Positions 1 through 64,000 of a stretch of 64,000 nucleotides of DNA are shown here, piece after piece; positions within the stretch are counted from its first letter, which is position 1, and the number at the start of each line of letters is the position of its first letter. The notes under the pieces were generated by a model. It was given only the letters and a program-made list of their open reading frames with translations. It had not been told where the DNA came from and did not search any database. The stretch comes from Rhodocyclus tenuis (GTDB lineage: Bacteria; Pseudomonadota; Gammaproteobacteria; Burkholderiales; Rhodocyclaceae): the NCBI RefSeq assembly GCF_014197755.1, contig NZ_JACIGE010000013.1, positions 1 through 64,000 of the forward strand. Reading direction: 5' to 3'. The position numbers and the translations under genes are program-made.

Positions 1-144
1 GTGGTGCTGGCGGTGATCACCGTCGCCCAGTTCCCGGAACTGAAACTCTTGATGCCGCTGACGGCGTGGGTGGTGATCTGGACGCTGACCCTGCTACCAG
101 CCATCACCCCATGGTGGGCGAGGAAACTCGGCGTCGTGCAGTAG
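1..144 (+). CDS. C-terminal end of an integral membrane protein (cut by window edge)
   Basis: The first reading frame is open from base 1 to a TAG at 142-144 and gives 47 residues. They are strongly hydrophobic, with roughly two membrane-spanning stretches around a PELKLLMP turn and a short basic tail (WWARKLGVVQ). The rest of the gene lies to the left, so the family cannot be decided. The tail is compatible with a secondary transporter such as a TRAP large permease, but that is a guess. It runs towards the convergent DUF2461 gene. Confidence 0.5.
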   Translation: MVLAVITVAQFPELKLLMPLTAWVVIWTLTLLPAITPWWARKLGVVQ

Positions 145-194
145 GCTTTCTTTTGGCGGGCAGGCGCGTGAATCCTAGGGCAATCCCGGCGCGC

Positions 195-869
195 TCAGTA
201 GGGCACGTCGGCTGCGGCACAAAGAAACGCCATCAGCGGCACGGCCGCGGCAAAGCGGCCGCTGGCGAGCGCGACCAGATCGCCGCCGACGATTTCGCCG
301 CGCGAAAGCGGCGCCAGCGCGATGAAGTCCTTGCGCTTCAGGTCATCGATCGCCGGATGGTCGGCGGCATAACCGCGCGGCGGCCGCGCCAGGCTGTCGC
401 CCGCCAACGCCCAGGCGGCGCGGAATTCCGGCTGGTCGCGCACGGCAAACCAGCGCTCGGGCTTGGCCACGATCCAGTCGCGAATCCTGCCCAGCGCAGC
501 CGCTTCCGGACGCCAGCAGCCGGCGCCGAGAAAACATTCGTCGCCGGCGACATGCAGATAGAAGCCCGGCGCGTGCACGTCCTTGCCGAGCGAATGGCGA
601 AACTGGATGCCGATGTTGGTCTTGTAAGGCGTCTTGTCGCGCGCAAAGCGCGTGTCGCGGAAGACGCGCATCAGCGAGCCACCCATGCGCCGCGGATCGG
701 CCCTGAAATTCGGCGCGATTCCGGTCAATGGCGCCTGCATCGCACAAATGAAATCTAGCGCAGGGTCACGCACCAGATCTTCGTAGCGATCACGGTTCGC
801 CGCGAACCAGGCCCGATCATTGTTCGCCGCCAGTTCGTCGAGAAACGCGAAGGTCGCGCTGGAAAACAT
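195..869 (-). CDS. DUF2461 (TIGR02453) family protein
   Basis: This 224-residue cytosolic protein has the pattern of the DUF2461/TIGR02453 family. It opens with a FLDELAANNDRAWFAANRDRY-type N-terminus, then has the RVFRDTRFARDKTPYKTNIG core (residues about 68-88) and the GFYLHVAGDECFLGAGCW segment (about 101-118). The biochemical role of the family is unknown. Length is normal for the family. The start is the ATG at 869 with a GGAGTGAAAG ribosome site. It lies downstream of rnfH on the same strand after 132 bp that hold no gene, so it may be a separate unit. Nothing links it directly to nitrogen fixation apart from position. Confidence 0.85.
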   Translation of the reverse strand: MFSSATFAFLDELAANNDRAWFAANRDRYEDLVRDPALDFICAMQAPLTGIAPNFRADPRRMGGSLMRVFRDTRFARDKTPYKTNIGIQFRHSLGKDVHAPGFYLHVAGDECFLGAGCWRPEAAALGRIRDWIVAKPERWFAVRDQPEFRAAWALAGDSLARPPRGYAADHPAIDDLKRKDFIALAPLSRGEIVGGDLVALASGRFAAAVPLMAFLCAAADVPY

Positions 870-1001
870 CTTTCACTCCGCCGTCAGCCGGCCGGACAGC
901 GGCCGTGCCGACGATTCTGCGCGAATTCATCGCCCACGTGAACGGAAGTCACCGGAAGAACCGGTACTTCGTCGGCCATCCGGCCGCTGTCACTGACAGC
1001 C

Positions 1002-1280
1002 TTACTCTTCCTCTTCACCGGCAAGGTCGCGCCGCGGCACGGTCTGCGGATCGCAGATGATCGGGCGGTAGATTTCAACGCGGTCGCCGGCACGCAGCGA
1101 GGCGTCGAGCGTCGTCGCCCGGCTGAAGATGCCGACGCGCTGCGTCTCCAGATCGATGTGCGGGAACATGCGCAGCACGCCCGATTTTTCGATCGCCTGC
1201 AGCACGGTCGCGTCGTCGGCAACCTCGATATTCAGCCAGACCTGGTTGCCCGGCTCGGAATAGGCCACTCCTACTTGCAT
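1002..1280 (-). CDS. rnfH: RnfH / UPF0125 family protein
   Basis: This small 92-residue protein has the ubiquitin-like (beta-grasp) RnfH pattern. It starts MQVGVAYSEPGNQVWLNIEV, followed by VLQAIEKSGVL and ending with GDRVEIYRPIICDPQ, which is the usual family tail. RnfH accompanies Rnf electron-transport operons; its exact job is unknown. Its ATG shares a base with the stop of rnfC (TGATG), so the two are translationally coupled. No other rnf gene follows, which is unusual for an rnf operon. Confidence 0.9.
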   Translation of the reverse strand: MQVGVAYSEPGNQVWLNIEVADDATVLQAIEKSGVLRMFPHIDLETQRVGIFSRATTLDASLRAGDRVEIYRPIICDPQTVPRRDLAGEEEE

Positions 1281-2791
1281 CAGACTTCCTCCTTCGCTGC
1301 TTCGCTCGCTGCCGCCGCAGCTGCTGCAGCGGCAGCCTTCGCCGCCGCGCGTTCGGCCTTGCGCCGCGCCGCGGCTTCAGCCTTCTCGCGTGCCTCGCGC
1401 TCAAGCCGCTCGGCGCGCGCCTTGACCAGCGCCCGCGAGGCGTCGCTGCGCAGCTGCGCCCGCTGCTTGGTCTGCAGTTCGCCCTTGGCATGCGCAAAAT
1501 ACTGCACCAGCCGGATCGCCGACGGACAGGTCCAGGCACAACAGGCGCAGGAGATGCAGTCCTTCAGCCCGAGCGCAGTTGCGCCGTCGAGATCGCCAAC
1601 GCGGATGTGCGCCGCCATTTCCAGCGGCAACAGCCCCATCGGGCAGGCCTTGACGCAGGAACCGCAGCGGATGCACGGGCCTTCGTCAGGGCGCGCCACT
1701 TCGGCGGCGGCCAGCGCGAGAATGCCGCTCGTTCCCTTGATCACCGGCACCCGCGCATGCGGCAGCTGCGTGCCCATCATCGGGCCGCCCATGACCAGTC
1801 GCGCCGGCGCGGACTTGAGAGCGCAGAAGGCGAGCACGTCTTCGACCAGCGTACCGATGCGCACGCGGATGTTGCCCGGTTGGCCGACGGCTGCACCATT
1901 GACGGTGAGCAGGCGCTCGACCAGCGGTTCGCCGAAGCGGATGGCGCGATGCACGGCAGCGGCGGTACCGACGTTGTGCACCAGCACGCCACAGTCCGAC
2001 GACAGCCCGTCGGCCGGCACTTCGCGCCCGGTGAGTACCTTGATCAGCTGCTTTTCCGAGCCCATCGGGTAGCGCGCCGGCAGCGAACGCACGCTGAGGC
2101 CGGCCACACCGGCGATGGCCGCGCGCATCGCGGCGATCGCCTCGGGCTTGTTTTCCTCGATGCCGATCACTGCATCGCTGGCGCCGGTGGCGTGCAGCAG
2201 GATGCGCACGCCGTCGACGATGTCGGCGGCGCAATCGCGCATCAGCCGGTCGTCGCAGGACAGATACGGTTCGCATTCGCCACCGTTCAAGATCAGCGTC
2301 TTGACTTCGGTGCGCTGGCCGAGCGCCAGTTTCACTGCCGCCGGGAAGGTGGCGCCACCGAGGCCGACGATGCCGGCTGCCGCAACGCGGTTGGCAATCT
2401 CGGTCGGCGACAAGGCGAAAGGATCGTCACAGCCGGTGAATTCGGCGGGACGATCCTCGCCATCGGACTCGATGGTGATCGCCGGATAAGCGAGTCCGGA
2501 AGGATGCGGCGCGGCAATCTCGCCGATCGCGGCGACGACGCCCGAAGTCGGCGCATGGATCGGTGCCGAGACCTTGCCCTGCGCCTCGGCAATCAGCTGG
2601 CCGCGCAGCACGCGCTGACCGACCACCACCGCCGGCCGCGCCGGTGCTCCGATGTGCTGCTGCAGCGGCACGTAAAGTTTCGCCGGCAGCGGCAGCGTGC
2701 GCACCGCGAGATCGGCAGCGGGCCGCTTGTGTTCGTCGTCGGGGTGAATCCCCCAGCCCGGCGCAGCCAACAGTTTGTCGATGAATCCCAT
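1280..2791 (-). CDS. rnfC: Electron transport complex subunit RnfC
   Basis: This 503-residue protein is RnfC, the NADH/flavin-binding iron-sulphur subunit of the ion-translocating Rnf complex, which in diazotrophs supplies low-potential electrons to ferredoxin or flavodoxin for nitrogenase. Visible features are the N-terminal barrel-sandwich segment, the nucleotide-binding VGLGGATFPAAVKL region (about 146-159), the GGECEPYLSCDDRLM stretch (about 191-205), and two ferredoxin clusters near the C-terminus (CIRCGSCVKACP and CISCACCAWTCP). A charged Ala/Lys/Glu-rich tail follows, as in other long RnfC proteins. The gene diverges from nifL and has its own sigma-54-type promoter. The other rnf subunits are not adjacent. 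Confidence 0.95.
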   Translation of the reverse strand: MGFIDKLLAAPGWGIHPDDEHKRPAADLAVRTLPLPAKLYVPLQQHIGAPARPAVVVGQRVLRGQLIAEAQGKVSAPIHAPTSGVVAAIGEIAAPHPSGLAYPAITIESDGEDRPAEFTGCDDPFALSPTEIANRVAAAGIVGLGGATFPAAVKLALGQRTEVKTLILNGGECEPYLSCDDRLMRDCAADIVDGVRILLHATGASDAVIGIEENKPEAIAAMRAAIAGVAGLSVRSLPARYPMGSEKQLIKVLTGREVPADGLSSDCGVLVHNVGTAAAVHRAIRFGEPLVERLLTVNGAAVGQPGNIRVRIGTLVEDVLAFCALKSAPARLVMGGPMMGTQLPHARVPVIKGTSGILALAAAEVARPDEGPCIRCGSCVKACPMGLLPLEMAAHIRVGDLDGATALGLKDCISCACCAWTCPSAIRLVQYFAHAKGELQTKQRAQLRSDASRALVKARAERLEREAREKAEAAARRKAERAAAKAAAAAAAAAASEAAKEEV

Positions 2792-2840
2792 GGTCTCTCC
2801 GTCGTGATCGAGCTTGCCGTTCAGGCTTGGGCGGAAATCG

Positions 2841-2856
2841 AGCAGTTTTTATGCCA
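2841..2856 (-). promoter_or_regulatory. Sigma-54 (-24/-12) promoter for rnfC
   Basis: On the minus strand the bases read TGGCATAAAAACTGCT. This fits the sigma-54 consensus TGGCACGNNNNTTGCW with exact GG-N10-GC spacing. The GC lies 51 bp upstream of the rnfC ATG. Together with the NifA-type site at 3012-3027 this suggests NifA-dependent expression of rnfC-rnfH. Confidence 0.65.
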
Positions 2857-3011
2857 CGCTGAATCCCGGCGCCTTGAACCCGGCCGCCGACCGCCGCCGC
2901 CGCGCGATTGTTGTTGCCCACGCCGCCGCAGGCTATGCTTGCCGCCGATTTACCGGCATGCGGCCGCAGCAGGGCACGACAGACATGGATGTCGCAGTGC
3001 TTGGGCAGGCT

Positions 3012-3027
3012 TGTTTCAAGTGCGACA
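3012..3027. promoter_or_regulatory. NifA upstream activator sequence (TGT-N10-ACA)
   Basis: The bases TGTTTCAAGTGCGACA match the NifA binding consensus TGT-N10-ACA exactly. The site is 69 bp upstream of the nifL -24/-12 element and about 155 bp upstream of the opposing rnfC element, so one site could serve both promoters. Confidence 0.6.
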
Positions 3028-3095
3028 GCCTTGGAGCAATCACGACACTCAGCCGATTGCGGCAGTGCCAGCAGTTCCCCGGCGTACAATGTTCC

Positions 3096-3111
3096 TGGCG
3101 TGAAAACTGCT
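3096..3111 (+). promoter_or_regulatory. Sigma-54 (-24/-12) promoter for nifLA
   Basis: TGGCGTGAAAACTGCT has exact GG-N10-GC spacing and matches the -24/-12 consensus at the core positions. It ends 42 bp before the nifL start codon. With the activator site at 3012-3027 this implies that NifA can activate its own operon. Confidence 0.6.
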
Positions 3112-3153
3112 TTTGCGTGCAGTCGCCCGGAATTCCATCGGCAGGAGCCCCAG

Positions 3154-4704
3154 ATGAATCCAGAATCCAAACCTTCGGCGGCGCCGGAGGCCATGCAGCA
3201 GACCGCACTCGATTCGAGCGTTTTCCGGGAAACGCTTGAACAGGCCGACGTTGCCGTATCGATCACCGACGGCAAGGCCAACATCCTCTACGTCAATCCC
3301 GCGTTTACCCGCGTCACCGGCTATTCGGCGGAGGATGCGGTCGGTCGCAACCAGTCGCTGATCTCCAACAAGACGACGCCGCGCACGGTCTATACCTCGC
3401 TCTGGCGCAAGATCACCAACGGCCAGAGCTGGTCGGGGCGGCTGGTCAACCGCCGGCGCGACGGCACCCCCTACCTCGCCGACCTGACCATCACGCCGGT
3501 ACAGGACGCCAGCGGCGTCACCGTCAATTACCTCGGCATGCACCGCGACATCACCCTGCTGCATGAACTCGAGTGCCAGGTGCGCAACCAGAAGGCATTG
3601 ATCGAATCGGTGGTCGACACGGCACCGGTGCTGATCGCCCTGCTCGACGCGAATCGTCGCGTCGTTCTCGACAACCACGCCTACAAGAAACTGATGGCCG
3701 ACCTCGGCATGCAGGAACCGGCGCAGCAGATCCTCGCCGCCGCCGGCTTTGCGTCGACCACGCTGATCGAGGAAGAGCCCGGCGAATTCATTTTCCACGA
3801 CCGCGAAGTCTGCCTTGAGCGCAGCGGCTGGGCGACACCGCGCTGGTTCTCGTGCTCGCTGGTCAGCGTCGAGGAAGACGATGCGACCGCCGACGCTTTC
3901 TTTGTCCGCCAGCGTCGGCGTTACCTGTTGCTGACCGCAATCGAAATCACCAATCTGCGCGCCGAACAGGAAAAGTCGCGCATGGCCGCGCTGCGCGCTG
4001 TTCTTGCCGAAGCCGAACGTATCGACGGCTTGCGCGAAAGCCTGTCGGCAGCGATCTACCAACTGGAAGGACCGATCAACGTGATCTCCTCTGCGGTGGC
4101 GATGCTCGCCCGGCGCAGCCAGAGCGAGCCGATGGCGCAGGCACTCGCCGACGCCGTCGCCGCCGGTCAGGCGGCACTGGAGAACCTGCGCAGCGAAATT
4201 CCGCCGGCGCGCTTTGAAGAGCGCGAGGCGGTGAGCGTCAACGAACTGCTGCGTGACGTCCTCGAACTGTCGACGCGCTCGCTGCTCGCCGCCGGCATCG
4301 TCGTGAACTGGACGCCGGCCTCGCGCCTGCCGTCGCTGCTCGGCTACCCGAACCGCCTGCGCACGATGTTCAAGGCACTCGTCGACAATGCGCTCGAAGC
4401 AATGAACGTCAAGGGCTGGCGCGAACGCGAACTGCATCTGTCGACGCGCGCGACACGCGGCGGCATCGAAGTGCTGATCGAAGACAGCGGCCCGGGAATT
4501 CCGGCCGAACTGCGCCTGCGCGCCTTCGAACCTTTCTTCTCGACCAAGAAGGGCGGCGGCCGTCATCTCGGCACCGGCCTGTCGGCGGCGCAGCAGACCG
4601 CCAACGACCACGGCGGGCTGATTGAAATCGACGAGGCCGCTGGCCGCGGCTGTCGCATCCGTCTGAGTTTTCCGCTGCGCAACAGCGATGGAGGGCTGGC
4701 ATGA
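3154..4704 (+). CDS. nifL: NifL, redox/nitrogen-sensing anti-activator of NifA
   Basis: NifL is a flavoprotein that binds and inhibits NifA when oxygen or fixed nitrogen is present. The 516-residue product has an N-terminal PAS domain (about 22-140) with the NifL-type stretch NQSLISNKTTPRTVYTSLW and GMHRDI. A second PAS-like region (about 150-270), a coiled linker and a C-terminal HATPase domain follow, the last with N box (VDNALEA), DSGPGIP and GTGL. At the place where histidine kinases carry the phospho-acceptor His the sequence reads IYQLEGPINVISS, with no His. I chose the ATG at 3154 because GGAG lies 8 bp upstream and the PAS domain starts soon after; the frame is open further upstream. 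The stop overlaps nifA by ATGA. Confidence 0.95.
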   Translation: MNPESKPSAAPEAMQQTALDSSVFRETLEQADVAVSITDGKANILYVNPAFTRVTGYSAEDAVGRNQSLISNKTTPRTVYTSLWRKITNGQSWSGRLVNRRRDGTPYLADLTITPVQDASGVTVNYLGMHRDITLLHELECQVRNQKALIESVVDTAPVLIALLDANRRVVLDNHAYKKLMADLGMQEPAQQILAAAGFASTTLIEEEPGEFIFHDREVCLERSGWATPRWFSCSLVSVEEDDATADAFFVRQRRRYLLLTAIEITNLRAEQEKSRMAALRAVLAEAERIDGLRESLSAAIYQLEGPINVISSAVAMLARRSQSEPMAQALADAVAAGQAALENLRSEIPPARFEEREAVSVNELLRDVLELSTRSLLAAGIVVNWTPASRLPSLLGYPNRLRTMFKALVDNALEAMNVKGWRERELHLSTRATRGGIEVLIEDSGPGIPAELRLRAFEPFFSTKKGGGRHLGTGLSAAQQTANDHGGLIEIDEAAGRGCRIRLSFPLRNSDGGLA

Positions 4705-6287
4705 CTGGCGGCCACGCAGACAGCGCGCTCTCGCATGTCCAGCTCGACGCGCTCTACCGCGTCAGCCAGATCCTCTCGCGCTCGCTCGACTATCGGCGAA
4801 CGCTGCAGCAGGTACTCGAGGCGCTCGACGACCATGCCGGACTGACGCGCGGCTCGGTCAGCGTCGTCGACCCGCAGAGCGGCGACCTTTTCGTCAATTC
4901 GGTACATGGCATCGACGTCGGCAGCGAGCCGGTGCGTTACCAGTCCGGCGAAGGCATCCTCGGACTGATTCTCGAGAACGACCAGACCATCGCCCTTGCC
5001 AGCGTCGACTCGGAGCCGCGCTTTCTCAACCGGCTTGGCATCTACGACACCGCGCTGCCCTTCATCGCCGCACCGATCCGCGCCGGCGGCGCGCTGCACG
5101 GCGTGCTCGCGGTGCAGCCGGGAGAGGCCGACGACGGACGACTGAAGGATCGGGCGCGCTTTGTCGAAATGGTGGCCAACCTGATCGGCCTGTCGGTGCG
5201 CCTGTCGCTGGAAAACGAGCAGGAAAAACAGAGCCTCGCCGAAGAGCGCGACAGCCTGCGGCGGACGGTGCGCAGCCAGCACGGCTTCGAGAACATCGTC
5301 GGCCGCTCGATGGCGATGCGCCGCGTCTTCGACCAGATCCGCATGGTGTCGAAGTGGAACACGACGGTGCTCATCCGCGGCGAAACCGGCACCGGCAAGG
5401 AACTGATCGCCAACGCCATCCATTACAACTCGCCGCGCGCGCGCGGCGCCTACGTGCGCCTCAACTGCGCGGCGCTGCCGGAAACCCTGCTCGAGAGCGA
5501 ACTCTTCGGCCATGAGCGCGGCGCCTTCACCGGTGCCGTCGCGGCACGGCGCGGCCGCTTCGAGCAGGCCGACGGCGGCACCATTTTCCTCGACGAAATC
5601 GGCGAAATCTCGCCGGCTTTCCAGGCCAAGCTGCTGCGCGTGCTGCAGGAAGGCGAGCTTGAGCGCGTCGGCGGTACGCGTACGGTCAAGATCGACGTTC
5701 GCGTCATCACCGCGACGCACCGCGATCTCGAAGCTGCGGTGCAGGCCGGGCAGTTCCGCGAGGACTTGTACTACCGCCTCAACGTCATGCCGATCTCGCT
5801 GCCGCCCTTGCGCCAGCGCACCGAAGACATCGCCGAAATCGCCCGTCACCTGGCCACGCGCATCGGCACGGCGCAGGGACGGCCGGTGTCGCTGGCCGAA
5901 TCAGCACTGCGCCGGCTGATCGAGTATCCGTGGCCGGGCAATGTGCGCGAGCTGGAAAATTGCCTCGAACGTGCGGCGGTGATGTCGGAATCGGGCGTCA
6001 TCGACGCCAGCCTGATCCAGGTCGACCGTCACCGCGACGGTGGCGGCATGCGCAGCGAAGCGCCACGCACAGCGCCACCGGCTGAGGCAGCGGCGGCGCC
6101 GTCGGCCGCGCCGGCGCACAGTACCGGCGCACTCAACGATCCGGGGCTCGACGAGCGCGAACGCGTCATCGCCGCGCTCGAACAGGCCGGCTGGGTGCAG
6201 GCCAAGGCGGCCCGTCTGCTCGGCATGACACCGCGACAGATCGCCTACCGCATCCAGACGCTGAACATCCCGGTCAAGCAGTTCTGA
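4701..6287 (+). CDS. nifA: NifA, sigma-54-dependent activator of nif genes
   Basis: NifA binds TGT-N10-ACA sites and drives open-complex formation by sigma-54 RNA polymerase at nif promoters. The 528-residue product has an N-terminal GAF domain (about 20-165) and an AAA+ domain with Walker A GETGTGKE (about 227), the sigma-54 contact loop GAFTGA (about 274) and FLDEIGEI. A Pro/Ala-rich linker leads to a Fis-type helix-turn-helix at the end (AKAARLLGMTPRQIAYRIQ). The linker has no Cys-X4-Cys motif, so this is the NifL-controlled class rather than the self oxygen-sensing class. It overlaps the end of nifL by 4 bp, as expected for a stoichiometric pair. Confidence 0.97.
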   Translation: MTGGHADSALSHVQLDALYRVSQILSRSLDYRRTLQQVLEALDDHAGLTRGSVSVVDPQSGDLFVNSVHGIDVGSEPVRYQSGEGILGLILENDQTIALASVDSEPRFLNRLGIYDTALPFIAAPIRAGGALHGVLAVQPGEADDGRLKDRARFVEMVANLIGLSVRLSLENEQEKQSLAEERDSLRRTVRSQHGFENIVGRSMAMRRVFDQIRMVSKWNTTVLIRGETGTGKELIANAIHYNSPRARGAYVRLNCAALPETLLESELFGHERGAFTGAVAARRGRFEQADGGTIFLDEIGEISPAFQAKLLRVLQEGELERVGGTRTVKIDVRVITATHRDLEAAVQAGQFREDLYYRLNVMPISLPPLRQRTEDIAEIARHLATRIGTAQGRPVSLAESALRRLIEYPWPGNVRELENCLERAAVMSESGVIDASLIQVDRHRDGGGMRSEAPRTAPPAEAAAAPSAAPAHSTGALNDPGLDERERVIAALEQAGWVQAKAARLLGMTPRQIAYRIQTLNIPVKQF

Positions 6288-6309
6288 TCCGTGGAAAGCG
6301 TGGCACCGG

Positions 6310-6371
6310 CGCACGCAGCGAGTGCGTGCGACCGGCGCGTTCGCCGGGTATGAAGCCAGCTTCGCCCGGCG
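6310..6371. terminator. Paired hairpins between convergent nifA and modD
   Basis: Two inverted repeats lie between the ends of nifA and modD: CGCACGCA/TGCGTGCG with a 5-base loop (6310-6330), and CGCCGGG/CCCGGCG with an inner GAAG/CTTC stem (6342-6371). No long T run follows on either strand. They could act as a bidirectional terminator, but this is only structural evidence. Confidence 0.4.
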
Positions 6372-6389
6372 TACGCCGGCGGGTGAAGC

Positions 6390-8050
<1,661 letters not shown>

Positions 8051-8872
8051 TTACTCGGTCGCAACCAGGAAAACACTGGATGCCTTGAAGACCGCCGTCA
8101 CCGGCTGGCCGACCGCCAGACCCAGACGACCGACGCTGGCGTCGGTGATGACCGCGGTGATGACGTGCCGCCCGCCGGGCAGATTGATCGTCACCTCGGC
8201 GTTCACCGGTCCTTCATGGATATCGGCAATCGTGCCGCGGAAACGGTTGCGCGCCGAGATGCGCGCATCTTCCTCGACGACCAGCACGATCGACGATGCC
8301 TTGACGAAAGCCAGCACATCGCGGCCTTCGGCGAGGCCGAGCCCCTCGGCCGACTCGCGCGTGACGATCGCGGTCAGCGTCAGATCGGCATCGAGACGGA
8401 TGCTGACCTCGGTATCGACAGCGCCTTCCTTGAGCGCGACGACCGGACCGGCAAACTGGTTGCGGGCACTGCTCTTCATCGACATCCTCCTCAAGATCTG
8501 ACGGAAGCCGGCAGTGTCGACGGCGACATCCTGCTCCAGATTGCCGGTCAGCTTTTCCAATGCAAGTTGGTATTCCTGTTCCAGCGCGCGATAGAAAGCG
8601 ATCAGCCGCCGCCCGAAGGGCGTCAGCTCGGTGCCGCCGCCGTGACGGCCGCCGGCCGCGCGCGACACCAGCGGCTCGGGTGCCAGGTTGTTCATCGCAT
8701 CGACCGCGTCCCAGGCAGCCTTGTACGAAAAAGGCACGGCCTTGGCCGCCTGCGAGATCGAGCCGTGTTCGTCAATGGCTTCGAGCAGGCGGATGCGCTT
8801 GTCGCCGAGGAAGTTGCCGACCGCCGTTTCGATCAGCAACTTGCCGGTGAGTTTGGTGGCTTCTGATGTCAT
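8051..8872 (-). CDS. modE: ModE, molybdate-responsive transcriptional regulator
   Basis: ModE represses Mo-uptake genes when molybdate is bound and can activate Mo-enzyme genes. The 273-residue product has the N-terminal LysR-like winged helix-turn-helix (about 20-120), with GSISQAAKAVPFSYKAAWDAV and the family signature GGRHGGGTELTPFG. Two tandem TOBE (Mop) domains follow (about 133-200 and 205-271), each starting with a SARN-F-G motif. It starts at the ATG at 8872 and heads modE-modA-modD. A ModE-like palindrome lies about 50 bp upstream, suggesting autoregulation. Confidence 0.95.
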   Translation of the reverse strand: MTSEATKLTGKLLIETAVGNFLGDKRIRLLEAIDEHGSISQAAKAVPFSYKAAWDAVDAMNNLAPEPLVSRAAGGRHGGGTELTPFGRRLIAFYRALEQEYQLALEKLTGNLEQDVAVDTAGFRQILRRMSMKSSARNQFAGPVVALKEGAVDTEVSIRLDADLTLTAIVTRESAEGLGLAEGRDVLAFVKASSIVLVVEEDARISARNRFRGTIADIHEGPVNAEVTINLPGGRHVITAVITDASVGRLGLAVGQPVTAVFKASSVFLVATE

Positions 8873-8920
8873 CTATCTTTCTCTCCGGGCAGGCCGCAGA
8901 CCGCCCGATCGGTCAACTAG

Positions 8921-8944
8921 CGTTAGATACACAAGGATACAGCG
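8921..8944. promoter_or_regulatory. ModE-box-like palindrome upstream of modEAD
   Basis: The arms are CGTTAGAT and GATACAGCG separated by 7 bases (24 bp in all). This resembles the ModE operator CGNTATAT-N7-TAYATANCG known from E. coli modA (consensus recalled, not searched). It lies 49 bp before the modE start codon. Confidence 0.45.
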
Positions 8945-9020
8945 CTTTTCCGATCATGGCTCGCTCCGGCAGCCAGCAACGCGAGCGCTGTTCCCGGCAG
9001 CAAACCATCTGCCCTGCGCA

Positions 9021-9419
9021 TCATCGTGGCATCGAGCCGCTGAAACTCAGCGAGCGCCGCGCTTTTTCGGCGTAAGCAACGACATTGCGCAACACCAGCC
9101 AGCGCCGGTCGCGCAGGCGCCATGCCGCCAGCGTTTCGGCATAGACCGGCATCTCGAAAAACAGGTCGTCCTCGTCGGCAACGAGCTGCGTCAGGATGTA
9201 GCGACAGGCGCAAAAACAGGGCTCGTCGTGTTCGTCGTGACCGATGGTGCGCTCGGCCGACATCTCGTATTCACGAAAGACGTCGAAGCGCACTGGCTCG
9301 ATCGCCAGATCAGACCACGATGCGGGCAACTCCTGTCGCCAGCGGACGTCCTGCACATCGCGGCAGGAGCGACGGAGCTTGCCTGCGCTGCGCGCCTCAA
9401 TGTTGAGCGATGTACGCAT
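9021..9419 (-). CDS. Conserved-looking 132-residue protein of unknown function
   Basis: I do not recognise the family. The product is 132 residues, probably cytosolic, with an acidic middle rich in Asp/Glu/Cys/His (HDEHDEPCFCACRYI, about residues 73-87) and aromatic-rich segments before and after. The His/Cys/Asp cluster could bind a metal, but that is speculation. The frame is open 63 codons further upstream; I chose the ATG at 9419 because GGAGAG precedes it and the upstream part looks like non-coding translation. It lies between modE and the first TonB receptor and is transcribed with modE, so a link to Mo metabolism is possible by position only. Confidence 0.6.
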   Translation of the reverse strand: MRTSLNIEARSAGKLRRSCRDVQDVRWRQELPASWSDLAIEPVRFDVFREYEMSAERTIGHDEHDEPCFCACRYILTQLVADEDDLFFEMPVYAETLAAWRLRDRRWLVLRNVVAYAEKARRSLSFSGSMPR

Positions 9420-9729
9420 TTCTTCTCTCCTCGACTGTTCTTTGCGATCCGCCGTCGGCGAGGACGTCGCAACCGGCCGGAGCGATTTTCCGGGGCACCT
9501 GCGCGGCGTCCTGTGCGGAACCGAAGCCCGGGCGAAAGCTGCTTTCGCTATGTAGTCGAGCAAACAACGTACCACCCCGGCCGGTGCTGCGACCGGGAAG
9601 CGCGTCAAAGCATGCTTGCAGCGCCGTCGCGCCTGCCGCGGGAACGCTATCGGTCAACGCCCTGCCAGGCGCGCAAGTCAACAAGACAGGGCTGCGAGCC
9701 ACAGTTGCCATCTGTAAATTTTCCTACAG
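9420..9729. other. Gene-free stretch with inverted repeats
   Basis: No convincing gene is seen here on either strand. It contains a perfect short hairpin (GCGAAAG-CTG-CTTTCGC, 9532-9548) and several GC-rich inverted repeats around CCGGCCGG. It could be a structured 5' leader of the leftward 132-residue protein gene. I could not match it to a riboswitch class by eye. Confidence 0.35.
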
Positions 9730-9753
9730 CGTTGTGTCGTTAACTACATAACG
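9730..9753. promoter_or_regulatory. ModE-box-like palindrome (distal)
   Basis: The arms are CGTTGTGT and TACATAACG with a 7-base spacer, giving the 24-bp architecture of ModE operators; the right arm equals that of the E. coli modA operator as I remember it. A second symmetric core, CGTTA-N6-TAACG, lies within it. Confidence 0.5.
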
Positions 9754-9860
9754 TAACAATCCGGCCTGTGCCTTCGCCATGCCAGCGGCGTTGAAAACTG
9801 TCGCCGCTCCGCGCCAATCGGGATGTTGAAGCCATGCGCTCCGGAATGCCCGCCACCTAC

Positions 9861-9884
9861 CGTTATGGTGGCACATATATTGCG
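9861..9884. promoter_or_regulatory. ModE-box-like palindrome (proximal to TonB receptor)
   Basis: The arms are CGTTATGG and TATATTGCG with a 7-base spacer, the same 24-bp layout as the boxes at 8921 and 9730. It ends about 100 bp before the receptor start codon, a sensible place for a repressor site. Confidence 0.5.
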
Positions 9885-9986
9885 CTCACCAGAGCATCGC
9901 CACGTCACCCCGGCCAATGGGGTTGGCCGAAAAAGGGTGGCCGGCGTCACATTCGTCCTGATCCAGCTCACCAAGAAAGAGTGCAG

Positions 9987-12023
9987 ATGAAACTGAAAAA
10001 CTATCCCGTTCCATGCCTGCTTAGCCTCGCGGTATCGCTGGCACTGCAGGGGCTGGCGCACGCCGGCGACAGCGCAAGCTCCGACAGCAAGGTGTTCACC
10101 CTTGGCCAGATCTCGGTAACGGCGGCGCGCATCGACGAGAACCCGGTCGGCACGGCAACGCTCGACGCCGAGCAGTTGCGCGACTTCGACAAGGACGGCC
10201 TCGCCGACGCAGTCAATCTCGTTCCCGGCGTCGCCTCGACCGCCGGCGCCGGCAACCGCAACGAGGCGCTGATCAGCGTGCGCGGTTTCGATCGCTGGCA
10301 GGTGCCGCTGCTGATGGACGGCATCCGCCTCTATCTGCCGGCCGACAACCGCATCGACTTTGACCGCTTCCTGACGCCTGACCTCTCCGAAATCCAGATT
10401 TCCAAGGGCTACGTGTCGGTACTCAACGGCCCGGACGGCATGGGCGGCGCGATCAATCTGGTGACGCGCAAGCCGGTCAAACCGTTCGAAGGCGAAGTGC
10501 GGGCTTCGATGGCGCTCGGCAACGATGGTCGCTACAACGGCAACACGCTCTATACCAATCTCGGTGGGCGCAGCGACATCGGCTACTACCAGGTCAGCGT
10601 CGAGCAGCGCGACGTGGACCACTGGCAGCTATCCCGGGATTTCAAGCCGACCGTCGCCGAGGACGGTGGCAACCGCGACCACACCAGCAAGAACGACTGG
10701 CGCGTCAACCTCAAGGCCGGCATCACGCCCAACGCCACCGACGAGTACTCGCTCAACTTCGTCAAGCAGAGCGGTGAGAAGCACGGTATCGGCGCGGTAA
10801 CCGGCATGTCGACGATAAGCACCTGGGACTGGCCGAAATGGGACACCTGGAGCCTGTACTGGCTGTCGCACACGCAGATCACCGACAAGACCTACGTCAA
10901 GACCAAGGCCTACTACAACACCTTCGAGAATGACCTGGTCGCCTACACCAATGTCACGCTGAACACGAAGAACTGGACAAGCTCCTACGACGACAACGCC
11001 AAGGGCGCCAGCGTCGAACTCGGTACCGATCACTTCGCGCAGCAGACGCTGAAGACGGCGCTGCACTTCCGCCGCGACGAGCACACCGAATGGCAGCTGA
11101 CACACGCCAGCGGTTTCACCGAGCCGAAACAGACGACGATCGAGGACACGCTATCGCTGGCCGTCGAGGACACCTGGCATGTCACGCCGAAACTCGATCT
11201 GGTCGGCGGCATCAGCCGCGACGCGCGCTTCTCCAGGCAGGCGCAGGAATACGCGAGCAATGTGCTGTTCAACCAGCCGATCGCCGACAGTTTCGCCACC
11301 AACTACCAGGCGGCGGCGATCTACCGCTATCGCGACAGCGGCAAGCTGCACCTGTCGGCATCGAACCGCACGCGCTTCCCGACCATGTTCGAGCGCTTCA
11401 GTTCGCGCTTCGGCGGTGCCATCTCCAATCCCGGACTCAAACCGGAACGCGCGCTCAATCTCGAACTCGGTGTCGCCGACGAGCTGCTGCCGGGTCTGCG
11501 CGGCGAGGCGGCGCTGTTCCACAGCCGTGTCGACGATGCCATCCAGTCGGTGCAGGTTCTCTACAACGGCAACTATTACGGGCAGAACCAGAACGTCGGC
11601 GAAGCGACGTTCAAAGGCATCGAACTCGGGCTGAAGGCGCGTTTCTCCGACTCGCTCGAGGTCGGCGGCAACTACACCTACATCCACACGCACATCAACA
11701 ACCCCAACGACTCGAGCGCACGGCTGACGACGACGCCGCAGAACAAGGCCTTCCTCTATGCCAAGTGGCGGCCGCTCGCGGCACTCAGCGTCATCCCCAA
11801 TCTTGAGTACGCGAGCCCGCGCTGGTCGTCCACGGCGGTCGGGACTGGCTACGTGCAGACCGGCGAATACGCGCTGCTCAACGTCAAGCTTGAATACAAG
11901 CTGCGCCGCGACTGGGATGTCTCGCTCTCCGCACGCAACCTGCTCGACAAGAATTATCAGCTCGTCGACGGCTATCCGCAGGAAGGCCGCAACTTCCTCA
12001 TCGCCACCCGCTTCCAGTTCTGA
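9987..12023 (+). CDS. TonB-dependent outer-membrane receptor (candidate Mo-compound receptor)
   Basis: The product is 678 residues with a signal peptide ending at HAG. A TonB-box-like stretch (VFTLGQISVTA) and a plug domain (about 45-160, with VNLVPGV, ALISVRGFD, GPDGMGGAINLVTRKP) come next. The 22-strand barrel ends in the aromatic residue Phe (ATRFQF) that marks outer-membrane proteins. The start is the ATG at 9987, placed just before the signal peptide. Similar receptors import siderophores, cobalamin or metal chelates. Two ModE-like boxes upstream and downstream oxyanion-type binding proteins suggest that the substrate is molybdate, tungstate or a Mo-chelate; this is inference. It starts an apparent operon reaching to exbD at 20547. 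Confidence 0.85.
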   Translation: MKLKNYPVPCLLSLAVSLALQGLAHAGDSASSDSKVFTLGQISVTAARIDENPVGTATLDAEQLRDFDKDGLADAVNLVPGVASTAGAGNRNEALISVRGFDRWQVPLLMDGIRLYLPADNRIDFDRFLTPDLSEIQISKGYVSVLNGPDGMGGAINLVTRKPVKPFEGEVRASMALGNDGRYNGNTLYTNLGGRSDIGYYQVSVEQRDVDHWQLSRDFKPTVAEDGGNRDHTSKNDWRVNLKAGITPNATDEYSLNFVKQSGEKHGIGAVTGMSTISTWDWPKWDTWSLYWLSHTQITDKTYVKTKAYYNTFENDLVAYTNVTLNTKNWTSSYDDNAKGASVELGTDHFAQQTLKTALHFRRDEHTEWQLTHASGFTEPKQTTIEDTLSLAVEDTWHVTPKLDLVGGISRDARFSRQAQEYASNVLFNQPIADSFATNYQAAAIYRYRDSGKLHLSASNRTRFPTMFERFSSRFGGAISNPGLKPERALNLELGVADELLPGLRGEAALFHSRVDDAIQSVQVLYNGNYYGQNQNVGEATFKGIELGLKARFSDSLEVGGNYTYIHTHINNPNDSSARLTTTPQNKAFLYAKWRPLAALSVIPNLEYASPRWSSTAVGTGYVQTGEYALLNVKLEYKLRRDWDVSLSARNLLDKNYQLVDGYPQEGRNFLIATRFQF

Positions 12024-12038
12024 ACCCAAGGGAAAATC

Positions 12039-12596
12039 ATGATCAAGACATTTCGCGCCGCACTCCTCATCCCCGCCTTTGCCGCCATCGCCTTCGCCTT
12101 CTCCGGCAACGCCATGGCACACAGCAAGGCCGCCGATCCCTCGAAGTACGTCACGCAAAGCATCGCCGTTGCCGGCGCCGTCGAGCACAAGCTCAGGCTC
12201 AGCGTCGACGACCTGAAGGCCTTCCCGCCATCGCAGGTAAGCGACACACCGCTCGTCTGCCAGTCGGGCGCCAAGGTCGGACAGCTGGAGAACATCAAGG
12301 GCGTCCTCCTGCGCGACGTTCTCGAAAAAGCCAGCGTCGTCTCGAAAAACCACAACGACGTCAAGAAGACGGTCGTCATCGCCAAGGCATCCGACGGCTA
12401 CAAGGTCGTATTTTCCTGGAGCGAGCTCTTCAACTCGCCGCTTGGCGAAGGCGTCATCGTCTTCTTCGAGAAGGACGGCAAGGCGCTTGAAGACGACGAA
12501 GGCCGGATCGCCCTGGTATCGACCAAGGACATCCGTACCGGCCCGCGCCACGTCAAATGGCTCAAGGCTATCGAGGTGAAGAAGATCGTCGACTGA
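12039..12596 (+). CDS. Small periplasmic molybdopterin-binding-domain (sulfite-oxidase-fold) protein
   Basis: The 185-residue product has a signal peptide (cleavage near AMAHSK) and one domain resembling the oxidoreductase molybdopterin-binding fold (PF00174). Visible are a conserved-type Cys in TPLVCQSG, LENIKGVLLRDVLEKA, DGYKVVFSWSELFN and RTGPRHVKWLKAIEVKK near the end. Such stand-alone domains occur in periplasmic proteins; whether this one holds Moco, Mo or only retains the fold cannot be told from sequence. It lies 15 bp after the first receptor and 44 bp before the second, clearly inside the transport operon, so it may be a periplasmic Mo- or chelate-handling factor. Confidence 0.75.
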   Translation: MIKTFRAALLIPAFAAIAFAFSGNAMAHSKAADPSKYVTQSIAVAGAVEHKLRLSVDDLKAFPPSQVSDTPLVCQSGAKVGQLENIKGVLLRDVLEKASVVSKNHNDVKKTVVIAKASDGYKVVFSWSELFNSPLGEGVIVFFEKDGKALEDDEGRIALVSTKDIRTGPRHVKWLKAIEVKKIVD

Positions 12597-12640
12597 GCCG
12601 GCCCGCGCCGCCAGGCGCAGTACGCAAAAAGGGAGAAATA

Positions 12641-14887
12641 ATGAACAAGGCACCTCGCCGCGCGGCATTCCGTCGCCGGCTTATCGCCACGCTGGTGGCG
12701 TCACTCTGTGGCGCTATCGCGCACGCCGAAGACACACTGCTCGGCACGGTCGAAGTCTCGGCCGATGCCGAAAAAGTGTCAGCAGCCGGCATGCAGCCAG
12801 ACCGTAGCAGCCCGTCGACGGCGTATGTCGTCGATCAGGAAGCGATGCGCCTCTACGACACGCCGGGCGGCACCAATCCCTATACGGCGCTCGCCGAGAT
12901 TCCTGGCGTCAAGGTAAGCACGGTCGACGCCTACGGACTGAACAACACGCAGGGCGGGCAGAAGGGCCTGCGCGTACGCGGCGAGGTGAGCACGCACGGT
13001 GTCGCCGGCACGTTCGAGGGCCTGCCGCTCGGCGGCCCCGGCCCCGGACCGGGCTATCTGTTCCTGTTCGACAAGGAGAACATCGAGAGCATCCGCTTCG
13101 CGCAAGGCGCCATTTCGGCCGACCAGACGGCCTTGTTCACGTCCTTCGGCGCCATCGACACCCGCCTGCTCTGGCCGCGCGAAGAAGCCCGCCGCCAGAT
13201 CAGCTCGAGCATCGGCAGCGAGGGTTTCCACCGCAACTTCGTGCGTCTCGACAGCGGCCGTCTCGCCAGTGGCACGGCGCTTTTCTTCTCGGCATCCGAT
13301 ACCAAGGCCAACAAATGGCGCGGCTACGGCGACGCGCCCGCCAACCGCGCCAATTACGAGTTCGCGCTCGACCAGCGCGTGGGCGATCTGCGCGTCAAGC
13401 TTGCACTGGCGCAGAACGACCAGTCGCAGAACAACTACAAGGCGCTGACCTACGCGCAGGCGACCGACCTCAATCGTTTCCGCAACTACGACTACGTCAA
13501 CAATCCGGCCAACTCCGACCACTACAACTACAACCGGCAGGACTTCCGCAATCAGGTGGCACTCGCCGAGATCGAATACGCCTTCTCGCCGCAGACGACA
13601 CTGACGTTCAAGCCCTATTACGCGAAGGAAGAAGGCTATTACCTCTATGCCAGCGTTCCAGCTAGCCAGCCCAACAACACCACTCAGGTGCAGAAGTGGC
13701 TCTTCGACCACACGACTTACGGCCTCAGCAGCGAGTTGCGCACCGTACTCGCCGACACCGACCTCAAGTTCGGCTATTCGTGGACTTCGACCGAGCCGCC
13801 GGGGCCGCCAACGACGCGCAAGCAATACCGGATCGTCAACGGCAATCTCGTCTTCCAGCAGTGGTCGCTGCTGTCAAAGGTCGTCGACCGGCACGAGTTC
13901 GAGAATTTCTATGCGACGGCGAAGCACAGTTTCGGCGATCTGACGCTGCGCGGCGGCCTGCGTTACGCGGTCGAGACGCTGCCTGGCATCAATGCCTACA
14001 ACACCAATGGCATCGGCGATGTCTCGGCTGACGAGGCGATCTCCAGCGCCACGCTCAACGCGACGCGCAGCGTGAAAAGCCGCAGTTTCGGCAACTGGTT
14101 GCCGGAAGTCGGCGTCTCCTACGACCTGCGTCCGGGCGTCGAGGTGCACGCCAGCCTCGGCCGCAACATCGGCGCACCGTCGTTCGACGCCTTCAACCAG
14201 GCGCCGGCCGGCGGCATCACCACCAGCCAGCAGTACTGGGACCGGATCGAACCCGAACTGTCGACCAACCTCGACATCGGCGCCCGCCTGCGCTTCGACA
14301 AGGTCTACATCGACCCGACGATTTACTTCTCGCGCACGCGCAACAAGGCGGTCAGCGTCTTCAGCTCGACCACCAACACGGTGTACGGGCAGAACGTCGG
14401 CAAGACACAGGGCAGCGGCTTCCAGCTCGCCGCCGGCTGGTCGGCGACGAACACGCTGCAGCTGTTCACCGCGCTGTCGTACAGCCTGTCGTCGTTCACC
14501 GAGGATGTGCGCACCACCGGTGGCGCCATCCTGCCGGTCGAAGGCAAACAGCTGCCCGACGTGCCGAAGTGGATGGGCAACGTCGGCGCCGCGTGGCGGC
14601 AGAACGGTTTCACCGTCGCGCCGATCGTCCAGTACGTCGGTCCGCGCTGGGCGACGACCGACTACACCCAACGTGTGCCCGGCTATTTCACCGCCGACCT
14701 GACGCTCGGCTACGGCGAGAAGAGTCACTGGGGCAAATGGGACGTCTCGCTGGCGATCCTGAACGTCTTTGACCGCAAGTACATCGGCCAGATCAGCACC
14801 AGCGAAGTCAACACCTCGGCCACCGGCGCCATCTACTACCCCGGTGCACCGCGCACGGCGGTGGCCTCCGTCAGCCTCACTTTCTAA
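12641..14887 (+). CDS. Second TonB-dependent outer-membrane receptor
   Basis: The product is 748 residues with a signal peptide ending near AHAED. The plug domain (about 40-170) contains NPYTALAEIPGVKV and QGGQKGLRVRGE, and the barrel ends with Phe (VASVSLTF). The start at 12641 has a clean GGGAGA ribosome site 6 bp upstream. It differs clearly from the first receptor (for example GGPGPGPG in the plug), so the two are not a recent duplication. It is followed 10 bp later by the BtuF-like gene. In this context it should deliver the substrate, or a second form of it, to the ABC importer encoded next. Confidence 0.87.
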   Translation: MNKAPRRAAFRRRLIATLVASLCGAIAHAEDTLLGTVEVSADAEKVSAAGMQPDRSSPSTAYVVDQEAMRLYDTPGGTNPYTALAEIPGVKVSTVDAYGLNNTQGGQKGLRVRGEVSTHGVAGTFEGLPLGGPGPGPGYLFLFDKENIESIRFAQGAISADQTALFTSFGAIDTRLLWPREEARRQISSSIGSEGFHRNFVRLDSGRLASGTALFFSASDTKANKWRGYGDAPANRANYEFALDQRVGDLRVKLALAQNDQSQNNYKALTYAQATDLNRFRNYDYVNNPANSDHYNYNRQDFRNQVALAEIEYAFSPQTTLTFKPYYAKEEGYYLYASVPASQPNNTTQVQKWLFDHTTYGLSSELRTVLADTDLKFGYSWTSTEPPGPPTTRKQYRIVNGNLVFQQWSLLSKVVDRHEFENFYATAKHSFGDLTLRGGLRYAVETLPGINAYNTNGIGDVSADEAISSATLNATRSVKSRSFGNWLPEVGVSYDLRPGVEVHASLGRNIGAPSFDAFNQAPAGGITTSQQYWDRIEPELSTNLDIGARLRFDKVYIDPTIYFSRTRNKAVSVFSSTTNTVYGQNVGKTQGSGFQLAAGWSATNTLQLFTALSYSLSSFTEDVRTTGGAILPVEGKQLPDVPKWMGNVGAAWRQNGFTVAPIVQYVGPRWATTDYTQRVPGYFTADLTLGYGEKSHWGKWDVSLAILNVFDRKYIGQISTSEVNTSATGAIYYPGAPRTAVASVSLTF

Positions 14888-14897
14888 GGAGTCCAGC

Positions 14898-15914
14898 ATG
14901 AACCGATTGCTTGTTACCCTGCTCGCCGCATTGACGCTGAGTCTCGGCGCGCAGGCGCGCGAAATCACCGACATGGCCGGGCGCCACGTCGTCATTCCCG
15001 ATCGCATCGAACGCGTTTTCGGCGCCGCGCCGCCGCTCAACGTGCTGCTGCACGCCGTTGCCCCGGAAACGATGCTCGGGCTGTCCTTCCCGGTACCGCC
15101 CGAAGCGCGCCCGTACTTCCCCGAACGCCTGCGCGGTCTGCCGGTGGTCGGCGGCGTGTTCGGCATGGGCCAGCAGATGAATCCGGAAAGCGTGCTGATG
15201 CAGAAGCCGGATGTGGCGCTGGCGTGGAAGAGCCCGTTCATCGACCAGGCGCGCATCGAGTCGGCCTTTGCCCGCATCGGTCTGCCGGTGGTTTTCGTCC
15301 AGCTCGACACCACGGCCGAATGGCCGGCAGCCTTGCGCTTTACCGGCCGCCTGCTCGGCCACGAGGCCAAGGCGGAAGAGGAAGCGCGTGCCGTCGAGCA
15401 GGTGCTGGCACGCGTCGGCAAGGTGGTCAACGCGGTCCCGGAAGCGCAGCGGCCACGCGTCTACTACGCCGAAGGCCCGGACGGTCTGGCCACCGACTGT
15501 CACCGCTCATTCCACACCGAAGCGATTGAACTCGCCGGCGGCTATAACGTTTTCCGCTGCGAGCCCAAGGACCACATGGGTATGGAGCGGGTCAGCATCG
15601 AACAGGTGCTGGCCTTCGCGCCGGACATCATCATCGCGCAGGACCGCAATTTCGTCGCCAGCGTCGGCAAGGACGCGCGCTGGCGCGGCGTCAAGGCGGT
15701 ACAGGCCGGACGCGTGCTGGTGGTGCCGCGCTGGCCGCACAACTGGATCGACCGGCCGCCATCAATCATGCGCGTCCTCGGCATCCAGTGGCTGGCCAAC
15801 CAGTTCTATCCGCAGGCCTATCCCTTCGAGTTGCGCCGCGAAACACGTGAGTTCTACCAGCGTTTCCTCGGCGTCAGCCTGAGCGATGCCGAGATTGACG
15901 CGCTCTTCCGCTGA
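14898..15914 (+). CDS. BtuF/MolA-type periplasmic binding protein of an ABC importer
   Basis: The 338-residue product has a signal peptide (cut near AQAREI) and the class III (helical-backbone) binding-protein fold. REITDMAGRHVVIPDRIERVF opens the first lobe, PDVALAWKS and a long linking helix lie in the middle, and IEQVLAFAPDIIIAQD and VPRWPHNWIDRPPS form the second lobe. This class serves cobalamin, siderophores, haem and, in Haemophilus MolA, molybdate/tungstate. The start at 14898 has AAGGAG upstream. It overlaps the permease start by 29 bp. The substrate is inferred from operon context only. Confidence 0.87.
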   Translation: MNRLLVTLLAALTLSLGAQAREITDMAGRHVVIPDRIERVFGAAPPLNVLLHAVAPETMLGLSFPVPPEARPYFPERLRGLPVVGGVFGMGQQMNPESVLMQKPDVALAWKSPFIDQARIESAFARIGLPVVFVQLDTTAEWPAALRFTGRLLGHEAKAEEEARAVEQVLARVGKVVNAVPEAQRPRVYYAEGPDGLATDCHRSFHTEAIELAGGYNVFRCEPKDHMGMERVSIEQVLAFAPDIIIAQDRNFVASVGKDARWRGVKAVQAGRVLVVPRWPHNWIDRPPSIMRVLGIQWLANQFYPQAYPFELRRETREFYQRFLGVSLSDAEIDALFR

Positions 15915-16947
15915 AGCACTGCCGCCGCCACGGCCGCTGCCCGGCTTCTCCTGGCCGGGACCGCTCCTGCTCATGGTGGCGGCGGCGATGCTGCTGGCGC
16001 TGGCCTACGGACGCTATCCGCTGGCGCCGAGCGAGGTAGTGCAGTACTTCCTCGCCGCCGGCGGCTTTGCCGAAATGGAGCCGGAACGACAGGCGCTGCT
16101 GCACAACCTGATCGTCGACATCCGCCTGCCGCGTGTGCTCGCGGCGGTTTTGGTCGGTGCCGGGCTGGCGGTTTCCGGTGCCGCCTTCCAGTCGGTATTC
16201 CGCAATCCGCTGGTTTCACCCGGGCTGCTCGGCGTTCTCGCCGGCGCAGCGGCCGGCGCCGCGCTCGGCATGCTGCTCTCGGGCAACTGGTGGGTGATGC
16301 AGCTGGCGGCGTTCGCCATGGGCGTCGCGGCGGTCGGCGTCGGCGTCGGTATCGCCGCGCTGTTCGGACACTCGCTGGTCATGCTGGTGCTCGGCGGCAT
16401 CATCAGCGGCTCGCTGTTCACGGCCATCCTGTCGCTGATCAAGTATCTCGCCGACCCGTACAACCAGCTGCCGGCGATCGTGTACTGGCTGATGGGCAGC
16501 CTGGCGATGGCCGAGCTTGGCGACATCGGCCGGCTGGCGGTGCCGATGCTGGTCGGCATCGTTTTCCTCGCCAGCCTCGGCCGCGCGCTCGACGCGCTGG
16601 CGATGGGCGACGACGAGGCGCGCGCGCTCGGCGTGCCGGTCACCGCCGTGCGCTACGGCGTCATCGCCGCGGCAACGCTGGTGTCGGCGCTGACCGTGTC
16701 GCTCTCCGGAATCATCGGCTGGGTCGGCCTGCTGGTGCCGCACGTCGCGCGCCTGCTCACCGGTCCGGGCAACGTCCGCCTGCTGCCGGCCAGCGCCTGC
16801 TTGGGCGCGATCTTCCTGCTGCTCGCCGATGGCATTGCGCGCAACCTGTCGGAAACCGAAATCCCGATCGGCATCGTCACCGAGCTGCTCGGCATCCCCG
16901 CCTTCCTGCTCGTGCTGCACCGCGCCCGGCGCAGCTGGGTGACGTGA
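15886..16947 (+). CDS. BtuC/MolB-type ABC importer permease
   Basis: The 353-residue integral inner-membrane protein of the FecCD/BtuC family should have about ten membrane helices. Typical motifs are RLPRVLAAVLVGAGLAVSGAAFQ (about 83-105), NPLVSPGLLGVLAGA (about 107-121), LGGIISGS, GWVGLLVPHVARLL and the C-terminal ELLGIPAFLLVL. It pairs with the ATPase that follows (stop and start overlap in TGATG) and the binding protein before it. The start is either the ATG at 15886 or a TTG at 15895; both lie within the preceding gene. Confidence 0.92.
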   Translation: MPRLTRSSAEALPPPRPLPGFSWPGPLLLMVAAAMLLALAYGRYPLAPSEVVQYFLAAGGFAEMEPERQALLHNLIVDIRLPRVLAAVLVGAGLAVSGAAFQSVFRNPLVSPGLLGVLAGAAAGAALGMLLSGNWWVMQLAAFAMGVAAVGVGVGIAALFGHSLVMLVLGGIISGSLFTAILSLIKYLADPYNQLPAIVYWLMGSLAMAELGDIGRLAVPMLVGIVFLASLGRALDALAMGDDEARALGVPVTAVRYGVIAAATLVSALTVSLSGIIGWVGLLVPHVARLLTGPGNVRLLPASACLGAIFLLLADGIARNLSETEIPIGIVTELLGIPAFLLVLHRARRSWVT

Positions 16948-17741
16948 TGCTGCAAGCCCGCCAACTGCATTTCCACTACGGTCGCAAGATCATCCTCGCC
17001 GGCGTCGACCTCGATCTGGCGCCAGGCGAACTCGTCTGCCTGCTCGGCAGCAACGGCGCCGGCAAGAGCACCCTGCTGCGCCTGCTGCTCGGCCTGATCA
17101 AGCCGTCAGTCGGCGAGGTGCTGCTTGCCGGCCGCCCGATCGGCGCCTTTACCCGACGCGCAGTGGCGACGCAAATCGCCTACGTGCCGCAAGGCCACGC
17201 CGCGCCCTTTCCCTACACGGTGCGCGAAGTGGTTCTGCTCGGCCGCCTGCCGAGCGGCAGCCTGTTCCGCGCACCGGGCGCCGAAGACCACGCGCACGTT
17301 ACCGAGGTGCTCGCCCGGATGGGCATCAGCCGGCTGGCCGACCGCCCATACACCGAGGTTTCCGGCGGCGAACGGCAGCTGGCGCTGATCGCGCGCGCAC
17401 TGGCGCAGGGCGCCCGCCTGCTGATCATGGACGAGCCGGGCAACGGACTCGATTTCGGCCACCAGCTGCGTCTGCTCGACTGCCTGCTCGAACTGAGCGA
17501 AGCCGGTTTCGGCATTCTCATGACCACGCACAACCCGGCGCATGTCGTCATGGGCTCGAACCGCGTCGTCGTTCTCGAAAACGGCGCCATCACCGCCGAT
17601 GGCGCGGCCGCACAGGTGCTGACGCCGGCCGCCGTTGCCGCGCTCTACCGCATCGACCCCGAGCGGCTGACGCAGGACCCGCTCAGCGGCACGATCAGCG
17701 TGCGCGCAAAACCCAGGATGAACGATGCGCACGCACACTGA
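16947..17741 (+). CDS. BtuD/MolC-type ABC importer ATPase
   Basis: The 264-residue ABC ATPase energises the adjoining permease. It has Walker A GSNGAGKS (about 35), a Q-loop in AYVPQGH, the signature VSGGERQLALIARAL, Walker B LLIMDEP and the switch His in TTHNPAHV. In the D-loop region the usual T-x-x-L-D reads GNGLDFGHQ, as in other FecE/BtuD-type ATPases. Start and stop are embedded in tight overlaps with its neighbours (TGATG before, 17 bp after), so the three importer genes form one transcript. Confidence 0.93.
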   Translation: MLQARQLHFHYGRKIILAGVDLDLAPGELVCLLGSNGAGKSTLLRLLLGLIKPSVGEVLLAGRPIGAFTRRAVATQIAYVPQGHAAPFPYTVREVVLLGRLPSGSLFRAPGAEDHAHVTEVLARMGISRLADRPYTEVSGGERQLALIARALAQGARLLIMDEPGNGLDFGHQLRLLDCLLELSEAGFGILMTTHNPAHVVMGSNRVVVLENGAITADGAAAQVLTPAAVAALYRIDPERLTQDPLSGTISVRAKPRMNDAHAH

Positions 17742-18669
17742 TCGACGGCAAATGCCGGCGCCCGCCGGCCCCCCCCGCCGACTCGCCCGGCAGTTGCTAG
17801 CGCTGCTGCTGGCAACGCTGCTGCTGGCGCAGATCGCCGCGGCGGCGACCGCCAGCGTCGAATCGCCAGCCGCGACACCGGCTGCCACGCCCCCGGTGCG
17901 CGTCGCCGTGGTCGGCGGTCTGGTGCTGTGCGGCGTCTGGCCGGCGCTTGCCGCGCTGGCCGAACAGGCCACGGGGCTGAGCATCGAAACCGTCGGCGCC
18001 GCGCCGAAGGAAGGCGTCGTTCCGCTGTTCCGCGCTGGCGAAGCCGACCTGCTGATCATCCACGGCAGCGACGAAGCCTACGCCCTACTCGCTGCCGGCG
18101 ACGCAGCACCGCTGCGCGCCTGGGCATTCAACGAACACGTCATCGTCGGCCCGCTGGCGGACCCGGCCGGCGTGCGCGGCGTCGCCAACGGCGCCGAGGC
18201 GATCCGGCGTATCGTCGCCGCCGACGCGCCGCTGATGGGCTTCCGCGATCCGGGCAGTTTCACCATCACGCACGCGCTGTTCCGCACTGCCGGCCGCAAA
18301 CCCGGCCCGCGGCAGCAGCTTTTCGACGACGGCGAGCGGCCGCAGGACGTGCTCGTCGCCGCTGCGCGCCACGGCGCCTACGCCGTCGTCGGCCACATTC
18401 CCGTCGCCTTCGGCAAGATGCCGTCGACCGGCACGCGCGTGCTGCTCGCCGGCGATCCGGCGATGCGCCGCGTCTATGTTGTCGTCGAACCGGGACCACG
18501 CCACCCGGCCGACACCGCCCGACGCGAACGCGCGCACCGGCTGGCCGACTACCTGCTCGGCAGCGCAGGCCAGCGCGATCTGCTGGCGGCCGATCACGCC
18601 GCTGGCGGGCCGTGGATATTCCCGCTGCCGGCAGCGGCAGTTGCCGGCAGCGCAGAGGATTCGCGATGA
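17725..18669 (+). CDS. TupA-like periplasmic oxyanion-binding protein
   Basis: The 314-residue secreted protein resembles the TupA type of tungstate/molybdate-binding proteins. After a signal peptide (hydrophobic run about 25-40) come VPLFRAGEADLLIIHGSDEA (about 90-109) and FNEHVIVGPLADPAGVRG, matching the TupA pattern FVIVGP-DPAG. EAIRRIVAADAPLMGFRDPGSFT follows, where TupA has a ligand-binding loop of the SRGDDSGT type. Here that loop reads FRDPGSF, so ligand contacts may differ. A second binding protein in a class II importer operon is unusual. The coding start contains eight C in a row (17769-17776). It overlaps tonB by ATGA. Confidence 0.75.
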   Translation: MRTHTDRRQMPAPAGPPRRLARQLLALLLATLLLAQIAAAATASVESPAATPAATPPVRVAVVGGLVLCGVWPALAALAEQATGLSIETVGAAPKEGVVPLFRAGEADLLIIHGSDEAYALLAAGDAAPLRAWAFNEHVIVGPLADPAGVRGVANGAEAIRRIVAADAPLMGFRDPGSFTITHALFRTAGRKPGPRQQLFDDGERPQDVLVAAARHGAYAVVGHIPVAFGKMPSTGTRVLLAGDPAMRRVYVVVEPGPRHPADTARRERAHRLADYLLGSAGQRDLLAADHAAGGPWIFPLPAAAVAGSAEDSR

Positions 18670-19394
18670 GCAGTCTGGTCGATTCAGCCCGGGCTGTCGC
18701 CGCAGAACGCCAGCCGACTGCGCCGCGAAAACGCTCGCCGGCTTCGCTGAACCGGCTGATTGGCGTGCTCGTCGTCGCTGGCCACGCCTCGCTGCTGGCC
18801 CTGTTGCCGACCGGGCTGATCTCGCCGGCCAGCGGATCAACGCCGGCAGTGCTCGTTGCCGAGTGGATCGACGCTGCGGCCACCGCCCCCGCCGAGAAAG
18901 CCATCCGGCCACTGCCGCCGATGCCGGTGCCGACGCCGAAAACGCAAGCGGTGCCGAAAAGGCCGGCAGCGGAAAGCCCGAGCCCACCGCTGACCAGCAC
19001 GGCTGCGCCGGCGCCAGCGGCCGCGACCGTCGCGGCGAGCGTCAGCAACGCGGCGGCTACGGAAAGCGCCGCCGCGACGGCAAGCGCCGAAGCCGCCCCC
19101 GCCGGCAAAGTGTCGCCGCCGCGCTTTGACGCCGATTACCTGAAAAACCCGCCGCCGGCCTATCCGCGCACGGCGCGCGAACGCGGCGAGGCCGGGCTGG
19201 TCGTCCTGCGCGTCCTCGTCTCGCGCGATGGCCTGCCGCTGGACATTGACGTGCAGCGCAGCAGCGGCTACGAGCGGCTCGACGACGCCGCGCTCGCCGC
19301 CGTTCGTCATTGGCAGTTCCTGCCGGCGCGGCAAGGCGGCGAGGCGGTCGCCGCGCGCGTTCTGGTCCCCATTTCCTTCAACTTGCGGAGCTAA
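18666..19394 (+). CDS. tonB: TonB, energy-transducing periplasm-spanning protein
   Basis: TonB couples the inner-membrane proton gradient to outer-membrane receptors. The 242-residue product has a cytoplasmic N-terminus, a membrane anchor (about 31-50, IGVLVVAGHASLLALLP), a Pro/Ala-rich spacer (about 80-150) and the C-terminal TonB domain starting at NPPPAYPRTARERGEAGLVV with the YP motif. The domain ends WQFLPARQGGEAV and VPISFNLRS. It is the first of a tonB-exbB-exbD set inside the uptake operon, which argues that this route has its own energising complex. Confidence 0.93.
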   Translation: MSSLVDSARAVAAERQPTAPRKRSPASLNRLIGVLVVAGHASLLALLPTGLISPASGSTPAVLVAEWIDAAATAPAEKAIRPLPPMPVPTPKTQAVPKRPAAESPSPPLTSTAAPAPAAATVAASVSNAAATESAAATASAEAAPAGKVSPPRFDADYLKNPPPAYPRTARERGEAGLVVLRVLVSRDGLPLDIDVQRSSGYERLDDAALAAVRHWQFLPARQGGEAVAARVLVPISFNLRS

Positions 19395-19396
19395 GC

Positions 19397-20131
19397 ATGG
19401 CAGATTCCGGCCTTCTTCATTTTCTTGCCGGCGCCGACACGCTGGCCCGTGTCGTCCTCGCACTGCTGCTGCTGATGTCGTTGCTGTCCTGGTATCAGAT
19501 CCTCGGCAAGGGCCTGCGCACGCTGCTCGATACCCGCCGACAGGGCCGCTTCCTGGCGGTTTTCCGGCAGTGCCGCACGGTGGGCGAGTGCGAGCGGCAA
19601 CTGCCGGCCGACACCGATGACAGCAGCCCGGCCGCTGCCAGGGTCGCCGCCGCGGCCTTTGCCGCTGGCCGGCGCTGGCGTCTGGGCGGCGGTGATCTCG
19701 CCTCGGCAGCGGGTGGCGAATTCATCGAGCGCGCCGTCTATCGCGAAACGGCAAAAGCCCGCGTCGCGCTGGAGAGCGGCCTCAGCACGCTGGCGGCAAT
19801 TGCCTCGACCGCGCCCTTCGTCGGCCTGTTCGGCACAGTCTGCAGCATCTACCACGCGCTGCTGGCGATCGGCCAGAGCGGACAGGGAGGCATCGAACGT
19901 GTCGCCGGGCCGGTCGCCGAGAGTCTGATCATGACCGCCATCGGCCTCGCCGTCGCCATCCCGGCCGCGTTGGCGCACAACGCCTTCGTGCGTAGCGGCC
20001 GCCTCGCCACGGCCGAACTTGAGGATTTCGGCGAGGAACTGCAGAGCCTGCTGGCGAGCGGCGTGGCGGCACCGCAAGCCGGTCAGGGCGCTCCCGCCTG
20101 GCCGCTTGGCGTCAGCCGGGAGGCGACATGA
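19397..20131 (+). CDS. exbB: ExbB/MotA-TolQ-type proton channel subunit
   Basis: The 244-residue inner-membrane protein has three predicted helices: one near the N-terminus (about 15-35), and two in the conserved MotA/TolQ/ExbB region (ASTAPFVGLFGTVCSIYHALLAIG and VAESLIMTAIGLAVAIPAALAHNAF). It forms the TonB motor with ExbD. The start at 19397 follows the tonB stop by two bases and has GGAG upstream. It overlaps exbD by ATGA. Confidence 0.92.
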   Translation: MADSGLLHFLAGADTLARVVLALLLLMSLLSWYQILGKGLRTLLDTRRQGRFLAVFRQCRTVGECERQLPADTDDSSPAAARVAAAAFAAGRRWRLGGGDLASAAGGEFIERAVYRETAKARVALESGLSTLAAIASTAPFVGLFGTVCSIYHALLAIGQSGQGGIERVAGPVAESLIMTAIGLAVAIPAALAHNAFVRSGRLATAELEDFGEELQSLLASGVAAPQAGQGAPAWPLGVSREAT

Positions 20132-20547
20132 CGCGACGCTACCGGCAGCACGAAGACAGCTTCGGCCCGGCGCGCGCCGAGCTCAATCTGGTGCCACTGA
20201 TCGACGTCATGCTGGTGCTGCTGGTAATCGTGATGATCGCCTCGCCCTGGCTGACACACGCCGTCACCATCGAACTGCCGCGCGTCAGCAGCGCGACGAA
20301 ACCGCCGCCACCGGCGCACGTTGAACTCGATATCGGCGCCAAGGGCGAACTCTACTGGCAGAACAATCCACTGGCGGCGTCGGAGCTGGCCGACTACGTC
20401 GCGCAGGCGGTGGCGCGCGATGCCGAGGTCGAGCTGCGCATCCACGCCGACCGCCGCGCCGCTTACGAACATGTGGCGCGGGCAATGGCCATTGCTTCGC
20501 GCGGCGGCATCGGCCGCATCGGCTTCGTCAGCGACCCGGAACGCTGA
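20128..20547 (+). CDS. exbD: ExbD/TolR-type motor subunit
   Basis: The 139-residue protein has one N-terminal membrane helix carrying the essential Asp in NLVPLIDVMLVLLVIVMIA, followed by a periplasmic domain with VELRIHADRRAAYEHVARAM. It completes the TonB-ExbB-ExbD complex and is the last gene of the uptake operon; the nifB promoter region follows. Confidence 0.92.
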   Translation: MTRRYRQHEDSFGPARAELNLVPLIDVMLVLLVIVMIASPWLTHAVTIELPRVSSATKPPPPAHVELDIGAKGELYWQNNPLAASELADYVAQAVARDAEVELRIHADRRAAYEHVARAMAIASRGGIGRIGFVSDPER

Positions 20548-20605
20548 GCGGCGCACGATCATTAGCCGCGATCGCCACGCCCTGCCTGCACGCGCCGTAC
20601 ATTTC

Positions 20606-20621
20606 TGTCGCGAGCCGCACA
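20606..20621. promoter_or_regulatory. NifA upstream activator sequence 1 for nifB
   Basis: TGTCGCGAGCCGCACA matches TGT-N10-ACA exactly and lies 108 bp upstream of the nifB -24/-12 promoter. Confidence 0.65.
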
Positions 20622-20639
20622 AAAGCGTTACGGCGGCGC

Positions 20640-20655
20640 TGTACGGTTAGCGACA
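20640..20655. promoter_or_regulatory. NifA upstream activator sequence 2 for nifB
   Basis: TGTACGGTTAGCGACA is a second exact TGT-N10-ACA site, 34 bp (about three helical turns) after the first, so both would face the same side of the DNA. Confidence 0.65.
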
Positions 20656-20728
20656 GGTGTTTTGGCGGCGACCGGCACATCATCAAATACCTTATACGGA
20701 TCAAACGCTTAATGAATCTCCGGAAAGC

Positions 20729-20744
20729 AGGCACGGGCATTGCT
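20729..20744 (+). promoter_or_regulatory. Sigma-54 (-24/-12) promoter for nifB
   Basis: AGGCACGGGCATTGCT matches TGGCACGNNNNTTGCW at all but the first base, with GG-N10-GC spacing. It ends 37 bp before the nifB ATG. With the two NifA sites upstream this is the clearest nif promoter in the window. Confidence 0.85.
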
Positions 20745-20781
20745 AAATCACTCCCGACATCCTTGCATGCGGGAGAGCAAT

Positions 20782-22386
20782 ATGGATCATCACCTCACCG
20801 GCCAGTCTGGTTCGGGCAGCTGTAGTGGTAGCGGCGGCGGCTGTGGCAGCGGCGCCCCCGGCCTTGATGCCCTCGGCGAAGACGTCCGGCGCAAGGTCGC
20901 CGAACACCCCTGCTATTCCGAAGGCGCGCATCACCACTTCGCGCGCATGCACGCGGCCGTCGCGCCGGCCTGCAACATCCAGTGCAATTACTGTAATCGC
21001 AAGTTCGACTGTTCCAACGAATCGCGTCCGGGTGTCGTTTCCGAAGTGCTGACGCCCGATCAGGCGGTGCTGAAGACGCTCGCCGTCGCTGCCGCCATCC
21101 CGCAGATGTCGGTGCTCGGCATCGCCGGCCCCGGCGACCCCCTGGCCAACCCGGAACGCACTTTCGCCGTCTTCCGCGAACTCGCCGTCAAGGCGCCCGA
21201 CCTCAAGCTGTGTGTGTCGACCAACGGCCTCGCCCTGCCCGAGCATGTCGAGGAACTCGCTCGCCTCAAGGTCGATCACGTCACCATCACCATCAACTGC
21301 CTCGACCCCGACATCGGCGCCAAAATCTACCCGTGGATCTTCTGGAACCACCGCCGCGTGCGCGGCCGCGAAGCCGCAGAAATCCTCATCGCCCAGCAAC
21401 AGAAGGGCCTCGAGATGCTGGTCGAGCGCGGCATCCTGGTGAAGGTCAATTCGGTGATGATTCCGGGAATCAATGACCAGCATCTGGCCGAAGTCTCGCG
21501 TCACGTACGTGCCAAGGGTGCCTTCCTGCACAACGTCATGCCGCTGATCGCGGCGCCCGAGCACGGCACCTATTTCGGCCTGACCGGCCAGCGCAGCCCG
21601 TCGCCGCAGGAGCTGCAAGCCCTGCAGGACGAGTGCGCCGGCGACATGAACATGATGCGGCACTGCCGCCAGTGCCGCGCCGACGCCGTCGGCCTGCTTG
21701 GCGAGGACCGCAGCAGCGAATTCTCGCTGGCGAAGATCGCCGGCATGGAAATCGACCATGAAGCAGCGCTGGCACGCCGCGTCGCCTACCGCGCGAAGAT
21801 CGAGGCCGAGGCCGCCGAGAAGAAGGCGCGCGCCCACGCCGTGCCACCGGCAGCGAAGATCAAGCAGGTGATCGCGCTGCACCCGCGGCCGGCGAACGGC
21901 AAGGAAACGGCGCCGGCAACGAGCAGCGACGCGCCGGTCACCAGCATCGCGCTGGCGGCTGCCACAACGCCCTCGGCGCCGCCGGCGCAGCCGCGCCCGG
22001 CGCTGATCGCCGTCGCCACCGAAGGCGGCGGCATCATCAACCAGCACTTCGGCCACGCACGCGAATTCCTCGTCTATGAAGCCTCGGCAGCCGGCGTGCG
22101 CTTCATCGGCCGGCGCGGCGTCGACCTCTATTGCGCCGGCGAAGACAGCTGTGGCGACGACGGCGAGAGCAAGCTCACGAAAACCCTGCGCGCACTGGCC
22201 GGCTGCGAAGTCATTCTCTGCTCGCGCATCGGCATCGACCCCTGGCGCGCGCTCGAAGAGGCCGGCATCACGCCGAACAGCGAACGCGCGCTCGAACCGA
22301 TCGAGGAAGCCGTTCTCGCCACCTGGCAGGAACTCGCCGCCAGCGGCCGGCTCAACGCGCCGGCGCCGCAACTGCGCCGCGCCTGA
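20782..22386 (+). CDS. nifB: NifB, radical-SAM FeMo-cofactor core synthase
   Basis: NifB builds the [8Fe-9S-C] NifB-co precursor of FeMo-co. The 534-residue product has a Gly/Ser/Cys-rich N-terminus and the radical-SAM motif CNIQCNYC (about residue 66) followed by NRKFDC. Further family segments are GIAGPGDPLANP, STNGLALPEHV, VKVNSVMIPGIND and the CRQCRADAVG cysteine motif. An Ala/Pro-rich linker leads to a C-terminal NifX/NafY-like domain (about 410-520, EGGGIINQHFGHAREFLVYE). I chose the ATG at 20782 (GGGAGA 5 bp upstream); ATG 20767 is an alternative. It heads a NifA-driven operon. Confidence 0.97.
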   Translation: MDHHLTGQSGSGSCSGSGGGCGSGAPGLDALGEDVRRKVAEHPCYSEGAHHHFARMHAAVAPACNIQCNYCNRKFDCSNESRPGVVSEVLTPDQAVLKTLAVAAAIPQMSVLGIAGPGDPLANPERTFAVFRELAVKAPDLKLCVSTNGLALPEHVEELARLKVDHVTITINCLDPDIGAKIYPWIFWNHRRVRGREAAEILIAQQQKGLEMLVERGILVKVNSVMIPGINDQHLAEVSRHVRAKGAFLHNVMPLIAAPEHGTYFGLTGQRSPSPQELQALQDECAGDMNMMRHCRQCRADAVGLLGEDRSSEFSLAKIAGMEIDHEAALARRVAYRAKIEAEAAEKKARAHAVPPAAKIKQVIALHPRPANGKETAPATSSDAPVTSIALAAATTPSAPPAQPRPALIAVATEGGGIINQHFGHAREFLVYEASAAGVRFIGRRGVDLYCAGEDSCGDDGESKLTKTLRALAGCEVILCSRIGIDPWRALEEAGITPNSERALEPIEEAVLATWQELAASGRLNAPAPQLRRA

Positions 22387-22399
22387 GCGGAGATCGTTC

Positions 22400-22690
22400 A
22401 TGGCACTGGAAATCATCGACAGCTGCACGAGTTGCCAGGCCTGTCTGCCGCTGTGCCCGAACAAGGCGATCGTCGCCGCGGCGCCACATTTCCTGATCGT
22501 CGCCGACCTCTGCAACGAGTGCGCCGGTGACTACGACGATCCGCAGTGCGCGTCGATCTGCCCGGTTGAAGGCGCGATCCTCGACGAGCTTGGCCGCGAA
22601 CTCAACCCGCCCGGTTCGCTGACCGGTCTGCCGCCAGCGCTCGCCGCGCTGGTTGCCGCGGCGAGCCCGAGCGAAGTTGTCGGCAAATAG
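22400..22690 (+). CDS. fdxN: 2[4Fe-4S] ferredoxin, FdxN/NifB-associated type
   Basis: The 96-residue ferredoxin has two cluster motifs, CTSCQACLPLCP (residues about 9-20) and CNECAGDYDDPQCASICP (about 40-57), the second with the longer spacing of the nif-linked bacterial type. Small ferredoxins next to nifB are thought to supply clusters or electrons for NifB-co synthesis or for nitrogenase. It lies 13 bp after nifB with its own GGAGAT ribosome site. Confidence 0.92.
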   Translation: MALEIIDSCTSCQACLPLCPNKAIVAAAPHFLIVADLCNECAGDYDDPQCASICPVEGAILDELGRELNPPGSLTGLPPALAALVAAASPSEVVGK

Positions 22691-22701
22691 GAAAGGTCCC
22701 G

Positions 22702-23127
22702 ATGGCGCATATCGTTTTTCTCGAAAAGACCGGCTGCAAAGGCAACGCCAGGCAGAAAGTGCTGCTCAGCGCTGCCGGCCACACCCTGAGCGTGCGCGAT
22801 ATCCGTCACGAGCCGTGGACGCGCGAGCAACTGCTCGCTTTCCTCGGCCCGCTGCCGGTCGCCGAGTGGTTCAACCGCAGCGCGCCAGCGGTCAAGGAAG
22901 GGCGCATCGTTCCCGAGGCGCTGTCGGCCGATGAGGCGCTCACCGCGCTGCTGGCCGAACCCTTGCTGATCCGGCGGCCGCTGCTGCAGGTTGGCGACGA
23001 GCGGCGCGTCGGTTTCGACGCCGCGGCGATCGACGCCTGGATCGGCCTGCCGGGCATCGAGGTTCCGTCCAACATCGACCGCTGCCAACACGACCATGAA
23101 CCTGATGCTCTCCGCTGCGGCGACTGA
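22702..23127 (+). CDS. nifO: NifO-like, ArsC/thioredoxin-fold nitrogenase-associated protein
   Basis: The 141-residue protein is of the ArsC/Spx-like family described as nitrogenase-associated (NifO). It begins MAHIVFLEKTGCKGNARQK with a single active-site-like Cys, then LLSAAGHTLSVRDIRHEPWT, PVAEWFNRSAPAVKEG and LLIRRPLLQVGDERRVGFD, the typical ArsC-family end. A role in partitioning molybdenum to FeMo-co has been proposed for Azotobacter NifO. It overlaps the next gene by 32 bp. Confidence 0.8.
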   Translation: MAHIVFLEKTGCKGNARQKVLLSAAGHTLSVRDIRHEPWTREQLLAFLGPLPVAEWFNRSAPAVKEGRIVPEALSADEALTALLAEPLLIRRPLLQVGDERRVGFDAAAIDAWIGLPGIEVPSNIDRCQHDHEPDALRCGD

Positions 23128-24403
23128 CAGCGCCATCGAGATCGGCAACGATGTGCACTGGATCGGTGCCTTCGACCCCGACCTGCGCGCTTTCGACCTG
23201 ATCCTGCGCACGGCCAACGGCACCACCTACAACGCCTACGTGGTGCGCGGCAGCGAGGGTGTGGCGGTGATCGACACGGTCAAGGAAGCTTTCGCCGGGC
23301 AGTTCTTCTCGCGCTTCGAATCGGTCGCCGACTACGAGGAAATCCGCTACATCGTCCTCAACCACCTCGAACCCGACCACTCGGGCGCGCTGCCTGAACT
23401 GATGCGCCGGGCGCCGCAAGCGAGGCTGGTGATCTCGACGCGCGCGCCGATGATGCTCAAGGGCTTGCTCAAGGGCAGCAGCAATGAAGACGACCAGCAC
23501 AGCGGTTCGCGCGTGCTCGACTATCTCGCCGTCGGCGGTGGCGACCGCATCTCGCTCGGCAAGCGCTCGCTCTCCTTCCTGCATACGCCCTTCCTGCACT
23601 GGCCGGACACGCAGTGCACCTGGGTCGAAGATGAAGGCATCCTCTTCTCGGGCGACGTTTTCGGCTGCCATTTCTGCGACACGCGCCTCTTTAACGACGC
23701 CGTCGGCGACTTCCGTTTCTCGTTCGAGAGCTATTACGGCTCGATCATGCGCCCCTTCCGCGAGCACATGCGCGACGCGCTCGACCAGATCGAGCCGCTG
23801 CCGTTCAAGGTGATCGCGCCGGCGCACGGACCGATCCTGCGCCATACGCCGCGCCACTACGTGCGCCGCTACCGCGAGATGTGCGGCAGCACGCTGACCA
23901 ACGAGGCGGCAGCGACACGCACCCTGCTCGTCTTCTATCTCTCGGCCTACGGCAACACGCGGCGCATGGCCGAATCGATCGCCGCCGGCGCCGAGGAAGT
24001 CGACGACGTGCGCGTCTCGCTCTACGACATCGAAGGCGGCGACATCCTGCCTTTCGTCGACCTGATCGAGGAAGCCGACGGCCTCGTCTTCGGCAGCCCG
24101 ACGATCAACGGCGACGCAGTGAAGCCGGTGTGGGACCTGCTCTCCTCGCTGACGCGCGTCAATGTGCGCGGCAAGCTGGCCGCCGCCTTCGGCTCCTACG
24201 GCTGGAGCGGTGAAGCGATGCCGCTGATCGAGGACCGACTGCGCGGCCTGAAGCTGCGCGTGCCCGTCAAGGGCCTGCGCGTCAAGCTGATTCCGACCGA
24301 AGACGAACTCGAAGTCTGCCGCCGTTTCGGCCGCGACCTCGCGCTGCATCTCACCGGCCGGCAGGAAAAGAAACCGGTGATCGACCTCGCCGAACTCAGC
24401 TAG
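23096..24403 (+). CDS. Flavodiiron protein (oxygen/NO reductase)
   Basis: The 435-residue protein has a metallo-beta-lactamase-like diiron domain (about 20-265) with the HLEPDHSG ligand motif, plus a C-terminal flavodoxin domain (about 280-425) containing the FMN loop SAYGNTRRMAESIA and FGSYGWSGEA. Flavodiiron proteins reduce oxygen to water or NO to N2O with electrons from rubredoxin or ferredoxin. Within a nifB operon it would remove oxygen near nitrogenase. The start is the ATG at 23096, inside the end of the NifO-like gene; the open frame upstream is a shadow of that gene. Confidence 0.92.
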   Translation: MNLMLSAAATDSAIEIGNDVHWIGAFDPDLRAFDLILRTANGTTYNAYVVRGSEGVAVIDTVKEAFAGQFFSRFESVADYEEIRYIVLNHLEPDHSGALPELMRRAPQARLVISTRAPMMLKGLLKGSSNEDDQHSGSRVLDYLAVGGGDRISLGKRSLSFLHTPFLHWPDTQCTWVEDEGILFSGDVFGCHFCDTRLFNDAVGDFRFSFESYYGSIMRPFREHMRDALDQIEPLPFKVIAPAHGPILRHTPRHYVRRYREMCGSTLTNEAAATRTLLVFYLSAYGNTRRMAESIAAGAEEVDDVRVSLYDIEGGDILPFVDLIEEADGLVFGSPTINGDAVKPVWDLLSSLTRVNVRGKLAAAFGSYGWSGEAMPLIEDRLRGLKLRVPVKGLRVKLIPTEDELEVCRRFGRDLALHLTGRQEKKPVIDLAELS

Positions 24404-24450
24404 CCCCCACTTCCCACTTCCCGATCACCACCACTCCCCCGGAAGCCCAC

Positions 24451-24738
24451 ATGCCCAAAGCAAAAGTCACCTTCGAAGACGTTGGCGTCACCGTCATCGT
24501 CCCCGCCGGTACGCGCCTGATCGAAGTTTCGGAAAAGGTCGGTGCCGGCATCACCTACGGCTGCCGCGAAGGCGAATGCTGCACCTGCCTGACGCGCGTC
24601 GTCTCCGGTGGTGAACACCTTGCCGCGCCTTCGGTCCTCGAAGACCAGGTGCTCAAGGACAATATGGCGCCGCGCAATCACCGTCTGGCCTGCCAGGCGC
24701 AGGTACTTGGTGGTGAAATCGTCGTCAAGCCCGCGTAA
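24451..24738 (+). CDS. 2Fe-2S plant-type ferredoxin
   Basis: The 95-residue ferredoxin has the plant-type motif CREGECCTC (CX4CX2C) near residue 34 and the distal Cys in HRLACQAQV. It is a likely electron carrier to nitrogenase or to the flavodiiron protein. It follows the flavodiiron gene after 47 bp and precedes the FeSII-like gene after 48 bp. Confidence 0.9.
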   Translation: MPKAKVTFEDVGVTVIVPAGTRLIEVSEKVGAGITYGCREGECCTCLTRVVSGGEHLAAPSVLEDQVLKDNMAPRNHRLACQAQVLGGEIVVKPA

Positions 24739-24786
24739 CAAGCCCGCAGTAAATTTCACCCACCTACAAATCAGGGGAGCATCAGC

Positions 24787-25146
24787 ATGGCCAATATCAC
24801 CTTCAGCAGCCCGCTGCACAAAGACAAGACGGTCTATGCCGTCGCCGGCAGCCACAAGCAGACGATTCTCGAAATCGCCAAGGAAAACCACATCCCGATC
24901 GACTTCGGCTGCGGCAACGGCGAATGTGGCACCTGTCTGGTCAAGGTTTTCAGCATCGACCGCAAGAAGCGCATGGCGCACCCGCTGACCGAACATGAAA
25001 CCAAGGTACTCAAGGAAATGGGCAAGATCACGCAGGCGCAGATCGACCAGATGCGTGTCGATGACCTGATGCCGACCGAATGGCGTCTGGCCTGCCAGAT
25101 GGTCATGCGCGACGAGGACATCATCGTCGAATACCCCAGCCGCTGA
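24787..25146 (+). CDS. FeSII / Shethna-type 2Fe-2S nitrogenase-protective protein
   Basis: The 119-residue 2Fe-2S protein closely follows the layout of Azotobacter FeSII (Shethna protein II). It starts ANITFSSPLHKDKTVYAVAG, has the cluster motif CGNGECGTC (about 39-47), a helical insert LTEHETKVLKEMGKITQAQI that ordinary ferredoxins lack, and the end RLACQMVMRDEDIIVEYP. FeSII binds nitrogenase components upon oxidation and locks them in an oxygen-protected complex. The start has GGGGAGC upstream. This gene is good evidence for a microaerobic diazotroph that must survive oxygen stress. Confidence 0.88.
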   Translation: MANITFSSPLHKDKTVYAVAGSHKQTILEIAKENHIPIDFGCGNGECGTCLVKVFSIDRKKRMAHPLTEHETKVLKEMGKITQAQIDQMRVDDLMPTEWRLACQMVMRDEDIIVEYPSR

Positions 25147-25147
25147 T

Positions 25148-26062
25148 GTGAAAAAAGAACGCGTCGCACGCGCCGAAGCAGTCTATCTCGGCCTCGCGCT
25201 CGGCGACGCGCTCGGCGCGACGGTTGAGTTCATGACGCCGCGAGAAATCGCGGCGCAGTACCGTGTACATCGCGAAATCCGCGGTGGCGGCTGGTTGCAT
25301 CTGCGTTCCGGCAGCGTCACCGACGACACGACGATGTCGCTGGCGCTCGGTGAGGCGATCATCGCCAGCAGCGGCGAGGTTGAGCCGCTGGCTTGCGCGC
25401 AGGCGCTCGACGGCTGGATGCGCGCGAAGCCGGTCGACATCGGCAATACCGTACGCCGCAACCTGATCCAGTTCCGCCAGACCGGCAGGCCGGAAGCCCC
25501 GCCGTCAGCGAACGACGCCGGTAATGGCGCAGCGATGCGCGTACTGCCGGTGGCACTGGTCACCTTCGGCGCCAGTGACGACGAAGTACGCGCCGCCGTG
25601 CGCGCGCAGGCGCACGTCACGCACAACAACCCGCAGTCGGACGCCGCTGCCGAACTGATCGCCTTCGTCATCCAGGAAGGCATGCGCGGTTGCCCGCTGC
25701 AGACGATCTATCGCCGCCGCATCGCGCCTTTTCTCGCAGCGTGGCCGGAATTCACCCTGCGCGCGAAGCATCTCGAGAACCCCAGCGGCTGGATCGTCGA
25801 GACGATGCAGGCGGTGCTGCAGGCACTGCTCGACACGGCCAACATCGAGGAATGCCTGGTCGATGTCGTCAACCGCGGCGGCGACGCCGACACCACCGGC
25901 GCTATCGCCGGCATGATGGCCTGCGCCCTGCACTACCCCTCGCTGCCGCCAACGCGCTGGCTGGCGGCGCTCGACCCGAAAATCTTCACCGCCGTGCGCA
26001 CGCAGGCGCGCACGCTTATCGCACTGGCCGGCGAACGCTACGGCGAGGCTGTTGCCGATTAG
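25148..26062 (+). CDS. draG: DraG, ADP-ribosyl-(dinitrogenase reductase) hydrolase
   Basis: DraG removes ADP-ribose from the nitrogenase Fe protein and so reactivates it. The 304-residue product shows the ADP-ribosylglycohydrolase metal motifs: ALGDALGATVEFM (about 17-29), SVTDDTTMSLALGEA (about 57-71), NDAGNGAAMRV, and GGDADTTGAIAGMM (about 239-252) with its dimetal Asp residues. It starts with GTG two bases after the FeSII stop, so it is probably translated by coupling. The partner transferase gene draT is not in this window. Confidence 0.92.
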   Translation: MKKERVARAEAVYLGLALGDALGATVEFMTPREIAAQYRVHREIRGGGWLHLRSGSVTDDTTMSLALGEAIIASSGEVEPLACAQALDGWMRAKPVDIGNTVRRNLIQFRQTGRPEAPPSANDAGNGAAMRVLPVALVTFGASDDEVRAAVRAQAHVTHNNPQSDAAAELIAFVIQEGMRGCPLQTIYRRRIAPFLAAWPEFTLRAKHLENPSGWIVETMQAVLQALLDTANIEECLVDVVNRGGDADTTGAIAGMMACALHYPSLPPTRWLAALDPKIFTAVRTQARTLIALAGERYGEAVAD

Positions 26063-26117
26063 CTCGCAGCACGGGTAGCGGCGGCGAGGCCCGCCGTGGG
26101 CCAGTGACCGCCCTGGC

Positions 26118-26894
26118 TTACTGCTCGACGAATGCGCGTTCGATGACGTAATCGCCGGTGGCACCGATGTGCGGCGAAATGGCGAAACCGCGCGCATCGA
26201 GCAGCGCCGAGATTTCCTTGAGCATCGCCGGGCCGCCGCAGATCATGGCGCGGTCGCTGGCCGGGTCGAGCGGCGCTTCGCCGATGTCGGCGAAAAGCTT
26301 GCCGGAGACGATCAACTCGGTCTGCCGGCCCTGATTGCGGAAAGGCTCGCGTGTCACCGTCGGGTAGTAGATCAGCTTGTCGCGGATTTCCTCGCCCAGG
26401 TATTCGTGCTCGCGCAGATCGTTCGCGATGTAGTCGTGGTAAGCCAGTTCATTGGTCCGGCGCACGCCATGGATGAGGATGATCTTCTCGAAACGCTCAT
26501 AGGTTTCGGGATCGTGGATCAGGCTCATGAACGGCGCCAGGCCGGTGCCGGTGGCAAACAGGAACAGGCGCTTGCCGGGCTTGAGGTCGCGCAGCACCAG
26601 CGTGCCGGTCGGCTTGCGGCTGATCAGCAATTGATCGTCGGGTTTGAGGTGCTGCAGGCGTGAAGTGAGCGGGCCATCGGGCACCTTGATGCTGAAGAAC
26701 TCGAGGTGCTCTTCGTAATTAGGGCTGGCGATGCTGTAGGCGCGCAGCAGCGGGCGGCCATTCACTTCCAGCCCGATCATCACGAACTGGCCGTTGATGA
26801 AACGCATTCCCGGATCGCGCGTCGTGCGGAAGCTGAACAGATTGTCGTTCCAGTGATGGACGGACAGAACGGTGGCTGGCGCGAGCGTGCTCAT
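26118..26894 (-). CDS. fpr: Ferredoxin/flavodoxin-NADP+ reductase
   Basis: The 258-residue FAD enzyme moves electrons between NADPH and ferredoxin or flavodoxin. It has RAYSIASPNYEEHLEFFSI (FAD binding, about 51-69), GTGLAPFMSLIHDP (NADP-binding, about 117-130) and AMICGGPAMLKEISALL. The short C-terminus ends IERAFVEQ, the bacterial subclass I pattern seen in Azotobacter and Pseudomonas FprA. It converges on draG and diverges from a FinR-like regulator. Confidence 0.93.
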   Translation of the reverse strand: MSTLAPATVLSVHHWNDNLFSFRTTRDPGMRFINGQFVMIGLEVNGRPLLRAYSIASPNYEEHLEFFSIKVPDGPLTSRLQHLKPDDQLLISRKPTGTLVLRDLKPGKRLFLFATGTGLAPFMSLIHDPETYERFEKIILIHGVRRTNELAYHDYIANDLREHEYLGEEIRDKLIYYPTVTREPFRNQGRQTELIVSGKLFADIGEAPLDPASDRAMICGGPAMLKEISALLDARGFAISPHIGATGDYVIERAFVEQ

Positions 26895-26956
26895 GGGTGT
26901 CTCCGGACGATTGACGATGGCCGCATGCTAGCGCTCGCCTTTTACTTGCAGAAGCG

Positions 26957-26971
26957 GATAATTTCTCTATC
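26957..26971. promoter_or_regulatory. Possible LysR-type operator between fpr and finR-like gene
   Basis: GATA-N7-TATC is a short inverted repeat with LysR-like T-N11-A geometry in the 96-bp divergent gap. It lies close to the regulator start and is weak evidence on its own. Confidence 0.25.
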
Positions 26972-26990
26972 GATAAGCGACTGAGCCGAT

Positions 26991-27914
26991 ATGAAGATCA
27001 CCCTGCGCCAACTCGAAATATTCGGCGCGATTGCGCGCACCGAAAACGTCTCGCGCGCCGCCAAGCACCTGCACATGTCGCAATCGGCGGCGAGCAGCGC
27101 GCTGGTCGAGCTGGAAAGGCTGTTCGACTGCCCGCTTTTCGACCGCATCGGCAAGTCGCTGCATCTCAACTTGACCGGCCGCGGACTGCTGCCGGCGGTC
27201 GATGCACTGCTGGCGCAGGCGCAGGATGTCGAAACCCGGCTGGCCGGTGGCCGGCTGGGGCCGCTCAATGTCGGCGCGACGCTGACCATCGGCAACTATC
27301 TCGCCACCCTGCTGCTCGCCGAATACATGCAGCAGCACCCGGAATCGGCCGTCGAACTGCACGTCGCCAATACCGACGCGATCGTCGAGCGCCTGCTGCG
27401 CTTCGACTGCGACGTCGGCCTGATCGAGGGCGACGTCAGCCACCCCGAGCTGCTCGTCGAACGCTGGCTCGAAGACGAACTGGTGGTCTTCTGCGCCCCC
27501 GGCCATGCGCTGGCCACGGCGGGCAGCGCCGACAACGAGACGCTGGCACGGCAGGACTGGATCCTGCGCGAGCGCGGTTCGGGAACGCGCAGCCAGTTCG
27601 ACCGCATCGTCGCGCCGCAACTCGCGACCCTGAAGCTGCGCCTGGAACTCGAGCACACCGAGGCGATCAAGCGCGCCGTCGAGGCCGGCCTCGGCATCGC
27701 CTGCCTGTCGCGGCTGGCGCTGCGCGAAGCCCTGCGGCGCCGCAGCCTCATCGAAATCGCCACGCCGCAGTTCGATATGCGCCGCAGCTTCCACTTCGCG
27801 CGCCACCGGCAACGGCATCAGAGCGCAGCGGTGGCAGGCTTTCTGCAGCTATGCCGCGAACTCACCCGCCAGGCGGCGAGCACCAAACAGCTGCCGATGC
27901 CGTTCACCCTCTGA
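26991..27914 (+). CDS. finR: LysR-family regulator, FinR-like
   Basis: The 307-residue LysR-type regulator has an N-terminal winged helix (RQLEIFGAIARTENVSRAAK, HMSQSAASSALVELERLFDCPLF) and a two-lobed effector domain (GPLNVGATLTIGNYLATLLL, VGLIEGDVSHPEL, VEAGLGIACLSRLAL). It is divergent from fpr, exactly as finR is from fprA in Pseudomonas, where FinR activates fprA under superoxide or sulphite stress. The FinR name rests on that arrangement and general similarity; a CysB/YeiE-like regulator of another pathway is possible. Confidence 0.8.
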   Translation: MKITLRQLEIFGAIARTENVSRAAKHLHMSQSAASSALVELERLFDCPLFDRIGKSLHLNLTGRGLLPAVDALLAQAQDVETRLAGGRLGPLNVGATLTIGNYLATLLLAEYMQQHPESAVELHVANTDAIVERLLRFDCDVGLIEGDVSHPELLVERWLEDELVVFCAPGHALATAGSADNETLARQDWILRERGSGTRSQFDRIVAPQLATLKLRLELEHTEAIKRAVEAGLGIACLSRLALREALRRRSLIEIATPQFDMRRSFHFARHRQRHQSAAVAGFLQLCRELTRQAASTKQLPMPFTL

Positions 27915-27993
27915 GCTGAGGCAGTTCCGCCTCTGCCACGCCGCAACATCCAGGACAGGCGCGCCGCATCTGCAAACTTGCTGCGCGCTGCCG

Positions 27994-28630
<637 letters not shown>

Positions 28631-28644
28631 AGGGAACCACCACC

Positions 28645-28911
28645 ATGAACACGACAAACGCCAGCACCAATGACGAACAGGTACTCGTCCGCACCTTTTA
28701 CCTGCTGTCGCGCGCCGCGACCATCGGCGTCTGCCGTGGCCGCATGCGCGCCGTCATCCAGCACCTGACTGAGTTGCGCAGCGCCACGGGCGTCTCCGCT
28801 GCCGTACGTGAAATGTCGGAAAAGCTGCTCGTCGACTGGCGCGCGGCGCAGGCCGAACACTTCGCGCAGGATGCCGCACCCGCCGAGAAAGCCTGTCACT
28901 GCTTGCACTAG
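28645..28911 (+). CDS. Small 88-residue protein downstream of flavodoxin, unknown
   Basis: I do not recognise the family. The product is mostly helical, with one Cys in TIGVCRGRMRAVIQHL and a terminal Cys/His cluster (KACHCLH) that might bind a metal or cluster. It starts 14 bp after the flavodoxin stop with a GGGAA ribosome site, so it shares the Fur-controlled transcript. Possibly a flavodoxin-linked accessory protein; the function is unknown. Confidence 0.65.
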   Translation: MNTTNASTNDEQVLVRTFYLLSRAATIGVCRGRMRAVIQHLTELRSATGVSAAVREMSEKLLVDWRAAQAEHFAQDAAPAEKACHCLH

Positions 28912-28928
28912 GCAGTTTTCTGCGGTGC

Positions 28929-28968
28929 TTCCGCGTCTCGCTCGCCCAGGAGATCAAACGACGCGGAA
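28929..28968. terminator. Inverted repeat after the flavodoxin unit
   Basis: The arms TTCCGCGTC and GACGCGGAA (9 bp) enclose a 22-base loop just after the 88-residue ORF. There is no clear T run, so termination is only a possibility. Confidence 0.25.
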
Positions 28969-29019
28969 ACATTCGCAGAACTTGCTGTTCCGCCCAGCAT
29001 TAAATGCGAATATTTCTCG

Positions 29020-29061
29020 TTGACACAAATTCAAACGACTTCTAATATGAGAACCGTTATC
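29020..29061 (+). promoter_or_regulatory. Consensus sigma-70 promoter overlapped by a Fur box
   Basis: TTGACA (29020-29025) and TAATAT (29043-29048) are spaced exactly 17 bp, one of the best sigma-70 promoters in the window. A Fur-like 19-mer, TAATATGAGAACCGTTATC (29043-29061), covers the -10 element (13 of 19 bases match the Fur consensus by eye). This predicts strong expression under iron starvation of the small ORFs at 29081 and 29218 and perhaps the genes beyond. Confidence 0.65.
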
Positions 29062-29080
29062 ACTTACAGCGAGCACCATC

Positions 29081-29170
29081 ATGAATAGCATCATCGGCAA
29101 TCTCGTGCTTGTCGGCGCTCTGCTGTGGTGCGTTCTGCTCGGCAGCGTCGGTGACGGCCTTGCCCTGTAA
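29081..29170 (+). CDS. 29-residue hydrophobic peptide
   Basis: ATG at 29081 to TAA at 29170 gives a 29-residue peptide with one membrane-spanning stretch (NLVLVGALLWCVLLGSV) and a short polar tail. No strong Shine-Dalgarno is seen (AGCGAGC lies upstream). It is the first ORF after the Fur-overlapped promoter. It could be a small membrane protein or a leader peptide for the ORF at 29218; I cannot decide between them. Confidence 0.4.
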   Translation: MNSIIGNLVLVGALLWCVLLGSVGDGLAL

Positions 29171-29217
29171 GCCGACAAAACCACGATTCATCAACCGAGC
29201 GAAAGGAAAGCAAAAGC

Positions 29218-29421
29218 GTGGAAGCAAGCACCCGGTCACCATCACTCATGGCTGCTAACGCTACCGTGCTTGCCAAGCTGAACGATCTCTACAACGAAGC
29301 TTTTGCGCACGACGGCTATGCCGAAATCAGGGTTGAAATGCGCATCCTGCGACGCGGACAGAAAGAAGTCATTCTGCATTGTGGCAAGCAGTACCGTTAT
29401 GTAGTGGATTACGCGCTCTAG
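29218..29421 (+). CDS. 67-residue protein, weakly HemP-like
   Basis: The product starts at a GTG preceded by AAGGAA, or at the ATG at 29248. The C-terminal half (RILRRGQKEVILHCGKQYRYVVDY) recalls the HemP/HmuP pattern in which a basic turn is followed by EV-I-H-G-YR-L, but the usual LILTK ending is missing. HemP-like proteins are iron-regulated activators of haem-uptake genes. The iron-type promoter upstream supports an iron-related role; the similarity itself is weak. Confidence 0.55.
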   Translation: MEASTRSPSLMAANATVLAKLNDLYNEAFAHDGYAEIRVEMRILRRGQKEVILHCGKQYRYVVDYAL

Positions 29422-29507
29422 GCAATCTGGAGCGCACAAGATTCCGACCGGGGTGGGCCTGGCGGATGGAAGAAAACGCCGGCGACGGGGGGTCGCGGCG
29501 AAATCAC

Positions 29508-29526
29508 CCGGACTTGTCCGGAATTT
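29508..29526 (+). terminator. Weak terminator-like hairpin before pseudopilin gene
   Basis: CCGGA-N4-TCCGG (29508-29521) is followed by AATTT. It is short but compact and could separate the Fur-controlled small ORFs from the pseudopilin gene at 29596. Confidence 0.3.
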
Positions 29527-29595
29527 CGTTAAGCAACTGGCGCAGGAGTTCCCAGCGGCTGGGAATCCGTAACCATCCAGATCAGGAAGCCCAAC

Positions 29596-30567
29596 ATGAA
29601 AATCACGCTCAGCAAACTCATGGCCATGCCGATGGCCGAACTGAAGTCCAGAATCGAGTCGATCGACGCCGCCGCCGTACGCGGCCGTGCGCTGCGCCGT
29701 CAGCTCAACGGCCTGAAGAAGAAGTCGGGCGGCTTCACGCTGCTCGAACTGCTCGTCGTCGTCGCCATCCTGGCAGCGATCGCCGGCACCGCAACGATCA
29801 TGCTGCAGGACACCGACCGCAAGGCCTCGGCCGCCGCGCACGTGGCGATGATGGACGAGCTGTCGAAGGGCATCCAGACCTTCCGCGTGCTCAACCAGGG
29901 CATGTATCCGGACAACTTCGACTCGCTGCTCGGAAACGGGACCGCTACTCTGACCGGAGCAACCCCTCTGACGGGCTTCCTGAGCGAAGACCTCATCGGC
30001 GACGGAACGGCTGGCAGCGGCAGCATCGAGCCGACCACGCTCACCGCCGCCGACGTTGCGGCACTTGACAGCGTCGGCATCAAGAACGCCAGGGTTGTCG
30101 ATACCACCCAGGATCCGAACGCCGGCACCGAAGGCAGTTGCGCCACGGGCGCTCTCATCCAGACGATGCTGAAGAGCAAGTCGACCGACATCACGGCGCA
30201 GAACATCTTCAAGGATGCCACGGCTGGCAATGGTTGCGGCTTTGCGGCGAGCGCCCCGCTCATCGCCGACGGCGCTGCCTATCGCTGGCGCGCGAGTGGC
30301 AACGTGCGCGTCAACGCCGCCGCGACCGACCGCCTGATCGCCTTCGGCGTCGGCCCGGACAGCACGCTGTTCGCGCCGAGCACCATCGGCGCGCTGTCGA
30401 ACGTGCCGGTCTACCGCCATGTGCAGCCGACCGAGTACAACCGCTTCATCGTCCTCTGGAACGTGTCGACCACCGGTGGCCAGGCCAGCTTCCAGGCCAT
30501 CGTCGATGGCGCGGGCGACACCAAGGACGAAGAACTCGGCGAGTTCGACAACGTCCGCAAGACCTAA
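29596..30567 (+). CDS. Pseudopilin with unusually long leader (type II secretion/type IV pilus-like)
   Basis: The 323-residue protein carries the prepilin motif GG/FTLLELLVVVAIL, with predicted cleavage after residue 46. The leader is far longer than the usual 6-8 residues and mostly charged or helical. After the hydrophobic helix comes DTDRKASAAAHVAMMDELSKGIQTFRVLNQGMYP, a GspG-like arrangement, then a large Ser/Thr/Gly-rich globular domain with two Cys (EGSCATG, GNGCGFA) that may form a disulphide. It sits upstream of, and apart from, the rest of the secretion genes, with ftrD- and ftrA-like genes between. It is probably the major pseudopilin. Confidence 0.82.
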   Translation: MKITLSKLMAMPMAELKSRIESIDAAAVRGRALRRQLNGLKKKSGGFTLLELLVVVAILAAIAGTATIMLQDTDRKASAAAHVAMMDELSKGIQTFRVLNQGMYPDNFDSLLGNGTATLTGATPLTGFLSEDLIGDGTAGSGSIEPTTLTAADVAALDSVGIKNARVVDTTQDPNAGTEGSCATGALIQTMLKSKSTDITAQNIFKDATAGNGCGFAASAPLIADGAAYRWRASGNVRVNAAATDRLIAFGVGPDSTLFAPSTIGALSNVPVYRHVQPTEYNRFIVLWNVSTTGGQASFQAIVDGAGDTKDEELGEFDNVRKT

Positions 30568-30588
30568 GTCGATCGTCTGACCGACTGG

Positions 30589-30647
30589 CGGCCGGGCCTC
30601 TTGCCCGCCGCCGCCGCGCGGCGCCGGAAGCAGCTCTCCGGCGCCGC
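30589..30647 (+). terminator. Two strong hairpins after the pseudopilin gene
   Basis: GGCGG(C)CGGGC-CTCTT-GCCCGCCGCC (about 30589-30613) is followed by a perfect 11-bp stem GCGGCGCCGGA/TCCGGCGCCGC with an 8-base loop (30618-30647), then CCCCCTCTG. Such hairpins often terminate or stabilise pilin messages and would lower read-through into the next gene. Confidence 0.45.
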
Positions 30648-30682
30648 CCCCCTCTGTCCGCACTACCCTCTGCAGTCGCCCA

Positions 30683-32083
30683 ATGACCCAGCCAGCTTCC
30701 GTCGCCAGCGTCGTCGAGGCGTTTTTCGTTCGCCACCGCGAGCGCTTCGTCTATGTGCATCTGGTCTTCTTCGTCTTCTTCCTGATCCTGCTGTTTGCGC
30801 CGCTGTTCTCGGCCGAGGCAAAGGTTGGTGACACGCAGTGGACGAATTTTGCGCTGTTCGCCAACTACGTCATGTGGGGCCTGTGGTTCCCGCTGACGCT
30901 CGCGTCGGTGATCTTCACCGGGCGCAGCTGGTGCGGACTGTTCTGCCCGATGGGCGCCGCCTCCGAATGGTCCAGCCGCGTCGGCCTGAAGCGGCCGATT
31001 CCGGCGTGGCTGCGCTGGGAAGGTACGCCGATCGTCAGCTTCGTCGTCATCACCGTACTCGGCCAGACCGTCGGCGTGCGCGAACACCCCGAAGGGGTCG
31101 CCATCATCTTCGGCGGCACCATGCTCTGCGCCATTGTCTTCGGCCTGCTGTTCACCAACGGCAAGCGCCCCTGGTGCCGGCACGCCTGCCCGGTCGGACT
31201 GCTGCTCGGGCTGTTTTCGCGGCTCGGCATCGTGCATTTCCAGCAGAAGAAGATCATCTACTTCGAAAAGACCAGCAGCGCCGAGCGCTACGCCGAACGC
31301 GGCCTCTGCCCGACGCTGATTGACATCAAGCGCAAGGACGAATCGCGCCACTGCATCGAGTGCTTCAAGTGCGTGCATCCGCAGAACAGCGGCGGCCTGC
31401 AGATGCGCTTCCGCCATCCAGGCGCCGAGGTCGAGAAAATCCGCACGCACCATCCCAACATCACCGAGGTCGTCTTCTTCTTTGTCGCCATCGGCACCGC
31501 GCTCGGCGGCTTCCTCTGGCTGACGCTCGAGTCCTACCAGAATTTGCGCCGCAGCGTCGGCGAGTGGGCGCTGGCGCAGGACTGGAGCTGGATCGGCAAC
31601 AGCGGTCCGGGCTGGCTGATGAGCGTGCACCCGGCGCGCGGCGAGGTATTCAGCTGGCTCGACTTCTTCATGATTGCCGGCTTCATGCTCGCCTGCGCCG
31701 CCGCCACCGCGCTGGTGCTCGGGCTGATGACACTGGCGGCGGCCTTCCTCGCCGGCGAGGAAGGCGGCGACGGCACGCTCGCCTCGCGCTTCCTCGAACT
31801 CGGCTACCAGTTCGCACCGGTGTCGCTGGTGTCGCTGATCATCGGCCTCGGTTCCAAGCTGTTCATGCCGCTCGATGCCTTCGGCGCCGACGCGCCCGGC
31901 ATCGCCAAGGAAGGGCTCTTCGCCATCGGTTTCCTGTGGAGCCTGCTGCTCGGCTACCGGCTGCTCGGTGAGCAGGGTATCGCCCCCGCGAAGCGCTGGC
32001 TGCCGCTCATGCCCGGCGTCGTCGGCAGCTGCATGATCGGCATCGCCTGGTGGGTCGCCATCTTCGGGGCGATTGAACTGTGA
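30683..32083 (+). CDS. ftrD: FtrD-like membrane polyferredoxin (NapH/NosR/CcoG-related)
   Basis: The 466-residue inner-membrane protein has about eight helices and cysteine motifs of the NapH/MauN/NosR class: CGLFCPMGA (about 93-101), CRHACPVG (about 166-173) and CIECFKCVHP (about 226-235). Such proteins pass electrons across or along the membrane. In the FtrABCD iron-uptake system of Bordetella the fourth component is a protein of this kind, and here the next gene encodes the P19/FtrA-like partner. I infer a role in reoxidising or reducing iron or copper during ferrous uptake. A nitrous-oxide-reductase role is less likely without nosZ. Confidence 0.75.
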   Translation: MTQPASVASVVEAFFVRHRERFVYVHLVFFVFFLILLFAPLFSAEAKVGDTQWTNFALFANYVMWGLWFPLTLASVIFTGRSWCGLFCPMGAASEWSSRVGLKRPIPAWLRWEGTPIVSFVVITVLGQTVGVREHPEGVAIIFGGTMLCAIVFGLLFTNGKRPWCRHACPVGLLLGLFSRLGIVHFQQKKIIYFEKTSSAERYAERGLCPTLIDIKRKDESRHCIECFKCVHPQNSGGLQMRFRHPGAEVEKIRTHHPNITEVVFFFVAIGTALGGFLWLTLESYQNLRRSVGEWALAQDWSWIGNSGPGWLMSVHPARGEVFSWLDFFMIAGFMLACAAATALVLGLMTLAAAFLAGEEGGDGTLASRFLELGYQFAPVSLVSLIIGLGSKLFMPLDAFGADAPGIAKEGLFAIGFLWSLLLGYRLLGEQGIAPAKRWLPLMPGVVGSCMIGIAWWVAIFGAIEL

Positions 32084-32177
32084 CCGACCCACGCCCGCGG
32101 CACGTCTGTCCGTTCGGCCCGCATTCGATGCAGGCCCCGGCCGTCGACTTTATCGCATCGCAAAGGAGCATCCCGTC

Positions 32178-32744
32178 GTGACCGAACAACATGTCAGACA
32201 CGCAATCTTTCCGGCAATCCTCCTCGCTCTGGCGCTGCTGCCTCTGCCAGCGCAGGCGACTCAGGAAAAGATCACCGAGATGGAAGGCGAACGCATCGTC
32301 CGCAACAGCATGACGATCGAAGCCGAGTACATCCAGCCGGTCGAACTGCAGAACGGCAAGGTCGCACGCAAGGATGCCGACATCTACCTGCAGGCGCACA
32401 TCAAGGCTGCCAGCGCCAATCCGCTCGGCTTTTCGAAGTTCGCCTGGATTCCTTTCCTCGACGTGCGCTACACGCTGAAGAAAACCGGCACCCGCTGGCA
32501 GAGCGAAGGGCGTCTCGATCCGGCGATTGCCCAGTACGGACCGCACTACGGCGCCAACGTCAAGCTCGACGGCTTCGGCAAGTACCACCTGACGCTGCAT
32601 GTCGCCCCGCCGGCGGAAGGCATCTATCGGCACATCGGCGTCGATACGGGAATGGTCTTCTGGAAACCTTTCGACGTCGACTGGAACTTCAGCTACCTCG
32701 GTGTCGGCAAGCGTACCGCTGTTGGTGGTTCGGGCGGGTACTAG
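32178..32744 (+). CDS. ftrA: P19/FtrA-like periplasmic ferrous-iron binding protein
   Basis: The 188-residue secreted protein (signal peptide ending PAQAT) belongs to the P19/Tp34/FtrA iron-transport family. Diagnostic segments are IEAEYIQPVELQ, ADIYLQAHIKAA, FAWIPFLDVRYTLKKTG, YGPHYGANVKLDGFGKYHL and IYRHIGVDTGMVFWKPFDVDW. The GPHYG and RH histidines are metal ligands in the family. Where I recall the family having PMVASDGPHYG this protein reads PAIAQYGPHYG, so the Met ligand seems lost. The start is a GTG at 32178 with AAAGGAG upstream. Its normal permease partner, FTR1, is encoded at 52233, about 20 kb away. Confidence 0.88.
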   Translation: MTEQHVRHAIFPAILLALALLPLPAQATQEKITEMEGERIVRNSMTIEAEYIQPVELQNGKVARKDADIYLQAHIKAASANPLGFSKFAWIPFLDVRYTLKKTGTRWQSEGRLDPAIAQYGPHYGANVKLDGFGKYHLTLHVAPPAEGIYRHIGVDTGMVFWKPFDVDWNFSYLGVGKRTAVGGSGGY

Positions 32745-32747
32745 GCC

Positions 32748-33734
32748 GTGTCACGCGCATCAGACGCCCTCCGCCAATCGGCCCGCTGCGCCTGCGTGGC
32801 GGCAGCCGGCACGCCAGCCCGGCACGCGCCAGGGGTCGGGCGAGGCGTCGATTCGCGCGGTTTCACGCTGATCGAACTGCTGGTCGTCTGCGCCATTCTT
32901 GCGGCACTGTCGTTCGTCTCGTGGAGCGGCTACGCGGGCGTTCAGGAAAGTGCCGAGGACGAGGTCGCACGCGCCGAAATGCAGCGCCTCGCCGACGCGC
33001 TCCGCCGCTTCAAGGCAGATACGGGCTTCTATCCCGGCCAGGGGCCGTTTGCGCTGGCGACATCAGGGACGAGCGAATCCGGCAGCGCCGGCAGCGTCAG
33101 CTGCAATCCACTCGGCGGCGTCCTGCGCAGCTGGGCCGCCCCCGACCTCGATATCAACAAGGACGCGTGGTTCGCCTCGCCGGCCAATCTGGCACTGCTC
33201 TTTGACGCGCCGGCGCTGTGCGCCAACCATCCGCTGGCCTTTCTCAAGCGCTGGAACGCCGAAACGCGGCGCGGCTGGCACGGTCCTTACCTGCCGAGCG
33301 CTTCCCGGCTATGGGTCGACCACGGCGCCGACCTCAACGCCAGCACGCTGGTTGCCGGCGCGCCCGACGGCACCGGCACACCGCTCGCCGGCAGCAAGAT
33401 TCTCGACATCCCGGCCTTTGGCGCCGGCCCGCGCTATCGCGCCGCCGGCCCGAGCGGCAGCAGCTGCAGCGGGCAATCCGCCGAGAACGGCAACTGCATG
33501 CTCGGTTGGCGAACGATGCCGCGCGAAACGATCGGCTATTCCGACGCGCAGCAGGAACTGATCGCGCACGCCCGCCCGTTCACGGTTTTCGGTCTGGCCA
33601 ATAACGACCATCCCCGGATCGTCTACTGGGGACGCGACGGGCGTTACGGCGGCCGCAACACGCTCGACGCCTGCCTCCCCAACCTGATTGCCGACGACGG
33701 CGCCGACGACCAGGTGCTCTGCCTCGATCACTGA
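32748..33734 (+). CDS. Pseudopilin, GspG-like, long leader
   Basis: The 328-residue prepilin-like protein has the cleavage motif RG/FTLIELLVVCAIL after residue 38, then EVARAEMQRLADALRRFKADTGFYPGQGP, a typical GspG-type start of the globular domain. Six or more Cys residues in the globular part could form disulphides. A GTG start three bases after ftrA suggests coupling; other starts nearer the motif exist (none with a clear ribosome site), so the leader length is uncertain. Confidence 0.82.
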   Translation: MSRASDALRQSARCACVAAAGTPARHAPGVGRGVDSRGFTLIELLVVCAILAALSFVSWSGYAGVQESAEDEVARAEMQRLADALRRFKADTGFYPGQGPFALATSGTSESGSAGSVSCNPLGGVLRSWAAPDLDINKDAWFASPANLALLFDAPALCANHPLAFLKRWNAETRRGWHGPYLPSASRLWVDHGADLNASTLVAGAPDGTGTPLAGSKILDIPAFGAGPRYRAAGPSGSSCSGQSAENGNCMLGWRTMPRETIGYSDAQQELIAHARPFTVFGLANNDHPRIVYWGRDGRYGGRNTLDACLPNLIADDGADDQVLCLDH

Positions 33735-33751
33735 TCCACCACGAGACCCAC

Positions 33752-34279
33752 ATGAAAGCACAAGCACTTCCCCGCCTGAGCGCAAGGCTGCTGCACAGCG
33801 CGATTCTTGGCCTGGCGCTTGCCGCGCTGGCGCCAGCCGTCAGCGCGGCAGGATCAACCAACGGCGCGAAAGCCCCCGAGATCAGCGAACAGGCACTCGA
33901 TGCGGATACCACCTACAAGCAGGTCGACCTGAAAACCCTGGTTGCCGCGTCGCGAACCGAGGTGCCCGGCCAGCGCATCATTTTTGCACCGTCACCGATC
34001 CGCTTTCGCGCCACCCTGGGCGCGCTGCCCTCACCACAGAAGTCGGAATACCTGATGAGCGCGCTGGGCATGATGAAGATCAGCAACCCGCCCAAGGTCA
34101 GCCAGCGCATCGCACTCGATTACGGTGGCGAAAGGCCACTCGCCGCCTATATCGAAGACGCCGCGGCGGCGCGTCTCGCGCGCGAGGTGAAGCCCGGCGA
34201 CGCGCGCACCTTCTACGCCTTTCACGTCTACAACTCGACCCGCGGCCCGGCGCTGCTGGTCATGTCCTTCGCCGACTGA
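33752..34279 (+). CDS. Secreted 175-residue protein in the secretion cluster, unknown
   Basis: It has a signal peptide (hydrophobic run about 15-32, cut near VSAAG) and a mature domain with QRIIFAPSPIRFRATLGALP and KSEYLMSALGMMKIS. No family was recognised and no Cys are present. It sits between two pseudopilin genes and overlaps the next start by one base (TGATG), so it is most likely a periplasmic component of the same machine. Confidence 0.7.
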   Translation: MKAQALPRLSARLLHSAILGLALAALAPAVSAAGSTNGAKAPEISEQALDADTTYKQVDLKTLVAASRTEVPGQRIIFAPSPIRFRATLGALPSPQKSEYLMSALGMMKISNPPKVSQRIALDYGGERPLAAYIEDAAAARLAREVKPGDARTFYAFHVYNSTRGPALLVMSFAD

Positions 34280-35391
34280 TGCCGAAAGCACACGCCAGAC
34301 AGGCCGCGCGTTCGCTGTGGCAAGCTCCCGGGCAGGCGCCATGGCGCGCCGCCGGCGGCTTCACGCTGATCGAGTTGCTGGTCGTCGTCGCCATTCTCAC
34401 CTCGGTATCTCTGCTCGCCTTCGGCGTCAGCAGCGAAGACCGCGCGCAGATCCGCTACGACGACACACGCGAACGCCTCAAGCAGCTACGCAGCGCCATC
34501 CTCGGTCAGCTCGGCCCGGCGCCGGGCAAGGCCATCGGCGGTTTTGTCGCCGACAACGGCGACCTGCCGGGCGACCTGGCCACGCTCCTGCAACGCGGCA
34601 GTCTGGTCGAACAGGCGGTCGTCAGCCCGCAGTTCGACCCGCAGCCGGTCGCCGCAAGCTGCGCCGGCAGCGGCAGCGATGTCATTGCGCTCTCTGACAA
34701 CGCCGCGCTGCTGGTCAAGGGACACCGCGGCGACTACCTCGGCGGACTGGCCTTCAACGGCCGTTTTCGCGACGGCTGGGGCAACGAAAGCGCAGATGCC
34801 AGCGACGACGCCCGGAACTTCGGCTGGTCGCTGGCCATCGACAGCAGCGCGCGCAGCCTTGCCGTCAGCAGCCTCGGCGCCGACAACGCCGTCGGTGGCG
34901 ACGACTATGCGAGCGACCATGTACTGAATGTGACAAAGACTGACTGGCTGGTGCCGCTGCAGGGGATCAGCGTGACGGTCGTCAACTTCACGCAGCAGGA
35001 CATCGCCGCCAGAAACCTTTCGGTCAGCCTGCTCGTCTTCCGCAACAACAGCAGCGGCGGCGAGTGGCTGCGCTATTCGACGCCGATCGCCGCCAGCACC
35101 TGTCTCGACGGCACCGGCGACGGACTGGTCAATGGCATCAGTTGTTCGCAGAGCCTGGTGTTCAGCTTCGACGCCAACTGCAAGGCCGGTGACAGCAGCA
35201 GCGGCCCAAGCTGGGTGCCGCAGGGGCAGCACCTGTTGCTGCTGACTGCCCATAGCAGCGCAAACCTCTGGGACGGCAGCGACGCGATCGAACACGATCG
35301 CGCCGGCACCAGTACGAAGTACAGGTACTTCACCCGCGTCAATCTCGTTCCCGGCCAGCGACCGGCCGACATCAGGATGGAACTGCGATGA
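34279..35391 (+). CDS. Large pseudopilin (GspH/GspK-like position), long leader
   Basis: The 370-residue protein has the motif GG/FTLIELLVVVAILTSVSLLAFG after residue 27, a coiled RYDDTRERLKQLRSAILGQLG segment, and a large globular domain with five Cys and many Ser/Asn/Gly residues. Its size suggests a tip or minor pseudopilin, or a substrate-binding pseudopilin. It overlaps the following gene by ATGA. Confidence 0.8.
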   Translation: MPKAHARQAARSLWQAPGQAPWRAAGGFTLIELLVVVAILTSVSLLAFGVSSEDRAQIRYDDTRERLKQLRSAILGQLGPAPGKAIGGFVADNGDLPGDLATLLQRGSLVEQAVVSPQFDPQPVAASCAGSGSDVIALSDNAALLVKGHRGDYLGGLAFNGRFRDGWGNESADASDDARNFGWSLAIDSSARSLAVSSLGADNAVGGDDYASDHVLNVTKTDWLVPLQGISVTVVNFTQQDIAARNLSVSLLVFRNNSSGGEWLRYSTPIAASTCLDGTGDGLVNGISCSQSLVFSFDANCKAGDSSSGPSWVPQGQHLLLLTAHSSANLWDGSDAIEHDRAGTSTKYRYFTRVNLVPGQRPADIRMELR

Positions 35392-37247
35392 AGCGGCTAC
35401 TCGGCAAACTTCGCCGCGGCAAGCCGGCACGCTCGGTCGCCGGCAAGGCACGCACCGGCACCTGGCGCGAACGTCTGTCCGGCCTGCGCCGCCGCCTGAC
35501 ACCGGGCGAAAAGCCCCGCCTGCTGCTGGCGTGGGACTTCGGCCAGCTCGAGGCGGCGCTATTAAGCGGCAAGGGAGAAAGCGGCGAGGTGCTGGCCACC
35601 GCCAGTTCGCGACAGGCAAGCTTCGCCGCCGCCCTCGACGAAGTGCTCGCCGCGCTGGCCAGGCAGACGCTGCTCGAGCCGCGCCGCGTCGTCCTCGCCG
35701 CGCGGGCGCTGCAACCGGCAATTGCCAGACTGCCGGTATCGCCGGAGAAACCTAGACCCGCAGCGCAGATGCGCGAGCTGCTCCAGTCCGAACTGGAACC
35801 GGTGCTCGCCGAATTCGGCGCCATCTGGTCGGTTGGTGCGCTACTCGAAGCGAACGGATACATCTCGCCACAGCAGCGGCAACAGATCCTCGCGCACGAA
35901 GTCGCGCGCCGTGAACAGCGACTGCCGCCGCTGCGTTTTGGCGAGCTCGCGCTCGACATGGAACTGATCGAGCGCGAGACGCTCGACCGCTGCATCGAAG
36001 AACAGCAGGCCTTGCAACACCTGGACGCGACGATCGTCTCCGGCTGGTGCGGCCGAATCGTCGAGGAACGCCCGCTGTGGCTGGCGTGCGGCGTCGGCAG
36101 CAGCAGCTATCGCGAATGGCAGGAGGCACTTGCCGAACACAAGCTGAGGCTTGAAGCCTGCCTGCCGCTCGCCTGGCTGGTCAGCGAAGCGGCGAGCCCC
36201 GGCAGCGCGAGCGAACCGGGCGCGGCCGCAACGATTGCCCTGGAACTGCACCGCGAAGAGGTCGTCGCCGTGCATCGTCAGGCGGGTCAGGTGCTCGAAA
36301 CACGCAACGAAGGTCGCATGGAGCGCGCGCTGCAGACCGACTGGTTGTGCCGGCTGATCGCCGACTGGGGTGGCGATACGCGCACGCAACTCGAACTCGT
36401 CTGCGTTTATCCCGAAGACGCCGGTGCCGCGGCGCTGTGCGACGAACTGCTGCTGTGCACCGGCCACCCCACACGCCTGCGCCAGCCGCAGGAAGTCTGG
36501 CGGGACTTCTGGCCGGCGCTGGCGAGAGCAGCCTTCAGCCGGACGCCGCAACTGCCACGCATTGTCGACCGTGAACTGCGCGGCTCGCCATGGAAAGACC
36601 ACGACGTACGTCGCCTTGCCGCGCTCGGACTGGTCGTCGTCGTTCTCGCCGGTATTGAAGGCGTTCAGCAGTTCAGCTTGCAGCGTCTCGATGCGCAGCT
36701 GGAGGAACGCGCCCGCGTGGACCGGGAAAAGTCCCTGAACAGCCAGCGTGAAGCCACTTTCAACAGTGAGCTCAAGGCGCTGGCGAGCGATCTGGAAAGC
36801 AGTCGGAAACAGCTCGAACCCTTGCTCAACGACCGCGAACGCCTGAGCACGATCACCGCCATGCGCCACAACCTGCCCGACCTGCTGCTGGCACTGGCAC
36901 AGGCAGTCGGCGGCGACGCCGTGCTCGAGGGCCTGCGCAACAGCAAACAGAGCAGTAACGCGTCGTCGATGCAGGTCGTCGCCTGGTCACCGAGCTATAC
37001 GGCGGCGCAGGATTTCGTCAATCGCACTGCGGAACTGACCGGAGCGCTTGGCTATGGCGTCGCACAGACGGAAATCGTCGAGCGCAAGGGGCGCAACGGG
37101 CGTTCCGGCCACGAAGTGAGCTTCTGGCTGGTGCTTGACGGCGACGACCTCGAAGGCGAAGCGCGTACGCCCGAAGCTTCGCGCCGCGCCGCGCCACCCG
37201 CGCCCAGTACCGGCATTTCCGCCGTCACCCCGGCCAGCCGACCATGA
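35388..37247 (+). CDS. GspL/PilM-PilN-like inner-membrane platform protein
   Basis: The 619-residue protein combines a long cytoplasmic part, one membrane helix (about 410-427, ALGLVVVVLAGIEGVQQFSL) and a periplasmic coiled coil (about 430-490) followed by a ferredoxin-like fold. This matches a fusion of PilM-like and PilN-like parts, or GspL. The cytoplasmic part holds a helical segment, GYISPQQRQQIL to RFGELALDMELIERETLDRCIEEQQ (about 158-206), reminiscent of GspE/PilB N-terminal domains. Assignment rests on position and architecture. The stop overlaps the next start by 4 bp. Confidence 0.72.
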   Translation: MKRLLGKLRRGKPARSVAGKARTGTWRERLSGLRRRLTPGEKPRLLLAWDFGQLEAALLSGKGESGEVLATASSRQASFAAALDEVLAALARQTLLEPRRVVLAARALQPAIARLPVSPEKPRPAAQMRELLQSELEPVLAEFGAIWSVGALLEANGYISPQQRQQILAHEVARREQRLPPLRFGELALDMELIERETLDRCIEEQQALQHLDATIVSGWCGRIVEERPLWLACGVGSSSYREWQEALAEHKLRLEACLPLAWLVSEAASPGSASEPGAAATIALELHREEVVAVHRQAGQVLETRNEGRMERALQTDWLCRLIADWGGDTRTQLELVCVYPEDAGAAALCDELLLCTGHPTRLRQPQEVWRDFWPALARAAFSRTPQLPRIVDRELRGSPWKDHDVRRLAALGLVVVVLAGIEGVQQFSLQRLDAQLEERARVDREKSLNSQREATFNSELKALASDLESSRKQLEPLLNDRERLSTITAMRHNLPDLLLALAQAVGGDAVLEGLRNSKQSSNASSMQVVAWSPSYTAAQDFVNRTAELTGALGYGVAQTEIVERKGRNGRSGHEVSFWLVLDGDDLEGEARTPEASRRAAPPAPSTGISAVTPASRP

Positions 37248-37978
37248 ACGCCATACGTCCCCGTCGCAAGTCCGGCGCAAGACCATCGCGTCTGCGCACC
37301 CTGCTTTCTTTCTGGCAAGGGCTGCCGGCAAAGGAAAAGAACACCTACACGGCGATCAGCATCGCCCTCTGTATTGCCATCTACTTCGGCCTGATCTGGC
37401 CGCTTGGCCACACGCGGCTGGGAAAGATCGAATACGCGATGGAAAAGCAGGGGGCACGCGAAAAGAGCCTTGCCAAAACGCCAAACACGCCCGAGCCGCC
37501 ACCCCCAAGCCTCGGTGGCAAGAACCTGACCGAAGCCCGGCACGAGCTCGAAGCACTGCGCCAGCAACTGGAAGTCACGCAAAAGGAAGTGACGCGCCTG
37601 AACGGCAGCTTCGTTCCGCTCGACGACACGCTCGCCTTGAACGTGCTCAAGACCGGCCTGACCAACCTCGCCGAGTCCGGCGACATGGAAGTGCTGGCGC
37701 TCGAACACGTCTACCTGCGCGTCGAGGACAAGGACCGTCCGCCAACGCCGCAGATGATCAAGGAAGCGGCGCAGGCCAACCCGTTCAAGCGGCCGCTGAT
37801 CGTCATGCGCGCACGCGCCAGCTATCGCGGCCTGATGCAGTTTCTCGACGGACTGGCCGACCTGCCCTACGTCGCGGCACCGGTGAGCAGCGACATTTCG
37901 GTACAGGTCGACCGCAATCCGCAGACCGGCGCCCCGCTACGGCAATGGCTGGAAGTGCAGATCAGGTTTGCCGTATGA
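37244..37978 (+). CDS. PilO/GspM-like inner-membrane protein
   Basis: The 244-residue protein has a short basic cytoplasmic end, one membrane helix (about 36-53), a Pro-rich stretch, a coiled coil (ARHELEALRQQLEVTQKEVTRLNG) and a ferredoxin-like periplasmic domain ending LEVQIRFAV. This is the PilO/GspM layout. It lies between the GspL/PilMN-like gene and the PilT-like ATPase with ATGA overlaps on both sides. Confidence 0.72.
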   Translation: MNAIRPRRKSGARPSRLRTLLSFWQGLPAKEKNTYTAISIALCIAIYFGLIWPLGHTRLGKIEYAMEKQGAREKSLAKTPNTPEPPPPSLGGKNLTEARHELEALRQQLEVTQKEVTRLNGSFVPLDDTLALNVLKTGLTNLAESGDMEVLALEHVYLRVEDKDRPPTPQMIKEAAQANPFKRPLIVMRARASYRGLMQFLDGLADLPYVAAPVSSDISVQVDRNPQTGAPLRQWLEVQIRFAV

Positions 37979-39084
37979 GCGCGATTTCCTTCAGCCTGAA
38001 CGGCGCTCCGGCGCGCGCGGTGTTTGACGCCCTGCTCGATGCCATGGTCGAAAACAGTGCCTCCGACCTGCACCTGAGCGCTGATCGCCCACCCTCCTGG
38101 CGCGTACATGGCGAGATTTCGACGCTCAGCGAAGAAATCTGGTCGCCCGAACGCATGCGCGAACTGCTGACGAGCCTGCTCGCTGCCGGACAGCACGCTG
38201 ATCTGGTGCAGAAGGGCTCGGTCGACCTCGGCCACAGCTCGGGCTGCGGCGAGCGTTTCCGCATCAACGTCTTCCGCAGCCTGGGTCAGACGGCGCTGGT
38301 TGCACGCCATCTGCCCTCGCGCTTTGCCAGCTTCGCCGAACTGCGCCTGCCGAAGAGCCTGCGCGATCTTGCCTATTTGCCGGCCGGCATGGTGCTGGTG
38401 ACCGGCGTCACCGGCAGCGGCAAGAGCACGACGCTGGCGACGATCATCAACGAGATCAACAGCAACAATCAGGCTCATATCCTGACCATCGAGGATCCGG
38501 TCGAATTCGTTCATACGCCGAAGAAGGCGATCATCAGCCATCGCGAGCTGCACACCGACGTTCCCGATTTCGCCAGCGCCGTCAAATCCTCGCTGCGTGA
38601 AGACCCGGACGTGATCCTCGTCGGCGAATTGCGCGACACCGAGACGATGCGCGCCGCGCTGACCGCAGCCGAAACCGGCCACCTCGTCTTTTCGACGCTG
38701 CACACCGCCGACGCCACCGGCGCCATCGAACGCTTTGTCGGCGCCTTTCCCGGACAGGAACAGTCGGTCGCCCGGCACCGCCTGTCGCTGGTGCTGAAAG
38801 CCGTCGTCGCACAGCAACTGCTGCCCTCGGCCGAACACGCCGGGCGTACTGCTGCCGTCGAGGTGCTGCAGGTGACCTCGGCGGTCGCCAACCTGATCGC
38901 CTCGGGGCGAACCGCGCAGATCTACTCGGCGATCGAATCGGGACGCGAAGCGGGAATGCAGACCTTCGACCACTCGCTGTCCTCGCTTGCCCGCGACAAG
39001 CTGATCAGCGTCGAAGAAGGCCGCCGCCGCGCGCGCGATGTGCAGAACTTCGACCGGCTGCTGCGTGCCGGGAGGAGCGACTGA
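37975..39084 (+). CDS. PilT-type retraction ATPase
   Basis: The 369-residue secretion ATPase is of the PilT/PilU subclass. It has the N-terminal ASDLHLSADRPPSWRVHGEI, Walker A GVTGSGKST (about 142-150), Asp box ILTIEDPVEFVH, Walker B DVILVGELRD, His box GHLVFSTLHTAD, and the PilT C-terminal element AQIYSAIESGREAGMQTFDHSL. A retraction ATPase in a type II secretion-like set is unusual, since true type II systems have only GspE. It indicates a retractable pseudopilus or pilus. Confidence 0.9.
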   Translation: MSAISFSLNGAPARAVFDALLDAMVENSASDLHLSADRPPSWRVHGEISTLSEEIWSPERMRELLTSLLAAGQHADLVQKGSVDLGHSSGCGERFRINVFRSLGQTALVARHLPSRFASFAELRLPKSLRDLAYLPAGMVLVTGVTGSGKSTTLATIINEINSNNQAHILTIEDPVEFVHTPKKAIISHRELHTDVPDFASAVKSSLREDPDVILVGELRDTETMRAALTAAETGHLVFSTLHTADATGAIERFVGAFPGQEQSVARHRLSLVLKAVVAQQLLPSAEHAGRTAAVEVLQVTSAVANLIASGRTAQIYSAIESGREAGMQTFDHSLSSLARDKLISVEEGRRRARDVQNFDRLLRAGRSD

Positions 39085-40709
39085 TGATCCTCAACGAAGC
39101 GGCGCTGATCAGCGCCGGCGTCCAGGCCGGGCTGTTCGACCGCGAAACGGTAAACCGCCTCCGCAGTCAGGCCAGGATTTCGCGCCAGCCGCTGTTGAGC
39201 GCCCTGTCGGTTGAGCTCGGCCTGCCGATCACCGCCCTGTACATGGCACTGGCCCAAGTCAACGAGCTGCCCTACGCCCGGCTCGACAGCTGGCAGCTCG
39301 ACGCAGCTGCCGCGCGTCTGCCGGCGACGCTGCTCAAGCGGCATCCGATGGTGCCGCTGCGCACGCCGGAAGGAAAGCTCTACCTCGCCGTCAGCGATCC
39401 TGCCGATCAGCTCGGCATCGAGACCGCGCGCCGCATTTTCGGTGCGAATACGCCGCTGGCGGTGGTCGAACCCGATGCCATCGCGCCGCTGATCGCGCGC
39501 TTCGCGCCCGGCGAGGCGCGCGACACGGCGGCCGAAGAACCGGTCGCGCTGTTCGAGCGGCTGGTCCGCGAAACGCTGCTGCGCCGCGCCTCCGACATCC
39601 ACATCGAAAGCGTCAAGGACGGCGTGCGCGTCCGCCTGCGCATCGACGGCCGCCTGCAGGCCTGGGGCAGCCTGCTGCCGTCCAGCCTCGGCGAAGGGAT
39701 GATCTCGCGGGTGAAGGTGCTTGCGGGAATGGACATTGCCGAGTCGCGCGCCACGCAGGACGGCGGCCTCAGCTACCCGCTCGGCGAAGGCGTCGATCCG
39801 GTCGAGATGCGCTGCGCCTCGGCGCCGGTGAAGTTCGGCGAACGGCTGACGCTGCGCGTGATGAAAAGCGATCCGGGCCGGCAGACGCTCGACGCGCTCG
39901 GCATGCCCGGTTTCATGGTCAGCCGCGTGCGCGAAGCGCTGTCGCACCCGCACGGCATCGTCCTCGTCACCGGGCCGACCGGTAGCGGCAAAAGCACGAC
40001 GCTCTACGCCGTGCTGCGCGAACTCGACGCCAACGCGCTCAACATCCTCACCGCCGAAGACCCGGTCGAACAGGTGATTGCCGGCATCTCGCAGGTGCAG
40101 GTCAACAGCAAGGTGGGCTTTGCCGACGCCTTGCGCAGCTTCCTGCGCCACGACCCCGACATCATCCTGGTCGGCGAGATTCGCGACTTCGACACCGCCG
40201 ATGTCGCGCTCAAGGCCGCCGCCACCGGCCACATGGTGCTGTCGACGCTGCACACCAACACATCGGTCGGCGCAATTACCCGTCTCGCTGACATCGGCTG
40301 CGAACGCTTCCTGATCGGCGCGACGCTGCACGGCGTCATCGCGCAGCGGCTGGTACGCATGCTCTGCCCGCACTGCCGCAAGGAACGCGCCGCATCGCCC
40401 GAGGAAAGGCTGCTGCTCGGCTGCGGCGATGGCGATGGCGATGGCAATGGCGCACAGGATTGCCTGATCCACGAGCCGGCGGGCTGCCCGCGCTGTCTCG
40501 GCAGCGGCTACCGCGGCCGGGTCGGCCTGTTCGAAGCGCTGTGGCTCGATGCCGATCTCACCGAACACATCGCCAACGGCGCCGGCGAGCGCGAGCTGTC
40601 GCGCGCGGCTGGCAATTTCTGGCGACTGCGCGACGACGCGCGCGACAAGGTACTGCGCGGTGTGACCAGCTTGGCCGAAGTTCGCCCCTTCCTGAACCTG
40701 GCCAGCTGA
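39084..40709 (+). CDS. PilB/GspE-type assembly ATPase
   Basis: The 541-residue assembly ATPase has an N-terminal MshEN-like domain (about 1-150), then RRASDIHIESVKDGVRVRLRIDG, Walker A GPTGSGKST (about 297-305), Walker B DIILVGEIRD, His box GHMVLSTLHTN, and the zinc-binding motif CPHC...CPRC. The Zn loop carries an expanded GDGDGDGNG stretch encoded by a hexanucleotide repeat. It overlaps the PilT-like gene by one base. Confidence 0.93.
   Translation: MILNEAALISAGVQAGLFDRETVNRLRSQARISRQPLLSALSVELGLPITALYMALAQVNELPYARLDSWQLDAAAARLPATLLKRHPMVPLRTPEGKLYLAVSDPADQLGIETARRIFGANTPLAVVEPDAIAPLIARFAPGEARDTAAEEPVALFERLVRETLLRRASDIHIESVKDGVRVRLRIDGRLQAWGSLLPSSLGEGMISRVKVLAGMDIAESRATQDGGLSYPLGEGVDPVEMRCASAPVKFGERLTLRVMKSDPGRQTLDALGMPGFMVSRVREALSHPHGIVLVTGPTGSGKSTTLYAVLRELDANALNILTAEDPVEQVIAGISQVQVNSKVGFADALRSFLRHDPDIILVGEIRDFDTADVALKAAATGHMVLSTLHTNTSVGAITRLADIGCERFLIGATLHGVIAQRLVRMLCPHCRKERAASPEERLLLGCGDGDGDGNGAQDCLIHEPAGCPRCLGSGYRGRVGLFEALWLDADLTEHIANGAGERELSRAAGNFWRLRDDARDKVLRGVTSLAEVRPFLNLAS
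40425..40448 (+). repeat. Hexanucleotide repeat in the PilB zinc loop
   Basis: Three copies of GGCGAT plus one imperfect copy (GGCAAT) encode GDGDGDGN between the two CxxC pairs of the PilB-like ATPase. Changes in copy number would keep the frame and only lengthen or shorten the loop. Confidence 0.8.
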
Positions 40710-40722
40710 GGAGCAAAAGCGC

Positions 40723-41955
40723 ATGCCGACCTTCAGTTACGCCGGATTGAACGCGCAGGGCAAGGAACTGCGCGGCCAGATCGAGGCCGTCGACCTCGGC
40801 GAAGCGCGTGCCGCACTGCGCCGGCAGGGACTGCGCATCCTTGAGCTGGTTGCCGGAGACGCTCGCCAGCGTTCGCTGCTGCAGCTCGGCAGCTACCTCC
40901 TCCATCAGTTCAAGGCCGGACTGTCGGTACGCAACGCCGACCTGACCATGTTCTACCGGCAGATGCAGCTGATGCTGCGCGCCGGCCATACCATCGTCGA
41001 GGCACTCGAGGTGTCGGCGCGTCTCGCCTCGCGGCCGCGGCTGGCGCGCGCGCTCGAGCGCTGCTCGGCGCGAATCAGCGGCGGCAAGAGCTTCTCGGCG
41101 GCGCTGTCGCAGGAGAGGGCGATTTTCCCGCAGATTGCCGTGAAGCTCGCCGAAGCCGGCGAGGCCAGCGGCGAGCTCGATCTGGTCTTCGAGCGTCTGA
41201 GCGCGCTGACCGAGCGCCGCAGCGACATCCGCCGGCAGCTGATCACCGCGCTGACCTACCCGGCGATCGTCACGCTGGCGTCGATCGGCGTCATCACCTT
41301 TCTGGTCGGCTCGGTCGTACCGCGCTTCGCGGTTTTCCTGCAGTCGCGCGGCAAGTCGGTGCCTTGGGCGGCGCAGACGATGATGGATATGGCCGAATGG
41401 CTGCAGCGCTGGGGCTTCGTCCTGGCGGTGGCTTTTGCCGCACTGATCGTCGGCAACTTCCTGCTGCAGCGGATCCCGCGCGTGCGCCTGGTCAGCGACC
41501 GCTTCCTGCTGCGCCTGCCGGTTCTCGGCAGCACGATGATGGCCGCGGCGATGGCGCAGGTGGCGTGGACTTTCGGGCTGATGCTGAGAAGTGGCCTGAC
41601 GGTGCTCGAGGCGCTGCGCTCGGTCAGCCAGATCGCCGGCAACCAGGCGCTCGCCCGCGCCCTGCAATTGGCAGCAGAACAGGTACTCGAGGGCCGGGCA
41701 ATGGCGGTAGCGCTGGCGCGCGACCCGATCCCGTCTCTGGTCCAGCACATGGCGGCGATCGGCGAGCGCAGCGGCGAGATCGAGTCGGTGATGGAAGCGC
41801 TCGGCAATCACTACCAGAAGGAGCTGGACTCCCGCGTCAAGCTCCTTTCCACCTTGATCGAACCCGTGCTGACGCTGGTCATCGGCGGCATCGTCGGCTT
41901 TGTTTACTACGCCTTCTTCCAGGCGGTTCTTGCCGTGTCAACCGGAGGCGGCTAA
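40723..41955 (+). CDS. PilC/GspF inner-membrane platform protein
   Basis: The 410-residue protein has the two repeated GspF domains, the first starting NADLTMFYRQMQLMLRAGHTIVEALEVS and the second MAQVAWTFGLMLRSGLTVLEALRS. Three membrane helices are visible, with IGVITFLVGSVVPRF and the C-terminal PVLTLVIGGIVGFVYYAFFQAVL. The N-terminal FSYAGLNAQGKELRG is family-typical. GAGG ribosome site 10 bp before the ATG. Confidence 0.93.
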   Translation: MPTFSYAGLNAQGKELRGQIEAVDLGEARAALRRQGLRILELVAGDARQRSLLQLGSYLLHQFKAGLSVRNADLTMFYRQMQLMLRAGHTIVEALEVSARLASRPRLARALERCSARISGGKSFSAALSQERAIFPQIAVKLAEAGEASGELDLVFERLSALTERRSDIRRQLITALTYPAIVTLASIGVITFLVGSVVPRFAVFLQSRGKSVPWAAQTMMDMAEWLQRWGFVLAVAFAALIVGNFLLQRIPRVRLVSDRFLLRLPVLGSTMMAAAMAQVAWTFGLMLRSGLTVLEALRSVSQIAGNQALARALQLAAEQVLEGRAMAVALARDPIPSLVQHMAAIGERSGEIESVMEALGNHYQKELDSRVKLLSTLIEPVLTLVIGGIVGFVYYAFFQAVLAVSTGGG

Positions 41956-41959
41956 GCCG

Positions 41960-42487
41960 ATGAGCTCCCTGATGTTCCCGCTATCCCGGCCGATCGCAGC
42001 CGTACTCCTGAGCGTGGTCGTGATGACCCCGGCTGCGCAGGCGCAAACGCCTGCCGCCGAAAAACCGCCAGCCAGCAGTCGACCGGCAGGCGCCGCTGCG
42101 GCACCCGCTGCCGCCGCAACGGCAGCACCCGGCCTGCCCGCGCGGCAGGCGCTGCTGCCACGAACGGCCGCCCGTCGCTTCGACAGCACCAATGACCCCT
42201 TTGAGGTCTCGCCGCAGTTGCGCGAAGGGCGTACCGGCAACCGCTACCAGAGTGGCGGCGGCGCCAGCGTTCTCGAGCTCAATCGCTTCATCCGCCTGAA
42301 GGCGGTGTTGCTGATCCGCGGTCACTCAGCCGCCCAACTGCAAATCAGAAATCAGGAAACGATTACCGTGATGGACAAGGAACTGATCGACCTCGGCGAC
42401 CTCGGCACTTATCAGGTCACGATCGACCACGACGGCGTCGCGCTCGCCAATCCCGGCTTGCCACAAGGCCGGAAGGTGCTGCGATGA
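41960..42487 (+). CDS. PilP/GspC-like periplasmic connector
   Basis: The 175-residue protein has a signal or anchor sequence (to about 29), an Ala/Pro-rich linker and a small beta domain (about 85-175, FIRLKAVLLIRGHSAAQLQI, YQVTIDHDGVAL). This is the layout of PilP or the homology-region domain of GspC, which links inner-membrane proteins to the secretin. It sits directly before the secretin gene with an ATGA overlap, as pilP does before pilQ. Confidence 0.7.
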   Translation: MSSLMFPLSRPIAAVLLSVVVMTPAAQAQTPAAEKPPASSRPAGAAAAPAAAATAAPGLPARQALLPRTAARRFDSTNDPFEVSPQLREGRTGNRYQSGGGASVLELNRFIRLKAVLLIRGHSAAQLQIRNQETITVMDKELIDLGDLGTYQVTIDHDGVALANPGLPQGRKVLR

Positions 42488-44796
42488 AGCACTCGCGCAC
42501 GCTGCTTGCCCTGCTCCTGCCGTCGCTGCTGCTCGTGCCGGCCTCGGCGCAGGAGTCCGCCACCCCGCGCGAGGCAGCGACGAGCAGCGCGCCTGCAGCA
42601 GCGAAAGCAGTGCGCGCAGCCAAGGCAGCAAAGAACACTGCCGAGCCGGTAAAGCCCGCAGGTTCTCTCGGCGACATCCAGCTGACGCAGGTTCGCCTCG
42701 ACGAGGCGGCGCGACTGCTGTCGCAGATCGCCCGGGCCAATATCGTCGTCACCGGCAGCGTCGCCGACAAGGTCGTCTCGCTCTACCTGCACGACGCCAC
42801 CGTCGAAGACATGCTGCGCAACCTCTGTCGTGCGGCGGGCGTCTGGTACCGCTTCGACCCCTCGTCGAAAACCCACGTCGTGATGAGTGGCGCCGAATAC
42901 CAGAAGGATCTGGCGATCGTCCGCGACGAACAGACTTCGGTATTCACGCTGCGCCACCACAATGTCGTCGCCGCCGCCAACGCCATCCGTGCGCTCTATG
43001 GCAGCCGCGTCGCGCTCGCCATCCCGATCGAGGAAACGCCGCCGGTCAGCCTCGGCAGCGGCAACCGGGTGAGCACCGGCGGCAATCGCACGGGAACATC
43101 GGGGAGCGGCTCGGGGAGCACTTCGGGAAGTGGCAGCAACACCGGCAACAACATGGGCAACAACAGCAACCTCATGGGCGGCAGCTTCAACCAGAGCGCC
43201 ATGGGCAATGCGCTGCTGAACCGTTCGGGTGTGGCGGGTGGTGCCGCCACCAATTACGACCCGCGCAGCGACCTCGGCCGCCTCGGCCAGGAGCGGATCG
43301 ACCAGCAGATCAAGCTCGATGAAGACGGGCGTCCCGTCGTCGGCATCACCGACATCCAGGACGCAGCCGCCCGTCAGGGGCCGACGATCTACGTCACCTA
43401 CAACAAGCTGAACAATCTGCTGCTGGTGCGTAGCGGCGACGACGAGGCGTTGCGCCAGATCGCCCGTCTGATCCAGGACATGGACAAACCGCCGCGGCAG
43501 GTGTTGCTCGAAATGAAGATCCTCGAAGTGACGCTCGACGACGGTTTCCGTTCGGTCTTCGACATCGGCAGCTCAGGCAAATCGAAAACCAGCGGCCCAC
43601 TGACGACCGGTGCGCTCGGCAGCACCTCGACTTACGCCCGCAACTCGCTGCAGACCGGCCTGTTCGACGTCGAGCAGGACGCGACGGCGATCTGGCAGAT
43701 CATGAGCGACAAACTCAGCCTGCGCTTCCAGCTCTTGGCGCAGGAGAACAAGCTCAAGGTGCTGTCCTCGCCGATGCTCGTTGCCGCCAACAACCAGCTG
43801 GCGCGGCTGTTCATCGGCGACGAACGCGTGCTCACCGTCGGCGCCTCGTCGGCAAGCACCACCGGCACGACTGGCGCGACCAACACCACAATCACCGTCG
43901 AGACCGAAAAACGCGACGTCGGCCAGACGCTGTCGATCCTGCCGCGCATCAACGGCGACCGCTCGGTCAGCCTGACCATCGACCAGGACAGTTCGACGGT
44001 CAAGCTCAAGGACGCGACGATTCCGATCGCCACGGCCAACGGCGACATCTATTACTTCCCGATCGACACGGTCAATACCGCCAACCTGCAAGTGACCGCG
44101 CACGCCATGGACGGCATGACTGTCGCCGTCGGCGGCATGATCCGCGATAGCATCGAACGCGACGAGGAGAAGGTGCCGGTGCTCGGCGATATCCCTATCG
44201 TCGGCACCTTCTTCAAGCGCGACGTGCGCGCCTCGGTGCGCTCGCAGATCGTCCTGCTGATCACCCCGCGCGTACTCGAAAAGCCCGAAGACGCCGACCG
44301 CGTCGCGCAAAAAAAGACTCAGGACTTCAACGCCTTGGGGGCGACGATCCCGACTACGCCGATCCTGCCGAAACTGAGCAACACCCCGTCCGCGCTTCCC
44401 GCCTCCGGCATTGCCAGCGGCCGCGACGGCGATACCAGCTTCGCGGCACTGGCGCGCGCGGCAGCGAGCACGGTCCGGCAGAAAGACCCGACCGCGGCGC
44501 CGCAGGAAGGACTGAGTGCCGTCCCCTTGCCCGACCACCAGCGGATTGCACTGGCCGACGGGATCGAAGCCCGCCCGAGTGCCAGCTGGCAGCGCGACGG
44601 GCTCTACGTGACCGCGCTGCAACTGATCAATCTCGGCAGCCAGCCCAAACCGCTGGCGGCGACGCTGATTCGCGGCAGGTGGGCAGCGATCGTGCTCGAG
44701 AAATCAAGGCTGGAAGCGAGTGGCAGTGCCGGCTCGTGGGCCTGGGCTTATGCCATCTCCCGGCAACCCTTTGAACAATCGGTGGAACGTCAATGA
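42484..44796 (+). CDS. Secretin (GspD/PilQ-like) with extra C-terminal domain
   Basis: The 770-residue outer-membrane secretin has a signal peptide, an STN-like N0 domain (about 60-140), and an N1 domain interrupted by a Gly/Ser/Asn-rich insert with several Met (about 190-250). An N3-like domain and the secretin core follow, the core with the signature VPVLGDIPIVGTFFKRD and LLITPRVLE. After the core comes a linker and a beta-rich domain of about 95 residues (DGLYVTALQLINLGSQ to AISRQPFEQS), which recalls the TraK/DUF3438-like domain of conjugation systems. No pilotin gene was recognised. Confidence 0.9.
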   Translation: MKHSRTLLALLLPSLLLVPASAQESATPREAATSSAPAAAKAVRAAKAAKNTAEPVKPAGSLGDIQLTQVRLDEAARLLSQIARANIVVTGSVADKVVSLYLHDATVEDMLRNLCRAAGVWYRFDPSSKTHVVMSGAEYQKDLAIVRDEQTSVFTLRHHNVVAAANAIRALYGSRVALAIPIEETPPVSLGSGNRVSTGGNRTGTSGSGSGSTSGSGSNTGNNMGNNSNLMGGSFNQSAMGNALLNRSGVAGGAATNYDPRSDLGRLGQERIDQQIKLDEDGRPVVGITDIQDAAARQGPTIYVTYNKLNNLLLVRSGDDEALRQIARLIQDMDKPPRQVLLEMKILEVTLDDGFRSVFDIGSSGKSKTSGPLTTGALGSTSTYARNSLQTGLFDVEQDATAIWQIMSDKLSLRFQLLAQENKLKVLSSPMLVAANNQLARLFIGDERVLTVGASSASTTGTTGATNTTITVETEKRDVGQTLSILPRINGDRSVSLTIDQDSSTVKLKDATIPIATANGDIYYFPIDTVNTANLQVTAHAMDGMTVAVGGMIRDSIERDEEKVPVLGDIPIVGTFFKRDVRASVRSQIVLLITPRVLEKPEDADRVAQKKTQDFNALGATIPTTPILPKLSNTPSALPASGIASGRDGDTSFAALARAAASTVRQKDPTAAPQEGLSAVPLPDHQRIALADGIEARPSASWQRDGLYVTALQLINLGSQPKPLAATLIRGRWAAIVLEKSRLEASGSAGSWAWAYAISRQPFEQSVERQ

Positions 44797-45857
44797 GCTT
44801 GCGCGAACGCATCGCAGCGCTGGCGATCCTGAGCTTGCTCATCAGCCAGCCGGTACTCGCCGACCCTTTTGCCGAGGGCTCGATGACTGTCTTCGCAGGA
44901 GGAGACGCACGGGAAACGCGCCTGGCGATCGCCGAGGCGCCGACGCTGACCGTATTCGACGACGACGGACCACGCGCGGTCAATGTCGATGCCAACTGGC
45001 CGAAGGTGCAGGGCGAAGGCCATTTCAAGCTGTCGCTTGGCCAACGCCATGAGACGACCCGCTGGAACATCGGCGTCGACGGTGGTCCGAACGTCCTGTC
45101 GGAACTGCGCTGGCAGGTTCCGGCCAGCGAAGTCCGCGTCGACGGCGTGTGGACCCATACCTCAGGCTTTACCGTGAAGAGCTTTCTCGCCTACGCGCAA
45201 AGCTTCGCCGGCGGAGAAGTCCAGGACTCTGACTATCTTCTGGACAACCGTCAGGCAGAGTTTTCGCGTTCGTATGCGAGCCCGACGGGCAGCCGCATGC
45301 TCGACATCTCGATCGGCGCGGGGTGGAAACTGCCGCTCGGGCGTACGGCCTCGCTCACCCCGATGCTCGGCTTTGCCCGCTACGACAGCCGCTACCGCAT
45401 GCGCGACGGACGGCAGGTGCTGTCCGACTACGGTCTCGCCCCTCCACTGGGAACGATCGGCGGCCTCGACAGCAAGTACAACCCGGTCTGGAACAGCGTC
45501 TGGTTCGGTATCGATGGCCAGCTCCAGGCGACCGGGAAGCTCGCCCTGCGCAGCGAAATCAAGAAGCACTACTTCCGCTACGAAGCCGAGGCCAACTGGA
45601 ATCTGCGCAGCAGCTACGCGCATCCGGTCAGTTTCGTGCACCAGGGAGACGGCAGCGGCTGGTCGGCCGTAGTCGGCGCCGACTGGCAGCTCGCCCGGGA
45701 CCAGCGGCTGACGCTGGATCTGAGCAAGCGCGATTTCAGGCTCAGGAATGGCACCGACACGACCTACCTTTCCGACGGTTCAAGCAGTTCGACCCGTCTC
45801 AACGAAGTCATCTCGGACAGCTGGTCGGCCCACCTGGGCTACCGGGTCGAGTACTGA
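44793..45857 (+). CDS. Omptin-like outer-membrane beta-barrel protein
   Basis: The 354-residue protein has a signal peptide (cut near LADPF) and alternating beta strands ending in an aromatic residue (YRVEY). The stretches LSELRWQVPASEVRVDG and GGEVQDSDYLLDNRQAEFSRS recall the omptin-like barrel family, in which S-L-W and D-D-W motifs surround the barrel rim. Whether protease residues are present cannot be judged here. It overlaps the secretin end by 4 bp, so it is part of the same transcript. Confidence 0.7.
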   Translation: MSLRERIAALAILSLLISQPVLADPFAEGSMTVFAGGDARETRLAIAEAPTLTVFDDDGPRAVNVDANWPKVQGEGHFKLSLGQRHETTRWNIGVDGGPNVLSELRWQVPASEVRVDGVWTHTSGFTVKSFLAYAQSFAGGEVQDSDYLLDNRQAEFSRSYASPTGSRMLDISIGAGWKLPLGRTASLTPMLGFARYDSRYRMRDGRQVLSDYGLAPPLGTIGGLDSKYNPVWNSVWFGIDGQLQATGKLALRSEIKKHYFRYEAEANWNLRSSYAHPVSFVHQGDGSGWSAVVGADWQLARDQRLTLDLSKRDFRLRNGTDTTYLSDGSSSSTRLNEVISDSWSAHLGYRVEY

Positions 45858-45884
45858 GTTCCGGATCGTCGCCGCCTCGCCCGT

Positions 45885-47381
45885 ATGAAGCTCTCGATCA
45901 AATTGCCCGGCCAGCGCTGGCTACCACGCTGGCTACCACGCCGGCTAACAATCTCCCTCGCCATCCTTGCGCTGGCGCTTGCCGTACTCGGCTGGAGCAT
46001 CTGGCAGACGCACTGGGCCTGGCAGTCGGGCTACGGTGACGAAGACATGAGCGCTTTCGCGCTCGCCGACCCGCGTAGTCTCTCGGGCGGCGACCTGACG
46101 AGTTTCCACAAAGGCTTCAAACCCTTCGGGCAGGCCGCAGCAAATCTGCCCTGGCAGTACGCGAAGATATTCGAGGACGGCGACGGCCTGTTCGAACACG
46201 CGTTCGTCCCCGCCGTTTCGCCGCGCATCGACGGCGAACGCGCCGGCCTTGGCCCGCTCTACAACGCCAATGCCTGCGGCGCCTGCCATTTCCGCGACGG
46301 CCCAGTGGAATCGCCCTATCAGACCGGCGGGCAGATGAACGGCATCTTCCTGCGCCTGAGCGTTGCCGACGGCAAGGGCGGCTGGCAGGCGCCGACCGGC
46401 TACCACAGTCAGTTGCGCGACAAGTCGATCGCCGGCGTTCCCGCCGAAGGACTGGGCGTCATCGAATGGGAGGAGCTACCCGGCACTTTCCCCGACGGCG
46501 AGCCCTATCGTCTGCGCCGGCCGCACTTCCGTGTCGACCATCCGGGCTATGGTCCCTTGCCGGAAAACCTGATCATCGAAGCGCGCAGCGCGCCACGACT
46601 GGTCGGCATGGGGCTGCTTGAAGCGGTGGACGACAGCACTTTGCTGGCGATGGCAAGCTCGATCGCGGCGCACGCCGACGGCGTTTCGGGGCGCGTCAAC
46701 CGGGTGAGCGATCCCGCAACCGGCAAGACCGTCATCGGCCGCTTTTCGCTCAAGGCGAACGAGCCCAATCTGCGCGCACAGACCGCCGGCGCTGCCTTCA
46801 ACGACATGGGGATCACCTCGCCGCTGCATCCGCGCGAGTTATGCCTGCCGGGCCAGCAAGCCTGCCAACTGGCCGTTGCCGCGATGCCCACGGATCGCCC
46901 CGATTTAGCTGAAGAGCAGTTGCAGGCGCTGACCGTCTACCTGCAACTACTGGCCGTGCCGGCGCGGCGCGACGTCAACGAGCCGCAGGTCATGCGCGGC
47001 GAACGCCTGTTTGCGCAGGCCGGCTGCGCCGCCTGCCACCGCGAGACGCTGCAGACCGGCGACAGCCACCCGATCAAACGCCTGCGTCGGCAAACCATCC
47101 ATCCCTACACCGACCTGCTGCTGCACGACATGGGGCCGGGCTTGTCCGGCCGACCCGACGGCGAAGCCGGCGCACAGGAGTGGCGAACAGCGCCGCTGTG
47201 GGGAATCGGTCTGACCGAACGCAGCAATCACCACTCGCACTTCCTGCACGACCAGCGCGCGCGCAGTCTGCAGGAGGCGATCCTGTGGCACGACGGGGAG
47301 GCGGCCGTTGCGCAACAGCGCTTCGTGAAGCTGCCACGCGCCGACCGGCAGGCGCTGATCCGCTTCCTGGAGTCCTTATGA
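45885..47381 (+). CDS. DUF1111 dihaem c-type cytochrome (putative oxidoreductase/peroxidase)
   Basis: The 498-residue protein has an N-terminal membrane anchor or signal (about 21-40) and two haem c motifs, CGACH (131-135) and CAACH (about 380-384). The DUF1111 pattern includes GLGPLYNANACGACH, EARSAPRLVGMGLLEAV, GRFSLKANEPNL, DLLLHDMGPGL and RTAPLWGIGLTERSN. Members often sit beside imelysin-type iron genes and may oxidise metals or act as peroxidases. A short tandem repeat near the start encodes RWLPRWLPRR. The next start overlaps by 4 bp. Confidence 0.88.
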   Translation: MKLSIKLPGQRWLPRWLPRRLTISLAILALALAVLGWSIWQTHWAWQSGYGDEDMSAFALADPRSLSGGDLTSFHKGFKPFGQAAANLPWQYAKIFEDGDGLFEHAFVPAVSPRIDGERAGLGPLYNANACGACHFRDGPVESPYQTGGQMNGIFLRLSVADGKGGWQAPTGYHSQLRDKSIAGVPAEGLGVIEWEELPGTFPDGEPYRLRRPHFRVDHPGYGPLPENLIIEARSAPRLVGMGLLEAVDDSTLLAMASSIAAHADGVSGRVNRVSDPATGKTVIGRFSLKANEPNLRAQTAGAAFNDMGITSPLHPRELCLPGQQACQLAVAAMPTDRPDLAEEQLQALTVYLQLLAVPARRDVNEPQVMRGERLFAQAGCAACHRETLQTGDSHPIKRLRRQTIHPYTDLLLHDMGPGLSGRPDGEAGAQEWRTAPLWGIGLTERSNHHSHFLHDQRARSLQEAILWHDGEAAVAQQRFVKLPRADRQALIRFLESL

Positions 47382-48211
47382 GGACAAACCGGATAAACCC
47401 TTCGCGGCAGGGCGGCGAGCAGGGGCAGGGAGGCAGACGCGCTCGTGCCGCCCTCGCGTTCTGGCTGGCGACGCTGACGGGACCACTCGCGATGGCGGGG
47501 CCGATCACGACCGACCGTCCCGATTTCGTCGAATCTGCGGAAACCGTCGGCGCCGGCCGGGCGCAGATCGAAACCAGCGCGCTCTGGGAGCGCAGCGAAA
47601 GTGACGGCAGCACGACCCGCCAGCGTTCGACGCCGACGCTGCTGCGCCTGGGTGTTGGCGAGGACTGGGAAGTACGCCTCGAAAGCGAGGGACGCCTGCG
47701 TACACAGAGCAGCTCCAGCGGCGGCAACGCGGCAAGTGCGGGCTGGGCCGATGCGTCCGTCGGGCTCAAGTGGCACATGCTCGACGCCAATGGCCTGCAG
47801 CCGAGCCTCGGCTGGCTGCTGCACGCCGACCTTGCCAGCGGCAGCCACAATTTCCGCGGTCAGGGAACGCGCCCATCGCTGCGCGCGGTCATGGAATGGG
47901 AACTGGCCGAGCGCTGGTCGTTTGGCGCGATGCCGGGGCTGGCAGTCGAGCGCGCAGACGGAGAGCGCCATGTATCCGGCAGCCTTGGGCTGATGCTTGG
48001 CCGGCAGCTGAGCGAGCGCTGGCGCGTCCTCGGCGAATTGGCCTTACCGCGAATTGCCACAGCACGCAACGGCGGCAACGAAGCCTTCCTCAATTTTGCT
48101 GTCGCCTGGCTGCTCAGCAACGACACCCAGCTCGACCTGTCGGCGCAACGCGGACTGAACGAACGCAGTGTCGGCCGCGGCGGCGGCGTCGGCCTGTCAA
48201 TGCGCTTCTGA
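47378..48211 (+). CDS. Outer-membrane transporter-like beta-barrel (Phenol_MetA_deg-like)
   Basis: The 277-residue protein has a signal peptide (cut near AMAGP), then ITTDRPDFVESAETVGAGRAQIETSA, the usual opening of the MetA-pathway/transporter-like barrel family (PF13557). Alternating strands follow to a C-terminal Phe (VGLSMRF). In other DUF1111 clusters a similar small barrel occurs nearby. Its substrate is unknown. Confidence 0.75.
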   Translation: MRTNRINPSRQGGEQGQGGRRARAALAFWLATLTGPLAMAGPITTDRPDFVESAETVGAGRAQIETSALWERSESDGSTTRQRSTPTLLRLGVGEDWEVRLESEGRLRTQSSSSGGNAASAGWADASVGLKWHMLDANGLQPSLGWLLHADLASGSHNFRGQGTRPSLRAVMEWELAERWSFGAMPGLAVERADGERHVSGSLGLMLGRQLSERWRVLGELALPRIATARNGGNEAFLNFAVAWLLSNDTQLDLSAQRGLNERSVGRGGGVGLSMRF

Positions 48212-48293
48212 CGCGCTTCTGCAGCGCCGCCACCTTCCGTCATGAATCCACACTGCCGCCCTGGCGGCCCCGAATCCCCCTGAAAGGAAATCC

Positions 48294-49214
48294 ATGCAAC
48301 AGCCAACCGATCCCGCACTTTCCAGCGCCATCGCCGCAGTCAACAGCGTCCTGCTCGGCAAACCCCACGCCGTCAAGCTGTCGATGGCCTGCCTGATCGC
48401 GCGCGGCCACCTGCTGATCGAAGACCTGCCCGGAATGGGCAAGACGGTCCTCGCGCACGCGCTCGCCAGGACGCTCGGCCTGTCATTCAACCGCGTGCAG
48501 TTCACCAACGACATGCTGCCCGGCGACCTCACCGGCGCGGCGATTTTCAACAAGGAGAAAGGCGAGTTCGTCTTTCATCCCGGCCCGATCTTCACGCAGC
48601 TGCTGCTCGCCGACGAAATCAACCGCGCCTCGCCAAAAACGCAGTCGGCGCTGCTCGAAGCCATGGAAGAACGGCAGGTATCGAGCGACGGCACAACGCG
48701 GGCGCTGCCCGAACCCTTTTTCGTCATCGCCACGCAGAACCCGGTCGACCAGCTGTCGACCAATCCCTTGCCCGAGGCACAGCTCGACCGCTTCCTGATG
48801 CGCATCTCGCTCGGCTATCCGGACGCGTCGGCAGAAATGGAAGTGCTGCGTGGCGAAGATCGCCGCGACCTGCTCGAGCGCCTCGCGCCCAGCCTCGACG
48901 GCGCGGCGCTGCTCGCGCTGCAACGGGCGGCGCGCGCCGTGCATGCCAGCGACGCGCTGCTCGCCTATGTGCGCGCGCTCGCCGAACACACGCGGCACGG
49001 TGCCGGGCTGGTCTATGGACTGTCGCCGCGCGGCGCGCTGGCGCTGCTCGCCGCCGGCCGCGCCTGGGCCTTGCTTGACGGCCGGGAGCACGTACTGCCG
49101 GCAGACATCCAGGCGATCTTCCCGGCCGTCGCCATCCACCGCCTGGGGATGGGCAACGCGCTCGGCGCCGAAACCTGCGCCAAGAGCATTGTGGACGCCG
49201 TGGCACTGCCATGA
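48294..49214 (+). CDS. MoxR-family AAA+ ATPase
   Basis: The 306-residue AAA+ chaperone-like ATPase has Walker A DLPGMGKT (about 45-52), the MoxR patterns FTNDMLPGDLTG and FVFHPGPIFTQLLLADEINRAS, and the sensor ATQNPVDQLST. MoxR proteins insert cofactors or mature complexes together with von Willebrand or DUF58 partners. It starts the moxR-DUF58-transglutaminase trio, 82 bp after the barrel gene. Confidence 0.95.
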   Translation: MQQPTDPALSSAIAAVNSVLLGKPHAVKLSMACLIARGHLLIEDLPGMGKTVLAHALARTLGLSFNRVQFTNDMLPGDLTGAAIFNKEKGEFVFHPGPIFTQLLLADEINRASPKTQSALLEAMEERQVSSDGTTRALPEPFFVIATQNPVDQLSTNPLPEAQLDRFLMRISLGYPDASAEMEVLRGEDRRDLLERLAPSLDGAALLALQRAARAVHASDALLAYVRALAEHTRHGAGLVYGLSPRGALALLAAGRAWALLDGREHVLPADIQAIFPAVAIHRLGMGNALGAETCAKSIVDAVALP

Positions 49215-50107
49215 GGCGAGCGCACGCCCTTCGTCCGGCTTGCCGGCTGGCGCCGACCGGGGCGGGCGCCATGTGGCTGGCCACAGCGCTGGCGCTGATC
49301 GCCACCGGTATCAACTACGGCAACAATCTGGTCTTTGCGCTGGCCTTCATGCTGCTCGCCATCTGGCTGCAATCGGCCTGGCTCTGCTGGCGCAACGTCT
49401 CCGGTCTTGTCTGGCAGCCGGGAGTGCCGATGCCGGTTTTCGCCGGCGAGGCAGTTCGCATCGAGGGCCGACTGCGCGAGAACAGTGGCCGCCAGCGCTT
49501 CGCGCTCGAGCTCGCGACGGATGCGGAGTCGGGCGAGCGCAGCGGTGTCGCCAGCGACAGCGACGCGCCCCTCGCGCTGGCACTGCCGACGCAGCGCCGC
49601 GGCCTGCTCACGACAGAGCGCCTGCTGCTGCAGTCGCGTTATCCGCTCGGCCTCTGGCAATGCCGACGCCGGCTGCCGACGCTGCAGGCACTCGTTTATC
49701 CGGGGCCGGCCGGCGAGGCGCGGCTGCCTGTCGCCAGTCCGCTGCCGGCGCACCGGCAGACGGCAGCGGACGACTTCCAGGGGGTTCGCGCCTATGCCCC
49801 AGGCGACTCACCACGGCGCATCAACTGGCGCGCTTTCGGACGCAGCGAGCAACTGCTGGTCAATCGTTTCGACGGCGGTCGCGGCGGCGAGGCGCTGTGG
49901 CTCGACTGGGAAAGCTGCGCCGGTCACGGCGAACGGCGTCTCGGCCAACTGACACGCTGGGTGATCGAGGCCGAGCGCGAAGGCCGCGAGTACGGCCTGC
50001 GTCTGCCCGGCGGCGCACTGCCACCCGCCCGTGGCCGCGCGCAACGTGAAGCGACGCTGGCCCGGCTGGCGCTGTTCGAAGGCATTGGCGGAGTCGAAAT
50101 GGCATGA
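49211..50107 (+). CDS. DUF58 domain protein
   Basis: The 298-residue protein has two membrane helices near the N-terminus (about 18-60) and the DUF58 core (YAPGDSPRRINWRAFGRSEQLLVNRFDG, about 196-223). It is the normal partner of MoxR ATPases. Start and stop overlap the neighbours by 4 bp each. Confidence 0.9.
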   Translation: MRRAHALRPACRLAPTGAGAMWLATALALIATGINYGNNLVFALAFMLLAIWLQSAWLCWRNVSGLVWQPGVPMPVFAGEAVRIEGRLRENSGRQRFALELATDAESGERSGVASDSDAPLALALPTQRRGLLTTERLLLQSRYPLGLWQCRRRLPTLQALVYPGPAGEARLPVASPLPAHRQTAADDFQGVRAYAPGDSPRRINWRAFGRSEQLLVNRFDGGRGGEALWLDWESCAGHGERRLGQLTRWVIEAEREGREYGLRLPGGALPPARGRAQREATLARLALFEGIGGVEMA

Positions 50108-52236
50108 GAAACAGCATGAAAGCCTTCGCCTCCCCCACCCTTTCGCTGAACACGCCGGATGGCGCGGCCCGCCTCTGGTCGCTGGCGCTGCTGCTGCTGG
50201 CACTCGCCGCGCAGGCGCCGGCACTGCCGCTGGCCGGCTGGCTGCCGCTCGGCCTGGCACTGGCCAGCCGTCTGCTGCCGGCAAGCCCCTGGAGCAATGC
50301 CTTGCGCCTGCTCTCTCTGGCGCTGTGCGTCGGCGCTGCCGGACTGGCCTTCGGCTGGCTCGAAAGCACGACGTTACGCCTTTCCCTGTTGCTGGTGCTC
50401 GCGCTGAAGTGGGCCGAAAGCCGGCGCGTGCAGGAATACGCACTGGTCTCGGCGGCGGCACTCGTCGCCGTCGCCATCGGCATGCTGCAATGGGGCGACG
50501 GCGCTGGCGTGCTGTTCGTGTGCACGGGGGTCGCTCTCCTGCTCGCCAGCTTCGGTACGCTGACCTGCGCCGGCGCGCCAACCCGGCCGGCCGGCAAGGC
50601 GCTTGGCGTCGCCTTGCGCGACGCTTTCCGCCAACTGCTGCCGGCGCTGCCGCTGGCGGCGCTGCTCTTCCTGTTCTTTCCGCGCATCCCCGGACCGCTG
50701 TGGGACATCGGCCTCAGTTTCGGGCTGCCGCTGCCGGCGGGCATCGAACAATCGCAGCAAGGGCTTGGCGCCTCGAGCCGGCTCAAGCCCGGCCAGACGC
50801 AAACGGGAGCCAGCGATGGCGAACCGGTGCTGGTCGCCGAGTTCAGGAACTGGGTGCCGCCGACCAACATGCTCTACTGGCGCGGCCCGGTTTTCTACGA
50901 TTTCGATGGCAGCGAGTGGCAGCTTGACGCCGAGTACGCGAGCGGCAGCGGACGCCGGCTGATGCAGAAGGGCTGGCGCAGCGCCGCCGACTTCAGGCAG
51001 GAGCTCCGCTCTTCGGCGCAGGAAATCCGCTACAAGGTCCGCCTCAGCGCGCACAACGGGCTCTGGCTGTACGCGCTCGAGTTGCCTGCGCAGCTGACCA
51101 GCGAATCCTTCATCGGCCCGGACTGGCAGTTGCTCTCGCACCTGCCGGTGCGCGAGGAAATGAGCTACGAGCTGTCGTCGTGGCTGGAATGGAGCGCCGG
51201 CAGTTCACTCACAGCGGAGCTGCGCCAGCGCGCGCTGGCGCTGCCGGCGACCGGCAACCCGCAGCTGCGCGCACTGGGCAGCGAACTCGCGCAGCAGGGC
51301 GATGCCGACGCGATCATGCGCGCGGGGCTGGCGCAACTGGCCCGCGGCGGCTACCGGCTACGCGACCGGTTCACGCCGCCCGAGGGCGAGAACGCGCTCG
51401 ACACCTTCTGGTTCGAGACGCGCGAGGGCAACGCCGAATTCTTCGCTGCGTCCTTCGTCATCCTGATGCGCGCCGCCGGTGTGCCGGCGCGTCTCGTTAC
51501 CGGCTACCGCGGCGGCAAGCTGATGGCGCTGACCGACTACGTCGTCGTCAAACGCAATCACGCGCACGCCTGGGTCGAGATATGGGACGACGCCAAAGGC
51601 TGGCGACGCGTCGATCCGGCTGACCTGATCGCCCCCGACAAATACGCCGGGACGCCAGCACAGCCGCGTCAGGAAAAGAAGGAGGCGCCGAAAGCACAGG
51701 AGAAGCCGACGCAATCGTCTGGCGGCGCGTCGGCGCCGGCAGGTGGCAGCTTTGCCGCGGTCGTCGCCGAACGGCCCAAGCCGGGTGAGGGCTGGACGCT
51801 GCCCGACGTTTCCGACTGGCTGGGGCGCTGGGTCTTCCGCCTCGACGCCGAGCGGCAGCAGAAGCTGCTCGGCGGACAGGGCGGCGGCTTTGCCTGGATC
51901 TGGCTGCTGGTTCTCGCCGCCGCCGGCAGTGCGCTGCTCTTTGCCGGCAAGTTGCTGTTCGGCCGCTGGCGCGAGAGCCGCCGCCTGCCGCCAGCACAGC
52001 GCGCCTGGCACAAGGCCTGCCGTCTGCTTGCCCGGAAGGGGCTGACGGGCAGAACCGGCGAATGCCCGAGCGAGTTCGCGCGGCGGGTGAGCGAGGAACG
52101 CCCGCAGTGGGCCGAAGCGATGCGGCAACTCGGCGACAGCTATGCCGAATGGCGCTACGGCCGCTCGCCCGCTGCTGCTGCACCGGCCGTGAGCCAGGCC
52201 TCGCGTTTGCTGATCAACCGCATCCTTTCGGAATGA
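50104..52236 (+). CDS. TgpA-like transglutaminase-fold membrane protein, catalytic Cys apparently lost
   Basis: The 710-residue protein has about six N-terminal helices (to about residue 205), a periplasmic beta region, a transglutaminase-like core (about 420-510) and one C-terminal helix (about 598-615). The His and Asp parts of the triad are visible (NHAHAWVEIWDD, WRRVDPADL). Where TgpA-type proteins have the nucleophile in a G-F-C-E-H-Y-A-like motif, this one reads GNAEFFAASFV, so Ala replaces Cys. If the alignment is right the protein is not an active transglutaminase. Confidence 0.85.
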   Translation: MRNSMKAFASPTLSLNTPDGAARLWSLALLLLALAAQAPALPLAGWLPLGLALASRLLPASPWSNALRLLSLALCVGAAGLAFGWLESTTLRLSLLLVLALKWAESRRVQEYALVSAAALVAVAIGMLQWGDGAGVLFVCTGVALLLASFGTLTCAGAPTRPAGKALGVALRDAFRQLLPALPLAALLFLFFPRIPGPLWDIGLSFGLPLPAGIEQSQQGLGASSRLKPGQTQTGASDGEPVLVAEFRNWVPPTNMLYWRGPVFYDFDGSEWQLDAEYASGSGRRLMQKGWRSAADFRQELRSSAQEIRYKVRLSAHNGLWLYALELPAQLTSESFIGPDWQLLSHLPVREEMSYELSSWLEWSAGSSLTAELRQRALALPATGNPQLRALGSELAQQGDADAIMRAGLAQLARGGYRLRDRFTPPEGENALDTFWFETREGNAEFFAASFVILMRAAGVPARLVTGYRGGKLMALTDYVVVKRNHAHAWVEIWDDAKGWRRVDPADLIAPDKYAGTPAQPRQEKKEAPKAQEKPTQSSGGASAPAGGSFAAVVAERPKPGEGWTLPDVSDWLGRWVFRLDAERQQKLLGGQGGGFAWIWLLVLAAAGSALLFAGKLLFGRWRESRRLPPAQRAWHKACRLLARKGLTGRTGECPSEFARRVSEERPQWAEAMRQLGDSYAEWRYGRSPAAAAPAVSQASRLLINRILSE

Positions 52237-53423
52237 AAACCATGTCCCACCTGCGCAGCCTTGCCTGTCTTCTTGTCTTGCTCGGCCAACTGGCCTTTGC
52301 CGGAGCCGCCGGCGCGGCGACCGACGGCGCCGCCGTCGTCGCCGAAATCAGCCGTCGTGGCGATGCGGCGGTCGCGGCCTACTCGCCGACGAAACCGCTG
52401 CCGACAGCGAGCGAGTTCTCCAGCCTCTACTTCGACGTGTTTGAAGGCGCCGGCATGGAACTCGACCTCGGCATGAAATCGCCACGCCTGAAAACGGAAA
52501 TCGAGGTGCTCTTCGGCTCGGTCAACAGCCAGTCGATGCGCGGCGTTCCGGCAACAGAACTCGCCGCCTCGTGGAACGAACTGCGCAGCAAGCTGGCCGA
52601 GGCCGGCACACTTTACGACGAACCGCAGTCCACCGGCTTCCTCGCGGTTTTTCTCAAGTCGCTGCTGATCCTGGTGCGTGAGGGCGTCGAGGCGATGCTC
52701 GTTGTCGGCGCACTGGCGGCGTATCTGCGCCGTGCCGGCGGTGCCGATCGGGTCTGGGTGATCTACGCCGGCGCCGGCGTCGCCATCCCGCTGTCGCTGC
52801 TGACCGGCTGGGCACTGACCGGCGCCCTGCAGGCCGCGGGCGCGTCGCGTTCGGTACTGGAAGGCGTGACCATGCTGCTGGCGGCGGCGGTGCTCTTCTA
52901 CCTGAGTTTCTGGATGTTCTCCAAACGCGAGGCGCAGCGCTGGCAGGCCTGGGTTGCCGGAAAGGTCGACAGCGCCCTGACGCAAGGCTCGCTGCTCGCG
53001 CTGGCGGGGGCTGCGTGCCTTGCGGTCTATCGCGAAGGCGCCGAGACGGTGCTCTTCTACGGCGCGCTGCTGGCCGGCAGCGCCGGGCAGGAAAGTGCGG
53101 TCGCTGCGGGGATCGCCGTGGCCGCCGCCGTTCTCGTCGGCGCCTTCTTCGTCCTGCGCCTGGTGAGCCTGCGCCTGCCCTTCGCCGCGTTCTTCGGTGG
53201 CACGGCCGTTCTGCTGTACGGACTCGCCGTCGTTTTTGTCGGACAGGGGATTGTTGAACTGCAGGCCGCCGGATTACTGGGGAGCAGCCCGCTGGCGTGG
53301 GCGCCGCAGGTCAGCTCGCTGGGAATCGCGCCAACCGCGCAGGGAATCGGCGCGCAGGGCAGCATGCTGCTGCTGCCGCTGCTGCTCTGGAGCGGTAGCC
53401 AGTGGCGACGCGCGCGCGCATGA
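52233..53423 (+). CDS. ftrC: FTR1-family iron permease (FtrC/EfeU-like)
   Basis: The 396-residue protein has a signal peptide, a periplasmic helical domain (about 30-130) and a seven-helix permease with the two ferric-iron REGxE motifs, REGVEAM (about 150) and REGAETV (about 270). FTR1 permeases import iron together with P19/FtrA-type proteins and a polyferredoxin. Those two genes are at 30683 and 32178, so the system is split by the secretion cluster. The start at 52233 overlaps the preceding stop (ATGA); the ATG at 52242 is an alternative. Confidence 0.92.
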   Translation: MKTMSHLRSLACLLVLLGQLAFAGAAGAATDGAAVVAEISRRGDAAVAAYSPTKPLPTASEFSSLYFDVFEGAGMELDLGMKSPRLKTEIEVLFGSVNSQSMRGVPATELAASWNELRSKLAEAGTLYDEPQSTGFLAVFLKSLLILVREGVEAMLVVGALAAYLRRAGGADRVWVIYAGAGVAIPLSLLTGWALTGALQAAGASRSVLEGVTMLLAAAVLFYLSFWMFSKREAQRWQAWVAGKVDSALTQGSLLALAGAACLAVYREGAETVLFYGALLAGSAGQESAVAAGIAVAAAVLVGAFFVLRLVSLRLPFAAFFGGTAVLLYGLAVVFVGQGIVELQAAGLLGSSPLAWAPQVSSLGIAPTAQGIGAQGSMLLLPLLLWSGSQWRRARA

Positions 53424-55546
53424 ACGCCGCGAGCGCGAGCCAGACGACAGCAGCGGCGGGCGACCCGGCCGATGGTCTGATCGCCGCCGCTCCCGTCGTT
53501 CTCGACGTTCAGGCGGGGAAGCGCATGCTGTTTGCAATTGTCGCCGCCGGCGTCTTTTCTCTGCTGGCGTGTACGGCCTTCTACCTGTTCGAAATCGAAC
53601 GGCTGACGCGGCAGCAGCTCGCTGCGCTGGCACATCACGCGGGGCAAACGATCAATGCGACCGACCTCGACTGGCAGCGTCAGGCACGTGCCCGGATCGG
53701 CCCGCTGGCGACGGCAGACGGTACAAGGACGAGCCTGTCCTGGCACTACGATGCGGGCGACGGCAGCATCGCACGCGTCGTCGGCTTCCGCCTCGCCGAC
53801 GGCCATGCGGCAAGCTACCGCTATCCGCTCGACACCGCCTGGCTGATCGCCAGCGGCCGTTCCGATCTGCGCATTTTCCTGGCCTGGCGCGGGCGTGTGC
53901 TGGGATCGTCACTCGGAGAAGCCGGCGCTGGCGAGGCCGCCGCGCTCGATACGCTGTTGAGCGGGCGCATCGCGCGCCACGATGAACTTGTCGTCCAGGC
54001 GCCGATGCGCTGGGACGAGTTGCCGGACAGCCCCGTGCTGGTCTTCCAGCAGCGCCTGTTTCTGCCGTTCTCGCTGGCCGAGATCGCGCTGGCCGGGCTC
54101 TTCCTGTGGGCACTTCTCGCCGCCACCGTCTGGATGAGCGTCGGCATCTGGCTCAACAAGGCGCTGCAGCAGATCCAGTTCATGGCCTATCACGATCCGC
54201 TCACCGGTTTGATCAACCGCGCCGGACTTCGCGTCGGTCTCGCCCACATGCTCGCCGAGAGCCGGCGCAACCAGCAGTTGCTGGTCGTTTTCTATCTCGA
54301 TCTCGACCGCTTCAAGACGATCAACGACTCGCTCGGCCATGCCGCCGGCGATCTGGTGCTGAAGGAAGCGGCGCGGCGCCTGCTCGCCTGCGTACGTGAT
54401 TCCGACTTTGTCGCTCGCGTTGGCGGCGACGAATTCGTCGTCGTCGTCGGCGAACTCGTCGACCCGAACGACGCCGCGGCGATCGCCCGCAAGATCATCG
54501 CCAGCCTGGCTGAACCCGTCGCAGCGAATGGACTTCGCCTGCAGACGGGTTGCTCGATCGGCATTGCCACCTTCAGCGGATCGCCGTCCGATCCGGACAG
54601 TCTGATCAAGCAGGCCGACAGCGCCATGTACGCCGCCAAACAGGAAGGTCGCGGCCGCTATCACTACTACGATGAGAGCCTCGGCGCCAAAGCCGACCAG
54701 CGCCTGTCGCTGGAAATGAAGATGCGCCAGGCGATGCATGCCGGCGCATTCGCGCTGCACTACCAACCGGTCGTTTCACGCGCCGGCACAACGCAGTTGA
54801 TCGGCTTCGAAGCCCTGCTCCGCTGGCGCGACGATGATCGCGACATGGCGCCCGACGAGTTCATCCCGGTCGCCGAGGAAAGCGGCCTCATCGTCGAGCT
54901 CGGCGACTGGGTGCTGCGCACCGCCTGCCGGCAGATGCAGTCATGGCGTCTGCGTTTCGCGCACGCGCAGACGCTCTCGGTGTCGGTCAATGTGTCGATA
55001 CGGCAGCTGCATGCCGGCGATTTCGCCGCACGTGTCGAACACGCGCTGGCCGACAGCGGCCTGCCGGCCAGCGCGCTGATTCTCGAACTGACCGAGAGCC
55101 TCTACGTGGACAGCCACACGGCGGTGCCGAAAACCCTGCTGCGGCTGCGCGAGATCGGCGTCAGGCTGGCCATGGACGATTTCGGCACCGGCTATTCGGC
55201 GCTGTTGAGCCTTTCGCGTCTGCCGATCAACCGGCTGAAAATTGATCGTTCATTCGTTGAGCACATCACCGACGCCCTGGAAGAGCTGGCGATCGCGCGC
55301 TCGATCATCGTCATCGCCAGACAGCTGGGACTTGAGGTCGTCGCCGAAGGCGTCGAAACCGAAGCACAGGCGAAGCTGCTCGCTGCCAACGGCTGCCATG
55401 TCCTGCAGGGCTGGTTGTTCGACCACGCGCTGTGCGCAAACGATGCCGAGCGCTGGATCGCGCTGCCTGAAACAAGCGCGCATGAAAATGCGGCCAACGC
55501 CCACCTGTCGCGCACAGCGACTATCCCCGAAGCATCGGGAGCTTGA
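53420..55546 (+). CDS. Membrane GGDEF-EAL protein (c-di-GMP turnover)
   Basis: The 708-residue protein has an N-terminal helix (about 35-57), a periplasmic sensor domain (about 58-210), a second helix (about 212-235), a GGDEF domain with intact GGDEF (about 337) and an EAL domain with GFEALLRW, ELTES and MDDFGTGYS. Both catalytic signatures are present, so it could make or break c-di-GMP. It overlaps the FTR1 gene by 4 bp and ends the long gene train, suggesting that c-di-GMP control is tied to the pilus or iron system. Confidence 0.93.
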   Translation: MNAASASQTTAAAGDPADGLIAAAPVVLDVQAGKRMLFAIVAAGVFSLLACTAFYLFEIERLTRQQLAALAHHAGQTINATDLDWQRQARARIGPLATADGTRTSLSWHYDAGDGSIARVVGFRLADGHAASYRYPLDTAWLIASGRSDLRIFLAWRGRVLGSSLGEAGAGEAAALDTLLSGRIARHDELVVQAPMRWDELPDSPVLVFQQRLFLPFSLAEIALAGLFLWALLAATVWMSVGIWLNKALQQIQFMAYHDPLTGLINRAGLRVGLAHMLAESRRNQQLLVVFYLDLDRFKTINDSLGHAAGDLVLKEAARRLLACVRDSDFVARVGGDEFVVVVGELVDPNDAAAIARKIIASLAEPVAANGLRLQTGCSIGIATFSGSPSDPDSLIKQADSAMYAAKQEGRGRYHYYDESLGAKADQRLSLEMKMRQAMHAGAFALHYQPVVSRAGTTQLIGFEALLRWRDDDRDMAPDEFIPVAEESGLIVELGDWVLRTACRQMQSWRLRFAHAQTLSVSVNVSIRQLHAGDFAARVEHALADSGLPASALILELTESLYVDSHTAVPKTLLRLREIGVRLAMDDFGTGYSALLSLSRLPINRLKIDRSFVEHITDALEELAIARSIIVIARQLGLEVVAEGVETEAQAKLLAANGCHVLQGWLFDHALCANDAERWIALPETSAHENAANAHLSRTATIPEASGA

Positions 55547-55578
55547 CCAGCGCCCCCATACAATTGATAATCATTCGC
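55543..55578 (+). promoter_or_regulatory. Sigma-70 promoter overlapped by a Fur box
   Basis: TTGACC (55543-55548) and GATAAT (55566-55571) are spaced 17 bp. The 19-mer at 55560-55578 has the exact Fur core GATAATCATT (13 of 19 consensus matches by eye). It should place the DUF2325 gene and the iron-storage-like cluster under Fur control. Confidence 0.7.
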
Positions 55579-55618
55579 ATCGCACAAGGTCAGGATTCGC
55601 CGACCGAGGAGACTGCGC

Positions 55619-56923
55619 ATGTGTTCCCCACCCTTTCCCACAGCATTTCCCCTGACAGCAAGCCCCGCGAAAATCGAATCGTGGACCGCTCTCGGCCCCC
55701 AGGCCGGCGCGCGCTTGCCGCCGCCGGCCATCGCCAACCGGAGTTCGCGCCGGCGCAAGCTGTGGGAGCTTGAGCAGCAATTCCACTGTCCGCTGATCGG
55801 CGTCTGTTTTGACGTCGACCATCTGCGCAAGCTGCTGTCCAGGCACTTCCACTGTCCGCGCGAACTCAGTGATTTCAAGCTGCACACGAGTGCGGTCGCC
55901 GCCTGTGGCGAACGCAGCCAGCTGGCCGAGGTGCTGCAGAAGGACCTCGAAAAACGTCTGCAGCTGAGCATCGGCCGCTTTGCCGGCGCCAAGAGCAGCG
56001 CTGCGCTGCGCGAGCTGTGGCGCACCGCCGTGCTCAGCGGCAGCGAGCTTCCCGGCGCGCTCTGGGCGTGCTGGACGCATCCGGCCTGCGACCGCGAACT
56101 CAGCCTAGACATCTATGGCGAGATTCACATGATCCAGCATCAGGTCGGCGGCAGCACCCGCGCCGACCTCGGCACGCTGACTGCCTTGCGCGCCGAGAAC
56201 CAGCGCTTGCGCGAACAAGTCGAGACGGCGCGCGGCGAGAGCGAGCTGCTGCGCAGCGAAAAGGTCAGCGCAACGCAGACGATGTCGCGCCAGATCGCCG
56301 AGCAGCGCGCCGAGCTGGCCGGCAAGGAAGCGTCGATCGAAAGCCTGCGCAACGAAATCGACTCGCTGCGCCAGGAGATTCCCGAACTGCGCGACCGGCA
56401 AGCGCTCGCCCGGCGCGTGCACGAGAGCGAAAGCAGACTGGCGAGCGCCGGCGCACGCAACGCCGAGCTGGAAAGACAAGTAGCCGAACTTGAGCACCAG
56501 CTCCGGCAGGCGCTGGCACTGCGCGAGCGAGCCGTGCCGGAAAGCGACGAGAGCGACGAGAGCGCGCTTGACGCGACGCTGCGCGCCGGCCCGGCAGATC
56601 TCGGCGGCAAATGCGTGCTCTGCGTCGGCGGTCGCACCGCCGCCATCGACAACTGCCGGCAACTGATCGAGGTCCGCGGTGGGCGCTTCCTGCATCACGA
56701 CGGCGGCCGCGAAGAAAGCCTGCATCGCATCGACGCTGCAGTCGCCGCCGCCGATCTGGTCATCTGTCAGGCCGGCTGCATCAGCCACAGCGCGTACTGG
56801 CGGGTGAAGGAGCAGTGCAAGCGCACCGGCAAACGCTGCCTCTACATCAAGACGACCGGTATTTCAGGGCTTTCCCGCCTGATCGACGCCAGTGCGCAGG
56901 AAACGCTTGTCGCCGAGGAATGA
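55619..56923 (+). CDS. DUF2325 domain protein with central coiled coil
   Basis: The 434-residue cytosolic protein has an N-terminal helical domain with three Cys/His-rich motifs (FHCPLIGVCFD, HFHCPRE, CWTHPACDRE). A long coiled coil (about 180-305) and a C-terminal DUF2325 domain (about 325-425, GGKCVLCVGGRTAAIDNCRQLIE, VICQAGCISHSAYWRVKEQC) follow. DUF2325 has no fixed function; the Cys/His-rich surface suggests metal sensing or binding. The ribosome site GAGGAGA is good. The Fur-type promoter directly upstream points to an iron-related role. Confidence 0.85.
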   Translation: MCSPPFPTAFPLTASPAKIESWTALGPQAGARLPPPAIANRSSRRRKLWELEQQFHCPLIGVCFDVDHLRKLLSRHFHCPRELSDFKLHTSAVAACGERSQLAEVLQKDLEKRLQLSIGRFAGAKSSAALRELWRTAVLSGSELPGALWACWTHPACDRELSLDIYGEIHMIQHQVGGSTRADLGTLTALRAENQRLREQVETARGESELLRSEKVSATQTMSRQIAEQRAELAGKEASIESLRNEIDSLRQEIPELRDRQALARRVHESESRLASAGARNAELERQVAELEHQLRQALALRERAVPESDESDESALDATLRAGPADLGGKCVLCVGGRTAAIDNCRQLIEVRGGRFLHHDGGREESLHRIDAAVAAADLVICQAGCISHSAYWRVKEQCKRTGKRCLYIKTTGISGLSRLIDASAQETLVAEE

Positions 56924-57032
56924 CCACCGCCACCGGCAAAACTGTCGCGGCACAACGCCGGGTAAAGCACGCATACCATTTCCGTGCTCTCCGCAGGTAT
57001 CATCGTCACCTCGACCAACGAAAGACACTCGC

Positions 57033-57455
57033 ATGTCCCGCATCGTTTCTGCAACACCCGGCCGTATCCGCATCCGCGACAAGGGCCTGCGCCAGAGCGA
57101 ACGGCTGGCACGGCTGGAAGCCACTCTCGGTAGCCTGCAGGGGATCACCGAATGCACAGGAAACCGGCGCGCCGGCAGCCTGCTGCTGCGCTTCGACCCG
57201 ACGGCAGTTGATATGGCTGCGCTGGAAGCCGCGATCGACGCCGCCGTCGACGCCGAATTCGCCCTGACGGTCGGCAAGCACCCGCTGCGCAGGAAACTCA
57301 ACCGCTACGCCAAGATCGGCATGCTCGGCAGCATGGCGGCGACGCTGGCTTTCGCCGCCAGCGGCAACAAGCGCCTGCACACCGCCGCCGGCACGATCTT
57401 CGTCGGCTGCATGGGCGTGCATATGTACACCTTCAGACACCACCTTTTGCGCTGA
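57033..57455 (+). CDS. Cys-less HMA-like domain plus membrane segments (ferrosome-cluster-like)
   Basis: The 140-residue protein begins with a heavy-metal-associated-like fold lacking CxxC but with ATPGRIRIRDKGL (residues 8-20), followed by a basic region and two hydrophobic segments (about 92-108 and 112-130). The PGRxRxR motif recurs in the next gene and in the P-type ATPase at 59632. I infer that it is a component of the same iron compartment or transport system. The ATG at 57033 is chosen because the fold begins directly there. Confidence 0.7.
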   Translation: MSRIVSATPGRIRIRDKGLRQSERLARLEATLGSLQGITECTGNRRAGSLLLRFDPTAVDMAALEAAIDAAVDAEFALTVGKHPLRRKLNRYAKIGMLGSMAATLAFAASGNKRLHTAAGTIFVGCMGVHMYTFRHHLLR

Positions 57456-57886
57456 TGCATGCCAGACCTTCAGATTCATCCGCTGCTGCCCGATCCGTCA
57501 TGAGTAAAAGCCGTTTCGATTCCGTCATCCAGGCCGTTGCCGACGACACGCTCGACCTGCCTGCGGTCGTCGCCTGCTTTGCCCCCTATCTGCATATCGC
57601 GCACCAGTTGCCCGGACGCATCCGCTTCCGCATCGAACTCGCCGCGCTCGACGATCCGGCGATACGCAGGCTCGGCAGCGACGCGCTGTCCGACGCGCTG
57701 GCCGGCATCCGCGGCGTTCGCGATATCAAGCTGAACAAGCTGGCGCGTTCCTGCGTCGTCGAATACGACCGCACGCAGATTCCCGATACCGCCTGGGCCG
57801 ACCTGCTCGCCGGCCGCGACACGCCGGCGGCGCAGTCACTGACCGGCATCCTGCAGGACCGTTATGCGGAGGTTCGCCGTGCCTGA
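57455..57886 (+). CDS. Second Cys-less HMA-like protein
   Basis: The 143-residue protein contains HQLPGRIRFRIELAALDD (about 49-66) and a beta-alpha-beta HMA-like fold ending VVEYDRTQIPDTAW. It has no membrane helix. The ATG at 57455 overlaps the preceding stop (TGATG); an internal ATG at 57500 may be the true start. It overlaps the ferritin-like gene. The family is unknown to me outside clusters of this type. Confidence 0.65.
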   Translation: MHARPSDSSAAARSVMSKSRFDSVIQAVADDTLDLPAVVACFAPYLHIAHQLPGRIRFRIELAALDDPAIRRLGSDALSDALAGIRGVRDIKLNKLARSCVVEYDRTQIPDTAWADLLAGRDTPAAQSLTGILQDRYAEVRRA

Positions 57887-58598
57887 ATACGACGAGGCGA
57901 TCCTGCGCGGCCGGCGCGTGCTGCCGCAGGCGCCCTTTCCCGCACTGCATCAGGCCTTGCGCATCGCGCTCTACGACGCCTGCGCGGCACGCGCCTTCGG
58001 CGCGCGCGTGATCGCTGCCTTCGGCGCGCAAGCGCCTTTCGTCAAGCTCGCCGCCGCCGAGGAACGCACTGTCGCCACGCTGACGGCGCTGTGCGAACGC
58101 TACGGCGTGCCGCGGCCGTTCGACCCTTTTCCCGGTGAAACGACACTGGCGCCCGGCTGGCGCGCCAATCTCGAGCGGGCGATTGCCGGCGAACTGGCCA
58201 GCATCCAGCTCTATCAGGAATTGCGGGCACAGGTCCGCGCTCGCGACGTCCGGCGCAGCTTCGCCGCGCTGCAGGCAGAAGCAATCGACGATCACCTGCC
58301 CGCCCTGCAAGGCGCGCTGGCAACGGCGCTGGCACGCGAGCGCTACCACGCCGCGCAGGGCGTGCCGGCAGATCAGGCCTACACGCGGCACGGCCCGCTG
58401 ACCAATCTGCTCGAACAGGGCATTTCCTTACTGAGCGGCCAGCATGGCGCTGCCGGCATCGCCGGGCCGCTGCTGCGTGCCGCTAAACCCGGCCTGCTCG
58501 CCGGCCTGCTGGCCGGCGGCGCCGCCGCCTACTATCTGCGCCAGCGGCGCAATGCAACGCACGACCACGCGAACACTCACCCGGAAGAGGAGGACTGA
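57879..58598 (+). CDS. Ferritin-like (DUF2202-type) protein with C-terminal membrane segment
   Basis: The 239-residue protein has a four-helix ferritin-like pattern: APFVKLAAAEERTVATL (about 53-69), RYGVPRPFDPFP and GELASIQLYQEL to AIDDHLPALQGAL (about 104-145). The first metal motif, which I expect as E-x-x-H, reads E-R-T here. A Gly/Ala-rich hydrophobic stretch near the end (about 198-218) could anchor it in a membrane. GTG 57879 is preferred over ATG 57864 because GGAGG lies 6 bp before it. Confidence 0.7.
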   Translation: MPEYDEAILRGRRVLPQAPFPALHQALRIALYDACAARAFGARVIAAFGAQAPFVKLAAAEERTVATLTALCERYGVPRPFDPFPGETTLAPGWRANLERAIAGELASIQLYQELRAQVRARDVRRSFAALQAEAIDDHLPALQGALATALARERYHAAQGVPADQAYTRHGPLTNLLEQGISLLSGQHGAAGIAGPLLRAAKPGLLAGLLAGGAAAYYLRQRRNATHDHANTHPEEED

Positions 58599-58600
58599 CC

Positions 58601-58951
58601 ATGTTGCCCCTGCTACCTTTTGCCGCCGGCCTGCTGGCCGGTGCCGTCAGCGTCAAGCTGCTGCGCAGCGACAAGACCCGCGACGGCCTCAACGCCGCTA
58701 AAACCCGCCTGCGCGCAGCGACGGTGAGCGGCCTGAACAAGCTCGAACATTCCACCGCCGCGGTACGCGAGCGCCTGGAAACCGCGGACGATGCACCAGC
58801 GGCGCCAGCAAGCGAAGCCGTCGCGGCACCGACGGCCGTCGCCGAGGAAGCTCCCGCAAAGGTTGCCACCGTCAAACCACGACGCAAGCCCGCCCCGGCG
58901 AAGCGCACCAAAGCCGCCAAACCGGCAGCGGACGCAGGAGGCGCAGCATGA
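58601..58951 (+). CDS. Small membrane-anchored Ala/Lys-rich protein
   Basis: The 116-residue protein has one N-terminal hydrophobic segment (LPFAAGLLAGAVSVKLL), a helical middle (LNAAKTRLRAATVSGLNKLEHS) and a histone-like Ala/Lys/Pro-rich tail. Such tails can bind polyanions such as polyphosphate or nucleic acid; that role is a guess. GGAGGA ribosome site before the ATG. Confidence 0.65.
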   Translation: MLPLLPFAAGLLAGAVSVKLLRSDKTRDGLNAAKTRLRAATVSGLNKLEHSTAAVRERLETADDAPAAPASEAVAAPTAVAEEAPAKVATVKPRRKPAPAKRTKAAKPAADAGGAA

Positions 58952-59292
58952 AACGACGCCGAGCCGCCTACCCCTGCCCGCTGCCGCTGGCGGCGCGGCA
59001 ACCAGCGCCGGTCGGCGCCGCTTTCATTACCGGACTGGTGACGCAGGGCTTGTTGCTCAGTCTGCAGGGGCGCGGCATGCAGCCGCGGCTCGACCGGCGT
59101 ACGGCGCGAATGGCGCTGCAGGGCGGCGCGGCGCTCGCCGCCGGTACCAGCGCCGCCCACGCCTGGCAGGCCGGTGCGCCGCTGCACGCGCTGACCAGCG
59201 TGGCCACCGGCGTCGCCGCCGTGGCGGCAATCGAATATCTGTTGCAGGACGAAAATTCCAGGGAGAAGCAAGATGGCCAAGAAGAAGCATAA
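58948..59292 (+). CDS. Small glycine/alanine-rich membrane protein
   Basis: The 114-residue protein has two hydrophobic segments (about 24-40 and 55-68), rich in Gly and Ala with a further AVAAIEYLL helix, and a charged C-terminus. It overlaps both neighbours (ATGA before, 20 bp after). No known family was recognised; it is probably a membrane component of the iron cluster. Confidence 0.62.
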   Translation: MKRRRAAYPCPLPLAARQPAPVGAAFITGLVTQGLLLSLQGRGMQPRLDRRTARMALQGGAALAAGTSAAHAWQAGAPLHALTSVATGVAAVAAIEYLLQDENSREKQDGQEEA

Positions 59293-59632
59293 GAAGCGCA
59301 ACAAGACCGCGGCTGGCTGGGGCGCGCCGGGTTACGGGCAGGCTTACGGCGACGGCTACGGCCCCGGCTACGGTGAAGGCATTGCGGGACTGGACAAGGG
59401 GCTGCTGCACAGTCTCAAGGGGCTGGCCGGATCGCGCGGCAGCGAACAGTTCCTGCTCGGTGCGGCGCTCGGCGCGGCAGCGGCCTACGTGCTGAGCGAC
59501 GAAGAACTGCGCAACAAGCTGGTGCGCATGGGCATGAAGCTGTACGCCGGCATTGCCGGCGGCTTCGAGGAAATCAAGGAACAGATGGCCGACCTGCGCG
59601 CCGAAGTCGAAGCCGAGCAGCACGCCGAATAG
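59273..59632 (+). CDS. Gly/Tyr-rich small protein with one membrane segment
   Basis: The 119-residue protein starts with a Lys-rich run (MAKKKHKKRNKT), then a Gly-Tyr repeat region (GYGQAYGDGYGPGYGEG, about 20-36), a hydrophobic GAALGAAAAYVL segment and an acidic coiled tail ending EAEQHAE. GY-rich repeats recall magnetosome or prion-like scaffold proteins in composition only. GGGAGAAG ribosome site. Its TAG stop overlaps the GTG start of the ATPase. Confidence 0.65.
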   Translation: MAKKKHKKRNKTAAGWGAPGYGQAYGDGYGPGYGEGIAGLDKGLLHSLKGLAGSRGSEQFLLGAALGAAAAYVLSDEELRNKLVRMGMKLYAGIAGGFEEIKEQMADLRAEVEAEQHAE

Positions 59633-61833
59633 TGAGTTCGCTGCCGGGCGCTGCGGCGCCCAATCCTTCTGCTGCCGCGACTGACGCGACACCGGGCGCC
59701 TCTTCGAGCAACTCGTCGAACAGTTCGTCTACCGACTCGTCGGAGCGCTCGCCTTTCGTCTCGATGCGCGTCGTGCACCGCCTGCCGGGGCGGCTGCGCC
59801 TGCGCTTCAAGACACGCACCGGGGCGGCGTTCCAGCCGCGCCAGGTACAGCTGGCGATCGAAAACCTGGCTGGAGTCGTCGACGCGCGCATCAATCCCGC
59901 TGCCGCTTCGCTGATCGTGCGCTTCGACCCGGCAAAGACCGACGCCGAAACGCTCTGTTCGGCGATCCGGCAGCTGCCGGTACGGCCATCGCCGAGCGCG
60001 CGCAGCACGCCGGCGCCGGCCGGCGAGGAAATGCGGGCGCTGCTGATCAGCGGCGGCCTGTTGCTCGGCAGTTCGCTGCTGCCGCTCCCCTTGCGCATGC
60101 CGGCGACGCTGGCGGCGGCGCTGCCGGTGTTCGGCGAGGCGGTCGACGACCTGCTGCAACGCGGCATCACCTCGCATGTGCTTGAGGCGCTGGCGATCGC
60201 CATCTCGGCGCTGCGCCGCGACTACACCGCAGCCAATGCAACGAGCTTCATGCTGGCGCTCGGCGAGTATCTCGAACACTCGATCGAGCGACGTTCCGAC
60301 GACCTGCTCAAGCAGCTGCTGCGCCCGGATACCGGCCTCGTCTGGGTCGAGGAAGACGGCGTCGAGCGGCAGATCGACAGTGCCGGAATTGCGGTCGGCG
60401 CGACGGTGATCGTCGCAGCCGGCGCGACGGTGCCGGTCGACGGCACGGTGCTCGGCGGCGAAGCGCTGATCAACGAGGCGGCGATGACCGGCGAGAGCGA
60501 ACCGGTGCGCAAGCAGCGCGGCGACAGCGTGCTTTCCGGTACGGTGGTCGAGGAAGGCCGCCTGCGCGTCTATGCCGAGCATGTCGGCCACCGCACCGCC
60601 GCCGCGCGCATCGCCGACTACGTCGAGGACTCGCTGACCGCGAAGAGCCAGGCACAGCTCGGCGCGGCGCGGCTGGCCGACCGGCTGGTGCCGGCCGTGC
60701 TCGGGCTGGCCGGCACCACCTGGCTGCTCTCGGGCGACTGGCAGCGTGCCGCCGCCGTGCTGCAGGCCGATTACTCGTGCGCGCTCAAGCTGGCGACGCC
60801 GGTCGCCTTCAAGGCCGGCATGTACCGCTCGGGCAAACAGGGAATCCTGTTCAAGGGCGGCGACGTGGTCGAACGCCTGGCCGAGGCCGACACCTTCGTC
60901 TTCGACAAGACCGGAACGCTGACCACCGGCCTCTTGGCGGTGACCGACTCGATCACCTTCGATCCGAACTACTCGGCGACCGACCTGATCGACCTCGCCG
61001 CATCGGTCGAGGAACATTATTTCCATCCGCTGGCGCTGGCTGTGGTCGAGGCAGCGCGCAAGCATCAGGGCCGCCACTTCGACCACAAGGAAGTCGAGTT
61101 CATCGCCGCGCACGGCGTCGCCAGCGTCATCGACGGGCAGCGCATCGTCGTCGGCTCACGCCATTTCGTCGAGGAGGACGAGGGCATTCCGGTCGACGCA
61201 CAGCGCGCGGTGCTCGACCGCCTCTTCCGCGAAGGCAAGACGCTGCTCTACATCGGCTTCGGTGGCCGCCTGCTCGGCGTCATCGCGCTCAAGGACCAGT
61301 TGCGCGAGAGCAGCGCCGCGACGCTCGCCCGCCTGCGCCGGCTCGGCGTCAGGCGCATCGTCATGCTCACCGGCGACCATCGCGCTCGCGCCGCCGAACT
61401 CGCCGAACAACTCGGCATCGATGAATTCCATGCCGAACTGCTGCCCGAAGGCAAGGCCGAGATCGTTGCGCGCATGACCGCGGCGGGCGCGCGCGTCGCC
61501 TTCGTCGGCGACGGCATCAACGACGCGCCGGCGCTGGCCGGCGCCCATGTCGGCATCGCCATGCAGCGCGGCGCCGATCTGGCAAGGCTGACCGCCGATG
61601 TGGCGCTGCTCGAGGACCATTTCGAACGCGTTGCCGACGCACGCGAACTCGCCGTCGCCACCATGCAGCGCATCGACAACAACTTCCGCCTGACCGTTGG
61701 CGCCAATACGGCGATCCTCGCCGCCGCCGCTTTCGGCAAGCTGTCACCGATTGCCTCGAGCGTGCTGCACAACGGCAGCACCATCGCCATCCTGCTCAAT
61801 GCCTTGCGCAGCGTCCGGCTGCGGCCGGAGTAG
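59632..61833 (+). CDS. P1B-type ATPase (P1B-6-like, ferrosome FezB candidate)
   Basis: The 733-residue cation-pumping ATPase has an N-terminal Cys-less HMA-like domain with HRLPGRLRLRF (about 46-56), the TGES phosphatase loop, the phosphorylation motif DKTGTLT (about 425), HP (HYFHPLAL) and GDGINDAPAL. The membrane metal motif reads SCALKLATP instead of CPC or SPC, which I associate with the P1B-6 subgroup. In ferrosome clusters a P1B-6 ATPase moves iron into a membrane-bounded granule. It starts with GTG. The substrate assignment (Fe) is inference from family and neighbours. Confidence 0.85.
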   Translation: MSSLPGAAAPNPSAAATDATPGASSSNSSNSSSTDSSERSPFVSMRVVHRLPGRLRLRFKTRTGAAFQPRQVQLAIENLAGVVDARINPAAASLIVRFDPAKTDAETLCSAIRQLPVRPSPSARSTPAPAGEEMRALLISGGLLLGSSLLPLPLRMPATLAAALPVFGEAVDDLLQRGITSHVLEALAIAISALRRDYTAANATSFMLALGEYLEHSIERRSDDLLKQLLRPDTGLVWVEEDGVERQIDSAGIAVGATVIVAAGATVPVDGTVLGGEALINEAAMTGESEPVRKQRGDSVLSGTVVEEGRLRVYAEHVGHRTAAARIADYVEDSLTAKSQAQLGAARLADRLVPAVLGLAGTTWLLSGDWQRAAAVLQADYSCALKLATPVAFKAGMYRSGKQGILFKGGDVVERLAEADTFVFDKTGTLTTGLLAVTDSITFDPNYSATDLIDLAASVEEHYFHPLALAVVEAARKHQGRHFDHKEVEFIAAHGVASVIDGQRIVVGSRHFVEEDEGIPVDAQRAVLDRLFREGKTLLYIGFGGRLLGVIALKDQLRESSAATLARLRRLGVRRIVMLTGDHRARAAELAEQLGIDEFHAELLPEGKAEIVARMTAAGARVAFVGDGINDAPALAGAHVGIAMQRGADLARLTADVALLEDHFERVADARELAVATMQRIDNNFRLTVGANTAILAAAAFGKLSPIASSVLHNGSTIAILLNALRSVRLRPE

Positions 61834-61853
61834 CCGGCGCGCAGACACGCCGG
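61834..61853. terminator. Hairpin between ATPase and convergent diguanylate cyclase
   Basis: CCGGCG-N8-CGCCGG lies immediately after the ATPase stop between two convergent genes. There is no T run, so it is only a candidate terminator. Confidence 0.35.
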
Positions 61854-61882
61854 TGATCGACAGGCCGTAAGGGCAACTCCGC

Positions 61883-62941
61883 TTATTCCGCCAGCTCGAC
61901 GCGGTTGCGGCCGCGTTCCTTCGCCAGATAGAGCGCCTTGTCGGCACGCGCCAGCGCAACGTCGGGATCGGTGTCGGTCTTTCTCAGATCGGTGACGCCG
62001 ATGCTGACGGTGAGGCTCAGGCTTTCCCCCTGATAATGCAGTGTCGAGTTGGCAACCCGCTCGCACAGGCGGTGGGCAAAAGCCAGCGCGGCCGCCTGAT
62101 CGGCGCCCGGTAGGACGATCGCGAACTCCTCGCCGCCGATCCGCCCGGCCATGTCGATGCGGCGCAATTCGTCGGCGACCTGCACGGCGAAGTGGCGCAA
62201 CAGCGCGTCGCCGGTGGCATGCCCGCAACGGTCGTTGATCTGCTTGAAGTGGTCGAGGTCGAGCATCAGCAGGGCAATGGATTGCCCCGAGGTGCGGCTG
62301 AGCCGTGCCAGCTCGTCTTCCAGGCGCATGATGAAACTGCGCCGGCTCGGCAATCCGGTCAGGAAATCGGTCGTCGCCTGCTGACGATAGTTGGCCTCGC
62401 TCGCCTGCAGGGAGTCGTTGGCAAGTTTCAACTCGGCCCTGGCCAGTCCCATCTCGCCCATGATCTGGGCCAGACGGGTGAAGAACTCCATCATCGCCCT
62501 GACGTGCTCGGCCGAAAAAACCGGCGCCTTGTCGAGTGCGCGGAGATAGGCTGACTCGTCAAAGCCGAACGCCTGCGCCTGCCGTGAGAAGAACAGGCGG
62601 TCGGGCGTGTCGAAAAAGAACTGCCCGGTAAAGAAGTTGGCGACATGTTCGCCGCCGATGCTGATCGGCACGGCAACGTCGACCAGACCGTTCTTGCACT
62701 GATATACGTTGTACGCCTCACCGTGGCTCAGCTGACCGGCCAGCACCGTATCGCTCTCGTGGCAGCGTGCGGCCGTCTGCGCATTGACGCGGTGAAAACG
62801 GGTGCATATGTCCTGCCAGCCCGTCGAGACGAGCACCGTACCGTCAAGATCGAGTACCGCGGTGACGGCGCCGGTCAGCCGGGTGAAACTCTCGCAGAGT
62901 TTCTGCAATTCGCCGACGTCAACGAGTTCAGAAAACTTCAC
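61883..62941 (-). CDS. PocR-GGDEF diguanylate cyclase
   Basis: The 352-residue protein has an N-terminal PocR sensory domain (about 5-165) with TRFHRVNAQTAARCHESD and YQCKNGLVDVAVPISIGGEHVANFFTGQF, and a C-terminal GGDEF domain (about 195-350) with LDLDHFKQINDRCGHATGD and active-site GGEEF. It should synthesise c-di-GMP in response to a small molecule bound by PocR. It is convergent with the iron cluster. Confidence 0.93.
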   Translation of the reverse strand: MKFSELVDVGELQKLCESFTRLTGAVTAVLDLDGTVLVSTGWQDICTRFHRVNAQTAARCHESDTVLAGQLSHGEAYNVYQCKNGLVDVAVPISIGGEHVANFFTGQFFFDTPDRLFFSRQAQAFGFDESAYLRALDKAPVFSAEHVRAMMEFFTRLAQIMGEMGLARAELKLANDSLQASEANYRQQATTDFLTGLPSRRSFIMRLEDELARLSRTSGQSIALLMLDLDHFKQINDRCGHATGDALLRHFAVQVADELRRIDMAGRIGGEEFAIVLPGADQAAALAFAHRLCERVANSTLHYQGESLSLTVSIGVTDLRKTDTDPDVALARADKALYLAKERGRNRVELAE

Positions 62942-63067
62942 CGAAATCCCCCAGCCACGAAGCGGCCCTGTGGCAGCAAGATGTCACATCGCACCGCTTT
63001 GAGCAATGACGGATCTGTGCCGACTCGCGCCGGGTGAACGGCACGCGCCGAGCGATCGCCGGCGCGC

Positions 63068-63982
63068 TCAGGCGAGCTGGCGGTTTTCCGCTACGCCGGT
63101 CGTCGCGCCGATCAGTTCGTTGAAGTCGGCGTCGATGATCTGCAGACCCAGACGCGTGCAGAAACGTCGCTCATTGGCGCTGGCGTCAGGCAGCAGCGCC
63201 CAGCCTGCGGGTTCGCTGGCCGCACCGTGAAAGAGCTCGGCGAGCACCATGCGCTCGGTATCGCGCTGCAGGCGCAGACCGATCAGCAGATAGCGCAAAC
63301 CCTCGCGCCGGCGCTTGAGAAATGCCGGAACGGCAAAACCGCCCATCAGCTCGGTGATGAAATCGACGTGATCGGCGTCGGAAGCGATGTACGAGGACTC
63401 GGCGATACGCGTGCCGTCCGGTTTGACGACGCCACCGGGCAAGGGCGCGCCGAGCGGTTTGAACAGCGTCGGCAGCGCCGGATCGCCGAGTTCGGGCTCG
63501 ATGCGGACGTAGCCCGAACCGTCGTTGCGATAGAGCAGGTAGCGGAATGCCGAGCCGCCGAGCCGCGCACAGCCGAGCACGACCTGATGCGGAATGCCGG
63601 CGTAGCTGTCGAGCAGCTGCATGTCGCGGTTGATGTCGATGACGTAGGCCGGATGCAGCGCGCGCAGCCAGTCGTGCGTCGCCGCGCGCGACCACTCGTC
63701 GCTGGCGTAGGTGGTGTCGAGAAAGCGCTTGATGGCGTTGCGCCCGCGCTTCAGCTCGATGTTCATCGCCGCCCGCGAAAACTCGAACATCAGTTTCGGC
63801 GACATCGGCTTGCCGCCGTTGAGCGCGATGATCAGTTCGTCGGAGGTGGCCGGAATGCGCCTGCCGTCGCGCGTCGACACGACATCGGCGAGCACGCCGG
63901 GACCGACACAGGGGACGATGCTGCCGGCACTGATGCCGTCGAGCCAGAGCTGGCGCAGTTCGGGGCTGAGAGCGGATGACAT
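63068..63982 (-). CDS. Protein with possible SIR2-like domain, unknown function
   Basis: The 304-residue cytosolic protein opens with SAGSIVPCVGPGVLADVV, which recalls the nucleotide-binding start of SIR2-like domains. ATHDWLRALHPAYVIDINRDMQLL and CARLGGSAFRYLLYR follow, the positions where SIR2-like proteins have Rossmann strands. The match is weak and the catalytic His is not obvious. The start is the ATG at 63982; AGGAAGC lies upstream. Function unknown; only the context (a nif/metal region) is suggestive. Confidence 0.6.
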   Translation of the reverse strand: MSSALSPELRQLWLDGISAGSIVPCVGPGVLADVVSTRDGRRIPATSDELIIALNGGKPMSPKLMFEFSRAAMNIELKRGRNAIKRFLDTTYASDEWSRAATHDWLRALHPAYVIDINRDMQLLDSYAGIPHQVVLGCARLGGSAFRYLLYRNDGSGYVRIEPELGDPALPTLFKPLGAPLPGGVVKPDGTRIAESSYIASDADHVDFITELMGGFAVPAFLKRRREGLRYLLIGLRLQRDTERMVLAELFHGAASEPAGWALLPDASANERRFCTRLGLQIIDADFNELIGATTGVAENRQLA

Positions 63983-64000
63983 GAGCTTCCTCGCACAGGT

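Follow-up and report, generated by a model that had tools for sequence, protein, structure and literature searches.

Gene content of the locus

The window analysed here, a 64,000-nucleotide stretch of one contig, comes from Rhodocyclus tenuis, a phototrophic, nitrogen-fixing purple bacterium with Mo- and Fe-only nitrogenases. It contains a rightward operon of ten genes (9987-20547, TonB receptor 1 through ExbD) that sits in a nif island between modE-modA-modD and nifB, beside modA and nifB. Genes within the operon overlap or are at most 44 bp apart. The following coding features were assigned:

6390..7259, minus strand: ModD (TIGR01334 237.5 bits, cut-off 178.85)
7256..8014, minus strand: ModA, molybdate-binding protein (TIGR01256 253.4 bits, cut-off 62.5)
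8051..8872, minus strand: ModE, full length, DNA-binding domain and two Mop domains (TIGR00637 103.2 bits, cut-off 98.5; TIGR00638 144.1 bits, two stretches)
9987..12023, plus strand: TonB-dependent receptor 1 (TBDT1), plug and barrel (PF00593 131.7 bits, PF07715 58.8 bits)
12039..12596, plus strand: small sulfite-oxidase/molybdopterin-family protein, probably periplasmic (PF00174 42.7 bits, cut-off 24)
12641..14887, plus strand: TonB-dependent receptor 2 (PF00593 131.9 bits)
14898..15914, plus strand: class III solute-binding protein, MolA-like (PF01497, Peripla_BP_2, 60.1 bits; start ATG at 14898)
15886..16947, plus strand: FecCD-family permease, MolB clade (PF01032 272 bits)
16944..17741, plus strand: ABC ATPase of the importer (PF00005 109.6 bits; start GTG at 16944 or ATG at 16947)
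17725..18669, plus strand: TupA-fold protein, probably periplasmic, without the TTTS motif (TupA 5my5 42.8 bits)
18666..19394, plus strand: TonB (TIGR01352 69.4 bits, cut-off 27.1; PF03544, TonB_C, 83.9 bits)
19397..20131, plus strand: ExbB (PF01618, MotA_ExbB, 89.2 bits; start ATG at 19397)
20128..20547, plus strand: ExbD (PF02472 92.5 bits)

Searches with Pfam and NCBIfam profiles recovered every gene class assigned in a preliminary description of this DNA and bore out its claim that two TonB receptors, a PF00174 protein, an importer and a TonB-ExbB-ExbD set of its own are encoded in one rightward operon. The genes described there as 'modEAD' indeed run in the opposite direction, in the order modE-modA-modD on the minus strand; the ModE_repress, Mop and ModA models all scored above cut-off in the modE-modA region. 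The most likely start of TBDT1, picked by AAGAAAGAG-N5-ATG plus a signal peptide, is 9987, and the start of the operon was set at 9987 because this start lies there, five bases after AAGAAAGAG. The genes modB (TIGR02141 above cut-off) and modC, the latter assigned by eye, are located on a different contig behind nifQ (PF04891). 3′ of the operon lies nifB, for which separate TGT-N10-ACA sites and a sigma-54 element with one mismatch were found. No sigma-70 promoter was found between 8000 and 20900, and 12 terminators were predicted in this region compared to 9.6 in shuffles.

For TBDT1, no NCBIfam model among the best 25 of 27 matches exceeded its cut-off and no solved relative was found at a threshold of 1e-20. 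Receptor 2 matched five NCBIfam models, none above cut-off, and its nearest solved relatives were weak (YncD 46.6 bits, PqqU 45.8 bits).

Candidate ModE boxes and a sigma-54 core upstream of the operon

The following elements were identified in front of the operon, using the E. coli-type ModE consensus as given in an excerpt of PMC545781:

8919..8946, no strand: candidate ModE box, modE side (15/20 consensus positions)
9544..9571, no strand: candidate ModE box 1 (13/20; TGT-N10-ACA inside at 9551-9566)
9713..9728, plus strand: NifA-type upstream site TGT-N10-ACA (pattern match)
9728..9755, no strand: candidate ModE box 2 (13/20; TGT-N10-ACA inside at 9733-9748)
9859..9886, no strand: candidate ModE box 3 (14/20; overlies the sigma-54 core)
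9869..9883, plus strand: sigma-54 -24/-12 core TGGCAC-N5-TTGC (sole exact match in the 64-kb window; inside box 3)

ModE-like palindromes had been noted here before, and their presence is confirmed; their number is four and not three. All four lie within the 1.1-kb gap 8873-9986 and represent four of the five best sites in the window, where shuffled windows yielded a mean of 0.34 sites at a score of at least 13. Among 2000 dinucleotide shuffles of the gap 1962 had no site, 38 had one and none had more, and 150 permuted palindromes with the same letters gave no site in 142 cases and one in 8. The box scores are modest (13-15 of 20), and the best single score among the permuted palindromes in the gap was likewise 15. 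The ModE boxes in the promoter region of the operon exceed chance. A pattern search of the whole genome returned seven ModE-type sites, four of them at the operon, and six of the seven adjoin Mo genes: the best one (one mismatch) has a NifA-like activator gene on one side and mop on the other, in the Fe-only nitrogenase cluster, and a further one lies 5′ of nifQ-modB. A reversed control pattern gave 4 matches compared to 7, so that the count alone is weak and the positions of the sites carry the argument. The operon can be placed in a predicted ModE regulon, in which ModE would bind to these sites and repress in the presence of Mo.

Compared with the longer consensus YTGGCACN5TTGCW, the sigma-54 core deviates at the first and the last letter. 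With these two mismatches it is not listed in a one-mismatch genome scan of that consensus, which returned 82 matches versus 65 in the control; one-mismatch core matches in the window occur at chance level (6 versus 6.25). The TGT-N10-ACA pattern is found 9 times in the window compared to 4.7 expected, weak by itself, with two of the matches inside ModE boxes. Since the sigma-54 core lies in box 3 and boxes 1 and 2 overlap NifA-type sites, we predict activation by NifA and repression by Mo-loaded ModE. A VnfA-type site was not found in the operon promoter; two homologous loci (L043 and L059) have one.

The importer is related to MolBCA

The binding protein matched the solved structures 4pag (248.5 bits), 4ovk (63.9), YiuA (63.3), MolA 3psa (61.1) and BtuF (36.1), which places the iron-siderophore protein YiuA level with MolA by sequence. 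Its AlphaFold model (pLDDT 96.1) superimposes on 4pag with Z 39.5, on MolA with Z 28.0 (rmsd 2.8, 297 residues), on YiuA with Z of at most 25.4 and on BtuF with Z 20.0. Three chains (4pag, 4hn9 and 4ovk) outscore MolA, which is the structurally nearest binding protein whose title names a Mo ligand. The binding protein is related to MolA. The permease matched MolB 2nq2 with 213.5 bits, FhuB with 177.7 (two halves together) and BtuC with 123.7. In a tree of 140 rows (quick method, midpoint root) it clusters with MolB, which is attached by long branches, apart from BtuC, HmuU and BhuU (SH-aLRT 99). What had been called a BtuFCD-like importer is an ABC importer gene set as claimed, with a permease that groups with MolB and not with BtuC.

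H. influenzae MolBCA (HI1470-1472) likewise combines a FecCD-type permease, found in the same tree cluster, with a class III binding protein; the operon described here differs in that it also encodes receptors, TonB-ExbBD and two additional proteins, and in that control by ModE and sigma-54 is predicted for it. According to the part of PMC4031551 available, MolBCA is a low-affinity molybdate importer whose loss had no effect in H. influenzae at low molybdate.

The fold classes of the operon are common to BtuBFCD, and BtuB-BtuFCD shares the TonB-energised two-membrane layout. An operon for the uptake of cobalamin, heme or copper, with modE as a chance neighbour, would be an alternative reading, which appears highly improbable. 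Both receptors score far under the B12, copper and hemin NCBIfam cut-offs. A cobalamin riboswitch upstream, which the preliminary description had named as contrary evidence, was looked for and is absent: none was detected at the gathering score in the window or in 8 hand-picked loci out of 89 homologous ones (see below), compared to 7/7 hand-picked loci out of 40 controls. The genome carries a separate BtuC-type locus (L153) with a riboswitch. BtuB-BtuFCD systems differ by riboswitch control and another permease branch, and control FecCD loci are rarely linked to mod genes. With no riboswitch, low B12 receptor scores and a MolB-clade permease, we rejected a cobalamin system.

Periplasmic accessory proteins

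The TupA-fold protein matched SBP_bac_11 weakly (20.5 bits, under the 25-bit cut-off), and its model (pLDDT 88.5) superimposes on TupA 5my5 with Z 26.3 (rmsd 2.5, 236 residues). Published TupA has a TTTS motif and Arg118 (PMC5517513, excerpt). In the alignment TTTS is absent from the operon's protein, which has VVGG in that place; the Arg118 column holds Phe, with an Arg one column on, beside a gap. Proteins of three related loci (L025, L027 and L029) have STTS at the motif position. The earlier assignment as a TupA-like oxyanion-binding protein thus stands for the fold; a canonical TupA was rejected because the TTTS motif is missing. The presence of this fold, together with the binding of tungstate as well as molybdate by MolA (PMC4031551, in part), could indicate a system for tungsten, or for Mo and W alike, under a ModE responsive to both oxyanions. 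The replaced TTTS motif and the Phe in the Arg118 column (with Arg in the next) argue against this, as does the position of the operon within the nif island beside modA and nifB, and we consider it improbable. Among solved structures, none was a convincing match to the PF00174 protein (best E 0.22); genes related to it occur in 7 of the fetched loci.

Homologous loci

We compared 89 homologous loci, namely 9 of the 12 genomes with the permease among the relatives and the best 80 of 242 further loci, leaving out two on short contigs (G119 and G141) and the window itself. These loci are not independent (L037 and L057 stem from one bin) and some are cut by contig ends. The 40 control FecCD loci were taken only from the window's relatives and hand-chosen for long contigs; 26/40 control permeases form one group in the tree. 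At a score of at least 14, the homologous loci contain 149 boxes versus 23.2 expected, spread over 57 loci versus 13.9 expected, and the controls 11 versus 2.3 in 6 loci versus 2.2 (10 shuffles per locus); when overlapping placements are merged, 143 and 8 boxes are left, respectively. The remaining 32/89 homologous loci have no box at this score. Around the 5′ ends of the system's genes the boxes reach a density of 0.281 per kb, compared to 0.054 elsewhere. At these ends 66 boxes were counted, whereas 150 permuted palindromes gave 10.0 on average and 33 at most, and 37/89 loci have at least one box so placed. A sigma-54-like element lies within 60 bp of a box in only 10 cases (8/89 loci, two elements exact), and the arrangements in L036, L037 and L043 resemble that of the operon.

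Genes for ModE, Mop, ModA, ModB or ModD are found near 28/89 homologous loci versus 1/40 controls (P 7e-5; the 'ModB' matches may include TupB), and ModE or its DNA-binding domain near 19/89 versus 0/40 (P 4e-4). Homologous operons with boxes occur in several phyla. Across 150 relatives, a set that includes the genome itself, the permease showed no significant co-occurrence with ModE (8/12 versus 72/138, P 0.26) or nifD (2/12 versus 42/138), and the proposed co-occurrence with modE and nif was hence not found at this level. The system is not confined to nitrogen fixers, and a nif-specific role is unsupported. The congener G002 has ModE and nifD and no such permease at E of at most 1e-60, which suggests that diazotrophy can do without the system.

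The comparison also bears on the cargo. Most TonB receptors and FecCD importers serve iron uptake, and the operon could be under ModE and import iron, as a ferric siderophore or similar, when Mo shortage brings the iron-demanding Fe-only nitrogenase into use. This nitrogenase is encoded in the genome (AnfD 1096.5 bits, AnfK 956.7 bits, each above cut-off), 9/12 of the plasmid relatives listed are annotated as 'iron ABC transporter permease', and YiuA and MolA are level in their sequence match to the binding protein. In A. vinelandii, activation of TonB-receptor/ABC operons by VnfA1 is confined to conditions lacking both Mo and V (PMC9542535, in part). We nevertheless regard iron as an unlikely cargo: boxes also precede homologous operons beside modE, modA or modD with no nif gene in view (e.g. 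L098, L100 and L106), the permease is kin of MolB, and by structure MolA ranks above YiuA. A search of the 64-kb window with a Fur consensus, tolerating 3 mismatches at most, found no site at the operon; the sole match, at 28008, lies by a flavodoxin gene, and Fur control was rejected.

Further families recur around the homologous loci, as counted in single-sequence searches with names from one representative each: luciferase-like monooxygenase (25/89 versus 0/40 controls), SAM methyltransferase (31/89 versus 1/40), FmdE (21/89 versus 0/40), DUF364/DUF4213 'heavy-metal chelation' protein (19/89 versus 0/40) and globin (16/89 versus 0/40).

Proposed mechanism and comparison with known systems

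Conserved boxes, linkage to mod genes and kinship to MolB and MolA support the earlier proposal of a ModE-controlled, Mo-directed system reaching from the outer membrane to the cytoplasm. We assign a probability of about three in four to the reading that the operon is a dedicated Mo uptake line across both membranes, activated by NifA and repressed by ModE-Mo. At low fixed nitrogen and oxygen, NifA and sigma-54 would initiate transcription at about 9895. If cytoplasmic molybdate is plentiful, Mo-loaded ModE would cover the -24/-12 element from box 3 and block transcription, and on boxes 1-2 it would cover the NifA-type sites. When Mo is short, the TonB-ExbB-ExbD set of the operon would energise the two receptors, which would import Mo into the periplasm as molybdate or, more likely, as a complex with an outside organic ligand; the MolB-type ABC importer would then receive Mo from the MolA-like protein. 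The TupA-fold and PF00174 proteins may serve as carriers in the periplasm or handle the ligand. That ModE and NifA bind, the direction of control, the substrate (molybdate, Mo-chelate or tungstate) and Mo transport itself are inferred.

For the catecholate chelates suggested earlier, production by this strain was not borne out: no NRPS condensation domain (20.8 versus 30.6 bits) and no DHB-AMP ligase (best 182.5 versus 723.55) scored above cut-off in the genome. An own catecholate Mo-chelator was thus rejected, as far as NRPS-type ligands are concerned.

The predicted promoter logic is that of R. capsulatus morAB, which needs NifA and is repressed with Mo by the ModE-like MopA/MopB; deletion of MorABC left nitrogenase activity unaffected. 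MorABC is similar to ModABC, and the part of PMC6925177 available names no TonB receptor. The E. coli-type ModE regulon (modABC) shares the regulator family and box consensus, and the excerpt of PMC545781 mentions no outer-membrane component. A. vinelandii class B operons (Avin_30860, Avin_39890 and Avin_47130), likened to the window operon by description, combine a TonB receptor, ABC genes and sigma-54 as here; they are expressed without Mo and V under activation by VnfA1 (PMC9542535, excerpt). Azomonas relatives carry the permease (L059 and L102).

Tentatively, and with somewhat more doubt than confidence, we suggest that the operon may belong to a widespread and previously undescribed TonB pathway under ModE control, serving the uptake of an organic Mo complex ('molybdophore') in Pseudomonadota, Thermodesulfobacteriota and Campylobacterota. 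The neighbouring monooxygenase, methyltransferase, FmdE, DUF364 and globin proteins might make, modify or break the ligand, and the window operon would be a scavenger without those enzymes.

To our knowledge, bacterial Mo uptake has been described almost solely for the inner membrane, and a search of one open literature library found no ModE-controlled TonB route. Scarcity of Mo can hold back nitrogen fixation as well as nitrate respiration. If our reading is true, such a route would explain how Gram-negative cells capture trace Mo across the outer membrane, and the promoter would read nitrogen and Mo status jointly. A Mo-binding small molecule would be predicted, and the 'iron transporter' annotations of the relatives would need correction.

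Gene content and genomic context

The stretch between modE and nifB holds an operon that was delimited by gene calls and family profile matches:

9987-20547, plus strand: operon of 10 genes

Its order is TonB receptor, small PF00174 protein, second TonB receptor, Peripla_BP_2 protein, FecCD permease, ABC ATPase, TupA-fold protein, TonB, ExbB and ExbD, which confirms and extends the operon of the preliminary description. With a probability of about three in four, we read it as a dedicated Mo uptake line across both membranes that would be ModE-controlled and NifA/sigma-54-activated. The core of this reading, ModE-controlled Mo uptake from outer membrane to cytoplasm, had been proposed before and is supported by ModE boxes, linkage to mod genes and kinship to MolB; Mo as the substrate is what we infer. 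To the left of the operon, modE, modA and modD point away from it, with nifA on the plus strand beyond them. To the right lie nifB and then genes for an ArsC-family protein, a flavodiiron-type protein, a 2Fe-2S ferredoxin and an ADP-ribosylglycohydrolase, farther on followed by flavodoxin; nifH, nifD and nifK (the last read by eye) are found on the same contig just beyond the window's right end. The sole Fur-like site of the window (28008-28026, differing from the Fur consensus at 3 positions, with 0 sites expected) sits directly before the flavodoxin gene and suggests iron control of this gene.

The host genome (3.85 Mb) carries photosynthesis genes, recognised by eye from proteins of reaction-centre and bacteriochlorophyll type, as well as a Mo-nitrogenase and an Fe-only nitrogenase (AnfD and AnfK over cut-off). 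The Fe-only cluster is headed by a two-domain Mop protein, with a NifA-like activator diverging from it (467.3 bits, under the NifA cut-off of 528.85). The closest permease relatives belong to MAGs of Rhodocyclales, Comamonadaceae and Zoogloeaceae.

ModE boxes in the window and in the genome

Sites were scored against the 20-position E. coli consensus as quoted in the available text of PMC545781, and four of the window's five best ModE-like sites fall in 8919-9886:

8919-8946: ModE box on the modE side
9544-9571: ModE box 1
9728-9755: ModE box 2
9859-9886: ModE box 3

The palindromes noted earlier ahead of the operon are thus present beyond shuffles but number four, not three. None of 2000 shuffles of the gap contained two or more sites at the same threshold, and none of 150 permuted palindromes placed more than one site there. 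Genome-wide, a derived pattern, allowing up to 3 mismatches, matched 7 sites, 4 of them in the operon-modE gap; read backwards it gave 4 matches, so that the location of the sites and not their number is the evidence. The best box of the genome (contig C1, G000:C1:55911-55934, or L032:5912-5935) falls between mop of the Fe-only nitrogenase cluster and the NifA-like activator, provided that the start of the activator is the one indicated by its conserved part. Another is found about 40 bases ahead of the likely nifQ start in a locus on contig C10 (G000:C10:41176-44139, or L193:7170-10139) that encodes nifQ, a small protein without a named family, modB and modC (by eye); modBC here stand apart from modA, and the box immediately follows a sigma-54-like element with 1 mismatch. 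Close to the seventh site (G000:C14:592-615) a simple ORF filter calls no gene.

Conservation of boxes and mod linkage in relatives

We compared 89 target loci around homologues of the permease (the best 80 of 242 from named genomes, with the permease as query, and 9 from relatives) with 40 control loci, also from relatives, that surround other FecCD permeases. Sites with at least 14 of 20 matching positions numbered 149 in the targets (23.2 in shuffles), distributed over 57 loci (13.9), and 11 in the controls (2.3), over 6 loci (2.2); merging overlapping placements left 143 and 8 sites, respectively. At this threshold 32 of the 89 target loci have no box. The 500 bp at 5′ ends of system genes held 66 sites, corresponding to 0.281 per kb compared with 0.054 elsewhere and 0.023 in control windows. 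Across 150 letter permutations of the palindrome, such sites averaged 10.0, never exceeded 33 and were spread over no more than 22 loci; the real palindrome reached 37 loci.

ModE, Mop, ModA, ModB or ModD is encoded in 28/89 target loci and 1/40 controls (Fisher p 7e-5), ModE or its DNA-binding domain in 19/89 and 0/40 (p 4e-4), both p values being optimistic as the loci are related. Campylobacterota and Thermodesulfobacteriota are represented among the targets. On the Paracoccus ferrooxidans plasmid pFER3 (L200:6929-15964), homologues in the order receptor, methyltransferase, permease, ATPase and binding protein precede a second permease set, under annotations such as 'TonB-dependent siderophore receptor' and 'iron ABC transporter permease'. 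A 15/20 box lies ahead of the second permease gene, a 12/20 site (below threshold) ahead of the receptor and two further 13/20 sites elsewhere in the stretch; a Methylocystis plasmid relative has no ModE-like site above 12. The suggested co-occurrence with modE and nif was also looked for at the level of genomes: among 150 relatives the permease did not co-occur significantly with ModE or nifD, and one congener has ModE and nifD and lacks the permease. The system is thus an accessory rather than part of the nif machinery.

Promoter architecture

Inside ModE box 3 lies a further element:

9869-9883: sigma-54 core TGGCAC-N5-TTGC, the only exact match in the window

It ends 104 bases ahead of the proposed start codon. 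The core departs from the longer consensus YTGGCACN5TTGCW at both outermost positions and for this reason is not listed in a genome scan with that consensus and one mismatch (82 matches, 65 for its control). TGT-N10-ACA, the NifA signature, occurs at 9713-9728 and also within ModE boxes 1 and 2. From this overlap we predict that, in the window lineage, NifA would activate the operon and Mo-ModE would repress it. Control of just this kind was found by experiment for R. capsulatus morAB, which is NifA-activated and Mo-repressed via ModE-type control (available text of PMC6925177).

Sigma-54-like elements neighbour 10 ModE boxes in 8 of the 89 target loci, two of them exact, and none in the 40 controls. 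Three target loci have arrangements similar, not identical, to that of the window: in L037 one ModE box is composite, differing from the sigma-54 core by one mismatch, and TGT-N10-ACA overlaps another box; in L036 an exact core is flanked on both sides by ModE boxes, the upstream one overlapping TGT-N10-ACA; and L043 combines an exact core with ModE boxes. In L043 a single palindrome (L043:6388-6403), 54 bp ahead of the core, fits ModE, NifA-type and VnfA-type sites at once; this locus also carries nitrogenase-like D and K genes and one for a NifA-like activator.

Kinship of the importer

The solved chain most similar to the permease is H. influenzae MolB (213.5 bits; BtuC 123.7). In a 140-row tree MolB, on a long branch, groups with 95 target permeases (96 rows, support 99), separate from the 40 controls and from BtuC, HmuU and BhuU; a single target row is placed outside this group, beside two controls. 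The nearest solved relative of the binding protein model is the Sulfurospirillum protein 4pag (Z 39.5, no ligand in its title), followed by 4hn9 (titled iron transporter protein, 29.9), 4ovk (29.3) and MolA (28.0), with YiuA (25.4 or less) and BtuF (20.0) lower. By sequence YiuA is level with MolA (63.3 and 61.1 bits), which counts for a rival reading in which the ModE-controlled operon carries iron. We regard an iron cargo as improbable; this score and the mismatch to the longer sigma-54 consensus make the Mo reading somewhat less firm. Overall the molybdate carrier MolBCA is the closest characterised importer; taken by itself, the binding protein is not decisive. MolBCA is described as low affinity (available text of PMC4031551) and deletion of R. 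capsulatus MorABC as having no phenotype (available text of PMC6925177), so that kinship and control alone are no proof of high-affinity scavenging.

Possible transported molybdenum species

Bare molybdate should cross porins, and a TonB route makes more sense for a complex that is bulkier or very scarce. Catecholate chelates had been considered; a host-made catecholate is unlikely, since profile searches of the host genome returned no NRPS condensation domain and no DHB-AMP ligase over cut-off. Several families recur near the permease in target loci (names taken from one representative each): luciferase-like monooxygenase (25/89, controls 0/40; L069:7928-8908), methyltransferase (31/89, 1/40; L075:7595-8395), FmdE (21/89, 0/40; L103:8298-8873), DUF364/DUF4213 (19/89, 0/40; L044:9509-11899) and globin (16/89, 0/40; L106:11510-12133). 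The window operon has none of these genes. Such enzymes are of kinds that could make or open a chelate, and uptake of a chelate of this sort is the most far-reaching of the readings considered.

Two kinds of TupA-fold protein were distinguished:

17725-18669 (window): VxGG-type, in the TonB-receptor cluster, as in L058, L061 and L065
L025:11725-12450, L027:8745-9476, L029:14307-15035: STTS-type, beside ModB/ModC-type genes

The preliminary description took the window protein for a TupA-like oxyanion binder. Its modelled fold fits, with TupA as best match (Z 26.3), but VVGG at the place of the TTTS motif rules out a canonical tungstate binder; the Arg118 column holds Phe, with Arg one column on. 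Nine other proteins were aligned, of which five are of the window kind (L058, L061, L077, L023, L065), three read STTS and L097 is more distant, a split that indicates two families. What the window protein binds may be a different Mo species or the ligand.

The operon joins known parts, namely TonB receptors, a MolBC-type importer, ModE and a NifA-type promoter, in a combination of which searches of one open literature library gave no description.
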